A DNA stretch of 64,000 bases from Mimachlamys varia (lineage: Eukaryota; Mollusca; Bivalvia; Pectinida; Pectinidae): positions 62,557,686 to 62,621,685 of the forward strand of contig OX392529.1 in the NCBI GenBank assembly GCA_947623455.1. The letters run 5' to 3'. Below, piece after piece: positions 1 to 64,000 of the stretch; position 1 is the first letter of the stretch; every line of letters begins with the position of its first letter. Made by a program: the position numbers and the translations under genes. A model generated the notes under the pieces. It saw nothing but the letters and a program-made list of their open reading frames with translations. It made no database searches and had not been told where the DNA came from.

Positions 1-1242
1 CGATTACATCTATCCGGTAAGTACTATAGCCAAATACCACAACCCCGACTACATCTATCCGGTAAGTACTATAGCCAAATACCACACCCGCGACTACATC
101 TACCCGGTAAGTACTATAGCCAAATACCACAACCCCGACTACATCTATCCAGTAAGTACTGTAGCCAAATACCACACCCACCACTACATCTATCCTGTAA
201 GTACTGTAGCCAAATACCACACCCGCAACTACATCTATCCAGTAAGTATTGTAGCCAAATACCACACCCGCAACTACATCTATCCAGTAAGTACTGTAGC
301 CAAATACCACACCCGCAACTACATCTATCCAGTAAGTATTGTAGCCAAATACCACACCCGCAACTACATCTATCCAGAAAGTACTGTAGCCAAATACCAC
401 ACCCGCAACTACATCTATCCAGTAAGTACTGTAGCCAAATACCACACCCGTGACTACATCTATCCTGTAAGTACTGTAGCCAAATACCACACCCGCAACT
501 ACATCTATCCAGTAAGTACTGTAGCCAAATACCACACCCGTGACTACATCTATCCAGTAAGTACTGTAGCCAAATACCACAACCGTGACTACATCTATCC
601 AGTAAGTACTGTAGCCAAATACCACACCCGTGACTACATCTATCCAGTAAGTACTGTAGCCAAATACCACACCCGTGACTACATCTATCCTGTAAGTACT
701 GAAGCCAAATACCACACCCGCGACTACATCTATCTGGTAAGTACTGTAGCCAAATACCACACCCGTGACTACATCTATCCTGTAAGTACTGTAGCCAAAT
801 ACCACACCCGCGACTACATCTATCCGGTAAGTACTGTAGCCAAATACCACACCCGTGACTACATCTATCCTGTAAGTACTGTAGCCAAATACCACACCCG
901 CGACTACATCTATCTGGTAAGTACTGTAGCCAAATACCACACCCGCGACTACATCTATCTGGTAAGTACTGTAGCCAAATACCACATCCGCAACTACATT
1001 TATCTTGTAAGTACTGTAGCCAAATACCACATCCGCAACTACATCTATCCGGTAAGTATTGTAGCCAAATACCACATCCGCAACTACATCTATCCGGTAA
1101 GTACTGTAGCCAAATACCACATCCGCAACTACATCTATCCGGTAAGTACTGTAGCCAAATACCACATCCGCAACTACATCTATCCGGTAAGTACTGTAGC
1201 CAAATACCACACCCATGACTACATCTATCCGGTAAGTACTGT
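1..1242 (+). repeat. 45-bp minisatellite made of KMT2C/D exon 3' end plus its splice donor
   Basis: Units start at 1, 46, 91 and so on every 45 bases; there are 27 full copies and a 27-base partial copy, and the array runs off the left edge. Each unit reads as about 33 exon-like bases followed by a consensus donor, CCG|GTAAGTACT. The frame starting at base 2 stays open without a stop until the TAA at 1292-1294 and encodes DYIYPVSTVAKYHTR per unit. The exon-like part ends YHTRDYIYP in phase 0, exactly the phase needed to join the next exon, which begins VGYKSS at 1367. Animal KMT2C/D proteins have a similar H...YPVGY stretch entering FYRN, so the unit is inferred to derive from the upstream KMT2C/D exon-intron border. 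Copies differ mainly before the donor (CCG, CCA, CCT or CTG) and one near 376 has GAAAGT instead of GTAAGT. The last donor is at 1232 and continues into unique intron sequence. Confidence 0.9.
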
Positions 1243-1366
1243 TACATGGAAAATATCACCAAAAACAATAAACAAAATGGATAAGGATTTCTAATCAGGA
1301 ATATTCGAGCGAGAAAGATGGATTGATTGACATGTACTTTAACTTAATAATCTGGTTTTTTTTAAG

Positions 1367-4240
1367 GTTGGCTATAAATCGAGTCGTTTTTACTGGAGTA
1401 TGCGTCGGCTTTACAAACGATGTCGATACGTGTGCAGCATCTTTGAGAACGAAGGTCAGCCAGGATTTAAGATCCAAGTGGTAGAGCGGGGATTTGAGGA
1501 CTTGGTGATGGAAGATATCACACCTCGTGGGGTCTGGTCCAAGATCCTAGAGCCGCTCGACAAGATGAGAAAGAATGCAGATCTTGTCAAAATCTTCCCC
1601 AACTTTATCACTGGGGAAGAGCTGTTTGGTCTAACAGAGCCCACCATCATCAGGGTCCTCGAGTCAGTAAGTGTAACTTTTAGAAATTCCACCTTGGAAA
1701 AAGTAGAAGTTTAACTCTACATGAAGAAATATTTGAACTCTTCTAATTCAAAGGTTTGAATAGTTCATAATTGAATCAATTTTCACATCAAATGGAGTGG
1801 AACCAAAGTAACTGGGGGTAGCCATATATAATGAATTTCAGGGGTGAATGAGCAAGTAACTCATTGAATGCAGCTGCTTTACTTTTAACAACGGTATAGC
1901 TATTGCTATGGTAATGTCTAATAGCTACTGTCTATTTATTTCTCTCCAGCTACCCGGAACTGACCAGCTCACTAACTATCACTTCAAGTTTGGTCGGTCA
2001 TCACTCATTGACATGCCTCTCCTGATCAACCCAACAGGCTGTGCCAGAACAGAGCCGAAAATGCGCACCCACTTCAGGAGGTAAGGCCCACTGCATAGTG
2101 GCCAAGTCTGATCTTAAACAGCATGTTATGTTACACAGTTAAAGACGTTGACACAGCACAGAGGTTATACAGGTTCAGAGTTCAGAGGGCAAACATAGAT
2201 AGGATTTCAGTTGGTGGTATAAAGGTCAAATGTTGGTGCAGAGGTCAAACATATATAAAAACATAATGGTATTATGTTTGACTATATATTGTGTGTGACT
2301 GTTATGTCTTGTTTTGTAATTCTTAAATTCTCGTTTTACAGACCCCACACTCTGCAGTCTAGCAACACATCTCGTTCACTGCCCACCACAGTCACCGGGG
2401 TGACTGGTGACCTCAACTCCCCATACATGAAACAGTTTGTCCACTCAAAGTCTCAACAGTACCGACGCCTCAAGACAGAGTGGAAAAACAATGTGTACCT
2501 TGGACGCTCCAGGATCCAGGTAAGACCTGAAGTCAGATCGGCAATCAACCTGTTTCTTTATGATACTCTACCACATGTTTCATGTTATTTCAATGTTTAA
2601 GGTAGAACTTGGCTTGAGGCTTGAACCAAAAGGTTGGAGCTCATTGAAAATTAATTTGGATGTTAAGTGGCTTTAGATTTAAAGATCAATCGTTAATATT
2701 TTGTTTTTTTTTATTTCTGTGGTTATGTTTGTAAAATTGAAATGCAATTGGTTATGATGAAATATTGGTGTCATTGGTGGGAAGTTATCTTTTACTTGTG
2801 GTGAAATATTGGTGTCAGTGGTGGGAAGTTATGTTAAACTTGAGATGAAATATTGGTGTCAGTGGTGGGAAGTTATCTTTTACTTATGAAATATTGGTGT
2901 CAGTGTTGGGAAGTTATTTTTAACTTGTGAAATATTGGTGTCAGTGTTGGGAAGTTATCTTTTACTTGTGAAATATTGGTGTCAGTGGTGGGAAGTTTTC
3001 TTTTAATGATGACGAAATATTGGTGTCAGTGGTGGGAAGTTATCGTTTACTGATGATGAAATATTGGTGTCAGCGGTGGGAAGTTTTCTTTTACTTATGA
3101 AATATTGGTGTCAGCGGTGGGAAGTTTTCTTTTACTTTTAAGGAAATATTGGTGTCAGTAGTGGGAAGTTATCTTTTACTTGAGATAAAATATTGGTGTC
3201 AATGGTGGGAAGTTATTGGTTGACTACCGTACATTCATTTAGGCGAGTCTATTATGGTTTATAATGTTGAAAGAGTTTATTTGAGGTTATCGCTCAATTG
3301 TTATGTTTTGACCATTCAGGGCCTTGGATTGTTCGCTGCCAAGGATACAGAGAAGCACACCATGGTGATTGAGTATATCGGAGACCTCATCCGTAACGAG
3401 GTGGCCAATCGTCGCGAGGTGATCTACGAAGAGCAGAATCGTGGTGTGTACATGTTCCGCATTGACAATGAGGTAGTAGTGGATGCCACTATGGCTGGTG
3501 GCCCTGCCCGCTATATCAACCACTCCTGTAACCCCAACTGTGTGGCAGAGGTGGTGGCCTTCGACAAGGAGAGCAAGATCATCATCATAACCAACCGCAA
3601 GCTCGCCAAGGGCGAGGAGGTAGGCATTCTTCAGTAAAACACTCATAACCAACCGCAATTGTACTTATTATGGTAGCCATAGATATGAGAAAGATGTGGG
3701 TGTTTTAATTGTGTATTTATTAATATTTACAGTCTACACTGATATTCACTCGATAACCATTGTACTGCAATCTAGTGTTATTTTCCAATAACTATACTTG
3801 AGAACGTGCAAAATTTCTATGACGTCGACAACAATACATGTGGGCGGAACTATGCAAATTATCCCGTAAGAATCACAATTATGTAACGTCATCAACAATT
3901 GACATGGGAGAAGCTAGCTACAGCTTATGCAAACTTCATCCTGTTACATTTATTGAACTGTTTTCACGTTTGTAAGTTTTGAAATGGAGCACAATTTACC
4001 TCGTGCTCCATTGGATTTATGATCTAATAAACTAAACAAAATCAAAGGTTAATCCTTAAGTGGATGTTTTAGGTACTGTCTATGTACAAGTGGTTCCACA
4101 ATGACTTATCGGTTTGTTTATGTGCTGTAACTTTGTGTCTTTCACAGTTGACGTATGACTACAAGTTTGACTTTGAAGACGAGCAGCACAAGATTCCCTG
4201 TTGCTGTGGAGCACCTAACTGTCGGAAGTGGATGAACTAA
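1367..4240 (+). CDS. KMT2C/D: Histone H3K4 methyltransferase KMT2C/D (trithorax-related), C-terminal exons, 5'-partial
   Basis: Exons: 1367-1666, 1950-2080, 2342-2519, 3320-3619 and 4148-4240, all with AG/GT borders and consistent phase, giving 333 residues to a TAA. In order they encode FYRN and FYRC ([34 protein letters not shown], then [13 protein letters not shown]), a linker with [19 protein letters not shown], the SET domain ([39 protein letters not shown]) and post-SET with its zinc-binding cysteines ([10 protein letters not shown]) ending RKWMN. The cofactor-binding NHSC and the catalytic tyrosine region YDY are intact. Family knowledge: this enzyme is the catalytic subunit of the nuclear COMPASS-like complex that monomethylates H3K4 at enhancers. 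The 5' part, several thousand residues in this family, is outside the window. The intron before 1367 carries the 45-bp donor array. The FYRN-FYRC-SET order and linker match KMT2C/D better than KMT2A/B. Confidence 0.95.
2757..3215 (+). repeat. Intronic tandem repeat, ~40-47 bp unit
   Basis: About ten copies of GAAATATTGGTGTCAGTGG followed by GGGAAGTTATCTTTTACTT fill the KMT2C/D intron between the linker exon (ending 2519) and the SET exon (starting 3320). Spacer length varies between units. The array ends about 100 bases before the SET-exon acceptor and contains no exon sequence. Confidence 0.85.
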
Positions 4241-5211
4241 ATGTTTGTCAATCTACGCAACACACCCCCGAGTCCCTGTGTTACAGCATCATGTTATTGG
4301 CTTATCAACATCATAGCCACACAACTTCAACATGAAATAGGAATGAATGTGTGAACACAATGTCATCCGAACAGTGAACACTGAATTAGACTTATGTATT
4401 CATGAAGTGATGGGAGACTGCGTTTCTGTGGTATATATAGTCCTATCCATGAAGTGATGGTAGACTTCGTTTCTGTGGTATATATAGTCCTATCGAATAC
4501 ATTACAACCCTATTGCAAGACAAGAAATCATGGACTTGACTGAAACTGGTACTAGACAACTCCCCAACTTAAAGACAACCTGTCTGCAGCCGATTCGTCT
4601 GCATGACAAAACAAAAACCTGGATTTTTAATACTCTTGGAATTGAGACAATTTTGACTACACCAACCGCATACAAGGATTTTGGTGAACTTTGACACTTG
4701 GACTGACCAGTGTGGGTCAAATAGTCCGTCTGTGATAGCCTTTCCCTCGTCCTCCCAAGTTACCTGATTCAGCAGATGGACGACACTGTCTGTTGTGGAG
4801 GAGGAGGATGTATATGACATTAGATAAATAGAAGGTGCCCACCAAATACAGAGCATTTTTACCGGCGAGATTTATACTGAAAATGAAATGTTCTTTATAA
4901 AATGGCAGAGGTTTAATTGGATACTCACTAGCTAGCTAGTCACTGCTACGCCTATAGATCTTCCTTAATTTACTGCACAGTGATGTTAATAGATTGTGGC
5001 AGCCATTTTGCTTATACATGACCGTGGCTGTAGGCAGTCTGAGCAGTGATCCTCGCTGTAACTGTTTGTTCCCTTCCTAGGTCACATCACCCAACAAATG
5101 TATTACACTTTGTGAATTTTATCCGTGTGAACTGTTTTTATTCTAAGAATGAATTATGCAAATAACCCAAAAGGAGACCAATCAGCCAAATTGTGCCATT
5201 TCTGATATATC

Positions 5212-5398
5212 AGCAGTTAGGACGCAATCTATATCTGCCGTTAGGAACACGTTCTTTATCGGCGGTTAGGAACGTGTTCGATATCGGCGATTAGGAACAC
5301 GTTCTATAATGGCGGTTAGGATCGTGATCTATATCTGCCGTTAGGAACGTGTTCTATATCAGCGGTTAGAAACACGTTCTATATCAGTGGTTAGGAAT
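5212..5398 (+). repeat. ~26-bp tandem repeat in the KMT2C/D 3' flank
   Basis: About seven degenerate copies of a unit like TATCGGCGGTTAGGAACACG, with alternation between AACACGTTCT and AACGTGTTCT. The ACACGT/ACGTGT alternation makes parts of the unit self-complementary. Confidence 0.8.
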
Positions 5399-8300
5399 GT
5401 ATGTTGACTCGTATATTTAGTATGAATGGAAATCAGTTCTCTACTGCTACTAGTGTTTGAGTGTATATAGTGTATGTGTGGGTTGGGTCAGTGTGTGTGT
5501 GTGTATGGTGTAGGTCGGATCGTACATTGTCTAACATAATCAGTGTTTGGACTTTAGCCTACCTCATTTAGTGTAACGTGTATCATAGTTACCCATAGAA
5601 AACTCACATTCGTTTCCGTATTGGTATGTCAGGGCTATTAGACTTGCTCTAGTCCGAGGAACAGTGGTTCCGATTTAAAACTAGTATGGCGTAATTGCAG
5701 AAAATATAGTAAACTAAAAATGTATTAAATATTATGCTTGGATAGGAAATGAAATCAGTTGTATAGGTTAAAAATGTAGCCCTCTTTCCCCCCCTATTGG
5801 TCCTGAATAGGCAGCTCTGAAGTATTGAACTGGAAGATACTAAAAGTGACCAGTAGGGGACACAGGGTGTGTGATGTTGTGTATATATATATTGTCATTA
5901 CGAACAAAATAGAATTCTCAGACTTACTTGAAAAGTATGTTATTTTCTAGTTACCATGTGTGTATATGTCTAAGTATAGATTTATTCCTCCGGTTCAGAA
6001 TTCTGACTCTTTTTTTTCCGGCAATTTGTAATCGTGTTGGAATTGATCATGTTGATTGCCTGATATTGTAGTGTTTTTATCATTATTATTGATATTCTGT
6101 ATTAGCGTCTTGGTCGTCATTTTTATACCTGGGATTGTGATTACAGCTCTCTGTAATATAACATATATCTATATATTAAAGGTTTTTTTAATTGGTTATA
6201 TTTATAGATTTACAGCAGTGGAGCGGTATGTGAAGACGGAGAATACATTGTTATCTATAAGAATAGATTTATAATATCTGTTGTTATTAATTTGTGAAGT
6301 TATTCCATATTAATTGTTTTTACATTTTCTTCTTTGTTTCTCATTATGTAAATTTTATTGTTGAGGACAGTAAGGCGAAACAAACTTGTCTGGTTCTGGT
6401 AAACAAAAAATGAAAAAAATCAATATTTTCAAAATGGGTACTGCTTATGGAAAAGATGTGAATATGTGAATTGCAGATAATCCCATAATATTGTCGAAGT
6501 GGTTTGTGATAGGCTGCAATTAGTACACAGTAGTACCTACACCAAATACACATTCTGTTATCAGTACAGAACTTACAGAAAACTGGTTCTACAATATTTA
6601 CTGTAAACACTGACAGAGATATTAGGTTATAACTCAGATTTGTTGATGGCTTTTCCTTTTGTATAAACTATATTTTTGGCATTTTTAGCTAAGGCTATAT
6701 TATAGCTGGGCTATTGTCACTACTTTATTTAATTAGCCAGGATTATGCATCGATGCCTTTTCGTTATACACGACCTCTACCGGTTAACTGGGGAACTATT
6801 TTTAATCATTTTCAGGCCCTACTGTCATTATTATGTATAATTTTGGACTGAAAGATTGTTGTAAACTTGCCAGGACCACACAATGAGTTTTCCTCATCTG
6901 TTTAGTAACATTATTCTCGCATTACCATGTCCCCTTGAATGTAGCTGTCTAGTTGACGGTCCCTACCCTTGTCTGATAAATAGACTAGCCCTTCCTGTGT
7001 CTGGACCAGTCCCATGTCATTGTGAAGGGAGTTCTTTGTCCTAGTGCTAGAGTGTAGTGTGTTGTATGGTATAGTATGTTAAATAGAATTTTTAAACAGT
7101 TGTGCTATAATTCCTTGTGAGTGATCTCCCCTGTTAGTCACTCTTCTTGTGGAATTATTCTGTAAACTCGAGAACATAGTTCTGTGTGTGGTGTTTTGTC
7201 AAGTGCTGATGAAAGGTGGGAAGACTTTTCCACATTTTTTTTTTTTTTTATCTTTTTCTGTCCAAAACAATTCTTTCTGTAGCTTGTATTACTATATGGT
7301 ACACAAGTTTAAAGTAAGCACATGTATGCCCATTGTAACAGTTAACATTCATCAAGGTGTATATTCATCAAATTATTTGCAGTTTTATTAACTTAACATT
7401 TTTCATTTTCCACATTTGCTTAACAGTGGTTTGTAGGTGTGCTATCTACGTAAGTTTTTCTCCTGATCTCATCTAGAGGAGACATTGATTGAACCAGGCA
7501 GCATATGAAACCATTTGTCCTTGTGTGAGATTCCGTGTTGTAGGCGGGGTGTGAGATTCCGTGTTGTAGGCGGAGCTAGACGAGAGAGCGAGTCTGACAG
7601 GTTTGGTCTTACCACTCGGTATGGGCGATGTTACCGGAGTGGTACTGTCACGTAATTCTATAATTATTTTAGAGTTATAAATCCGAGATCAGTGCGAGAA
7701 CTGTGTGAGATATCGGTGGTATACCCCAGTGATGTTAAGCCACGCCCCGGTTTTCTATGGATTCTAACCCGATATAATTACTAGTTAACGCTGTACACTA
7801 CACAACGTAGTCACATTTCCTGTCCTCGTACAGGCTGATCTCATTCTGTTGTTGTAAGAATTTTTATTTTCACGTCGTCTATGGCAGTGGAGGTAGCTAT
7901 ATCACTCTCCACAATTGTTTATCTTCACTCTGTCAGAAAATTTCTTGGTTTCTTTAATTCTCTCTGAAAACTTCTGTCTTCATATTTTCCTTTGTTGTAA
8001 TGTTTAATTCGGGTCGAGATAAGACTTCCCGAGTCCGCTGCCTATATAGTGAGCCTGCAGTTTTAATTAAAATATGCAAATTCAGTATACTTTTTGTTAT
8101 ACTTTGATTGAGACTAGCGTTGAGATTTTTAAAGAAGATCAAATTGAAAACATGCACTCAAATGTGATTGATTGACAATGCAATCATTTTCTTTTCCAAG
8201 TTTAATTTTAGAATATGGTCCGTCTAGTGAGATTATGCCTGCTGGAGAACTATGTTGGTCATAAAGGTACACAAGTGTGTGTTAAATAGGGGAGATAACT

Positions 8301-8605
8301 TGTGCTAAATTTAATTTTTGTTCTGTGTATATGTATGCATTTTGTAAAGGGGTAAATTAATCCTACCCCAAAAAGTTATACTTTTGTCAGAAACATTTGA
8401 TGAAATGTTTGTTTTGATTTTCATGAAATTCCATCAAAATTGAAAAAAAAAAACAAAAAAACAAATGCACTAACAAAGTACTATAAAGGGAATTTTTGTT
8501 TGTTTTTGTTTTTGAGATCTGGAAATCTGCTGAATTTAAAGCAATAAATGGTGACAGTTTTTGTTATGATATATATCACAAACATATTGCATAATACTCT
8601 GAATG

Positions 8606-9038
8606 AGGTCTCCTGTACGTGTGACCGGTCAGAGGCAGGTCTCCTGTATGTGTGACCGGTCAGAGGCGGGTCTCCTGTATGTGTGACCGGTCAAAGGCGG
8701 GTCTCCTGTATGTGTGACCGGTCAAAGGCGGGTCTCCTGTATGTGTGACCGGTCAAAGGCGGGTCTCCTGTATGTGTGACCGGTCAAAGGCGGGTCTCCT
8801 GTATGTGTGACCGGACAGAGGCAAGTCACCTGTATGTGTGACCGGTCAAAGGCAGGTCTCATGCATGTGTGACCGGTCAAAGGCGGGTCTCCTGTATGTG
8901 TGACCGGTCAAAGGCGGGTCTCCTGTATGTGTGACCGGTCAGAGGCGAGCCTCCTGTATGTGTGACCGGACAGAGGCAAGTCACCTGTATGTGTGACCGG
9001 TCAGAGGCGGGTCTCCTGTATGTGTGACCGGTCAAAGA
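8606..9038 (+). repeat. 31-bp tandem repeat with GACCGGTC palindrome
   Basis: About 14 copies of GGTCTCCTGTATGTGTGACC followed by GGTCAAAGGCG. Each unit carries the palindrome GACCGGTC, changed to GACCGGAC in two copies. Direct tandem copies with no unique spacers. Confidence 0.9.
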
Positions 9039-9539
9039 CTGGTTTCTTGGTTAATGGTTGGATTTTTTTTTTTAAACATAACTTGTTATTTTTAACATCT
9101 TCATTCTTATATCTCAATAATAATGATGTGGACTCTATTCAAATATTTGCAGTGACATTGAATATTTCTTTTTCAATGTACAAACTTTCTTTGACAAATT
9201 TTTGTGTTATTATCTATATTTCTTTTGGAAATTTATGTTTGATAGTGGAAGTATGTAAGCCATACAAAGTCATTTTGTTAAAACAAAAAACACAACTAAT
9301 GCAAGAAGGGGTATGGGAAAAGCTACTTGATTGGATGAGAAAGTGTGAGTACATGAGCACTTGGATGCCAGTTTATTACTAAATTATTGCTTCGTTATGG
9401 AGAGTTTGTTATGTATAGCCTGTAGTCTTCACTGTACATAGTCCATTTCCATGTAACATGATGGGATGCTGCTGACAGGAGCACTAGATGATTCAGATCG
9501 AGAAATAAATAAGTATACAGATATGAAATGAAATCTCGT

Positions 9540-9660
9540 TTTGTTTTTCGTTCACTTGATCATTGGTATGGCGTCTTGTCATCAATCTGTATCAGGTCAC
9601 CTGAGCTTTGCTCAATTGACCTATTCCGATTACTTTCCGTCCGTTGTAATACGTTAACTT
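9540..9660 (+). mobile_element. Fragment of a dispersed repeat
   Basis: The stretch contains CAGGTCACCTGAGCTTTGCT and CTTTCCGTCCGTTGTAATAC, the vocabulary of the hairpin-ended dispersed elements found elsewhere in the window. It abuts the 157-bp-core element that starts at 9661. Only an end fragment is visible. Confidence 0.4.
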
Positions 9661-10407
9661 TTTTAGCTCACCTGGTAAGAAGGACCGAGGTGAGCTTTTG
9701 CCATACTGTAGCGTCCGTCAACAATTTTTTAAACGACTTCTCCATAACCACTGATAGAAAATCAGCTTAATTTGGCAGGAAGCATCCTTAGGTGCCCAGG
9801 ATTCAAAATTGTACTAATGTTTGGACTGACCCCCTAGGGGGCTGCGGGGCGGGGCCAAAAAGGGTTATTTAGCTAAATTGGTTTAAGCACCTTCTTCTCC
9901 ATAACCATTGATTGGAAATCAGCCTTATGTGGCAGAAAGTATCCCTAGGTGCTCAGGATTTAAAATTGTACTCATTATGGGACTGACCCCCAAGGGAGCT
10001 GAGGGGTGGGGTCATAAAGAATTATTTTGCTATATTGATATTAGCGACTTCTTCTTCATAACCACTGATTGGTAATCAACCGTATATTTAGCAGGAAGCA
10101 TCTCTAGGTGCCCAGAATTCAAAATTGTACCAATGGTGGGACAGAACCCCCTAGGGGGCTGAGGGGCGGGGCTAAAAGTGTTGTTTAGCTACATTGGTTA
10201 AAGCAACTTCTTCTTCATAACCACTGATTGGAAACCAGCCTTATTTGGCAGGAAACATCCCTAGGTGTTCAGGATTCAAAATTGTACTAATGATGGGACT
10301 GACACCCCAGGGAGCTGAGGGGCAGGGTCAAAAAGAAAATACTTTACCATGATAACATAGATACAGTGTATCCAGGTAATGGATACAGACCCTCAGGGCC
10401 TCTTGTT
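9661..10407 (-). mobile_element. Hairpin-ended dispersed element with 157-bp core repeats, copy 1 (about 4 cores)
   Basis: The element starts with an AGCTCACCTGG...CGAGGTGAGCT hairpin and GCGTCCGTCAAC, then has four ~157-bp cores (CCCCTAGGGGGCTG motifs near 9827, 9981, 10140 and 10297), and ends GGGCCTCTTGTTTT. It is the reverse complement of the larger copies at 42903-44606 and 45640-46553. It encodes no protein, so it is non-autonomous. Terminal hairpins with a tandem core resemble rolling-circle (Helitron-type) derivatives, but that assignment is not proven. Confidence 0.75.
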
Positions 10408-11043
10408 TTAGCCCACCATCAGATGGTTGGCTATTCAAATCACCCTGCGTCCTTGGTCTGTCCATCCTTAAACAATTCTTGTGATCACTATTTCTACAAA
10501 AGCACTGAATAGATCCTTCTCAAATTTCATATGCATGGTTCCCTTGGTCCCTAGTTATGCATTGTTATTTTTTAAGTTGATCCGAATAACAATATAGCTG
10601 ATAGGCGGCCATCTTGGATTTTGCATTAATAGTTTGTTATTGCTATTTCTTGAAAAGTACTGAATGGATCCTTCTCAAATTTCATATGCAGGTTCCACTT
10701 GGTCTCTTATTGTGCATTGTCAAATTTTAAAGCTGATCCGAATAACTATATGGTCAACACGCGGCAATCTTGTTTAAAAAATAATACAAGATTGATCTTT
10801 CTTAAATATTTGGAATTTGGATTTGATCGGAAAAACTTAACTCCTAACAAGAGACCTACTGGTATTAACTGGTATTAAGTTTCAAGAGAAATTCTACTTT
10901 CAACTATTATTAAGTTTCAAGAGAAATTCATAGAACTAAAATTAAATACATAAATGAAAGAGAGAAGAGAAAAAGAAGAAGAGAAAAGATACAACTTTCC
11001 AAGAATGATTGAAAAATCGTCAATAGTGGGTGCCAGGATCCCT
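10408..11043 (+). mobile_element. Second hairpin-ended dispersed family, copy 1
   Basis: Begins with AGCCCACCATCAGATGGTTGGCT, a hairpin, followed by TCAAATCACCCTGCG. It contains two or three degenerate ~160-bp units with CTCAAATTTCATATGCAGGTTCC and ends GTGCCAGGATCCCTCTG. It is homologous along its length to 30097-30969. No coding sequence is present. Confidence 0.7.
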
Positions 11044-11740
11044 CTGTTTCCATGGTGCACTGTCTGTCGTCATCCGCCATGCACCAACCGCCGGCCATCC
11101 ATCGTGCGTCAACTTTGACTTCTCACTAACCGAAAGGCCCAGGGTGCTGATATAACACATGTTGCATGCTAGGATGAAGGGCTTCCAAGTCTGCTAAAAT
11201 GAATGATCTTTACCCCCTTTCAAGGTCACAGGGGTCAAATATGTTAAACTATTAAAGCAGCTTCTGCTCAATAACCGCTAGGCCCAGAGAACTGATATTT
11301 AGCCGGTAGCATACTGGGATGAAGGGCTGCCAAGCTTGTTCAAATGAATGATATTGACCCATTTTCAAGATCAAGGGGTCAGATGTGTTAAAAATATTCA
11401 AGGAACTTCCCAATAACCAAAAGGCCGAGAGTACTGATAGTTAGCCTGTAGTGTGCTTGAATGAAGGGCTCCTAAGTTTGTTTGAACAAATGACAAATGA
11501 CCTTGACTCAATTATAATGTCACAGGGGTCAAATGTGTAATAAATCTTCAATAAACCTCTTTTCAATAATCGAAAGGCCCAGAGAAATACTATTTAGCAT
11601 GTAGTATTCTGGAATGAATGGCTAACAAGTTTGTTTGAAAGAATAACTTTGACCCACTTTCAAGGTCACAGGTGTCAAATGCGTAAAAAAAATGCTTTGA
11701 AACATTTTTTCAGTAATGGTAAGGTAAGAGTACTGCTGAA
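11044..11740 (+). mobile_element. Dispersed element with ~140-bp internal repeats
   Basis: Starts with CTGTCTGTCGTCATCCG and GTGCGTCAACTTTGACTTCT, then about four degenerate units, each with CGAAAGGCCCAGAG, a gap, TGAAGGGCT and CAAGGTCACAGGGGTCAAAT. It runs directly into the 25-bp array, whose unit (AAAGGCCCCAGGGTACTG) resembles the AAAGGCCCAGGGTGCTGAT of this element. The array probably grew from it. Confidence 0.6.
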
Positions 11741-12785
11741 CTAAAGGCCCCAGGGTACTGCTAAACTACAGGTCCAAAGTAATGTTAAACTAAAGGTCCC
11801 AGGATACTTCTAAACTAAAGGCCCTAAGGTACTGCTAAACGAAAGGCCCCAGGGTACTGCTAAACTACAGGTCCCAGGGTAATGCTAAACTAAAGGTCCC
11901 AGGGTACTGCTAAACTACAGGTCCCAGGGTACTGCTAAACTAAAGGCCCCAGGGTACTGCTAAACTAAAGGTCCCAGGGTACTGACAAACTACAGGTCCC
12001 AGGGTATTGTTAAACTAAAGGCCCCAGGGTACTGCTAAACTACAGGTCCCAGGGTAATGCTAAACTAAAGGTCCCATGGCACTGCTAAACTACAGGTCCC
12101 AGAGTACTGTTAAACTAAAGGCCCCAGGGTACTGCTAAACTAAAGGTCCCAGGGTACTGACAAACTAAAGGTTCCAGGGTACAGCTAAACTAAAGGCCCC
12201 AGAGTACTGCTAAACTAAAGGCCCCAGGGTACTGCTAAACTAAAGGTTCCAGGGTACTGCTAAACTACAGGTCCCAGGGTACAGCTAAACTAAAGGCCCC
12301 AGGGTACTGCTAAACTAAAGGTCCCAGGGTACAGCTAATCTAAAGGCCTCAGGGTACTGCTAAACTAAAGGCCCCAGGGTAATGCTAAACTACAGGTCCA
12401 ATGGTACAGCTAAACTTCGGGTCCCAGGGTACTGCTAAACTACAGGCCCAGGGTACTGCTAAACTAAAGGTCCCAGGGTACAGCTGAACTACAGGTCCCA
12501 GGGTACTTCTAAACTACAGGTCCCAGGGTACTGCTAAACTAAAGGCCCCAGGGTACTTCTAAACTACAGGTCCCAGGGTACTGCTAAACTAAAGGCCCCA
12601 GTGTACTGCTAAACTACAGGTCCCAGGGTACAGCTGAACTACAGGTCCAATGGTACTGCTAAACTTCAGGTCCCAGGGTACTGCTTAACTAAAGGTCCCA
12701 ATGTACTGCTAAACTAAAGGCCCCAGGGTACTGCGAAACTACAGGTCCCAGGGTGTTGTTAAACTATAAAGGCCCAAGGGTATGT
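11741..12785 (+). repeat. ~25-bp tandem array (AAAGGCCCCAGGGTACTGCTAAACT type)
   Basis: About 41 copies of a unit alternating AAAGGCCCC/ACAGGTCCC with AGGGTACTGCTAAACT. The two variants are interspersed rather than sorted. The array abuts the 3' side of the minus-strand retrotransposon remnant. Confidence 0.9.
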
Positions 12786-15293
12786 ACGTAAGGTAAATTC
12801 TATTTAAAAGTGCGACGATTTAGATATATTTTAACGTACGAAGTATCCCTATTTGTTTACTTATGATTTTACAAATGTTATCAATATGATGAGTCCATTT
12901 ACAGTTAGCATCGAATAAAATATGAAGATGTTTATGGTGATCAGAAAAATCGATACCAACATTATTAAAAACTAAATTAAAATCAATCTTCAGTTTTATT
13001 TGGATTAAACTTGCCAAGCCAACTTTCTGCCCAATTATGAATTTGTTCAAGATCTCTGTTAGTTGTAGTTTCTAGTTTAAATGCAGAAGGAGAAGATACT
13101 GTTAGGGAAGTGTCATCAGCAAATTGACGGGAGAGACTGTCGAGGTTATCCGTAATATCGTTAATATACAGAAGAAAAAGAATATGACCTAGGACGGAAC
13201 CTTGAGGTACACCAGCATTAGTTATTCTAGTATTAAAAGAAACATTGTGTATGAAGACTTGTTGGTGGCGATTATGTACGTAATCAGATAACCAGTTTAA
13301 AAGTGTTCCATTTATTCCATAGCTTTTTATTTTGTGTACAAGACCTGCGTACCAAACTCGGTCAAAAGCCTTGGAAATATCACAAAAAAACAAGGCAAGT
13401 ATGATATCGTTTTTCTAAATTTTCACAAACATTATGATAGATTTCAATTAATTGATGCACTGTAGAGTGACCTGGCTGGAATCCAGATTGATATTTATAT
13501 AATAATGAGTTATCGAGTAAATAATTTTGAAGATATTTGGTAATTCCTTTTTCAAAATTTTCACTTATAGTGCTTAATAAAGCTATTGGTCTGTAAGTTG
13601 ATTAAGAGACTTTCTAACTATATGAAATAGTGGAACTGAGTATTTTCAAGCATTTGGTGACTAATTTTATCATATCCCACTGCTTTACCTAAATTTAGCG
13701 ATAAAATGATGTCAATAATATAAGTTTGAGTAAAATGTATGTTGTCAATATTACAATATGGGGCTGTTCCCAAGTCGGTATGTGGTAAAAGTACACCCGT
13801 GTCATCTAAAGTAGAGATAGATACAAAATAATTGTTTAAAATGTCAGCTTTCCGTTCGTCGTCTACTGCAATTGTATTGGAAATAGGGTCCGTCAAGGAA
13901 CTTTTAATTAATCTACGAACCAGTTTCCAGAAGCTTTTTTGATTAGTTTTTGCATAATTATCTAAAAGTCCATTTATATCAGCATAACAAATTCGTTCGT
14001 CCTACGTTTGAGATTGTTGACATGATTTCTTTGTTTTTTAAAGTTAGGTAATTTTTTCTAGAGAAAATAGTCTTTTGAGTTTTTTTGTGCAGTGTATTTC
14101 TAATTCTTATTTCACGTCTGAGTTCTGATGTAAACCACGGTTTGTGATTCGGTCAACTTAGTTGTGATGCATTTATGGGCATACTCCAAATATCGAACAC
14201 ATATCTCGTCACACGTAGAAACATGGAACTCTTGACAAAAAAGTCCAAAGAATTGAAAATAATTCAGGTGGGGCCCACTTCAACAACAAACCGAAGGTAG
14301 AAGACGGCTCGAAATGGACGCGTGTTTACAAATAGCGTGTTTCAACTGCTGCTGTACCGGTAAACGCGAAAGAATTCATCTTGAATATTGCTGATATCAG
14401 TTAATCTTGACTAAATCTATAAATATAATAATTTATTAGGCTTGATTTTCGCTTAAAGTTTTGCCGAAAGTTACGTATATTGGGCCTTTAAGGATTGCTA
14501 ATCGGTTTGTTGTATTAAGTTATTAAATTTAGGATAGTCAGCATTTTTATAACACCAAACCATGCGTTAAAATTTGTTAGAAAGAAAGACATTTAGTTTA
14601 ATTTCAACAAGGGTAGCTAGCATCATGGTTCGAAATATCCCTATCAATTTCAATGACATCGGCAAAACCAGTCACGCATGACTCACTCACGAGCACAGGG
14701 TCAGTGAGTGAAGCACGTGTATCACCTACCCGAGTAGGTTGTTGTATTACATTAGTGAACAAGTGCGTGCGGATAATATCACTAAGTTTATGATTGGTTT
14801 CAAACCGAAGTTCAACGTTAATATCACCAACTATAATCACGTGAGAGTTTTCATCAAGTGCATTTTCTATAGAATTTTCAACCCGTTTCCAAAATGGATT
14901 TACACAGCCATTTGGTCTGTATACTGAACAAAGAAGATATGAGGAGTTATTTAAAAAAATTTCAATGCAAATAGCCTCACCTGAAGGAAATTATAAGTCC
15001 AAACGGCGTTTGGCGCAGATTAGATGCGAAATATAAACGACAACACCTCACCCTGAGAGTGTTCACGGTCTTTCTGGAAAGGATTAGTATTAAAACCTTT
15101 CTTCGTCAGAGATACTATTGTCAAGATGAGATTCGGTGATACATACTACATGGAATTCGTCTGCAATGTTTTCAAGGTGAGTTAGCTTATTTCTTAGACT
15201 TCTTATGTTTAGGTGGAAAATAGTCAATTCGTCGGAAGATACACCAGGCCCGGGGTTTTCATGAATGTCCATGCAAATCAATAGTAAAAGTTA
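12786..15293 (-). pseudogene. APE-type non-LTR retrotransposon ORF2 remnant (endonuclease + reverse transcriptase), disrupted
   Basis: Read on the minus strand, 15290-15090 gives the start of the endonuclease (FHLNIRSLRNKL, then VCITESHLD), 14840-14604 a later endonuclease block (IIVGDINVEL, NVIQQPTRVGD), about 14150-14030 the basic linker (KPWFTSELRREIRIR), and 13896-12820 the reverse transcriptase with DISKAFDRVW, GVPQGSVLG and the catalytic FADD. The domain order suits a Jockey/CR1-like element. Several frameshifts and stops and an inserted TTAA-type fragment (14220-14491) break it, so it cannot give a working protein as it stands. A leucine-rich stretch ending DIHENPGP lies at the 5' end and resembles a 2A recoding motif. 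A stop (TAA) lies four codons before its TTG. Confidence 0.85.
14220..14491 (-). mobile_element. One-ended fragment of the TTAA-flanked element, inside the retrotransposon
   Basis: Homologous to the right part of the element at 25387-26346. It shares AATTCAGGTGGGGCCCACTT, the AACAACAAACCGAAGGTA block and the terminus GTTACGTATATTGGGCCT followed by TTAA (14488-14491). The other terminal inverted repeat is missing. It separates the endonuclease and RT blocks, so it probably inserted after the retrotransposon did. Confidence 0.7.
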
Positions 15294-15294
15294 T

Positions 15295-15748
15295 CGTTAT
15301 CAAACAATACTGATGCTTGTAATTCATATTAAACAATACTGCTATATGTTTTTGTTATCAAACAATACTGATACTTGTTATTGCTATCAAACAATATTGA
15401 TACTTGTTATTGCTATCAAACAATATTGATACTTGTTATTGATATCAAACAATACTGATACTTGTTATTGCTATCAAACAATATTGATACTTGTTATTGC
15501 TATCAAACAATATTGATACTTGTTATTGCTATCAAACAATACTGATACTTGTTATTGATATCAAACAATACTGATACTTGTTATTGCTATCAAACAATAT
15601 TGATACTTGTTATTGATATCAAACAATAGTGGTACTTGTTATTAACACAAAATGATACTTGTTATTGATATCAAACAATACTGATACTTGTTATTGCTAT
15701 CAAACAATATTGATACTTGTTATTGATATCAAACAATAGTGGTACTTG
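15295..15748 (+). repeat. 29-bp tandem array
   Basis: About 15 copies of TGATACTTGTTATTGCTATC followed by AAACAATAT, with GATATC/GCTATC variants. It begins where the retrotransposon 5' end stops. Confidence 0.9.
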
Positions 15749-15809
15749 GGCCTTTAAAAAGTTTTTTTGTTTTTGTACACAGTTCTTGAGATTCCAACTA
15801 CTGAATCGG

Positions 15810-16381
15810 CATATGACCTGGTGTCTCCCTTGCATATGACCTGGTGTCTCCCTTGCATATGACCTGGTGTCTCCCTTGCATATGACCTGGTGTCCCCTTG
15901 CATATGACCTGGTGTCTCCCTTGCATATGACCTGGTGTCTCCCTTGCATATGACCCGGTGTCTCCCTTGCATATGACCTGGTGTCTCCCTTGCATATGAC
16001 CTGGTGTCTCCCTTGCATATGACCCGGTGTCTCCCTTGCATATGACCTGGTGTCTCCCTTGCATATGACCTGGTGTCTCCCTTGCATATGACCTGGTGTC
16101 TCCCTTGCATATGACCTGGTGTCTCCCTTGCATATGACCTGGTGTCCCCTTGCATATGACCTGGTGTCTCCCTTGCATATGACCTGGTGTCTCCCTTGCA
16201 TATGACCCGGTGTCTCCCTTGCATATGACCTGGTGTCTCCCTTGCATATGACCTGGTGTCTCCCTTGCATATGACCCGGTGTCTCCCTTGCATATGACCT
16301 GGTGTCTCCCTTGCATATGACCTGGTGTCTCCCTTGCATATGACCTGGTGTCTCCCTTGCATATGACCTGGTGTCTCCCTT
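15810..16381 (+). repeat. 23-bp array with an 11-unit (252-bp) higher-order repeat
   Basis: There are 25 copies of CATATGACCTGGTGTCTCCC followed by TTG. Units 4 and 15 lack one base (GGTGTCCCC), and units 7, 10, 18 and 21 have GACCCGG. The same variant pattern recurs 11 units (252 bases) later. The unit length is not a multiple of three, so one strand stays open in all three frames; those frames are by-products of the repeat. Confidence 0.95.
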
Positions 16382-16431
16382 CCTTATTAGGCTTTCTATT
16401 TACATGAGACCTCTGGATATCTTCTGGACGG

Positions 16432-17000
16432 AGATCAACATTCAGAATGCAAATCTAGCTGTAACAAATTATCAGGCTCATGTGAACATGACGTGGTCGA
16501 AGAAAAAAACAAGATCTAGACATCTAAAAGTGTTAAAAAATTCTTATGCATGTACATTATCAGATAATTGTACAAATGAAAAAAAAGTTTTTCACTCGAC
16601 TGAAATATACTACATAGATAAATATGTCCATATTAACCTAAAGGGGGGGGGGGGGGGGGTAACTCGTACTTATAACAGAATGCAAAACCAGCTGTAACAA
16701 ATTATCAGACCCCTGTGAACATGACGTGGTCGAAGAAAAAAACAACATCTAGACATCTAAAAGTGTTAAAAAATACCTTTGCATGTACATTATTAGATAA
16801 TTGAACAAATGAAAAAAAAAAGTTGCTTTTCACTTGACTGAAATATACTACATAGATAAATATGACCATATTAACCTAAGGGGGGTAACTCGTACTTATA
16901 AAAGAATGCAAAATTATCAGGCCCCTGTGAACATGACGTGGTTGAAGAAAAAAAAACAAGATCTAGACATCTAAAAGCGTTAAAAATTGTATTGTGATAT
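16432..17000 (+). repeat. ~211-234-bp tandem duplication, about 2.5 copies, with long G runs
   Basis: GAACATGACGTGGTCGAAG recurs near 16484, 16718 and 16929, together with GATCTAGACATCTAAAAG and ATAGATAAATATGNCCATAT. The first unit has an 18-G run (about 16643-16660) where the second has only six. Another G tract lies just beyond, at 17044-17064. Confidence 0.8.
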
Positions 17001-18399
17001 TATCGAGAATGAACGCACTTTTTTTTGTAAAATATTTCGATCGGGGAGGGGGGGGGGGGGGGGTGTTTCATTGGAGAAAACGTAACAAAAAAGGTATTTC
17101 TATAAAATGAAACTAAATGTGCAATCTAATTTCCATTTTTGTAACTAATGAGTCTGACATTATACGAAAACCCAAACGCAAGAAATGCGTTAGGCCCGTT
17201 GGACTTATAGCCGGCATTTATTCCCAATTGTCGTTCAGTTCTTTCCAAATCTCAGTTCTCACAAATAAAATACTTGTAAATTCATATAACAAAATCAAGT
17301 AGATCAGTGAGAACTCCATAATACATGCCAAGGGTTAAAACCAGAGATAAACTCCATGAGCGGAATGCCCAAGACAAACTTGAAAATAAAAGAGAATAAT
17401 ATTTAAGTAAAAGTTGCTCACTTTTCTGAACGTAACCAGACTGTAAGTGTCGCTGTCCAAGGCTAGAATGACCCTAGAGCTACCTGTACTACACTTGATT
17501 TTTTTTATTGTTTTCCAGGTTTTTTGGCTGCAGTTAAAAACACGTTCTACATCCCAACAAAACATTTTGCAGTATAAGGCTAGTGCCCTTGCTGTGACGC
17601 TTGTTATTGGTGATATTTCTTCTTTTTGCTATTTACCCGTATCCATGGAAATAATCAGTTAGAATACAAAAATGTTTTTTCCGGGATACAACATATCGCG
17701 ATTTTTTTTGGACCAAGATTCACAAAATGCATTCCACATTGCATTTGTAGCGCGGGGGTGTTTGCTATTATTGTACATGTTCTATATGTTAATGTGTTTA
17801 CTTGGTAAGGGTCAGTTACTACAAACTTGGCCCGGCACGCTCCTGTTACACATTAAACGACGTGACATGCGTTGATTCACCCCTGTATGACATTCAATAT
17901 CACAAACTGTTGTATTTTGAGAATAGCACCATTCGAATTTTTATTAAGTATCCGATATGTGCAGTATTTGGTAACATTTTGAATTTAGCCTCGTTCTGGT
18001 CAAATTGTGTATGCCTGTTTATATCTGTTTAAACACGGAATTAGATAATCACAAGAGTTAGATTAGAAATGACAATCTGCCTTTTGTTGGAATTCAATAT
18101 TTTTTCAACAAATATTGTCACGAATAGTTTTTTTGCAACCGACAGAATCACACATTTGCTGGGGTTCATATGGGGACGGAAAGTCTGTTTGACAAAACGT
18201 TGCATGTGTAGGGGGAAACCAGAATAGAAAAAAGTTGACTTTTTTTCCAGAAAAGACTCTTATTTCTTTGTTTATTCACGAAGTAATATTTCATAAATTT
18301 TAATCAGAACAGATGTCTGTTTATAACCCCTCAAATACCCTCGTTCCCCGGCGTCAATGGAAAACTGAGTATGTGTTTAAACTTTTCGACCAATGAAAA
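17001..18399. other. AT-rich stretch without a recognisable gene
   Basis: Apart from the G tract at 17044-17064, nothing was recognised. The reading frames here (60-76 codons) have no family features or splice support and overlap one another. Confidence 0.5.
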
Positions 18400-18949
18400 C
18401 GTATATACGTACTGGGTCACATGTACCAGACCTGGCGGGCTGAATTTTAGCGTCACTTTTTCCCGCGCAGTTAACCCTCATGGATTGACATTTGGGTAAG
18501 TCCAACAGATTTTCATTAATATAGCAAAATATGACTTGATCACGTTGTGAAATTGATAATGAAGTATAGGTTTAAGGTCTGATCCAATGAATTTTAATAT
18601 TGAATGACTTTTTATGCATCTTTTGACGAATTAGTTCTTTTTATTGTGTGACCAATTATCGTACACATAGAAATGACTAAAAAGCTTTCAATAACCAATT
18701 ATGATCTTGGGTCTATCGACATTCAACCTATAGACGTATAACTCCTGTTTAACGCCCTTGAAGGCTGACTTTTCACATGATAAGATGCAATTTTTGGAGA
18801 TTAAATAAATGTGAGTAGCTGCTTCGATCACAGGGACCTGAGAACTTGCATATTTAGGACCTAAGGTAATCAAGAGTAATTTTAAATGTAAAAGGGGTTT
18901 ATATCGAATCGAATTTCGGTAAAAACAACTTCACAATGGTTATTTTCTC

Positions 18950-19860
18950 ACCTGCCCGAAAACCAAGTGAGCTCATGCCGTGGCACAGCGTCCGTCGTCC
19001 GTCCACGTTTCCTACAATCCATTGCTTCTAGTCATGAGCCATATAACAGATTCTGACCAAGCTTGGCAAAAAAAATCTTCAGGAAGGGGATTAATTATTT
19101 TAAGTAATGGAGGGTCGAACCACATGGGTCATTCTTGATATTGAAAGCCTCCATCAAAATATTGAAGCATGAAGCCTTACTGGTCTCTAGATCTGTCGAG
19201 TATAACATTAGATACATGTATATTAAGATTGTGGAGGGGGTTGCACAGAGGCGTGGATTTTAAAAGTTGTCAAAAGTATTATTAGGGCTGAGGTCCCAAA
19301 GGGGACATACAGGTAATTCTTTGAAATCCTGTCTTCTGAAGCATTGACATGATATTAATGTCCAAATTTGGGGGGGGGGGGGGGGCTGAATAGAACTAAA
19401 GTAAATTCTATAAAACCCTGTCTGGGAAACTGTCTTTATTTAGTGTTCAATATTATACAAATGGTGGGACTGACCCCCAGGGGGACAGGGGGAGGGGCAA
19501 GAGGGAAAATAAAGGTAATTATTTAAAATCCTTCTGCTAAAGGAAAACAGGAAACTGTCCTAAATTAATGTGAAGTATCATAGGTTGAAGGGGATTTGAT
19601 TTTGTATAAATAGTGGGAGATATCCCTGGGTCCTGAGGGGCGGGGCTGATTATTGGGTACATGTACTTGGTGGCTATTCTCCTCATAGTAAAATAATTTA
19701 TTTGAATTGTTTTTAAATCACTTATCTTTTGTGACAAATATTGTATTTCACTTTGTTTACATGTTCATTTCCTCATCAAATCTTGATAATGAAATCAAGC
19801 TACCAGTACATATTATATAAATAGGGTGACCTCTGATGACCTTGGACCTCTTGTTACTAG
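18950..19860 (+). mobile_element. Dispersed repeat with hairpin start and CTCTTGTT end
   Basis: Starts CTCACCTGCCCGAAAACC, then AGTGAGCTCATGCCG and GCGTCCGTCGTCCGTCCACG, followed by degenerate ~150-bp units with GGGACTGACCCCCAGGGGG. It ends TGACCTTGGACCTCTTGTT near 19857. It shares its layout with the other hairpin-ended elements. A G run lies at about 19370-19386. Confidence 0.55.
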
Positions 19861-20550
19861 AGTTATAGCCCTTTGCAATACTGATTTCTTTTCCCCTGGC
19901 TTAATACTTCTTATTTTCCAGGGGTTGTTTTTGCCCAAAGTTCTGGTTCAATTCCCAAGAGAAAACAGTGCATTTTTTGCTGGAGAATTTCTGAAAAAAA
20001 AGTCAATCTCAATTTAGATAACTCATAAAGCAATCACATCTTACATCTTAACTGAAATACTGTAAGATACTTTAAAGATGATACCTGTAGTTTGTGAATT
20101 TATTCGGTAGATGGACTATGTATGTTTGGAATACATCGCTAATAATACTGAAACAATAATTATTTGTTGTTTCAACACTAGTTGTCATGGCATAAATTAG
20201 GGAAATTTGACCATCTTGAAATTCGAAAATCTATGTAAAATTGACCAAATATTTACATTTACACAATTTATGCATATTCGGGAAGGTTACCATGGCAACC
20301 ATTATGGACAAACAACAAATAAATATTATCAAGTATTACTATTGCATGAGGGATGTAGTCCATATTTGAAATAAAATGATTTGAGAGTTCAATAATGAAA
20401 TTCAAAATTTGATGGATTTGGGGGCCAAAAACTGACAAAACCATACATAGTCCTTTGGGAATGATTTCCATAATTTGACTTTAACTACAACACATTTTTT
20501 CTAATTCCTGGATTCCATTAATTGCCATAATTAGTGCTCCTTCTCTATAA

Positions 20551-20584
<34 letters not shown>

Positions 20585-20935
20585 CTCCTCCTTCTGCAGG
20601 GGTATTGAAATTATATTATAATGATTTGTACTAGTTAATCGTGACAAAACTTAATTATTCTATGCAATACATCTCACAGTGCGCATGTTTTAATTCAAGA
20701 GGAAATCCCTAAATAACGGTTTACTGTACACCTTGTCTGAAATAGATGACAATAATATCACATATTATGAGTACTACCCATTCTGGTCACAATACATCAC
20801 ACTTATTGATTTAAACAACACTTTTCGTCCAGATCTTACTTTTGTTAGCCTATTAAGCGCCCTCAATTTTTTGGCCACCATGGGTGCTAATTACAGTGTA
20901 TATGATAATTGAAATTCTTCACTCTTTCTTTACAG
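19861..20935. other. AT-rich stretch; no gene; 32-base C run
   Basis: No coding or RNA gene was recognised. The notable item is a run of about 32 cytosines near 20552-20583. The rest is AT-rich intergenic or intronic sequence ahead of a candidate exon at 20936. Confidence 0.5.
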
Positions 20936-21774
20936 CGTTGTCCATGAAAACTGCAGGAAATCCGTCAGTGGTTCTGGTATGTATATTTAAACCATGTGGA
21001 TATTCTTCCTTTTGAATTGTTACCATATGCAGAAGACTTGAGTATTTACAAGATAATAGCCATTAATTTCAATTTTGAAGAGTAAATGATTGTTAATATA
21101 ATGCCATACTTAAATGATAAATATGATTCATGAATAAAGTCTATTTCAAATGTTATTCCAAATATAAGGATTTTGCTCACAGTTCAAGGGAGATAATCAT
21201 GCATATATTATTTACGTTTGCAGGATGGACATTAGGCGCAGCCGACCTGTGACCAATGTCGCAAGCGAACTACCCCAGGCCGACAGGTAAATATTTTTGT
21301 TATTGATTTGTATATTAGATATGATCCAACTTTCCTAAAATTCTCATTGGCTAAAATGTAGTCACAATGAGTTCCATATTTTGTGACATAATTTGTTTAC
21401 TTTTAGAAACACAATCAATATTGTGTTTATGAAATTATAATCATTTTGTCTTTTGCAAACAAGTTTCATATCTAATATAAAAATTAAGGACTTTCGGTGA
21501 GGTGAATAAGGTGTTAAACGACCTAGTAGAATCTAAAATATTGACCTTGGACTTTGCCCTTGGTCACTTGGTTAATATTTGATTCTATCAGGTCGGTATA
21601 ACACCATATTGACCTCGCCAAAGGTCCCTAATTGATAAACATGAATCCTGTCTGTGACAATTTCTATTTACTCTCCCTGCAGATCAACATGTTGCAGTTT
21701 TTTACCACAATTATTTGTTTTATTTTAATTATGACAATTCAATTCCAATCAAAATGTGTGCTGCAGTTGCAAAT

Positions 21775-22275
21775 AGTTCTATTAGCTTATCTAGCCTGCC
21801 TATATGCCATGGCGCGGCATCTGTCGTCCGTCCGTCGTCCGTCAACATTTGCTTCAAATTACTTCTAAGTATCCTTGGGTGAAGGGAACAGATTTTGCAT
21901 AAATCGTGACTGAGCTTTAATTGAGGGAAGGGGCCCAATAGGGGAAATAGAGGTAGTTCCTTTAAATCACTACTAGTCATAAAATTTTGAATGGATTTTA
22001 TCCAAATTTGGTCATAAGCATGCTTAGGGGAAGTGGAACAGGTTTTGCATAAATGGTGACTCTGCCCTACTTGGGGTTGGAGGGGCAGGGACCAAAAGGG
22101 GAAATAGAGGTAAAGCCTTTTGAATCACTACTTGTCATAGTAATGAATGGATCTCAACCAAATTTGGTCAAAAATATCCTTTGGGGGAGGGGAACAGATT
22201 ATGCATAAAGGTGACTGACCACCCTGGGGCTGGAGGTTGGAGTGGGGGGGGGGGGGGCAAATGGGGAAATGAAGG
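21775..22275 (+). mobile_element. Dispersed repeat (GTCCGTCCGTCGTCCGTCAAC family)
   Basis: GGCGCGGCATCTGTCGTCCG and TCCGTCAACATTTGCTTC begin three ~145-bp units carrying GGGAACAGATTTTGCATAAA, GTGACT, and GGGGAAATAGAGGTA. No coding potential was seen. A 16-base G run occurs near 22241. Confidence 0.55.
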
Positions 22276-22279
22276 ATCA

Positions 22280-22565
22280 TCAGGAGAGTTATCCCCCTTT
22301 TAAATAAACAATTTTGTCTAGCTACACATTCGCTCAGTTTACAATGGATATTTTCAAAATTATATAGGAATATCCAGTACAATATATTACGGACATTTTT
22401 TTTACCTGTTACAGAGAGTTATCCCCCATTTTTGTAAAAAATAAAAAAATGAATACATTTTTGTCCAGCTACGCATTCGCTCAGTTTACAATGGATATTT
22501 TCAAAATTATATAGGATAATACAATGTATTATTGATTTTTTTTTTAACCCTTTACAGAGAGTTAT
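22280..22565 (+). repeat. ~140-bp duplication (GTTATCCCCC ... CATTCGCTCAGTTTACAATG)
   Basis: The block with AGAGAGTTATCCCCCTTTT, CGCTCAGTTTACAATGGATA and TTTTCAAAATTATATAGGA occurs twice, and a third copy of its start lies near 22553. Confidence 0.75.
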
Positions 22566-22620
22566 CCCCCTTTTTTGTAAAAATTAGAAAATGAATATAT
22601 TTATAAAAATATACATGTAC

Positions 22621-22764
22621 CACAGTTGCTTGAGTTTCTGTCAGTAAATAAAATATATATATATAAGCAAGGAGCCGCCCATTAAAGAATAGAACATTCT
22701 GTAATTGGCAGCTTCTTACATATATATAATATATTATTAACTGATAGAAACTCAAGCAACTGTG
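22621..22764. mobile_element. Palindromic MITE, ~25-bp terminal inverted repeats
   Basis: The left arm CACAGTTGCTTGAGTTTCTG (extending to TCAGT) is matched by the inverted right arm, ACTGATAGAAACTCAAGC to AACTGTG, with one mismatch. The 144-bp element has no coding capacity. No clear target-site duplication was found. Confidence 0.75.
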
Positions 22765-23091
22765 CATTTACATAACAAAACAACACAATTCCTATTTTCA
22801 TGTATGAATATATGTCCAAATTTTTAAAAATATAAACCCATATTTTTAATTATGAAGAGAAAAATTGAAAACAATATTAATTTTCATTTTATTTCAATAT
22901 GAAATTTTTTTTTTGTAAACATGACACTTTATTGGATTATCTCCCCTGAAATTTGGGTACATAATTTATCAGGTATGAGTTTGACTACAGATGAAATATC
23001 ACAACAAACCATTGCATTCAAGGAACGGGTGTATTATTCATTTATTGACTAGAATTATATTTAAAAAAAGAAGTCAACCAATATTGTTTGA

Positions 23092-23345
23092 TTAAAGGCC
23101 CAATATATATGTAACTTTCAGCAAAAATGTAAGCAAAAATCAAGCCTAATAACTTATTATATTTATAGATTTAGTTAAGATTAGTAGATATCTGCAATAT
23201 TCATGATGAATTCTTACGTGGGTATCAGTACAACAGCAGTTGAAACTTGGTATTTGTAAACATGCATCCATTTTGAACTGTCGTTTAACTTCGGTTTGTT
23301 ATATGGTCCATACCTAAATTGTTTTGAATTCTTTTGAATTTTTTG
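23092..23345 (+). mobile_element. One-ended fragment of the TTAA-flanked element
   Basis: TTAA at 23092-23095 is followed by AGGCCCAATATATATGTAAC, the AAGCCTAATAACTTATTATA block and the inverse of the AACAACAAACCGAAGGTA region. These are seen in the longer copy at 25387-26346. The opposite terminus is absent. Confidence 0.65.
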
Positions 23346-23492
23346 TCAAGCGTTTCTTGGTAGTTACTGCTCAGGTTTAAAAAAATTTTAAAGAGTTGTC
23401 AAACACGACAGAATTTATATTTATTTGAAAATTCTTATTCATGCATCTGTAAAAAATCATAAAAAATAATACCAAATTAAAGGAAAATAAAG

Positions 23493-23657
23493 TAAGCATT
23501 GAACTGCTTTGAGTTGGCATTCATAGGCATTATGAATGCCAACTGAACAAAGGCAAATTTAATGAAGCACTATAAGTGCGCTTCATGTTGGATTTGCCTT
23601 TGTCCAGTTGAAATTCATACTGCCTATGAATGCCAACTACAAGCAGTTCAATACTTA
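23493..23657. mobile_element. Near-perfect palindromic MITE of 165 bp
   Basis: The arm TAAGCATTGAACTGCTTTGA, followed by GTTGGCATTCATAGGCA, pairs with TGCCTATGAATGCCAAC ... AAGCAGTTCAATACTTA. The inner sequence AACAAAGGCAAATTTAATG also pairs with ATTTGCCTTTGTCC, so most of the element could fold into one hairpin. TA lies at both ends, suggesting a TA target, though this is weak. Confidence 0.8.
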
Positions 23658-24149
23658 TATTTACCATTTTTAGAGTCTGTTCATTTTAAACTGTGAAACC
23701 GAGATAAAACACTTGTTTTACCATTTGTTTACATATATTGATGTTTGTAGCGTTGTTTTTCTGTTTTTTTTGACATTGTTGATCCTTGAGTGATAGGATT
23801 AAAGCAAGCTGTTTGGGTTTTTACCCATTGAATAGAGGTTACACAACGAGTGGTTGTTGGATATGGTATTTATTTAATTTGAGTTTATTCTGCCAAAAAC
23901 AGCAGTATATTTCATGGATTTAAATATTAATAAATGCCACAACAGCGGACAATTTGGGCGTAAACATATTAGATTTTCACACCAAATAATGACTTCATCA
24001 ACAATCAGCAAGTGACGTTGTTCTAGTCAAAGTTCAGCATGTCAGCCAAATTAAAATGTGTTTATTCCACGAGCGGTATAAACAGAAATATTATTCAACA
24101 GTTGTTATGATAATTTGATACCCTGAGAGTTAGATAACACCCACCATTA

Positions 24150-25265
24150 TAGTAGAAATATAGATATCTCAATTTTAAAGAGATATCTCTATCTATATGG
24201 AAAATAGAGATATTTCTATTACAGATGTCTCTATTTCAAATACAGATATCTCTAGTTGCACATAAAATAGAGATCTCTATTTCAAATACAGATATCTCTA
24301 ATTGAACATAAAATAGAGATCGCGATATCTATTTCAGATACAGATATCATTTTTTGAATTCAGGGTAACTTTATTTCAATTAAAGATATCTGCATTTCCT
24401 TGCAAGAGATATTTGTTTTGAAATGGAGATATCTCTAATTCAAATAGATATCTCCATTCATATGAGGATATTTCTCGTCATTTTGCGCATGACAGAAGGT
24501 TAGTCCAGAAATAAACCGAAATAGCTGGAAATGCTTATCAAATTTGAATATACGATCCTTAATTCTTTTGGTCCTTTTTACCAGCCCTCAACCTCAATAA
24601 CTGGTCATCTGCTCTTTCTATGGTACTCTGTATCACCGCAACAGTTCTCTCTACTTCCCCCAGTACAGCTGCCATGGCAACTTCCTACTGATTGGCCACA
24701 GGCACTTGTTACAATTAGTAATTTCGGTCTTGCCAAGGGTTGACTACATAACATATCATAAACTGTATATAATACATAGTCGATCCTCTGCAAGACCTGG
24801 ATTATTTATTAAACAATTCCCTGTGCGACTGGCGCTAGATCGATGGTGTTTCATGTGTCTGGATGTTGGGGGAGCAATAATTTTTCTGTATTTTCAGTTT
24901 TCAATCTTAAGAGTGCAACACACATGTATTACCGGTAGATGAAGATATCTTTATTTGAAATGGAGATATCTGTATTTAAATTGTGCATGCTTTATGTGTG
25001 AAAAATAACAGATATCTCTAATTGAAATATAAAGATATCAGTATTTGAATTAGATATCTATATAAATAGAGATATGAGTATAAATTTAGATTGGAGATGT
25101 CTCTAATTCAAGTATATCTTTATTTGAATTGCAGATATCTATTTCATTTTAAGATATCTTTATTAGAACAAGAAATAAACAATTTAATTAGGTAGTGATA
25201 TCTGTAATTCAAATATATAGACATCTCTGTCTAAAATACAGATATCTCTATTTCAAATAAAAATA
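24150..25265. repeat. Degenerate AGATATCT-rich self-complementary repeat (interrupted)
   Basis: Dozens of GATATC palindromes are set in TAGAGATATCTCTATT and TCAAATACAGATATCTCTAA, at about 24155-24480 and 24935-25265, with a non-repeat block at 24481-24934. The same pattern resumes at about 26395-26525 after the TTAA element. Spacing is irregular (about 20-35 bases). Confidence 0.75.
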
Positions 25266-25386
25266 CAGTTGAACTCTTTATCTCAAAGTCAATGGGTCTA
25301 TATATATATAGGAAAACTTATCGGAGTATTCCAGTTACGTGAGTTTGATTGCTAGTGGAAAGCTTGGCAGGGATCAACAAAACACT

Positions 25387-26346
25387 TTAAAGGCCCAATA
25401 TACGTAACTTCAGGGAAATTTTTGTGATTTTGAAAAATTCTGAAAAAAAATCCAGTTGATAACCATGCAAAAATAAGCCTAAAACGAAGTAAACCTTAGC
25501 GGTAACTAACAAGAAACTCTGGACAAAAAAATCCAAAGAATTAAATATTCCTGCGTTTCGTCAGTATAGCGGGAGTAATTTGTCTTGAACGACATCGTAT
25601 TACTCGTGCTAGGCGCACGCTCCGCGGGAGCGGGTATACGTGTACATACCCGGGTACACGTGGTCGTGAGGTCACTTTCTAACTGCCATCTCAGCAGGGC
25701 GGACACAGCTAAATTTTTCATTTGATTTTTCCTGTTTTTGACAAATATGTAGTGTACACGTAATACAAATCAATTGTATATATTTCCTCGATAACGCAGG
25801 TCCAGCGTTGCCCCTAGGTACACCTGTAAGGGCATAATCGTTTTCTCGCCACCGCGGATACAGGTTTCCGGGGGCTATCTCCGGTTTTTCCTGTGCACTA
25901 GGTGCATACTGGTGACGGGGATATTGTTTTTTATTATTCAAATAGTTTCATGTGCATCTGTATCATGTTGTTTCAGAGGAGCGATATCGTTTGAGTACGG
26001 AATATTTGTACAAAAGATCGGTGTATATACATTAAACATGCATAATTTTGATTAAATGCAGACTGCTATTACACGGGCACGCTAGTACGGGGATTACTTG
26101 GGCACGCTAGTACGGCAAAATTTATATTTGCTTTTGAGTTGTATTTTCGGAAGTAGTGGAGTGAAGACACAAATAATTCAGGTGGGGCCCACTTCAACAA
26201 CAAACCGAAGGTAAAAGACGGTTCGAAATGGACGTCTTGAATATTGCTGATATCAGTTAATCTAAGCTAAATCAATAAATATAATAAGTTATTAGGCTTG
26301 ATTTCGCTTCAAGTTTTGCCGAAAGTTACGTATATTGGGCCTTTAA
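25387..26346. mobile_element. TTAA-flanked non-autonomous DNA transposon (~950 bp) with 20-bp perfect TIRs
   Basis: TTAA (25387-25390) is followed by AGGCCCAATATACGTAACTT. The exact inverted copy of those 20 bases ends at 26342 and is followed by TTAA (26343-26346). The TTAA duplication is typical of the piggyBac superfamily, though the AGG terminus is not the usual CC start. No transposase frame is present. The interior is unusually GC-rich in parts (about 25610-25670 and 25795-25880) and includes a short repeat, GGCACGCTAGTACGG, at about 26077-26116. It sits inside the AGATATCT repeat region. Confidence 0.8.
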
Positions 26347-26394
26347 ATGGGGTCTTTGAGTTATACGAGTTCGTCGAGATTATGATTGAGGTTC

Positions 26395-26525
26395 TACTGT
26401 ATCTCAATTTTCAGCAGAAATAAAGATATCTTTATTTGAAATAGAAATATCTGTATTAAAATAGAGAAATCTGTCTTTGAAAAAGAGATATCTCTATTTA
26501 AATATGTCTTTATTTCGATAGGTAA
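26395..26525. repeat. Continuation of the AGATATCT-rich repeat
   Basis: Shows AAAGATATCTTTATTTGAAA and AAAGAGATATCTCTATTTAA. It looks like the same array, split by the TTAA-flanked insertion. Confidence 0.65.
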
Positions 26526-27734
26526 AAACCCAAATGGCTTGCATCAATAGAACAGTGGTACACATATTGTTTGTGTTGATGATTCGGATGTTTATTTATT
26601 TATATCATAATAATATTTGTGTTAGAGCAAAGGGTGAATGCGGTTTTTGCATTCAGCTATTAGTTTTATCTCTTGTATCATACTTTAAAAGATTTTATTT
26701 TCCAATAATTAGCCAAATTCACACAATTGTTGCATTTGGATTAATATTACATATGGGCTGCATGGGAGGTTGGGCAAGGTATATGGGAAAGCAGCAAAAT
26801 ACTACAAGAAAAACTTCTATCATTTCATTTTACTAATTTATGTAATACATACCAAAATGATGCTATTAAATGTTTTTTTTTTTTAACAGGACTGTCTTAC
26901 TGCAAGTGGACAGACCCCTGGTCAGATATACATCTGGAAGGGTGATCTGAGCTCTAGTTGGACGATTTGGCGTCTGGGGTACTGAAGCTAAATAGATTTA
27001 TGAAATTTTAGCTGTACTCTATCCTCCTTTAGCAAGGTTTTTAGCCCTGGCGAATAATCAATATTGAGGTACAAGGATCTTTATGGTTATATGTAGGGAT
27101 CCGATATCATGAACCCCTCCATGATAGTCCCGCGAGGGGCATATAATTGTACTGATTTGAGTGCTTCAATATTGGTTGTTTCCGAGCTGGGGCTGAATTT
27201 GCTTGCTACTGGAGGGATGAGTGCAGCTGAAATGGAAATAAATTTATTTAGCATCAGTACCCCTTGCGTTGGAGAGTCCGATTAGGGTGAAGGTCATCTG
27301 ATACAGAATATCTGACTGACGGAATGGATGGCCTCCCATCCTCCGGAGGACGGTAAATAATTAATATTATCTTCATTATTATTAAGTTATTTCATTGAAG
27401 ACTTATTCCACGTTTTTTGTAATTGGAATCATAACTACTTAAATTATGCGCTTATTATATGGAAAGTTTAGCATAAAGTTACATGTTTAGCTTTCGAGTT
27501 ACTTCCTGTCATCTGGTAGACAGTTGTTGTGATTAAATTTTTAACTATAGAGTTATTGCCCATTATTGGTCTCATATCTTAGAATGTGAAGTGAAAATAA
27601 TCATTACATTTGAAACTATAAAAAATAATTAAATGTATGTTGACCAAATGCTATATAATATTTCATTCCACGGAAGTACTTGTTTATCGAGTATTAAATA
27701 TCAAGTCTATTGTGTTGTGTTTTAGACCCGGGGG

Positions 27735-28078
27735 AGGCCGTCCTCCTTTCTGGCCAGGAGACGGGAGGAGGAGGCCGTCGTCCATCCCGGCCAGGAGACG
27801 GGAGGAGGAGGAGGCCGTCGCCCATCCCGGCCAGGCCGTCGTCCTTCCTGGCCAGGAGACGGGAGGAGGAGGAGGCCGTTGCCCATCCCGGCCAGGCCGT
27901 CGTCCTTCCCGGCCAGGAGACGGGAGGAGGAGGCTGTCGTCCATCCCAGCCAGGAGACGGGAGGAGGAGGAGGAGGCTGTCGCCCATCCCGGCCAGGCCG
28001 TCGCCCTTCCCGGCCAGGAGACGGGAGGAGGAGAAGGCCGTCGTCCATCCCGGTCTGTTTCACATGCTCCCGGTCCAT
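27735..28078 (+). repeat. GC-rich minisatellite filling a candidate exon
   Basis: The units combine GGCCAGGAGACGGGAGGAGG with GGCCGTCGTCCATCCC in variable order. Composition changes sharply from the AT-rich flanks. An acceptor (TGTGTTTTAG, exon from 27726) and a donor (GGAG|GTAATT at 28084) sit just outside the array. Most frames on both strands stay open because stop codons need A/T; the predicted peptides are Arg/Pro/Gly-rich and not trusted. Confidence 0.9.
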
Positions 28079-28394
28079 AGGAGGTAATTAACACTTTTTA
28101 TGTTCATTGCAAATCATTTCTTTTCTCTTAAATGTTGATCTTGCATGAATATTGCCAAAGATTTTATCGCGCATAATGTTCATTTCAGACCATTATTTAA
28201 TCTTATCTATAAATGCAATTGCTCTCACAAGAGAGAGAATCTCATATTTCCTTTATTTCTTTTCTTGAAGGACACAGGGGCCGTGCCTGGAGGTGGCACT
28301 GGGACACTGCCTTGTCTCTTTGGTTTGGCTTCCTTCACACTGAGGTAAATAATGATTTAAAAAATGTGATAGTTGTGTTGGTAGTGTGGTCTGT

Positions 28395-28875
28395 TGCTTG
28401 TCGTTCAATTCTTCTTATTGTCCTTCCGTCTGTTTATTTGTCCGTCAACATTTGGTTTGTCCGACACTTTTCCTTAGAGAACCTCACGTGTATTTAAAGG
28501 ATGTTTTTCACACAAAGGTTTTATGCATGAAGATCTGAAACATTTAATTCATTCAATATGTCGTTACAGAGTTATGGCCAGTGATCTTATCTTCAAAAAT
28601 TTAAACAATATAAGAATGGTTCTTGTCCGACACTTTTCTGGAGAACTATTTGAAGGATGTTGATGAAACTTCACACAAAGGTTACATTCATGACGATCTG
28701 AAACTGAGTCAATTTTGAGATTAATCTAATATGTAGTTACAGAGTTATGGCCCTTTAACTTTGAAAATTTCAACAAATGTAAGAATGGTTCTTGTCTGGT
28801 TGACAAGTGTAATTACGCTCATTGATTTCGCGGGTGGGCATATCAAGAACCGTCCACGGTACTCTTGTTTGATTC
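28395..28875 (+). mobile_element. Dispersed hairpin-ended repeat (CTCTTGTT terminus)
   Basis: Starts with GTCCTTCCGTCTG and TTTGTCCGTCAACATTTGG, followed by two units with TTCACACAAAGGTT, GATCTGAAAC, GTTACAGAGTTATGGCC and TAAGAATGGTTCTTGTC. Ends with the hairpin ACCGTCCACGGT then ACTCTTGTTTG. No coding sequence. Confidence 0.6.
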
Positions 28876-29057
28876 GTCATCTGATAGATGGGCTGTGACC
28901 TCTGATTGGCCGATTTTTAATATTGACAGATTTCATTAAAATTTGGTATGTATTGATATTATTGTGAAAACTTGCATGTAGTCTGTTGTAGATTTCATAC
29001 TAGTTTTTAGCTGACTGTGCCTAATTTTGGTACTTTCTGGTCTTTCTGACAAGTTAT

Positions 29058-29310
29058 GAAGGCATGGTGGTCTAGTGGTAGGACGATGGGCTCGTGATCG
29101 AAGGGTTGGGAGTTCGAGTCACGGCACTTGTGTTGTATCCTTGAGCAAGATACTTTACTTATTCCAGTCTACTCAGCTGTAAATGAGTATGTGGTTGGGC
29201 AGTGCTAGTAATTGTAGAATGCTAGCTGTGAGTGCCGAGATGGCAGCACTGGTTGTATGCTCCCAAGGAAGTTGGAACGGTTGCTAAGGCGCTATAATCA
29301 TGGATAATAA
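29058..29310 (+). mobile_element. tRNA-derived SINE
   Basis: GGCATGGTGGTCTAGTGG (A-box-like, 29061-29078) and GGGAGTTCGAGTCAC (B-box-like, about 29108-29122) form a tRNA-like head. It is followed by the conserved central segment CCTTGAGCAAGATACTTTAC, seen in several animal SINE superfamilies, and by a GCGCTATAATCATGG tail. The head lacks a clean cloverleaf and a terminator, so it is a SINE, not a tRNA gene. Confidence 0.75.
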
Positions 29311-29345
29311 TTTGTGAACCGATTTGAGGCGACCTTCGAGTTGTG

Positions 29346-29860
29346 ATAAAGGACTCACACAACTAAATTAGCCTATCACGAAGTGTTTCATACGTTTGTA
29401 GTCCCTACTGAAAATTTGTTTCGGCTAAGTACAGTGATTCTGAGTAATTTAAATAGGTAATTGTTGACCTATTCTGCATTGAATGAAATCTGTAGCTATT
29501 TAACTTTACAAAAATATATACTTTTGGTAGATTTTGATATGTGATGGCAGATTGATATGGGGTGAAAAGTCAGAGGGTGTTCCCGTCCTATTTCACTGGT
29601 TTGACATGTAAATTTCCGGTTGTCCGAAGCAGACGCCTGTAGCTAGCTAATATGCCAGTAAACTCCTCATAAAATGCCCCTTGAAGCCTTTGTCATGTAT
29701 GTTTCTGTGAATTTAGGCAGTTTTCACAAGTGTTGAACTTCAAATATTTAAGTTATTACCTTGAAAGCTTAGTAATAACATTTGGTAAATTATTTAGTTG
29801 TGTGAGTCCTAAAGCGGTATATAAAAACTTCGATTTATTATTATTGATATTATTAAGTAT
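29346..29860. repeat. 19-bp inverted repeat ~430 bp apart, next to a SINE-like tail
   Basis: AGGACTCACACAACTAAAT (about 29346-29364) is perfectly complementary to ATTTAGTTGTGTGAGTCCT (about 29792-29810). The right arm continues into AAAGCGGTATATAAAAAC and a TTATTATTATT tail resembling a SINE 3' end, so two SINE pieces in opposite orientation could explain it. Confidence 0.6.
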
Positions 29861-30096
29861 TCTTATTTCTTATTTTAATAGAGCTTTTAATGACAGTCAT
29901 TTTATGATTTCAATTTTCAATCAAGTCAATTTCTTGTTTTAGCCATAGCTAGTGTGGAGGCAGTCAAACAGGGCCACGCTCAAAGGCCCAGGGGTGTTGT
30001 CATAGTGGCAGTTCTATGACGCACCATATAGCGGGGCATTCCGTAAGGCAAGGTGAGCATAATTGAATGCAATTAACCTAATTTAAGAATTTTCAT

Positions 30097-30969
30097 TATC
30101 AGATGGTGGGCTTATCAAATCACCCTGTGTACGTGGTCTGTCCTTAAACAATTCTTGTTATCTCTATTTCTAGAGAAGAACTAGATGGATCAGTCTCAAA
30201 TTTCATTTGTATGTTTCCCTTGGTGTCTAGTTTTGCATAGTTCATTTTTTGGACTCATCTGATAAACAATATGTCTGATAGGTGGCCATCTTGGATTTGC
30301 ATGTATTAGTTTGTTATCGCTATTTCTTGAGAAGTATTGGACGGATCATTCGTAAATTTCATGTGCAGGTTCCCCTTGATACTTAGTTTTGCCTAGTTTA
30401 TTTCCGGACAAATCTGATTAATAATATGGCCGACAGGTGGCCATCTTGGATTTGTGGGTAAGAGTTTTTTATCACTATTTCTCGAGGAATACTGGATGGA
30501 TCATTCTCAAAATTCATATGCAGGTTCCCCTTGCTCCCTATTTGTGCTGTATTGATTTTGAGACTGATTGAAAATACAAAATGGCTGTCAGGTGGCTATC
30601 TTGGATTTTGACAATGAAACTTTGTTATTGTTATATCTTGTGAAGTATTGGATGGATCTTTTCCAAATTTCATATGCAGGTTCCCCTTGTTAATAAATAC
30701 AAGATGGATCTCTCTTAAAGTTTTGGATTTTGGAACTTATCAGAAAAAACAAAACTCCTGATTAGACACCTTATTTCAACTGTTATTAATTTTCACAAGA
30801 AGTTTCAAAGTTCATAGCACTAGGATAAATTAAATTAATGAAAAAAAAATAGAATTAAGACTAAATACATAAATGAAAGTTAAAATTAGAAGGGAAAAGA
30901 TATATTTTTCTAAGAATGAATGAAAAATCATTGATGGTGAGTGCCAAGATCCCTCTAGGATCTCTTGTT
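30097..30969 (+). mobile_element. Second hairpin-ended family, copy 2
   Basis: Homologous to 10408-11043. It starts TCAGATGGTGGGCTTATCAA, followed by ATCACCCTGTGT. It has four ~160-bp units with GGCCATCTTGGATTTG and ATATGCAGGTTCCCCTTG, and ends with the hairpin AGATCCCTCTAGGATCT then CTTGTTTT. The extra length relative to copy 1 comes from additional internal units. Confidence 0.75.
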
Positions 30970-30998
30970 TTTTATGTCCACATATGAAACAAAACCAA

Positions 30999-31478
30999 TA
31001 CAGTGCATTCCTTTTTATATCATGTTGCATTTTTCAGACGAAAAAAACATGATATTAACAGGAATGTGACATTAAAAGAAACATGTATATTTCCCACTAA
31101 ATCTAGTGCATTTCCAATCTCCATAACTAAATGTAAGCTATTCAATGTATATACATGTCAATGTATATGAAAACGTTTCAATCTATAGATAATATTATTT
31201 CATTAAAAAATCATCATTTTTGTTATTTTTTAAAAATTTTCTCTGCAATATTTTGAACAAGTTTTTTCTGAAATCAATAAAAATGACTTCATTTGCTGGA
31301 TATCGTATGTGATTGGTTAAAAAAACATGATATGAAGAGGAATTCACCTCAAAATCCATGATATTAACCAAATAGAATTACATAGATTATATAAAGGGAA
31401 AAATGGTGATTGCGAAAAAACATGATATAAAGAGGAATGTGATATTAAAAGGGGTGATATTAAGTGGAATCCACTGTA
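30999..31478. mobile_element. TA-flanked non-autonomous DNA transposon (476 bp), copy 1
   Basis: TA then CAGTGCATTCC at 31001, and GGAATCCACTG then TA at 31477: short inverted termini and a TA duplication as in Tc1/mariner elements. It is homologous throughout to 50123-50584. Internal AAACATGATATTAA and AGAGGAATGTGATATTA motifs repeat. No transposase is encoded. Confidence 0.75.
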
Positions 31479-31731
31479 ATGTCTTAAAACTATCAAGCTT
31501 TTTAAGTTATCACAATTATATTTTTTCTTACAAGAGTATGTCTTAAAAAGACTGAATGTTCCATTCTGAAATCATGACCTGTATATATAAAATCGTATTC
31601 ATACTAAATCAATTATATGTATCATTGTACATTTCTCTTACAGTAGGATGTGTGATCCACGACTTTGATGGACTCATCTGAAGCATTAGTGCCTTGACCT
31701 GAAGGTATGACAATTTACTTTTACGGCGGTG

Positions 31732-32290
31732 GTGTCAACATTTGCGTTAAAGTCCACTTTTCACAGTGTTATGATTATCCAATTGCATTAAAAGTTGGTC
31801 ACAATACTCAAACCATCATACTTAAAACCTAACCTCAATTTAAAAGAAATCATGTTCCAGGTTTAGGGGCAAAAACATGGGAATTTTGAGAATTTGCATT
31901 AAAGTCCACTTTTTATAATGTTACTGATATCCGATCAAATTGAAACTTAAAGTATACATAAATGTACTTATATCATCATACTGAACATCTTACTGAAATT
32001 TGGAGGAAATTTATATGTAGGTTCTGCTGTTTTGGGGCAAAAACATGGGAACTTTGAGAATTTGCGTTAAAGTCCACTTTTTATAGTGTGACTGATATTG
32101 GATTCAATTGAAACTTAGGGTAGTTACTAATATTATCATACTGAAGACCTTAGTGAAAATTAGAGGAAATTTTGGGGTAAAAACATGGGAATTTTGAGAA
32201 TTTACGTTAGCATCCACTATTTGTAGTGTTATTCATATGTAATTAAATTGAAACTTGGCTATGTTACAGATATAATCTTGCTGTATGTTT
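31732..32290 (+). repeat. ~150-bp tandem repeat, about 3.7 copies
   Basis: The unit contains GTTAAAGTCCACTTTTTATA, CAATTGAAACTTAG and GGGGCAAAAACATGGGAATT. Copies start near 31743, 31899, 32060 and 32201. It lies in a putative intron of the candidate non-coding transcript. Confidence 0.8.
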
Positions 32291-32679
32291 TTTGTCATAC
32301 TAATTTTTACGTTGGTACTTAAACATTATCGGCAAAACGGGAAAGGCGAGACATATAATTATGTGTAATTCTTGTTCCTCTCTTAAGTTTGAAATTAATC
32401 ATTTTCATCTCATCTCAGTAAAGTATTTTTAAAAAAAAGGTGAAATACAGGACATATATACATGTCATTGATTGACAGGTCCCAGCTAGGGCCATTTTTT
32501 TGTCACCTTCAGTGGATGTCGGAAAGGCAGCATATAGGCGTTGCTTTTCCGACAGCTGAGTCAACAGTGTTAAAGTTTTGTGTTTAACTCTGTGTTTGAC
32601 AAAGCTAGCTCAACAAAACCTCAATCAGTGATGTAGCATAGGTAGTAGAGCCTACTGCACTGAAAATATTCCATTGATT

Positions 32680-34600
32680 CCTGCATTTTTGGGGTAAAAA
32701 TATCAAATTTCTTTTACTTTAAAAAAATCAACGTTACAGTTTTGCGTTTTTTTTAGCTCTAGAATATTAGGCTGTTTCTGTATAATTACCAGAGCAACCA
32801 AATTCTGGTCATAGCATTATCGTGGGATGTTTTCATGAATGACAATTTTGGGGGTAAAAACCTCAAATTTCTGGACTTAGAAGAAAAATCAATGTTTCAT
32901 ACAAAATATAAAAGCTAGAGCAGCCAAATTCAGTTTATAGGTGTATTGTGGGATGTATACCTGAATACATTACACTCTTGACTAGTATTTCAACTATTTT
33001 CTGTATTTTAGGGCTAAAAACCTCAAATTTTTGGACTTAGAAGAAAAATCAATGTTTCATACAAAGTATAAAAGCTAGAGCAGTCAAATTCAGGTTAAAT
33101 GTGTATTGTGGGATGTATACCTGAATACATTACATGCTTGACTAGTATTGCAATGATTTTCTGTATTTTTGGGGCTAAAAATCTCAAATTTTTGGACTTA
33201 GAAGAAAAATCAATGTTTCTCACAAAATATAAAAGCTAGAGCAGCCAAATTCAGTTTATAGGTGTATTGTGGGATGTATACCTGAATACATTACACTGAT
33301 CTTGACTAGTATTGGAACGATTTTCGTATTTTTGGGGTAAAAACCTCAAATTTTTGGACTTAGAAGAAAAATCAATGTTTCATACAAAATATAAAAGCTA
33401 GAGCAACCAAATTCAGGTTAAATGTGTATTGTGGGATGTATACCTGAATACATTACACTCTTGACTTATTTTTTCAACGATTTTCGTATTTTTGGGGTAA
33501 AAACCTCAAATTTTTGGACTTAGAAGAAAAATCAATGTTTCATACAAAGTATAAAAGCTAGACCAGCCAAATTCAGGTTTTAGGTGTATTGTGGGATGTA
33601 TACCTGAATACATTACATGCTTGATTAGTACTGCAACGATTTTTGTATTTTTTGGGTAAAGACCTCAAATTTCTATACTTCGAAAAAAAAATCAATGTTC
33701 TCACAAAGTTTAAAAGCTAGAGCAGCCAAATTAAGGTTATAGGTGTATCGTGGGATGTATACCTGAATACATCACACTCTTGACTAGTATTGCAAGATTT
33801 TTGTATTTTTGGGGTAAAATCCTCAAATTTTTGGACTTGGAAAAAAAAAAATCAATGTTTCTCACAAAGTATAAAAGCTAGGGCAGTCAAATTCAGGTTA
33901 TAGGTGTATTGTGGGATGTATACCTGAATACATCACACTCTTGACTAGTATTGCAAGATTTTTGTATTTTTGGGGTAAAAACCTCAAATTTCTGGACTTA
34001 GAAGAAAAATCAATGTTCTCACAAAGGATATAAAGCTAGAGGAGCCAAATTAAGGTTATAGGTGAATTGTGGGATGTATACCTGAATATATTACATGCTT
34101 GACTAGTATTGCAACGATTTTCTGTATTTTTGGAGTAAAAACCTCAAATTTCTGAACTTCGAAAAAAAGATCAATGTTCTCACAAAGTTTAAAAGCTAGA
34201 GCAGTCAAATTCAGGTTTTAGGTGTATTGTTGGATGTATACCTGAATGCATTATACTCTTGATTAGTATTTCAACGATTTTCTGAATTTTTGGGCTAAAA
34301 ACCTCAAATTTTTGAACTTGGAAAAAAAATCAATGTTCTCACAAAGTATAAAAGCTAGAACAGTCAAATTCAGGTTAAATGTGTATTGTGGGATGTATAC
34401 CTGAATGCATTACACTCTTGAATAGCATTTCAACGATTTTCTGCATTTTTGGGCTAAAAACCTCAAATTTCTGAACTTGGAAAAAAAATCAATGTTCTCA
34501 CAAAGTATAAAATCTAGAGCAGCCAAATTTAGGTTATAGGTGTATTGTGGTATGTATACCGGAATGTATTATTAGATTGTTATTGAAAAATGATTGTTTT
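32680..34600 (+). repeat. ~160-bp satellite, about 11-12 copies
   Basis: GGGATGTATACCTGAAT recurs near 32950, 33110, 33269, 33432, 33593, 33752, 33911, 34070, 34232, 34391 and, slightly diverged, 34550. Each unit also holds GGGGTAAAAACCTCAAATTT, GAAAAATCAATGTTTCTCAC and TATAAAAGCTAGAGCAG. Its period resembles the 157-bp cores of the hairpin-ended elements, but the sequence differs. Confidence 0.9.
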
Positions 34601-35104
34601 GTAATATGGGTTGTTTTGTTTTTGTTTTGTAGGTATTGTCCAACGGTTAGGACAATCACCTGGTCAGGTTCTTTGAATGCGTTGATTCTTCCTTTAGATG
34701 TCTTGACTTAGCAATGGATTTATGTGGAACTCTGTTGGTTTAGTCATTTCTCAGCTTTGAACTATCCTTTTTTTGACAAATGTATTTAATTCCAAATACA
34801 GGCATGAGTCTGGCATGAGTATGGCTTTACAGCGCCATGATTGGTCTGTCGGGTTTTCGGTCGACTTGATGGGCCAATGGACCGGCATGGTGCGTACTGC
34901 TCTGTAAATCTTGTGTTGGGTGATTGCTTGTATCTGGTTTTGAATACTTTGTGAAAGAGGGGACAGAACTAGCTGGGGAATGAGTAAATCTTCTTGAGGC
35001 TTCATCTATCTTCATTGCTGGCAAGTCTGTCTATTGTGAAGGTGATACAAGTTTGAAGAATTCTGGCCTCCCAGGGCGGAGAGCCTGGATCTTAAGACCC
35101 CAAA

Positions 35105-36005
35105 GTAAGTAAAGCTTAATGTAACTTTCCTTGACGTTATGAAGGGAAGTGTAGCAAAATTATACTGAAATTGTGTTGTCTGTCTGAAGGCACAATATTG
35201 TTCACACAAGTTTCGAGAAAAAATTACCACAAATATACCAGTATGAAGGATATACATTTTACTTTAAATTTGTACACAGCATAACTTTAAAAAAAAATAG
35301 AGTTACTTCCCTTGTTTGTGGAGTTATTCCCCTTTCTTGAAAACATTCTTAGTTATTTGACCAAATCACAACACAGATTTAAATGATATTTGAAACTCAT
35401 TTTGCATTAAGAAGGTATAAATTGAATGTAGATCCAAAAGGATCAATTTTATAAACAGAGTGTGAGCTGAATAGGGGCGACATATATCATAATAAATGTT
35501 TTAGACAAAGGAAATTCATGATCACTTATATGAACTTAATTGGAGTGTTGAGTTCCTATGGGGGACAGAAAGGCTTATTAAGTAAATAAAAAGGTCAGTC
35601 TTATTTAAAGAATGTAACAATCATATTAGGAGTGAGCTCAAAGTTTAGCCAATATGTGCATATATTTGTTGAAATTAGTATTCATGCATATACATTACAG
35701 GGGGAATGGTGGACTGTAAATGATTACAATAAACTCCATTAAATTAATTATTACATGTGTATTAATTAATTTTGTTTTCTGACAAATCTTGACCAAATAA
35801 CTGACATATATTGCATCATTGCAAACAGTTTTTTTTTTATAAAAATAATGAAAAAATGATGGGACTCCTATATAATGTAAACCACATACCAGTATTGTAG
35901 AAGTGATGTCTTAAAAAAAACCCGAAGCAATTGAAGGATAAACTCATAAGCTAGCAAATCAAATTGAATCACTTATCAAATTTATTTATTTTTTTCAATT
36001 TGCAG
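35105..36005. other. AT-rich putative intron; nothing recognised
   Basis: Lies between candidate exons ending 35104 and starting 36006. No repeats or coding signals stand out. Confidence 0.4.
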
Positions 36006-36639
36006 AACCAAAATAAAAAAACAAAACCAAAAAACAAAACCATACAGAACGACAACCACCAAGAAGATGGCAACCATGACCACCTCCACGTGAAAGAAGG
36101 GAGACAACCCCAAACAGTATCACCAGGAGAGATGAACCCTACCAAGACCACGAGGAACCATGACCGCCAATGTGACGATGTAGAACTATTCAGAATGACC
36201 ATCCCAGACCATAATGGACAATATTAAAATTCGTCAAAAAATTGAAATATTTCCTTGTTGTTTTTATGAAACACAATTGTCATATAATCTACAGACAACA
36301 CGAATGATAAAAACTTACAAATCATACAACAAACTATAAACACTATTCCCCGAGGCATACTGCATGTAGAGTTAAACCAAATTTATCATACAGTATAACT
36401 TGGCCAAACTGGTCCCTGTCTAATCAGAAACCCTGTCTATTCTGACCATACTGTTTGGTCCCGGCACTTCCCTTTATAAACCAGACACCTGTGTAAACTG
36501 GTCAAACATTTTGGTCCCAGTGACTTATAGTTTAAACAGGTTATACTGTATTCACCCATTATCATCAGATGGTCAACTGGTAAGTCATCCTTCCTTCATC
36601 TGTAAAAATGTAAGTTATATTTTTTGGGCTATTTCAACA

Positions 36640-39600
36640 TCACCATCATTCACATTCTCATCATCCTATCCTCATCCACATCTGCATTTTCATCCGCCTC
36701 CACATCATCCACATCTTTATCCTCATCATCCTCATTCTAATCATCAACATTATCATCCTCTCAAATTTCTATCCTTATTCACATCATTATAATCTACATC
36801 CTCCACAATCATCTTCCTCATCGTCATAATACTCGTCCACATCATCATCAACATCCACATCCTCGCCATTCTCATCCTCATCCACATCATCATCCTCAAA
36901 ATTTTCAACATCTTCAACATCCTCATCATCCTCATCCACATTCTCGCTATTCTTATCCTCTTCCACATCAACCTCAACCTCACCATTTTCATCAACATCC
37001 TCACCATCCACATCATCATTGTCATCCTCAAAATTCTCATCATCATCATCCTCACCATTCTTATCCTCATTTACAACATCCTTGCCATTCTCATCAACAT
37101 CCTCATCCTAGTCAACATTTTCATCCTCATCAACATCCACATCCTCACTACCTCATCCACATCATCATCCTCAAAATTCTCATCCACATCCACAACATCC
37201 TTCGCCATTCTCATCATCCTCATCCTCATCAACATCCACATCATTGTCATCAACATCTTCATCAACATCCTCACCATTCTCATCAACATCTTATCCACAT
37301 CCTCATCCTCATCTTCACCATCCACATCCTCATCCACATCCTCGCCATTCTCATCCTCATCCACATCATCCTCAAAATTCTCATCCACATCCTCATCATC
37401 ATCCTCATTAACATCCTCATCCTCACCATCAACATCCACATCCTTGCCATTCTTATCCTCATCCACAACATCCTTTGCCATTCTCATCCTCATCCTCATC
37501 CTTATCAACATCCACATCATCCTCACCATCAATATCCTCATCCCCACAATTCTAATCATCACCATCCTCACAACTCTCATCAACATCCTCATCCACATCG
37601 TCCTCATCAACATCCTCATCCACATCATCCTCATCAACATCCACATCCTCGCCACCTCCTTTCAAGGTCATAGGGGTCACACATGCAAACAACTTCTGAA
37701 ATACAATCAGGTCTTCATCAACATCGTCATCCTCACCATTCTCATCAACATCCTCATCCACATCATCCTCATCAACATCATAATCAACATCCTCGCCATT
37801 CTTATCCTCATCCACAACATCCTTATCCTCACAATCCTCATTAACATCCTCCTCCTCACCATCATTATCAACATCCCCATCCTCATCATCCTCATCCACA
37901 TCCTCGCCATTCTTATCCTCATCCACATCAACCTCAACCTCACCATTTTCATCGACATCCTCACCATCCACATCATCATTGTCATCCTCAAAATTCTCAT
38001 CAACATCCTCATCCACATCATCTTCATCAACATCCTCCTAATCATCATCATCATCAACATCCACATCATCGCCATTCTTATCCTCATCTTCAACATCCTC
38101 ATCATTCTCATCAACATCCTCATCCTCATAAACATTTTCATCCTCATCAACATCCTCATCCTCATCAACATCCACATCCTCGACATCCTCATCATCCACA
38201 TCTCATCACCAATCTCATCAACATCCTCATCCTCAACATCCATGTCCTCGCCATAATAATCATCATCCTCATCAACATCCTCATCACCAACATCCACATC
38301 CTCGCCATTCTTATCCTCATCCACAACATCCTCAACATTCTCATCAACATCCACATCCTAGCCATTCTCATTCTCATCAACATCACCATTCTCATCAACA
38401 TCCTCATCCTCACCATCCTCATCCACATCATCAACCTCAACATCCTCATCCTCACCATTTTCATCAACATCCTCACCATCCACATCATTATCGTCATCCT
38501 CAAAATTCTCATCCTCATCATCTTCACCACTCTCATCAACATCCACATCCTCACCATCATCATCAACATCCTCGCCATTCTTATCATTATCCACATCATC
38601 ATCATCAACATACACAACATCCTCATCAACATCCATATCCTTGCCATTCTCATCAATATTCTCATCCTTGCCATTCTTATCAACATGCTCATCCTTACCA
38701 TCCTCATCAACATCATCATCATCACCATCCTCATCAACATCCTTTTCATCCTCACCATTTTCATCAACATCCACATACTTGCCATTCTTATCCTCATCCT
38801 CATCAACATCTTCATTATCCACATCCTCCTCCCCATCCACATCATCGACCATATCTTCGTCATCTTCTTCCTCATCCTCCACATCATTCTCATTATCCAC
38901 AGCCTCCTTACCCTCGTACACATCCAACTCATCTGCATCATCCCCGTCCTCCTCATCCACATCATCCTCTTCCATACATCTTCCTCCTCTATATCATCCT
39001 CATAATTATCAACATCCTTCTCCTCTGTCCACACCATCATCCGCATCCTCATCACCCTTATCATTTACATTCTTACCATCCACATCCACCTCATCATCAT
39101 CATACTACACATCCTCATCCTCATCGTTGTCCCCATCATCCTAATTATCCTCACCCTCATACACACCCTCCAAATCATCTACATTTCCACAATATCATTC
39201 TAATCCTCATCATCCTCACCCACATTCCTTCAATTCATCATCATCATCCACATTCCTTCAATTCATCATCATCATCCACATTCATATCATCTTCCTTTAC
39301 ATTATCACCCAACTCAACATCATCATCTACATTATCATCCTCATTATTATCCACATCATCCTCAAATTCCGCACCATCCTCGTCCACATCATCTTTATCC
39401 TCATCAACATATCGAAACTCTTATCCTCACCATCTTCATCATCCACATCATAGCTCTCCTCCTTCCTCCTTTTCATCCTCAGCCTCCACATCATCTGCAT
39501 TCCTATCTACATCCTCATTCTCATCCACTACTCATCATCATCCACATCACCATCCGCCTTATGCACATCATCTGCATTCTCCTTGTAGTCCTCTTCCGTC

Positions 39601-39790
39601 ACATCATCCCTACTTTCATTTTCCACATCCTCCTCACCCTCGTACACATCTTTCTTAACATTGTCAGTCTTCTCCCCATCCTCATTCTTATCAACATCCT
39701 CCTCATCATCCACATCCTCCTCACAATCTTCATCATCCACATCCACATCATCTTCCTCCTTCACATTCACATCATCCTTATCTTATGTCA
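36640..39790 (-). repeat. 3.1-kb CAT/CCTCAT-type array with strong strand asymmetry
   Basis: The + strand is almost all C, A and T: CATCCTCATCAACATCCACA, CTCGCCATTCTTATCCTC and similar phrases repeat with a mostly three-base phase. The minus strand therefore reads as Asp/Glu/Val-rich peptides (DVDEDVDENGED) in one frame and Met/Arg or Met/Trp-rich in another; the + strand gives Ile/Leu or Ser/Thr-rich peptides. No frame spans the array, the acidic frame shifts between blocks, and no start context, signal peptide or splice context was seen. A block holding TCAACCTCAACCTCACCATT recurs about 955 bases later (about 36947-37046 and 37902-38001). An unrelated ~65-base insert lies at about 37657-37722. 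Confidence 0.85.
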
Positions 39791-39799
39791 TGGTGCAGC

Positions 39800-40325
39800 C
39801 TTCTTCATCATTTTCTCTTATTAAACAAGAACCAAAAGGTCTGAGCCCATGTCATTCTCGATATCATCCTTTTTCCTTAAAGACAGTCTGATTCGACAAC
39901 ATTTTCTACATAATGCCTATATTTTGCAATTGTTGCGCAAAATGTCGATATAACTCAATAAATGTTGAATATTATAGCTTTTCAAATACCAAACCAAATT
40001 TTAGAGGAACTGGAGAAAACACAAAAACGTTCTGACATTTTCTACATCATGCCCGAAATTGCGTCCCAAAGGGCCATAACTCTAGTAAATATTGTCGAAT
40101 CAAACTGTCTTTCAGGAAAACACAACTTCATGTCATTGTGGTTAAGCCAAGCAACTCAGCTCTGATAAGAGATATAAACGCTTTGGGGAATCCACACTCT
40201 GTCTTTACCGTTCCTTCCTTATGTCTTTTTGAAAGAAATCGAATGAAAACTGTAGGAGATCTTCGGACAAATAAAAGTTCATGACGGACCGACGGACAAC
40301 GCCATACTATTTTTGACGGACATAT
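39800..40325 (+). mobile_element. Dispersed repeat relic ending in GACGGACCGACGGAC
   Basis: Two related ~130-bp units with GACATTTTCTACAT, CCATAACTC and AATATTGTCGAATCAA precede GACGGACCGACGGACAACGC. This is the same terminal vocabulary as the other dispersed elements. Confidence 0.45.
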
Positions 40326-40940
40326 AAAAAGGTGGAACAGCCATTGTTTTAGTAAAATTGGCGCAAATAATTTACCATAGTCATTTGAGTGTTTGATACC
40401 AAGGAGTTCTCCATACTATCCGAAGTAGAGCGGCAAGACTCGCATTGAACAAAGACCAATATATTACGTCGTAAGTAATTCACGTGAATGGATGTATTCA
40501 TAGTCTGGTGTTTGTTGTTTTCAGTTGGTATATTCATATAGAGAAGAAACAATCAGAATGTAAATATATATCATGTTACGAATATAGTATTACACATGTC
40601 ATAACACCATTGTGACGTCATACATAAATGACGTCTTTATGACGCTTTATGATTGTCTCGGAAGTGAAAATCATACAGTCAAAGTAGGAATTTCCCTTTC
40701 TTATAAAGAAATAAAGTTGAGAGTTTTGGTGTAATTTCTCATGAATATAAGTTATGTAATAAATAGAATCTTACACTTGTGTCAATGTAATATGGAATTT
40801 ATTAAACTCGTTAATTAATTGAATATGTTACCCGGGAACCGCCCTAAGGCTCAGGACATATTAAATTATCTAACTTGATTAATAAATTCTGTATTACATT
40901 GAGCTATCTAGGCTCAAAATAAGAGACATTGCTGAAGAAA
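40326..40940. other. No gene recognised
   Basis: AT-rich sequence with several TGACGTCAT-type CRE-like words at about 40612-40640. There is no coding or RNA gene support. Confidence 0.35.
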
Positions 40941-40945
40941 TCTAA

Positions 40946-41160
40946 TTGGGCAGGCTGAGATGGCTCGGACACGTTGAGCACAGCACAAGCTGGATCTCGC
41001 AGGTCAGATATATGAACATTGCAGCACCAAAGCTACCTTGGGATGAACTTGTGAAGCGTGAACGTGCAGCCCTGAGCATGGACTCTACGAACCAACTCAC
41101 TGGATCACCAGGTGTGGAGAGGAAGACTTCACTCTCGACAGACTGACAGGCCACACCCTC
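40946..41160 (+). pseudogene. Fragment of non-LTR retrotransposon ORF2 C-terminal region
   Basis: The open stretch begins GRLRWLGHVEH, matching the RLRWxGHV signature that follows the reverse transcriptase domain in many non-LTR retrotransposons. Only about 66 codons remain; no RT motifs lie upstream and there is no poly(A)-type tail. It is a dead fragment, unrelated in position to the remnant at 12.8-15.3 kb. Confidence 0.55.
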
Positions 41161-42902
41161 GACATGATGATCAATCCATGGCCTTTATAATCAAAACTGG
41201 TTGATGATGACTTGGCAAATCTTGATGTTGACTTTTTGGTCAGTTCGAACAAAATGACAGCAAAAATAATTTAAGTTGGTCTCAAGCCTGTTTGAATTTT
41301 GCGAAATTATGCTTAAGAAATTAAGCGAGACTTCTAATTACAGCAGCTGTGCCCGAGTCAAAGGCGACAAAATCACATTACATTGTACATAAACTACTTA
41401 TTGACAGAGGTGTGTATGTAACACAGATGGCTTTTATGTCTTTGTTATTACGTAAACGTATGGATATTAAATTTGTTTCCAAGACATCATGGAAGTAAAA
41501 CATATCATCGTGGTTTATTTTTACATTAATGATTTGTATAATGATACACCATTTGAAATCACTAAAGTCGGGTGTCGCACGTGCTGTAATGCGGTATGTG
41601 ACTGTCGGGTCATTCAGCGATAGTCGCACCGAAAGTTTACATGTTTTTGATTTTTATAACTTTACATTTTTGTGTTAAAATGGGATTATGTCATATAAAT
41701 TGTTTGAATACGTCAATATTGATGTGGAACCACAGAGTTTGTACGGGTATACGAGAGATATGAGTGGGTTTTGCGTTGTAAAATACTGTCGGCGATTATG
41801 CGCTCCATACAATAAATAATGGAATTATTATTTAATGTTGTGGTTTTTTGTCGGGGGGTGTGGTGTTGGAGGGAAGGATATTTTATCTCTTCCTGAACCA
41901 GTACATGAATGATTCTCAGTAAATATTAGATTTACTAAAGCTTCGCTCTTTTACGGCTTTGCCTTTGTCATATTACTTTAACAAATGTTCATTTGTCAGT
42001 ATTCTATCGACCATACTTTATACCAATAAAGTAGTCCACAGGCGAACCAATTAGCTGTCCTTTAAACTACTACAAAGCATTTCATTCAACAAATTACAGT
42101 ACAAATCAGCATTAGCATCAGAGTTCAGTTCATGTTTCTAACATTCCGGAAGTAGGAGTTATCGCCCTGTCTCTGTCACCAAAGTGCTTAAAAGATTAAT
42201 AAATACAAACGCTGTTAAGATATATCGCTTCAGCTTATGTTGTTTTGTTGACCTAGAAAATATGTAGCGTAGCCATTCGGCAAACCTCGGCAGATTCTGT
42301 AACCTACATCTATATGTACTAAAAATCGTTGTCATTTTAGCTTGCTTCTTAAATATAATGAATGAAAAGGTGATTTTTTTGTTCATAGCACAACTTCACT
42401 GTAAATCGTTTTTTTATCATGAAGTTGTACAAATATTTTCTGCATAGAATAACGGAGTTATTACAAAGCAAAGTTGTGATTGGTCAAAACCAAGTATCCA
42501 CCAGAGGGCATCGTAGATTTTGCCGCCTTCCTTCGTAGGCGAGAGTAAAGATACAAACTTAACAAGTCTTTGCTTAGTGCCACAAAACATTTAATTTATC
42601 ACATAAATACATCACAAATTCACAGAACATTTAATTCATCACAAATACAAACTGGACCAGACAACAACTCTGATATCTTTATACTGTTGAGGACTAATAT
42701 GGCCCCTAATTTCTCCTGACAAAAGTCCCCCCCCCCCCAAGAACTGGTCTTTTATTAAATCTGCATTTAAATTGACATTTTTGTACCCCAGAAAATACAT
42801 TTAACAATGAAAAATTCAACAATCTTTGAAAAAAATGCTTTCAACTGGCAACATTAGACGGATAACACCTGTTTTGCACGAAGACCACAACCCAGTTGCA
42901 GC
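41161..42902. other. No gene recognised
   Basis: AT-rich sequence with short unsupported frames. A C run is present near 42728-42738. Confidence 0.4.
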
Positions 42903-44606
42903 ATCCAACAAGAGGCCCAGAGGGCCTGTATCGCTCACCTGGATACATTGGTATCTAAGTAATCATGATAAAATATTTCCTTTTTGGCTCGCCCCTCAGC
43001 CCCCTAGGGGGTCAGTCCCACCATTAGTACAATTTTGAATGTTAAGGAGCTAGGGATGCAGTCTGCCAAATAAGGCTGATTTCCAATCAACGGTTATGGA
43101 GAAGAAGTCGATTAAACCAATATAGCTAAATAACCCTTTTTGGCCCCGCCCCTCAGCCCCCTAGGGGATCAGTCCCACCATTAGTACAATTTTGAATCTT
43201 GGGCACCTAGGGATGGTTCCTACCAAATAAGGTTGATTACCAATCAGTGGTTATGAAGAAAAAGTCGCTAATATCAATATAGGTAAATAATTTTTTATGG
43301 CCTTGCCCCTCAGCCCCCTAGGGGGTCAGTCCCACCATTAGTACAATTTTGAATCCTGGGCACCTAAGGATGCTTCCTGCCAAATAAGGCTGATTACCAA
43401 TCAGTGGTTATGGAGAAGAAGTTGACTAAACCAATATAGCTAAATAACCCTTTTTGGCCACGCCCCTCAGCCCCCAAGAGGATCAGTCCCACCATTAGTA
43501 CAAGTTTGAATCCTGGGCACCTAAGCATGCTTCCTGCCAAATAAGGCTGATTTCCAATCAGTGGTTATGAAGAAAAAGTCGCAAATATCAATATAAGTAC
43601 ATAATTTTTTATGGCCCCACCCCTCAGCCCCCTAGGGGGTCAGTCCCACCATTAGTACAATTTTGAATCCTAAGCACCTAGGGATACTTTCTGCCAAATA
43701 AGGCTGATTTCCAATCAGTGCTTATGGAGAAGAAGTCGCTTAAACCAATATAGCCAAATAACCCTTTTTGGCCCCGCCCCCCAGGCCCCTTGGGGGCTAG
43801 ACCCACCATCTGTAGAATTTTGAATCTCCACACCATAGTAATGCTACCAACAAAATATAAGCAATATATATTGCTCAGTTTCAGAAAAGAAGTTGTTTAT
43901 ATCAATATAGCCAAATTTACCCCCTGGCCCCACCCCCCAGGCCCCTTAGGGGTCAGACCCACTATTTGTACAATTTTGAATCCCCACCCCATAGTGATGC
44001 TACCAGCCAAATATGAGTGATATACATTGTACAGTTTCAGAAAAGAAGATGTTTTTTATCAATATAGCCAAATTGGCCACTTTTGGCCCCACCCCCCAGG
44101 CCCCTTGGGGGTCAGACCCACCATTTGTACAATTTTGAATCCTCACCCCATAGTAATGCTACCAGCCAAATATAAGCAATATACATTGCTCAGTTTCAGA
44201 AAAGAAGTTGTTTATATCAATATAGCCAAATTTACCTCTTGGCCCCAACCCCCAGGCCCCTTAGGGGTCAGACCCACCATTTGTACAATTTTGAATCCCC
44301 ACCCCATAGTGATGCTACCAGCCAAATATGAGTGATATACATTGTACAGTTTCAGAAAAGAAGATGTTTTTTATCAATATAGCCAAATTGACCCCTTTTG
44401 ACCCCGCCCCCCAGGCCCCTGGGGGGCCAGCCCAACCATTTGTACAATTTTGAGTCCCCACCCAATAGGAATGCTTCTGACCAAATTTGGTTGAATTCCA
44501 ACAAGTGGTTATTAAGAAGAAGTCAATTGTTGACGGACGGACGCCGGACGACGGACGGACGCCACGGTATGGCATAAGCTCACCCTGGTCCTTTGGACCA
44601 GGTGAG
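42903..44606 (+). mobile_element. 157-bp-core hairpin-ended element, copy 2 (about 10 cores)
   Basis: Starts AACAAG followed by the hairpin AGGCCCAGAGGGCCT, then GTATCGCTCACCTGG. Ten or so ~157-bp cores follow (CAGTCCCACCATTAGTACAA or its relative CAGACCCACCATTTGTACAA, near 43010, 43165, 43325, 43480 and onward). It ends GACGGACGGACGCCACGG, then the long hairpin AGCTCACC-TGGTCC-TTT-GGACCAGGTGAGCT near 44578-44608. The first five cores and the later cores form two subtypes. The frames inside (for example at 43790) are repeat by-products. Confidence 0.85.
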
Positions 44607-45600
44607 CTAATTAAAAGTGTGTCGCAAACCCCAGGGCCAAATCAAAAACCATGATTGTGATCATCTCTTTATGCCCAGTAATTGTATGTATAGTTTTGGG
44701 GTGGGGATCTCAACCGTGTAAAAGTTATGACTCAGGGGTCAAATTAAAAGTGTGTGGCAGACCCCAGGGCCAAATCAAAAACCATGATTGTGATCATCTC
44801 TTAATGCCCAGTAATTGTATGTATAGTTTCGGGGTGGGGATCTCGACCATTCAAAAGTTACGACTCAGTAGTCAATTTGCAAGGGTGTGGCAGACCCTTG
44901 GATCAAATATGAAATCATGATTGTGATTGTCTCTTAATGCCGAGCAATTGTATATATAGTTTTGGGGTGGGGATCTCAACTGTTTAAAAGTTATGACTCC
45001 GAAGTCAATTTACAAGGGCGTGGCAAACCCTGGGGTCAAAACATAAACCATGATTGTGATCATCTGATAATGCCCAGCAATTGTATATATAGTTTTGGGG
45101 TGGGGATCTCAACTGTTTAAAAGTTATGACTCAGGGGTCAAATTAAAAGGGTGTGGCAGACCCCAGGGCCAAATCAAAAACCATGATTGTGATCATCTCT
45201 TAATGCCCAGTAATTGTATATATAGTTTTGGGGTGGGGATCTCAACCGTTTAAAAGTTATGACTCAGGGGTCAAATTAAAAGGGTGTGGCAGACCCCAGG
45301 GCCAAATCAAAAACCATGATTGTGATTATCTCTTAATTCCTAGTAATTGTATATGTAGTTTTGGGGTGGGGATCTCAACCATTTAAAAGTTATGACTCAG
45401 GAGTCAAGTTTCAAGGGCGTGGCAGACCCTGGAGTCAAATATAAAATCATAATTGTGATTGTCTCTTAATGCCCAGCAATTGTATATATAGTTTTGGGGT
45501 GGGGATCTCAGCCGTTTAAAAGTTATGAGTCAGGAGTCAAGTTGCAAGGGCGTGGCAGACCCTGGGGTCATATCTAAATCCATGATTGTGATCGAGGTTA
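44607..45600 (+). repeat. ~132-bp tandem repeat, about 7.5 copies
   Basis: CCATGATTGTGATCATCTCT recurs near 44649, 44780, 44919, 45047, 45180, 45312, 45447 and 45580 with TTTTGGGGTGGGGATCTCAA and AAAGTTATGACTCAGG. It lies directly between two copies of the 157-bp-core element. Confidence 0.85.
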
Positions 45601-46553
45601 CCAAAACATTTGTATAAATTTGAATTCAAGCAACCTTTGGATTCTACCACTAGAATATAGATGTCATACATTGCTTAGTTTCAGGAAAGAGATCATTTAT
45701 ACCAATATTATCTAATGTGCCCCTTTTGGCCCCACCCCTCAGACCCCTCCGTGATCATAATCATATAATTTTGAATCCTAATCCCATAGTGATGATACCA
45801 GGCAAATATGAATAATATCCATTGCTTGGTTTCAGAGAAGAAGTCTTTTTTATCATTATAGCCAAATTGACTCCTTTCGGCCCCGCCCCTCAGGCCCCTG
45901 GGGGATCAGCCCCACCATTTATACAATTTTGAATCCACACCCCATGGTAATGCTACCAGGCAAATATAAGCGATATACATTACTGGGTTTCAGAGAAGAA
46001 ATCGTTTATATCAATATAGCCAAATTGACCCCTTTTGACCCCGCCCCCCAGGCCCCTTGGGGGTCAGCCCCACCATTTGTACAATTTTGAATCCCCACTC
46101 AATAGTGATGCTACCAGCCAAATATGAGCGATATATATTACTGGGTTTCAGAGAAGAAGTCGTTTATATCAATATAGCCAACTTACCCTTTTGGCCCCGC
46201 CCCCCAGGCCCCTGGGGGGTTAGCCCCACCATTTGTACAATTTTGAATCCCCAACCCATAGTAATACTACCAGCCAAATATGAGCAATATACATTGCTCG
46301 GTTTCAGAGAAGAAGTCGTTTATATCAAATAGCCAAATTGACCCCTTTTGGCCCCGCCCCCCAGGCCCCTGGGGGGTCAGCCCAACCATTTGTACAATTT
46401 TGAGTCCCCACCCCATAGGGATGCTTCTGACCAAATTTGGTCAAATTCCGATCAGTGGTTATAAAGAAGAAGTCAATTGTTGACGGACGGACGACGGACG
46501 ACGGACGCCACGGTATCGCATAAGCTCACCTTGGTCCTTTGGACCAGGTGAGC
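45601..46553 (+). mobile_element. 157-bp-core hairpin-ended element, copy 3 (about 5 cores)
   Basis: About five cores (CAGCCCCACCATTTGTACAA near 46065 and similar) end in GACGGACGACGGACGACGG and the hairpin AGCTCACCTTGGTCC/GGACCAGGTGAGCT at about 46525-46553. No AACAAGAG start is present; its left side merges with the 132-bp array, so it may be truncated or part of a composite unit with copy 2. Confidence 0.75.
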
Positions 46554-46739
46554 TAATAATATTACAAAAAATATTTGATGAAGTTTATAAATTCCAGAAA
46601 TAGTGCGACAAACGGTAGATATGACAGCGATCTTGACTTACTGTGTACAGGAGCATTTAGTATACCAAGTGTTTAAAGCTTCTAAATCTGATTAAAGCCT
46701 TTTTAAATTAGCCTTTCCTGTGTAGCACTAATGTTGTTT

Positions 46740-47320
46740 CTATAAAGTCCCAACTTTGTATTTATCTGTTCAAGTATGTATTAAATTGTCCCATTTGGTA
46801 TTTATCAGTTCAAGTTTGTATTAAATTGTCCCATGCCCCAGTGTGTATGTAATTGTCCCAGTTTGTATTAAATTGTTTCACTTTGTATTTAATTGTTCCA
46901 GTGTATTAAATTGTCCCACTCAGTATTTATTTGTTCAAGTTTGTATTTAATTGTCCCAATGTGTATTTATCTGTTCAAGTTTGTATTTAATTGTCCCAAT
47001 GTGTATTAAATTGTCCCCAGTTAGTATTTATAATTAATTGTCCCACTTTATATTATCTGTTCAAGTTTGTATTTAATTGTCCCAATGTGTATTAAATTGT
47101 CCCCAGTTAGTATTTATAATTAATTGTCCCACTTTATATTATCTTTTCAAGTTTGTATTAAATTGTCCCAGTGTGTATTAAATTGTCCCAGTTTGTATTA
47201 AATTGTCCCAGTTTTTATTAAATTGTCCCAGTTTGTATTAAATTGTCCCAGTTTTTATCAAATTGTCCTAGTTTTTATTAAATTGTCCCAGTGTGTATCA
47301 AATTTTCCCAGTTTGTAATT
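46740..47320 (+). repeat. ~20-bp tandem array (AATTGTCCCAGTTTGTATTA)
   Basis: Roughly 28 degenerate copies, with TTATCTGTTCAAGTTTGTAT variants. A ~120-bp block containing CCCCAGTTAGTATTTATAAT is duplicated (about 47010-47045 and 47098-47133). Confidence 0.85.
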
Positions 47321-47734
47321 CACTGTGTTGGTTGTATTGGTGAGGTGTAATCAGGAGACAGGATGTCAGATCGGGCTGTTGTGTCCTATGAATAGCCATA
47401 TGGTTTTATATACATACCAGGTTATAACCCCCCCCCCCCTCCAGCCTCCATGGATACCAGCAGTTTTACATAAGAGCTGCTGTTTGAGTTGCCGGGTGTT
47501 CAATGGTATAAATAAGTAGACAAAAGTCAATATGATATGTGTTAGTTGTAGAATGCTGAAGAATCTGTCAGACCAGTTTCCATCAACCTATGAAAAAAGA
47601 TTGTCTATAACCAAACAAATATTAAAGGGGGACAAAATATGGAAATCCACAATTATCGAGGGAATATTATAATGTTTTCATAGCCTTCTTCATTGATCAA
47701 AGAATTAAAATTAATGAGAAAATGACTGATAAGT
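47321..47734. other. No gene recognised
   Basis: A C run (about 47428-47438) and AT-rich sequence only. Confidence 0.4.
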
Positions 47735-48515
47735 ATATAATGACCATGTCTCCGAGACATACAGTTAGTGACCAATGTCTCAGTGACATGTCTCCGAGAC
47801 GTATAATTAGTGACCAATGTCTCCGAGACGTATAGTTAGTGACCATGTCTCAGAGACATATAGTCAGTGACATATCTCCGAGACATATAGTCAGTGACAT
47901 GTCTCCGAGACATATAGTCAGTGACATGTCTCCGAGACGTATAGTTAGTGACCCTGTCTCAGTGACATGTCTCAGAGACATATAGTTAGTGACATGTCTC
48001 CGAGACGTACAGTTAGTGACATGTCTCCGGGACATGTCTCCGGGACATATACCGGTAATTAGTGACCATGTCTCAGTGACATGTCTCAGAGACATATAGT
48101 TAATGACCATGTCTCAGTGACATGTCTCCGAGACATATAGCTAGTGACATGTCTTCGAGACATATAGCTAGTGACATGTCTCCGAGACATATAGTTAGTG
48201 ACCCTGTCTCAGTGACATGTCTCAGAGACATATAGTTAGTGACCCTGTCTCAGTGACATGTCTCAGAGACATATAGTTAGTGACCATATCTCAGTGACAT
48301 GTCTACGAGACATATAGCTAGTGACATGTCTCAGTGACATGTCTCCGAGACGTACAATCAGTGACATGTCTCCGAGACATATAGCTAGTGACATGTCTCA
48401 GTGACATGTCTTCGAGACATAAAGTTAGTGACCATGTCTCAGTGACATGTCTCCGAGACGTACAATCAGTGACATGTCTCAGAGACGTATAGTTAGTGAC
48501 CATGTTTCAGATGTA
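47735..48515 (+). repeat. Tandem array of short inverted repeats (GTCTCNGAGAC)
   Basis: The units ATGTCTCCGAGACATATAGT and TAGTGACATG, with inserted GACCATGTCTCAGTGACATG, occur about 30 times over 780 bases. Both GTCTC-C-GAGAC and TGTC-TCAGT-GACA are self-complementary, so each unit can form a small hairpin. Confidence 0.9.
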
Positions 48516-49315
48516 CAACTATAGTGACAATATCTTTAGGGTCCGCTATATGACATCAGATTTATCAATAAAGAAGTGAGATTCATATACGATTACAAGT
48601 ACGCAGTAAGAACATAAACACTGGACATGTCCAGTAAGAACACTGAGCAATATAAGTAAATTATGTGTATATCCTCAACATACTGTACCACACACTAAAA
48701 CCTTAAAATTCAATCTAAAACTTCACAGCATTAATCACAAAAAGTATTTTAAAAAATCACACATCACTGAAAATCTACCATAACCTGTTGATTGCATGGT
48801 ATCTCAATAACGGTTGTAAGTATCTGTAGATGTCCAATATTGCTGTGATATTTCCACGAAAACCTCCAGTTTAATGTGTCGCCCACTGATTCCTTCGAAC
48901 AATGTTCTCATTTCTATACCGACACAGTAGTTTGTGTTAGTTTGTCACAAACTTTTTCCCTTCCTTGAGTAATAAATATTTATCAAAAAACATTCAACGC
49001 AACACTCACCATACATCGCAACAAAAATACTTGTAATAAATAGTAAACAAAAGACATTAATATTAACAGCTATATACTGCTCTATATTGCCAGGGACGTA
49101 TATGTGTCCCTGATATCATCTACCAGTAAAACTACCGATACAGTATCAATACATGTTCACTCTGGAATAATTGATAAGAAGACCTCAGAAACAAACTTTC
49201 TTATTTTGGAATGGTGTTTCTGGTCTCTCTTCATGCTTGGTGATGTTAGTCTGAGGAGACTGATTGACAATATCCACTTAAAGCACTAGTGCACACATAG
49301 AGAAATCGTCCATCC
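48516..49315. other. No gene recognised
   Basis: AT-rich sequence between the convergent genes, with no supported feature. Confidence 0.4.
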
Positions 49316-49680
49316 AGTCCAAAAGTTTACATCGGGTAGTGACGGCCCAAATTGTACATCCTAGTCCAAAAGTTTACATGGGGTAGTGACGGCCCAAATT
49401 GTACATCCTAGTCCAAAAGTTTACATGGGGTAGTGACGGCCCAAATTATCCATCCTAGTCCAAAAGTTTACATGGGGTAGTGACGGCCCAAATTGTCCAT
49501 CCTAGTCCAAAAGTTTACATCGGGTAGTGACGGCCCAAATTGTCCATCTCAGTCCAAAAGTTTTAATCGGGTAGTGACGGCCCAAATTGTCCATCTCAGT
49601 CCAAAAGTTTTAATCGGGTAGTGACGGCCCAAATTGTCCATCTCAGTCCAAAAGTTTACATCGGGTAGTGACGGCTCTTA
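49316..49680 (+). repeat. 47-bp tandem repeat, about 7.7 copies
   Basis: AGTCCAAAAGTTTACATCGG followed by GTAGTGACGGCCCAAATTGT and CCATCCT recurs every 47 bases from 49316 and 49363. It lies about 300 bases past the V-ATPase stop codon and could be in its 3' UTR. Confidence 0.9.
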
Positions 49681-49982
49681 CCACAAAGTGTTGTAAGGAA
49701 TGTAGTCAACATTAATTTTACATAAATCTGTAGATACCAGTAATACACAGATGATAAATAGTTTGTCACAAGGTTTTCAGGATTTGTTGTTTGAACAAAT
49801 TTCCCATCATTCCACCATGGAAAAAAGCTGGTTTCTCAATCTTCTTTTTGTGCTCACAATGAGTATTAACTGTTCTCTCCACAAACCCGAAAACAGTGTG
49901 ATACAAATAGTATAGTCCTTGTTTGACATGTCTTTAATCCAAGTCGGTATTCCACTTTTGTATGTGTTTACTTAAAGTCAGT

Positions 49983-52900
49983 TTAATCCTCAATGGCATA
50001 CTCCATCATGTTTTCAAAGGAGAATGGTTGGAACTTGTAACCTTCACCGGAGTAAAATTTGGACTGGAACTCCACCCTGCAAATGGAAATAGATAAATAT
50101 ACACATAGAGGAAAGTAACAAATACAGTGCATTCCTTTTTATATGTTGCTTTTGTCAGACAAAAACATAACATTAACAGGTATGTGACATTAAGAGAAAC
50201 ATGTTTTTCCACTAAATCTAGTGCATTTCCAATCTCCATAACTAAAAGTAAGCTATTCAATGTACATATGAAGATGTTTCAATCTATAGATAACATTATT
50301 TCATTACAAAATCTACTTTATTTTCGTTATTTTTTATTTTCTATGTTATATTTTGTACAAGTTGTATCTGAAATGAATGGAAATGACATCATTTTCTAGA
50401 TAGTTTATGTGATTGGTTAAAAGAAACATGACATTTAAAGGAATACACCTCAAAATACATGATATTAACCAAATAAAATTACCGGTACATAGATTATAGA
50501 GAGAGAAAAATGGCGTTTGTAAAAAACATGATATTAAGAGGAATGTGACATTAACAGGAGTGATATAAAGTGGATTCCACTGTATTATATTGGGAGCTTA
50601 ACATTCAGTATACCAGTGTTATACTCTTCAGTAACCCAGCACAGGTGACCTAACCCTTCTCCATCATCAAGTTCTCAGAATAAATTCCAGAGATTCAGAT
50701 TTTATTGATCAATTGCATGGCTTATAAAGGTGTAGTATATATTATAGCTGATAATTTTTGGAATTATATTAATAATTTGTCAAAAATTTCACAAATACAT
50801 TTGACAAATAGATCTATTACTGAACCTATATGCATAAATAGCGCTGATCATAATATCAGACGTGACAATTTTGACGAGACATGTTCATATAAACGCATGC
50901 ATATATCATGCCACCATAAGACTTGTATAACTTGACTTACCAATGTAGACGGAGAGCGTGGAGGAAGGCGGACAGCCCCTCCATGACGACCAATACCACG
51001 ACAGTCAGCACCGCCCAGAAAGCGAACAGAGGTACAATAACAAACGCGCCCAGGATTCCATGGTCCATAGCCAGGCCGATGTGTAGAACCATCTTCCACA
51101 GCACCTCAGACAACTCTGTAAACAGAAATATACCGCGTCACATCACATTAGTACCACATCTAAAACGTGTTACGTATAGAAATTAACGTCACATTGGAAA
51201 ACAGTATCAAGATTTAGGAAACTTCATTGTAGAAAACAAGTTAAACAGGATTTTTGGGAAACTTGGAATTTCACATTTTGGGTTGAAATTTTATAAAATT
51301 GCTTAAGACCACCTAGAGAGAGAGTAAAAACAAGCCTGCACTAGATGTATATCATTTTTGGAAATGATAATAAGACGTTACTGGTTTAAAACATTGTGTA
51401 AATCATGTTGAAATTCAAATATTATTGGCTTTGATAGGAAAATGTAGGTCAAATCCAGCAATCAAAATCTAGTAAGTGTTACTTATCCTTATATACATCA
51501 GACATGTAAGTTTGGTGGATGTAGGACTTATGGGTACCCACAACTGACCTAAACCTTTCTTAACCTGATGTGGACAACGCCACTGACTATAAGCCCCTCT
51601 CAACTTCAGGTGGACATAACACAAGCTGCAGTATTTTGAATTGGTATTCCTAAACTTCTTTATGATTAATCAGACTTTGAAGTGAACAAACACATAACAG
51701 TTAACTAAGGGCCCAGAGTCTGCCAACAGTATGAAGGCGTGGGCTAAGCTAAGGGCCCAGAGTTTACAACACGTTATATTACGTTACTTACGGGCGTGGG
51801 CTAATCTAAGGGCCCAGAGTCTACAACACGTTATATTACGTTACTTACGGGCGTGGGCTAAGCTAAGGGCCCAGAGTCTACATCACGTTATATTTTGTTA
51901 CTTACGGGCGTGGGCTAAGCTAAGGGCCCAGAGTCTACAACATGTTATATGTCATTACTTACGGGCGTGGGCTAAGCTAAGGGCCCAGAGTCTACAACAC
52001 GTTATATTACGTTACTTACGGGCATGGGCTAAGCTAAGGGCCCAGAGTCTGCCAACAGTATGAAGGCGTGGACTAAGCTTAGGGCCCAGAGTCTACAACA
52101 CGTTATATTTCGTTACTACTTACGGGCGTGGGCTAAGCTAAGGGCCCAGAGTCTACAACACCTTATATTTCGTTACTACTTACGGGCGTGGGCTAAGCTA
52201 AGGGCCCAGAGTCTACATCACGTTATATTTTGTTACTTACGGGCGTGGGCTAAGCTAAGGACCCAGATTTTACCACACGTTATATTTCATTACTTACGGG
52301 CCTGGGCTAAGCTAAGGGCCCAGAGTTTACAACACGTTATATCTTGTTACTAAAAGGCGTGGGCTAAGCTAAGGGCCCAGAATCTACAACACGTTATATT
52401 TCCTTACTTACGGGCATGGGCTAAGCTTAGGGCCCAGAGTCTACAACACGTTATATTTCCTTACTTACGGGCATGGGCTAAGCTAAGGGCCCAGAATCTA
52501 CAACACGTTATATTTCCTTACTTACGGGCGTGGGCTTAGCTTAGGGCCCAGAGTCTACAACACGTTATATTTCCTTACTTACGGGCATTGGCTAAGCTTA
52601 GGGCCCAGAGTCTACAACACGTTATATAATGTTACTTACGGGCGTGGGCTAAGCTAAGGGACCAGAGTCTACAACACGTTATATTTCATTACTTACGGGC
52701 GTGGGCTAAGCTAAGGGCCCAGTGTCTACAACACGTTATATTCTGTTACTTACGGGCGTGGGCTAAGCTAAGGGCCCAGAGTCGGAGGTAGGAGGCTGTG
52801 TGGGAGATGCAGCCCAGACAGTACTCAATGGTGTGTATAGACTGATGAACAAATATTTCCTCAAAGTTGAATTCCTGTAAAAAGAGCAGTCAAGGTAAGT

Positions 52901-55900
52901 AACATTGTACCAATAGTGTGTCACATTACAGTACTATAGATCCATCAAAATAAAGCGGACCTATTGTCTCATAGCACAGCATTATAGATCTATTGAAATA
53001 AAGCGGACTTCTTGTGTCCCATTACAGCATTATAGATCTTTTGAAATAAAGCGGACTTATTGTTTCACAATACAAAGTGTAGATCTATCAAAACAGAGCC
53101 GACCTATTGTGTCACATTACAGCATTGTAGATCTATCAAAACAGAGCCGACTTATTGTCCTACATTACAGTATTGTAAACCTATCAAACAGAGCCAACTT
53201 ATTGTCTCATATTACAGCATTATAAACCTATCAAAACAGCCGACTTATTGTCTCACGTACATTACAGAATTGTAAACCTATCAAAACAGAGCCGACTTAT
53301 TGTGTCACATTACAGTATTGTAGACCAATCAAAACAGAGCCGACTTATTGTCTCATATTACAGAATTGTAGATCTATCAAAATAGAGCCGACTTATTGTC
53401 TCATATTACAGCATTGTAGACCAATCAAAACAGAGCCGACTTATTGTCTCATATTACAGAATTGTAGACCAATCAAAACAGAGCCGACTTATTGTCTCAT
53501 ATTACAGAATTGTAGATCTATCAAAACAGAGCCGACTTATTGTCTCACATTACAGCATTGTAGACCAATCAAAACAGAGCCGACTTATTGTCTCATATTA
53601 CAGCATTGTAGACCAATCAAAACAGAGCCGACTTATTGTCTCATATTACAGAATTGTAGACCAATCAAAACAGAGCCGACTTATTGTCTCATATTACAGC
53701 ATTGTAGACCAATCAAAACAGAGCCGACTTATTGTCTCATATTACAGAATTGTAGACCTATCAAAACAGCCGACTTATTGTCTCACATTACAGCATTGTA
53801 AACCAATGAAAACAGAGCCAACTTATTGTCTCATATTACAGCATTATAAACCTATCAAAACAGCCGACTTATTGTCTCACGTACATTACAGAATTGTAGA
53901 TCTATCAAAACAGAGCCAACTTATTGTGTCACATTACAGCATTGTAGACCTATCAAACAGAGCCAACTTATTGTCTCATATTACAGCATTATAAACCTAT
54001 CAAAACAGCCGACTTATTGTCTCACGTACATTACAGAATTGTAAACCTATCAAAACAGAGCCGACTTATTGTGTCACATTACAGCATTGTAGACCTATCA
54101 AAACAGCCGACTTATTGCCTCACATTACAGCATTGTAGACCTATCAAACAGAGCCAACTTATTGTCGCATATTACAGCATTGTAGACCTATCAAAACAGA
54201 GCCGACTTATTGTCTCATATTACAGCATTGTAAACCTATCAAAACAGAGCCGACTTATTGTCTCATATTACAGCATTGTAAACCTATCAAAACAGAGCCG
54301 ACTTATTGTCTCATATTACAGCATTGTAGACCTATCAAAACAGAGCCGACTTATTGTCTCATATTACAGCATTGTAGATCTATCAAAATAGAGATCTATC
54401 AAAATAGAGACCTATCAAAATAGGGCCGACATATGAACAAATATTTATGTGAAAAAAAACCTCACTAATAATGTAAAGGGAAGTCAGACATTTCTATACT
54501 TTTGTCTCAATTAAATTAAACTTTCAGGTGAATGAATATAAGATGACTGACCAAGTCATTTTTGTGAGAAAAAACCCTCGTAAAAGTTCAAGAGAATAAG
54601 ACCATGTGTTCTGGAAGAGTAAGCGTCTTCTGCTTCATCAACGATGAATTAAGATTACGAGAACCAATTACACAAAGCTAGAAATGCTACATACATCGTA
54701 TATAGAACAACAGGACAATCAGACTTAATGGTCATCATAGAAATGTTTGAGAGACCTTTTCTGAAACAATTCTCTAATACTCTCATTTAAACTCCATCCA
54801 GATGACATTTAGGCCTTAATTTTTGTACTATAAAACTTTCACCATAATAATTAATTTGACCAAGTTTGATTTTTTCCCCTTGAAAATAAACAAAAGATAG
54901 CGTTGATTCCCTTAAAAAATCAATCGGAAATGTACCCCCTCTCCAGGGTAATAGGTGACCAGGGTCTAATGAAATTAACAGTCTCGATAAAGCACTTGGA
55001 TACTTGGTAAAAGGTGTATACACTATCTAATACACCACGAGACCAATACGAAACCATGATATTTCATTGGGCTGACAGGATAATAATGTGTTTGATAGCA
55101 TATCGGACAGACATACATGATAGGGTCAATACAATTCATCTGACAGTATCTACTTATAGACCAATGTATGAATCCACAACAATGAGAAATTATCATGCAT
55201 TATATCTTAATCCTCACAAGATGCTAGTATCAACATGCTTAGTTGATAGGTACTCTAAGGCAGGTATGGGAACATCGTCGGAAACCCACGTGGCACAGGG
55301 CTTACGTTTGTGTCCAGAGGGGCTAGAACAGACGGAGAATTTCATTCCCCGAATAGAAGTCTAATTCGGAGATTTTGACCAATCATAATGGTTGTTTCTT
55401 GTGGCACTTGGTTAGATCATTTTACATTTTACCTTGGTATATTTCTGTAGGCATGACGCGGATGTCAATGTCCGGTAGGACTTATTGTCCCTTGTGTTGT
55501 TCAAACACAACCCACAGGTTTTATTTCGGAAGGCGATCCCGCCGTCATATTTGTTTGTATTGTACAGCTACAAATGGGATATCCCGGCCAGATGTTAAGC
55601 CATGGTAGAAAGAAGCAATATGATTGACTACTATTTTGAGTACCAGCACGAGATTTTCCGTCTGTTCTAGCCCACGGGACACAAATGTAAGAGCCCGTGT
55701 TACGAGAGTTTCTGACAATCGTATAGGATTTACGTATGTGTACATACTACTGTGTTGTCTATCACTGAAGCACATCTGTCAATACTAAACCATGTAGCCA
55801 GTTCATTTTTCTCTGATCTAAATTTCTTGATAAATACTTAAAATGATCACATTATTTACATTGAATTAAATTTCATAATTTGGATATTAAAAAAATACTT

Positions 55901-58900
55901 TCATGCATATTGTCCTCAACGTCAACTTCCAAACATTATCCTGTTTACAGTTAAATGGACAAACAGTACATCTGTTAAAACGTTCTCTGATTTATTAAAT
56001 TAAATATCAACTTTCATGCCATGAAACTTGCCAAATGACTGGACTGTTCAAGACATGCTTGCTAAGGCAATAATGTTATAGAGTTAATTGGTAGCCTGCA
56101 TGTTAGTATATATACTGGATATTTACTCATGCTCTATCAAAACACTGTTCATATTTTTTTTTTTGAATTATATATATACCCTGTTAATTATGTATGTACC
56201 TTATAAATTATATATATACCCTGTAAATTATGTATGTGCCTTATAAATTATGAATACATGTTTACCCTGTAAATTATGTATGTACCCTGTAAATTATGTA
56301 TATACCCTGTACATTATGTATATACCCTATGAATTATGTATAAACCCTATAAATCATGTATGTACCCTATAGATTATTTATAAACCCTATAAATTATGTA
56401 TATACCCTATAAATTATGTATGTACTCTATAAATTATGTATATACCCTGTAAATTATGTATAAACCCAGTAAATTATGTATATACCCAGTAAATTATGCA
56501 TATACCCAGTTAATTATGTATATACCCTGTAAATTATGTATGTACCCTGTAAAATATGTATGTACCATGTAAATTATGTATATACCCTGTAAATTATGTA
56601 TAAACCCTATAAATTATTATATACCCTGTAAATTATGTATATAACTTGTAAATCATTTATATGACCTGTTGATTATGTATAAACTCTGTACATTATCCAA
56701 AACATTATCCTGGCAAAACGAACTGGCTTGATGGCTCTACATGCATGTTCACAACATCAAAAGGAAGTTACATCTATCAAATAAAGAAATGAAATTAAAC
56801 AAATTAAAACTGGCACAAACATGCAAACAAATGTAAAACAATTAACCATCCCACACCACAATACTTAATTAGGACCCTACCGTTAAACCCACTTACTTTA
56901 GTAAATACATTATATCATTGGATGGGACTGAACAGTTTATTCAACCAAATTTTCACAAATCTTGAATCATTTCTCCTTTATCAAAGACTTTTCTTGTCAA
57001 AAACATTATGAAAAACAAAAAAAATGAATGCAAATAAGGAATATATTTCTCCACATTTAAGACATTAAGCAGAAGTTATATTCCATTGTTCTTTGTTCGA
57101 TACATATATTTTATTAGTTTAGTTTCTTTAGACGACTGCAGGAGTGAAAAACAATGATGCAAGACTTTTATATACCGATTGAATATATTTCAGCCACCGT
57201 CTACAAAACAATTCATATTCTATGGGGCTGTCTGTATATTTGTTAAAACTTTTGGGTTGGGATGTTTTCTTGCCATGATTCTTGAATAACATTCGTTCCC
57301 CATCTTTCAGAAAAACCAACTGGTGTTGTAACGATAGAATTATCCTGTCAATTGTACAGGTGTGTTTATAATTACTAATCACTGTCAATTATACTGGTGT
57401 ATTTATAATTACTAATCACTGTCAATTATACCGGTGTATTTATAATTACTAAACACTGTCAATTATACCGGTGTATTTATAATTACTAATCACTGTCAAT
57501 TATACCGGTGTATTTATAATTACTAAACACTGTCAATTATACCGGTGTATTTATAATTACTAATCACTGTCAATTATACCGGTGTATTTATAATTACTAA
57601 ACACTGTCAATTATACTGGTGTAATTATAATTACTAATCACTGTCAATTATACCGGTGTATTTATAATTACTAGTCACTGTAATTATAATTACTAATCAC
57701 TGTCAATTATACCGGTGTAATTATAATTACTAATCACTGTCAATTATACCGGTGTATTTATAATTACTAATCACTGTCAATTGTACCGGTGTAATTATAA
57801 TTACTGATCACTGTCAATTATACCAGTGTAATTATAATTACTAATCACTGTCAATTGTACCGGTGTATTTATAATTACTAATCACTGTCAATTATACCGG
57901 TGTAATTATAATTACTAATCACTGTCAATTATACCGGTGTAATTATAATTACTAAACACTGTCAATTATACCGGTGTAATTATAATTACTAATCACTGTC
58001 AATTGTACCGGTGTATTTATAATTACTAAACACTGTCAATTATACCGGTGTATTTATAATTACTAATCACTGTCAATTATACCGGTGTATTTATAATTAC
58101 TAATCACTGTCAATTGTACCGGTGTATTTATAATTACTAATCACTGTCAATTATACAGGTGTGTTTATAATTACTAATCACTGTCAATTATACAGGTGTA
58201 ATTATAATTACTAATCACTGTCAATTATACCGGTGTAATTATAATCACTAATCACTGTCAATTATACCGGTGTAATTATAATTACTAATCACTGTCAATT
58301 ATACCGGTGTATTTATAATTACTAAACACTGTCAATTATACCGGTGTATTTATAATTACTAATCACTGTCAATTATACCGGTGTATTTATAATTACTAAA
58401 CACTGTCAATTATACCGGTGTATTTATAATTACTAATCACTGTCAATTATACCGGTGTATTTATAATTACTAAACACTGTCAATTATACCGGTGTAATTA
58501 TAATTACTAATCACTGTCAATTATACCGGTGTATTTATAATTACTAGTCACTGTAATTATAATTACTAATCACTGTCAATTATACCGGTGTAATTATAAT
58601 TACTAATCACTGTCAATTATACCGGTGTATCTATAATTACTAATCACTGTCAATTGTACCGGTGTAATTATAATTACTGATCACTGTCAATTATACCAGT
58701 GTAATTATAATTACTAATCACTGTCAATTGTACCGGTGTATTTATAATTACTAATCACTGTCAATTATACCGGTGTAATTATAATTACTAATCACTGTCA
58801 ATTATACCGGTGTAATTATAATTACTAAACACTGTCAATTATACCAGTGTATTTATAATTACTAATCACTGTCAATTGTACCGGTGTATTTATAATTACT

Positions 58901-61885
58901 AAACACTGTCAATTATACCGGTGTATTTATAATTACTAATCACTGTCAATTATACCGGTGTATTTATAATTACTAATCACTGTCAATTGTACCGGTGTAT
59001 TTATAATTACTAATCACTGTCAATTATACAGGTGTGTTTATAATTACTAATCACTGTCAATTACACCGGTGTAATTATAATTACTAATCACTGTCAATTA
59101 TACCGGTGTAATTATAATTACTAATCACTGTGAATTATACCGGTGTAATTATAATCACTAATCACTGTCAATTATACCGGTGTAATTATAATTACTAATC
59201 ACTGTCAATTTTACCGGTGTAATTATAATTACTAATCACTGTCAATTATACCGGTGTAATTATAATTACTAATCACTGTCAATTATACCGGTGTAATTAT
59301 AATCACTAAACACTGTCAATTATACCGGTGTAATTATAATTACTAAACACTGTCAATTATACCGGTGTAATTATAATTACTTAACACTGTCAATTATACC
59401 GGTGTATTTATAATTACTAATCACTATCAATTATACCGGTGTAATTATAATAACTAATCACTGTCAATTATACCGGTGTAATTATAATTACTAATCACTG
59501 TCAATTATACCGGTGTAATTATAATTACTAATCACTGTCAATTATACCGGTGTATTTATAATTACTAATCACTGTCAATTATACCGGTGTAATTGTAATT
59601 ACTAATCACTGTCAATTATACCGGTGTAATTATAATTACTAATCACTATCAATTATACCGGTGTATTTATAGTTACTAGTCACTGTAATTATAATTACTA
59701 ATCACTGTCAATTATACCGGTGTAATTATAATTACTAAACACTGTCAATTATACCGGTGTAATTATAATTACTAATCACTGTCAATTATACTGGTGTATT
59801 TATAATTACTAATCACTGTCAATTATACCAGTGTTATTATAATTACTAAACACTGTCAATTATACCGGTGTAATTATAATTACTAATCACTGTCAATTAT
59901 ACTGGTGTATTTATAATTACTAATCACTGTCAATTATACCAGTGTATTTATAATTACTAAACACTGTCAATTATACTGGTGTTATTATAATTACTAATCA
60001 CTGTCAATTATACCCGTGTATTTATTATTACTAAACACTGTCAATTATACCGGTGTATTTATAATTACTAATCACTGTCAATTATACCGGTGTAATTATA
60101 ATTACTAAACACTGTCAATTATACTGGTGTAATTATAATTACTAATCACTGTCAATTATACCGGTGTATTTATAATTACTAATCACTGTCAATTATACCG
60201 GTGTAATTATAATTACTAATCCCTGTCAATTATACCGGTGTAATTATAATTACTAATCACTGTCAATTATACCGGTGTAATTATAATTACTAATCACTGT
60301 CAATTATACCGGTGTATTTATAATTACTAATCACTGTCAATTATACCGGTGTAATTATAATTACTAATCCCTGTCAATTATACCAGTGTAATTATAATTA
60401 CTAATCACTGTCAATTATACCAGTGTATTTATAATTACTAAACACTGTCAATTATACCGGTGTAATTATAATTACTAATCACTGTCAATTATACCGTTGT
60501 AATTATAATTACTAAACACTGTCAATTATACCGGTGTAATTATAATTGCTAATCACTGTCAATTATACCGGTGTAATTATAATTACTAATCACTGTCAAT
60601 CATTACTACACATTAGCTGCTATGTAACTTTTCCCAGGTGCCAAATGTTAATAATAAATGTGCTTTACATAAATTGCAATTCAAAATGGCCTCTTATGCT
60701 ACAGCCCTTGACAACAAAGCTACAACATAAAGGTTTAGCAAGGCCACAGCATTCACCTCCTCAGAGTCTGTTAGTTCACCGGCCGCCATCATCCCACCGT
60801 CACCATGCTGATTGACCTCTTGAGCGTGATTCACAAGGTCACCGCTCTGAACGGACAATTGCTGATGTTTGAACTGTGAGTGGCGATAAAAGTAAAAACA
60901 TATGTCTGAATATAAATCTGAATCCTCTGTGAATGTATTGTGTTAATTATCTGGTGCTGGGTCTCGCTGCCTTCTGGAATGCTGGTCTGCTCCTCTAAGC
61001 ACTATCACTAGAAGCATTCTTTAGGGTTAATGCTGTTTGTCAGTCTGTTGCCATGGAAACGATTCGTGGAAGGACTGGATTGGGAATGATGATTTTCAAG
61101 CGAACACTACCTTTCAGCATTTCTATGAGGAGGGTTGTTCAACACCAATTTACCTTCAAATATTTATTTAGTTTTGAAATAATCTCAGATAGATTACTCT
61201 TACATCTAACAAGAAAATTTAATTAAGCAAAAGATTTTTCTCACGACATGTAGGCCTACATGCTACAGATTTATTCAGTCCCATTTATATAAAAAAAAAA
61301 ATATTTCAATGAAGTCACAGAAACTGAAACAATTAACTGATTTGCAATTTGTTTACTAGTAAAAGATCTGTTTCATTCAAATCGCAAGTTTACTGATCAA
61401 AACAAACAAATATAATTTATTCCCTAAAAGTTATCAATCCTGACCCTAAGACCTAAAATACACAAAGAACACTAACGGCATCACATGGCCAGTGGTCACA
61501 TGTGACAGGAATCCTTAATTCAAGGCTCCTTGTATGCAGTATTTTCTAATTTTATTTCAGTGTTATCATAACATTTCATAGACTGTGCTATAAGGAAGAC
61601 GAATATCTGCTGAAGTTCCTGAAAATTTAAAACAAAATATGAATACGCCCACTATTAGTTACACCCTCATATACACCATCTGGTCCAGTCCTCGTTTCCA
61701 TCACCACAGACATGCATGGAAAAACAAAATTTCAACCAATCGTGTATGAGTATGGTAGTCACCTCCTCCTCCTCCTCGTGCTCCTTGCCGGCTTTGTCAG
61801 GGTTGTCTGTGTGGTAGATGACTTCTTCTTCCTCCTCCTCCATCAGAGGAACACTCTCGTATTGTGACTTACCACACCTACCAGA
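49983..61885 (-). CDS. ATP6V0A: V-type H+-ATPase V0 subunit a, C-terminal exons, 5'-partial
   Basis: Exons, 5' to 3' on the minus strand: 61885-61763, 60873-60757, 52874-52754, 51115-50941 and 50076-49983 (stop). They join in phase to 209 codons plus TAA. The first two encode a hydrophilic acidic loop ([32 protein letters not shown]). The third has [20 protein letters not shown] and [12 protein letters not shown], with the arginine that is essential for proton transport in this family. The fourth has a membrane segment ([23 protein letters not shown]) and [13 protein letters not shown], and the last ends [20 protein letters not shown]. Subunit a lines the proton half-channels against the c-ring. 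Family length is about 800-850 residues, so roughly three quarters lie beyond the window edge. The intron after the third exon carries the 57-bp donor array. Confidence 0.95.
50123..50584. mobile_element. TA-flanked non-autonomous DNA transposon (458 bp), copy 2
   Basis: TA then CAGTGCATTCC at 50125, and GGATTCCACTG ending 50582, then TA. It is homologous over its length to 31001-31476. It lies in the last intron of the V-ATPase gene. Confidence 0.75.
51116..51735 (-). other. Intron of the V-ATPase subunit a gene, single-copy part
   Basis: AT-rich intronic sequence between the exon ending at 51115 and the 57-bp array. Nothing else recognised. Confidence 0.5.
51736..52790 (-). repeat. 57-bp minisatellite made of V-ATPase exon 3' end plus its splice donor
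   Basis: On the minus strand each unit reads GACTCTGGGCCCTTAGCTTA, then GCCCACGCCC, then the donor GTAAGTAAC and about 18 more intron bases. The first 30 bases equal the end of the genuine exon (LWALSLAHA plus one base of the next codon), whose own donor is at 52753. About 19 copies extend downstream into the intron; starts at 51737, 51794, 51851, 51908 and 51965 are exactly 57 apart. One unit (51.99-52.06 kb) is shortened to 44 bases and some carry a TACTAC insertion. In the V-ATPase frame each copy gives CGT AAG TAA, a stop right after the donor. One marker, GCCAACAGTATGAAGGCGTG, appears at both 51722 and 52051, showing a duplicated sub-block. Confidence 0.92.
52930..54425 (+). repeat. ~46-bp tandem array upstream of the V-ATPase third exon
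   Basis: About 32 copies of CAGAGCCGACTTATTGTCTC followed by ATATTACAGCATTGTAGACC and TATCAAAA. It lies in the 7.9-kb intron between 60757 and 52874, close to the acceptor. On the + strand each unit holds a pyrimidine-rich stretch and ATTACAG, but the gene is on the other strand. Confidence 0.9.
54426..56159 (-). other. V-ATPase intron, mostly single-copy, holding a foldback element
   Basis: No exon was recognised. The foldback repeat at 55274-55722 is described separately; the remainder is AT-rich. Confidence 0.45.
55274..55722. mobile_element. Foldback element with ~70-bp imperfect terminal inverted repeats
   Basis: CGTCGGAAACCCACGTGGCA and GGGGCTAGAACAGACGGA (to about 55338) are mirrored by TCCGTCTGTTCTAGCCCACG and GAGTTTCTGACAATCG (about 55659-55724). 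The loop is about 310 bp. No transposase is encoded; target duplications were not identified. Confidence 0.65.
56165..56695 (+). repeat. ~20-bp tandem array (ATTATGTATATACCCTGTAA)
   Basis: About 26 copies with variants CCCTATAA, CCCAGTAA and TGTACC. It is intronic in the V-ATPase gene. Confidence 0.9.
56696..57340 (-). other. V-ATPase intron, single-copy part
   Basis: AT-rich; a minus-strand frame at 57128-57388 has no family features and runs into the array. Confidence 0.4.
57346..60598 (+). repeat. 37-bp array, ~88 copies (3.25 kb), with higher-order structure
   Basis: The unit is ACTAATCACTGTCAATTATA followed by CCGGTGTAATTATAATT. Variants alternate TAATTATAATT/TATTTATAATT, AATCACT/AAACACT and ACCGG/ACCAG/ACTGG. 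A marker unit, CTAGTCACTGTAATTAT, occurs at 57671, 58544 and 59676; the block around the first recurs after 873 bases with the same variant order, showing a higher-order duplication. The array ends about 160 bases short of exon 60757-60873. Confidence 0.95.
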
Positions 61886-61969
61886 CTATACAACAACAAC
61901 AACAACAACATCAACAATCAATAACCTTGTATACAAACAATATATCACTTAGTGAAGTGATGTGTCAAC

Positions 61970-62640
61970 ACTCAGGCCCTCTTGGCCTTTTATTTTAATG
62001 ACTTTTGAACAGTACAAAATTAATAAGCATCCATATATACAGTTTTAATTTTCACTCAGATACGAGACTTTTACTACAGGGATCTTTTATTTTGATGACC
62101 TTTGAACAGTACTCGGGCCTTCGTGGCCGTTTATTTTAATGACCATTGAACAGTACTCAGGCCCTCGTGGCCTTTTATCTAAATAACCTTTAAACAGTAT
62201 TCAGGCCCTCGTGACCTTTTATTTTAATGACATTTAAACAGTACTCAGGCCCTCGTGGCCTTTTATTTTAATGACCTTTGAACAGTACTCAGGCCCTCGT
62301 GGCCTTTTATTTTAATGACCTTTGAATAGTACTCAGGCCCTTGTGGCCTTTTATTTTAATGACATTTTAACAGTACTCAGGCCCTCATGGCCTTTTATTT
62401 TAATGACCTTTGAACAGTACTCAGGCCCTTGTGGCCTTTTATTATAATGACTTTTAACAGTACTCAGGCCCTCATGGCCTTTTATTTTAATGACCTTTGA
62501 ACAGTACTCAGGCCCTTGTGGCCTTTTATTTTAATGACCTTTTAACAGTACTCAGGCCCTCGTGGCCTTTTATTTTAATGACCTTTGAACAATACTCAGG
62601 CCCTCGTGGCCTTGTATTTTGATGACCTGAACAGTACAAA
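61970..62640 (+). repeat. ~44-bp tandem array (CTCAGGCCCTCGTGGCCTTT)
   Basis: About 14 copies of the motif followed by TATTTTAATGACCTTTGAAC and AGTA. The flanks share AGTACAAAATTAAT, GAGCATCCAT and ACTCAGATAC at both sides (about 62016-62074 and 62633-62690), so the array is enclosed by a direct repeat. It lies upstream of V-ATPase exon 61763-61885. Confidence 0.9.
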
Positions 62641-63205
62641 ATTAATGAGCATCCATCTATACATTTTTAATTTTCACTCAGATACAAGACTTTTACTACT
62701 GGAATCCACTCTGCTAATACAACAGTAACCAATTCAGGCAGCCTAAAACTGTATAATATCTAATAATATTTCTGAGGTAACATATATCTTAAACTGTATA
62801 AATATACTGTATCAAGGAATCAATGCCTTGTTTATAACCACAGGGAACCCATCAAAGTTACACACATGTAGAATTGTACCGGATATCAAACTCTCACCAA
62901 CAAAATCATTGAAAATTTAATATAGAAGACATTTTCATATCTACCAACATTTTATTTGAACTACGCCAATTCAATTTGTAATGTTAATATAATCTTTTTA
63001 TTTTTAAACATCTGTTTTCTATGCAACTGTGCAATTATCCCTGTAATGAACTCTCATAAATTACCAGAACTCATATTAGTAATATTTATAACCAACTAGA
63101 TGTACTATTGTAGCTTTAACAAATGAGCTGACAGCAGAGGAAATTTCTTAGTCGGAATAAATCTGTGTATCCACAATATTGACACCTAGATCATCTGCAA
63201 TACAC
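62641..63205. other. No exon recognised
   Basis: Probably a V-ATPase intron. AT-rich; only the direct repeat that flanks the 44-bp array is notable. Confidence 0.4.
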
Positions 63206-63318
63206 CAGGGCCCGTATTCATGAAACTGTTTTCATGCTCCAGCATCTAGGTGAGTTTCAAGAAAGCTGACTTGAGCATAGAATCCATGCATGAAACAGTT
63301 TCAAGACTTAGGGCCCTG
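63206..63318. mobile_element. 113-bp MITE with CAGGGCCC termini
   Basis: CAGGGCCCGTATTCATGAAA to CTGTTTTCA at the left pairs with TGAAACAGTTTCAAGACTTA then GGGCCCTG at the right (about 28-bp imperfect inverted repeats). No clear target duplication was seen. Confidence 0.75.
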
Positions 63319-64000
63319 GGGTTGCATATATATGTATCATAATAAACAACAAATATTAAATAAAGTATCAAATTATAAACAAGGTATTGAAATAACCACA
63401 GGTGCTGGACACACGAGCCGTGATTGGCCGAATTAAAATAGGTCATCATTCTAATCCTTCATTAAAAAATATTTGTGTGCATATACAGGACAAAACTTAC
63501 ATATTCACATTTTTTGAAAATACAATAATTGCCAGACAATCAGGTTTTATTTTTGTTACTGTGTTACACATTGCCTGTCTTAGCAAAGTCAGATAATGTT
63601 TTGTTTGAATACGTTTTGCTTTACCAGAAGCATCAATGTGATGGAGATCAAAGCATATGTGTTATTCACTCCGGAGCTATTTTGTTTTCAAATGTAAAAT
63701 GGCATCAGCTTAGCTGAAGTCAGCTTCTCCGATCTAATTACGGAATGGCTGTTGTTGCTTTAGTTGGTGAATTGGATTGTAACTGTATGCTGAACCGAAG
63801 GAGAATTGTTCAGAAAAATGTCATTGCTGATCACTCTTGTAAATCACTGATATTGAGTGAAAACGCTTCTTTTCACTGAACGTTCAAATTGACGAGGAGA
63901 ATTTTAAGGTAGATTTTTCTACTTTAAATGGCGATATATATTGAAGATAAGGCCTACAGTAACCAAACAATTACTTTTGATGAGTATATTAGGGTATTAC
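63319..64000. other. No exon recognised to the window end
   Basis: AT-rich; probably an intron of the minus-strand V-ATPase gene. Short frames here have no support. Confidence 0.4.

Follow-up and report, generated by a model that had tools for sequence, protein, structure and literature searches.

The gene for V-ATPase subunit a in Mimachlamys varia carries, directly adjoining its coding exon at 52874-52754 (minus strand), a tandem array of 19 units in which the end of the exon and the beginning of the following intron are repeated together. At a probability of roughly four in five, we read this array as a donor-type mirage: the exon-intron border was duplicated, the duplication grew as a minisatellite, and the result is tolerated while the exon's own donor continues to be used. 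Positions are those of the window, i.e., the whole stretch of 64,000 nucleotides that was analysed, and are continued beyond its edges where stated.

The exon (52754..52874, minus strand) ends in phase 1 with ...CGA CTC TGG GCC CTT AGC TTA GCC CAC GCC C, followed by GTAAGTAAC, and the repeat has its genuine first copy in the final 30 bases of this exon. The array extends over 52783-51721 (minus strand), is followed by a 16-base stub (51720-51705), and is held by the intron 52753-51116 (minus strand), whose genuine donor, C|GTAAGTAA, lies at 52746..52754 on the same strand. Downstream, the next exon (50941..51115, minus strand) starts with AG|TTG (AG|TTGTCTGAG) after TTTACAG, and the last coding exon (49983..50076, minus strand) ends with the stop TAA; upstream, the preceding exon (60757..60891, minus strand, upstream edge approximate) corresponds to amino acids 672-716 of P0003, the Ylistrum balloti protein used as tblastn query for the V-ATPase exons. 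A full unit consists of the exon part GACTCTGGGCCCTTAGCTTAGCCCACGCCC (30 bases) and 27 intron bases, the latter beginning with GTAAGTAAC in the real copy and comprising a start of that type plus 18 more bases. When the 19 units were read one by one, 15 were 57 bases long, two were 60 (with an extra GTA) and two were 44, these last (52093-52050 and 51764-51721, minus strand) being without the donor. Tandem Repeats Finder (TRF), used throughout for array calls, reported 51736-52783 with a period of 57, 18.5 copies and 84% matches. CCC|GTAAGTA is kept in 16 of the 19 units, the genuine one counted, while GTAAGT is missing in units c07, c12, and c18. Of the 16 other full-length units compared, 5 match the real exon end base for base in their exon part; this comparison excluded the stub and both 44-bp units and was made with the GTA insertion removed. 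A 30-mer that recurs from unit to unit at a constant distance from the exon boundary is more than chance could plausibly give.

An earlier note on this DNA had described an exon-end and splice-donor minisatellite of this composition, with the genuine exon as its first member and about 19 copies running into the intron. Both the unit-by-unit reading and TRF bear this description out, with 19 units and the stub counted, and unit c00 is the end of exon 52874-52754, which is coding by tblastn with P0003. The duplicated exon part does code for LWALSLAHA, as had been stated, and its first two bases are positions 2 and 3 of the Arg codon that comes before; we take this arginine to be the one essential for proton transport. 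Separately, a 48-bp array of 30.8 copies (52917..54393, minus strand) ends 42 bases before the exon and outside it, and the exon has arrays on both flanks.

The assignment of the gene to V-ATPase subunit a also held. The exon was matched by tblastn both with human a1 and with P0003, and a database search with an 837-residue query, of which residues 711-837 were scored, gave 7,987 matches. Among the best 120 of these, the first was a Spodoptera model with repeated pieces (45% identity) and the second was from Ylistrum balloti, with 98% identity over the whole scored part. Beside the Ylistrum-like exon at 60891-60757 there is a likely alternative exon of the gene at about 61763-61867 (minus strand, edges by eye) that is Mytilus-like by eye, which suggests that V-ATPase a has alternative exons. 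Elsewhere in the window, open pieces at 12986-14990 (minus strand) resemble, by eye, a non-LTR retrotransposon with a reverse transcriptase (DISKAFDRVWY...).

That the array is an artefact of assembly or sequencing is scarcely credible. Assemblies can mis-size tandem arrays, and the copy number given here comes from the assembly rather than from reads; however, the units differ from one another by substitutions and by two length variants, similar arrays occur in several unlinked genes, and the genome report describes a HiFi assembly at 44-fold with a QV of 64.4 (PMC11252643). For the species, a second haplotype (GCA_947622925.1) and muscle poly(A) RNA-seq (ERR10908612) have also been deposited.

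Predicted pairing with U1 gives the true donor no advantage. In ViennaRNA duplexes with the U1 5' end, the true donor and the 15 decoys all reach -7.3 kcal/mol, and GT sites that pair equally with U1 account for 16 of 90 inside the array vs 8 of 956 outside it (64000-49983). By this predicted measure the true donor cannot be distinguished from the decoys; therefore, selection would have to depend on where the donor lies or on its exon context, and we infer that the donor is picked in one of these ways. The scallop proteins P0003 and P0123 cross the V-ATPase and KMT2C borders without an insert, and from such annotated proteins of other scallops we infer that the first donor would be the one used here as well. 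Where 5' splice sites compete in vitro, the intron-proximal one is often favoured; such a preference would let the last copy win in this array, which counts against use of the first donor. According to PMC5585400, which 5' splice site is chosen depends on bound factors and context.

Reading on past the exon leads to an in-frame TAA (Arg-Lys-stop), so that any later donor would yield a truncated frame. The TAA lies in the first intron part, and a protein-coding array was ruled out on that ground. The same stop bears on the idea that the extra copies are back-up donors that would stand in if the exon lost its splice site. An intact donor in 16 of 19 units speaks for such a role, but a back-up donor would deliver a stop codon and thus could not rescue the protein, and we regard this idea as highly improbable.

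Variation among the units fits tandem turnover. The genuine copy differs from the array consensus in 2 alignment columns, the other full-length copies in 1 to 6. Units c03-c06 carry a common GG at +9/+10, units c10 and c11 differ by 1, and units c12 and c18 have the 44-bp form in common; such private variants, common to particular groups of copies, are what turnover within an array would produce. Over 17 full-length units, 11 of the 30 exon-part columns are polymorphic, as are 2 of the 8 columns of GTAAGTAA and 8 of the 19 remaining intron columns. Variability in the donor columns is no lower than in the other columns (Fisher P 0.70; 0.046 without unit c07; the two 44-bp units left out in both cases), and with 2 of 8 columns polymorphic the donor is therefore not clearly better conserved. 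Selection on donors inside the array, which reaches significance only if that one unit is dropped, was rejected. Among the exon-part changes in the copies, 7 of 17 are synonymous, vs 19 of 81 possible single changes, which may count against the view that the array is simply tolerated. Two other candidates were set aside: an unusual secondary structure of the unit as RNA or DNA (five pieces folded, z -0.65 to 0.32), and a dispersed repeat family, the whole query matching the genome once in a search that skips very common words. Two other genome matches of the array query are the exon of a V-ATPase a paralogue and one copy of that paralogue's own border array.

A second donor-type array, in KMT2C, lies at the left edge of the window (1..1242, plus strand). 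The earlier note had reported it from the in-window part, and it proved real when its exon was located at about -880 to -749, just beyond the left edge, in window coordinates continued outward. The array begins at about -781 and has a 45-bp unit, with 45 copies by TRF and 44 further copies in the search for border copies; the exon reads ...LMPYQIISAKYHTRDYIYP, then GTAAGTACTGTA, a border fixed by reading with the Mizuhopecten KMT2C protein, and the exon after the array is at 1367..1666 (plus strand). With another unit in another gene, the V-ATPase array is independent of it, as the note had held. Throughout its in-window part the KMT2C array is open in one frame (2-1291, plus strand), so that splicing from a later donor would lengthen the protein by 15 residues per unit, without a stop; the YPVS junction of such an insert was present in none of the 10 KMT2 proteins inspected (34 found). 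Farther left, at about -19085 to -17276, a long in-frame repeat of 18 codons (IHCGTPPPENPQGVCSDG) matches the N-terminal part of Mizuhopecten KMT2C.

Border copies of both kinds are found elsewhere in the genome. Our survey covered 40 exon hits from V-ATPase a and from KMT2C from residue 770 on, the KMT2C tblastn rows below residue 770 having been dropped as coding repeats; splice borders, here and in the myosin sample below, were positioned with a simple score, which may have misplaced some of them. Border copies were present at 4 of 38 donors, although two of these four had prompted the search. In V-ATPase a they are the donor at amino acids 716-757, which is that of the 57-bp array at 52783-51721, and the donor at amino acids 350-400 (72214-71742, right of the window), with a 34-bp unit of about 28 exon and about 6 intron bases (GTAGGT); in KMT2C they lie at amino acids 779-1400 (86-bp unit) and 2277-2321. 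Among acceptors, 3 of the 37 that were properly placed (39 examined; acceptor 2342, misplaced by the script, was left out of the count) had border copies. One, at amino acids 178-219 of V-ATPase a (90500-89089, right of the window), has 16 copies, mostly 84 bp apart, that carry the exon start and lie upstream of the real exon, and the V-ATPase acceptors at amino acids 567 and 643 have one extra copy each. TRF detects just one of these three. Two further acceptor flags were false: one over the KMT2C array came from a merged hit, the true acceptor at 1367 having 0 copies, and the other marked a place inside a large KMT2C exon.

In a sample of 30 of 74 myosin-head matches from the same genome, copies were found at 3 of 30 donors, one of them clear (L038) and two arguable (L037 and L028), and at 1 of 30 acceptors, a clear case (L030); the unit at L042 has only about 6 exon bases. 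Places with three close occurrences of the donor motif CAGGTAAGT, among those listed, fall in 9 arrays, of which 4 begin in an apparent exon (L046, L050, L051, and L052), with none seen in the other 5. The L046 exon encodes a DSL domain (25.7 bits vs a Pfam cut-off of 24.2) and that of L050 resembles a sodium-dependent multivitamin transporter (PDB 26va, E 0.0018), while those of L051 and L052 are apparent from an open frame only; NCBIfam on the four exon peptides and Pfam on three of the four gave no useful identification. In two arrays, L047 (G000:C1:4171320-4171960) and L045, the unit is GTAAGT...ACAG, with junctions AG|GTAAGT like a zero-length exon, and no coding exon was seen at the array edge. 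Border repeats are present also in the V-ATPase a paralogue and in four other genes (L030, L038, L046, and L050). In the paralogue (L013:5757-6200, G000:C1) the end of the homologous exon carries a diverged border array whose 3 extra copies have all lost the donor; its greater divergence leads us to read it as older than the 57-bp array.

These arrays bear on a regulatory alternative, in which occasional use of a decoy would give a stop-bearing transcript and the copy number would tune V-ATPase subunit a via mRNA decay. Every decoy leads to the in-frame TAA, 15 decoys match the true donor in U1 pairing, and the donor columns are unchanged once unit c07 is set aside, all of which speak for such a device; but the P value of 0.046 is obtained only by that omission and with the two 44-bp units left out. 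In addition, the KMT2C array is of the same type without a stop in the open frame of its in-window part, which argues against a common poison design, and the donor has been lost in all three extra copies of the paralogue's array. We therefore consider regulation by the array distinctly improbable.

Tandem repeats are abundant around these genes: 37.5% of the 64-kb window lies in TRF arrays, and a copy is present within 2 kb for 60% of 3,000 sampled intron points in the two genes. The corresponding counts are 6 of 247 for points in mid-exon and 23 of 2,000 for points in shuffled sequence. At such a density some arrays are bound to include an exon edge. However, uniform placement of founder units in the two genes predicts 0.70 donors in arrays where 4 of 38 were seen (P 0.006), an excess that simple tolerance leaves unexplained. 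This excess is one point for another alternative, that minisatellites in this genome arise or expand preferentially at 5' splice sites, which would then be hot spots, and that the array came from a mutational process aimed at donors. Genome-wide, triple exact occurrences of CAGGTAAGT at close spacing number 7,049 (30,635 single), and only 205 (5,463 single) for its reverse; the units of the nine arrays mentioned above are unrelated by eye; and GTAAGT occurs in 7 of 79 arrays in a 261-kb sample, ranking first of 90 letter permutations (median 2). That sample, however, is gene-centred and includes arrays already known. An apparent 34-fold enrichment of donors in tandem arrays did not survive a second motif pair, GATGACAGT giving 2,188 triples (13,702 single) and its reverse 2,269 (13,518 single); every listed place for this pair lies in one giant array, which makes match counts an unfair measure. 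Expressed as triples per single occurrence, the donor motif reaches 23.0% vs 3.8%, 16.0%, and 16.8% for three controls, no clear excess. Without the two donors that prompted the search the count becomes 2 of 36, and the uniform-placement test finds acceptors in TRF arrays at only 1 of 38, where the copy-based test finds 3. An attraction of repeats to donors is not established, and since the genes were not chosen blindly and the motif counts disagree, we claim no hot spot and hold its existence to be quite unlikely.

Taken together, we favour the tolerated border duplication. A 57-base stretch over the exon-intron border (30 exon, 27 intron bases) would have been tandemly duplicated and then expanded by ordinary minisatellite turnover. 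The border-spanning unit, the real exon in first place, the variants common to groups of copies and the intact state of most extra donors are direct observations. The spliceosome would join the exon's own donor to the next exon, so that the array leaves as intron, that donor being chosen either via exon definition or by first-come commitment during transcription. Splicing at a decoy would produce Arg-Lys-stop and probably mRNA decay, because the stop sits upstream of later exon junctions. The transcript still presents the complete exon with its own donor ahead of the copies, which may be why the duplication is tolerated, and the occurrence of the same kind of event at both border types elsewhere in the genome supports this view. 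We think that no function is needed to account for the array. Border arrays seem to be common in the Mimachlamys varia genome, and extrapolation from our small samples would put them in the thousands. A stronger claim, that scallop border arrays number thousands because tandem arrays originate or persist at exon edges more than elsewhere, and that the spliceosome tolerates runs of identical donors by being strictly positional and taking the first donor after the exon, we hold to be unlikely.

Competition between donors is usually studied with two engineered sites. The V-ATPase array may offer a natural test of splice-site choice, since an essential gene here presents 16 donors whose predicted U1 pairing is equal, with a clean readout, a stop codon or not; further arrays with other spacings in the same genome would extend this test. 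In practical terms, bivalve gene prediction and variant calling need to allow for exon edges that are repeated. Among the top-ranked open-licence literature matches (the best 15 to 20 of up to 293) no mollusc border arrays were recognised, which is not proof of absence, and the only open-licence papers found to hold the title of the Adh paper were two on amphioxus. Work by Canestro et al. from 2002 is cited in the amphioxus mirage literature.

The array shares its growth, turnover and high density with ordinary intronic minisatellites, but its founder unit includes coding exon and donor. Introns can also be gained when a segment that contains splice signals is duplicated in tandem in the genome (e.g., PMC4974935), and there, too, the duplication copies splice signals; here, however, the array sits inside an existing intron and adds no new intron to the coding sequence, as the P0003 protein reads on past it and the homologous exon of the paralogue has its end at the same codon. 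The closest parallel is the amphioxus mirage. In PMC3902484, mirages are tandem repeats of the exon-intron border, found in PGBD5, Adh, and TnC, and are reported to leave regular splicing undisturbed. The V-ATPase array likewise has a border-spanning tandem unit with the genuine exon at its edge and splice signals in many, though not all, copies (GTAAGT in 16 of 19), and in both systems the 5' or the 3' border can be affected. What differs is the bivalve host, the genes (V-ATPase subunit a and KMT2C) and the size, up to about 45 copies. The kind of array is thus already known from amphioxus. A mollusc as host and so high an abundance seem to be new, and the mirage is not peculiar to cephalochordates.
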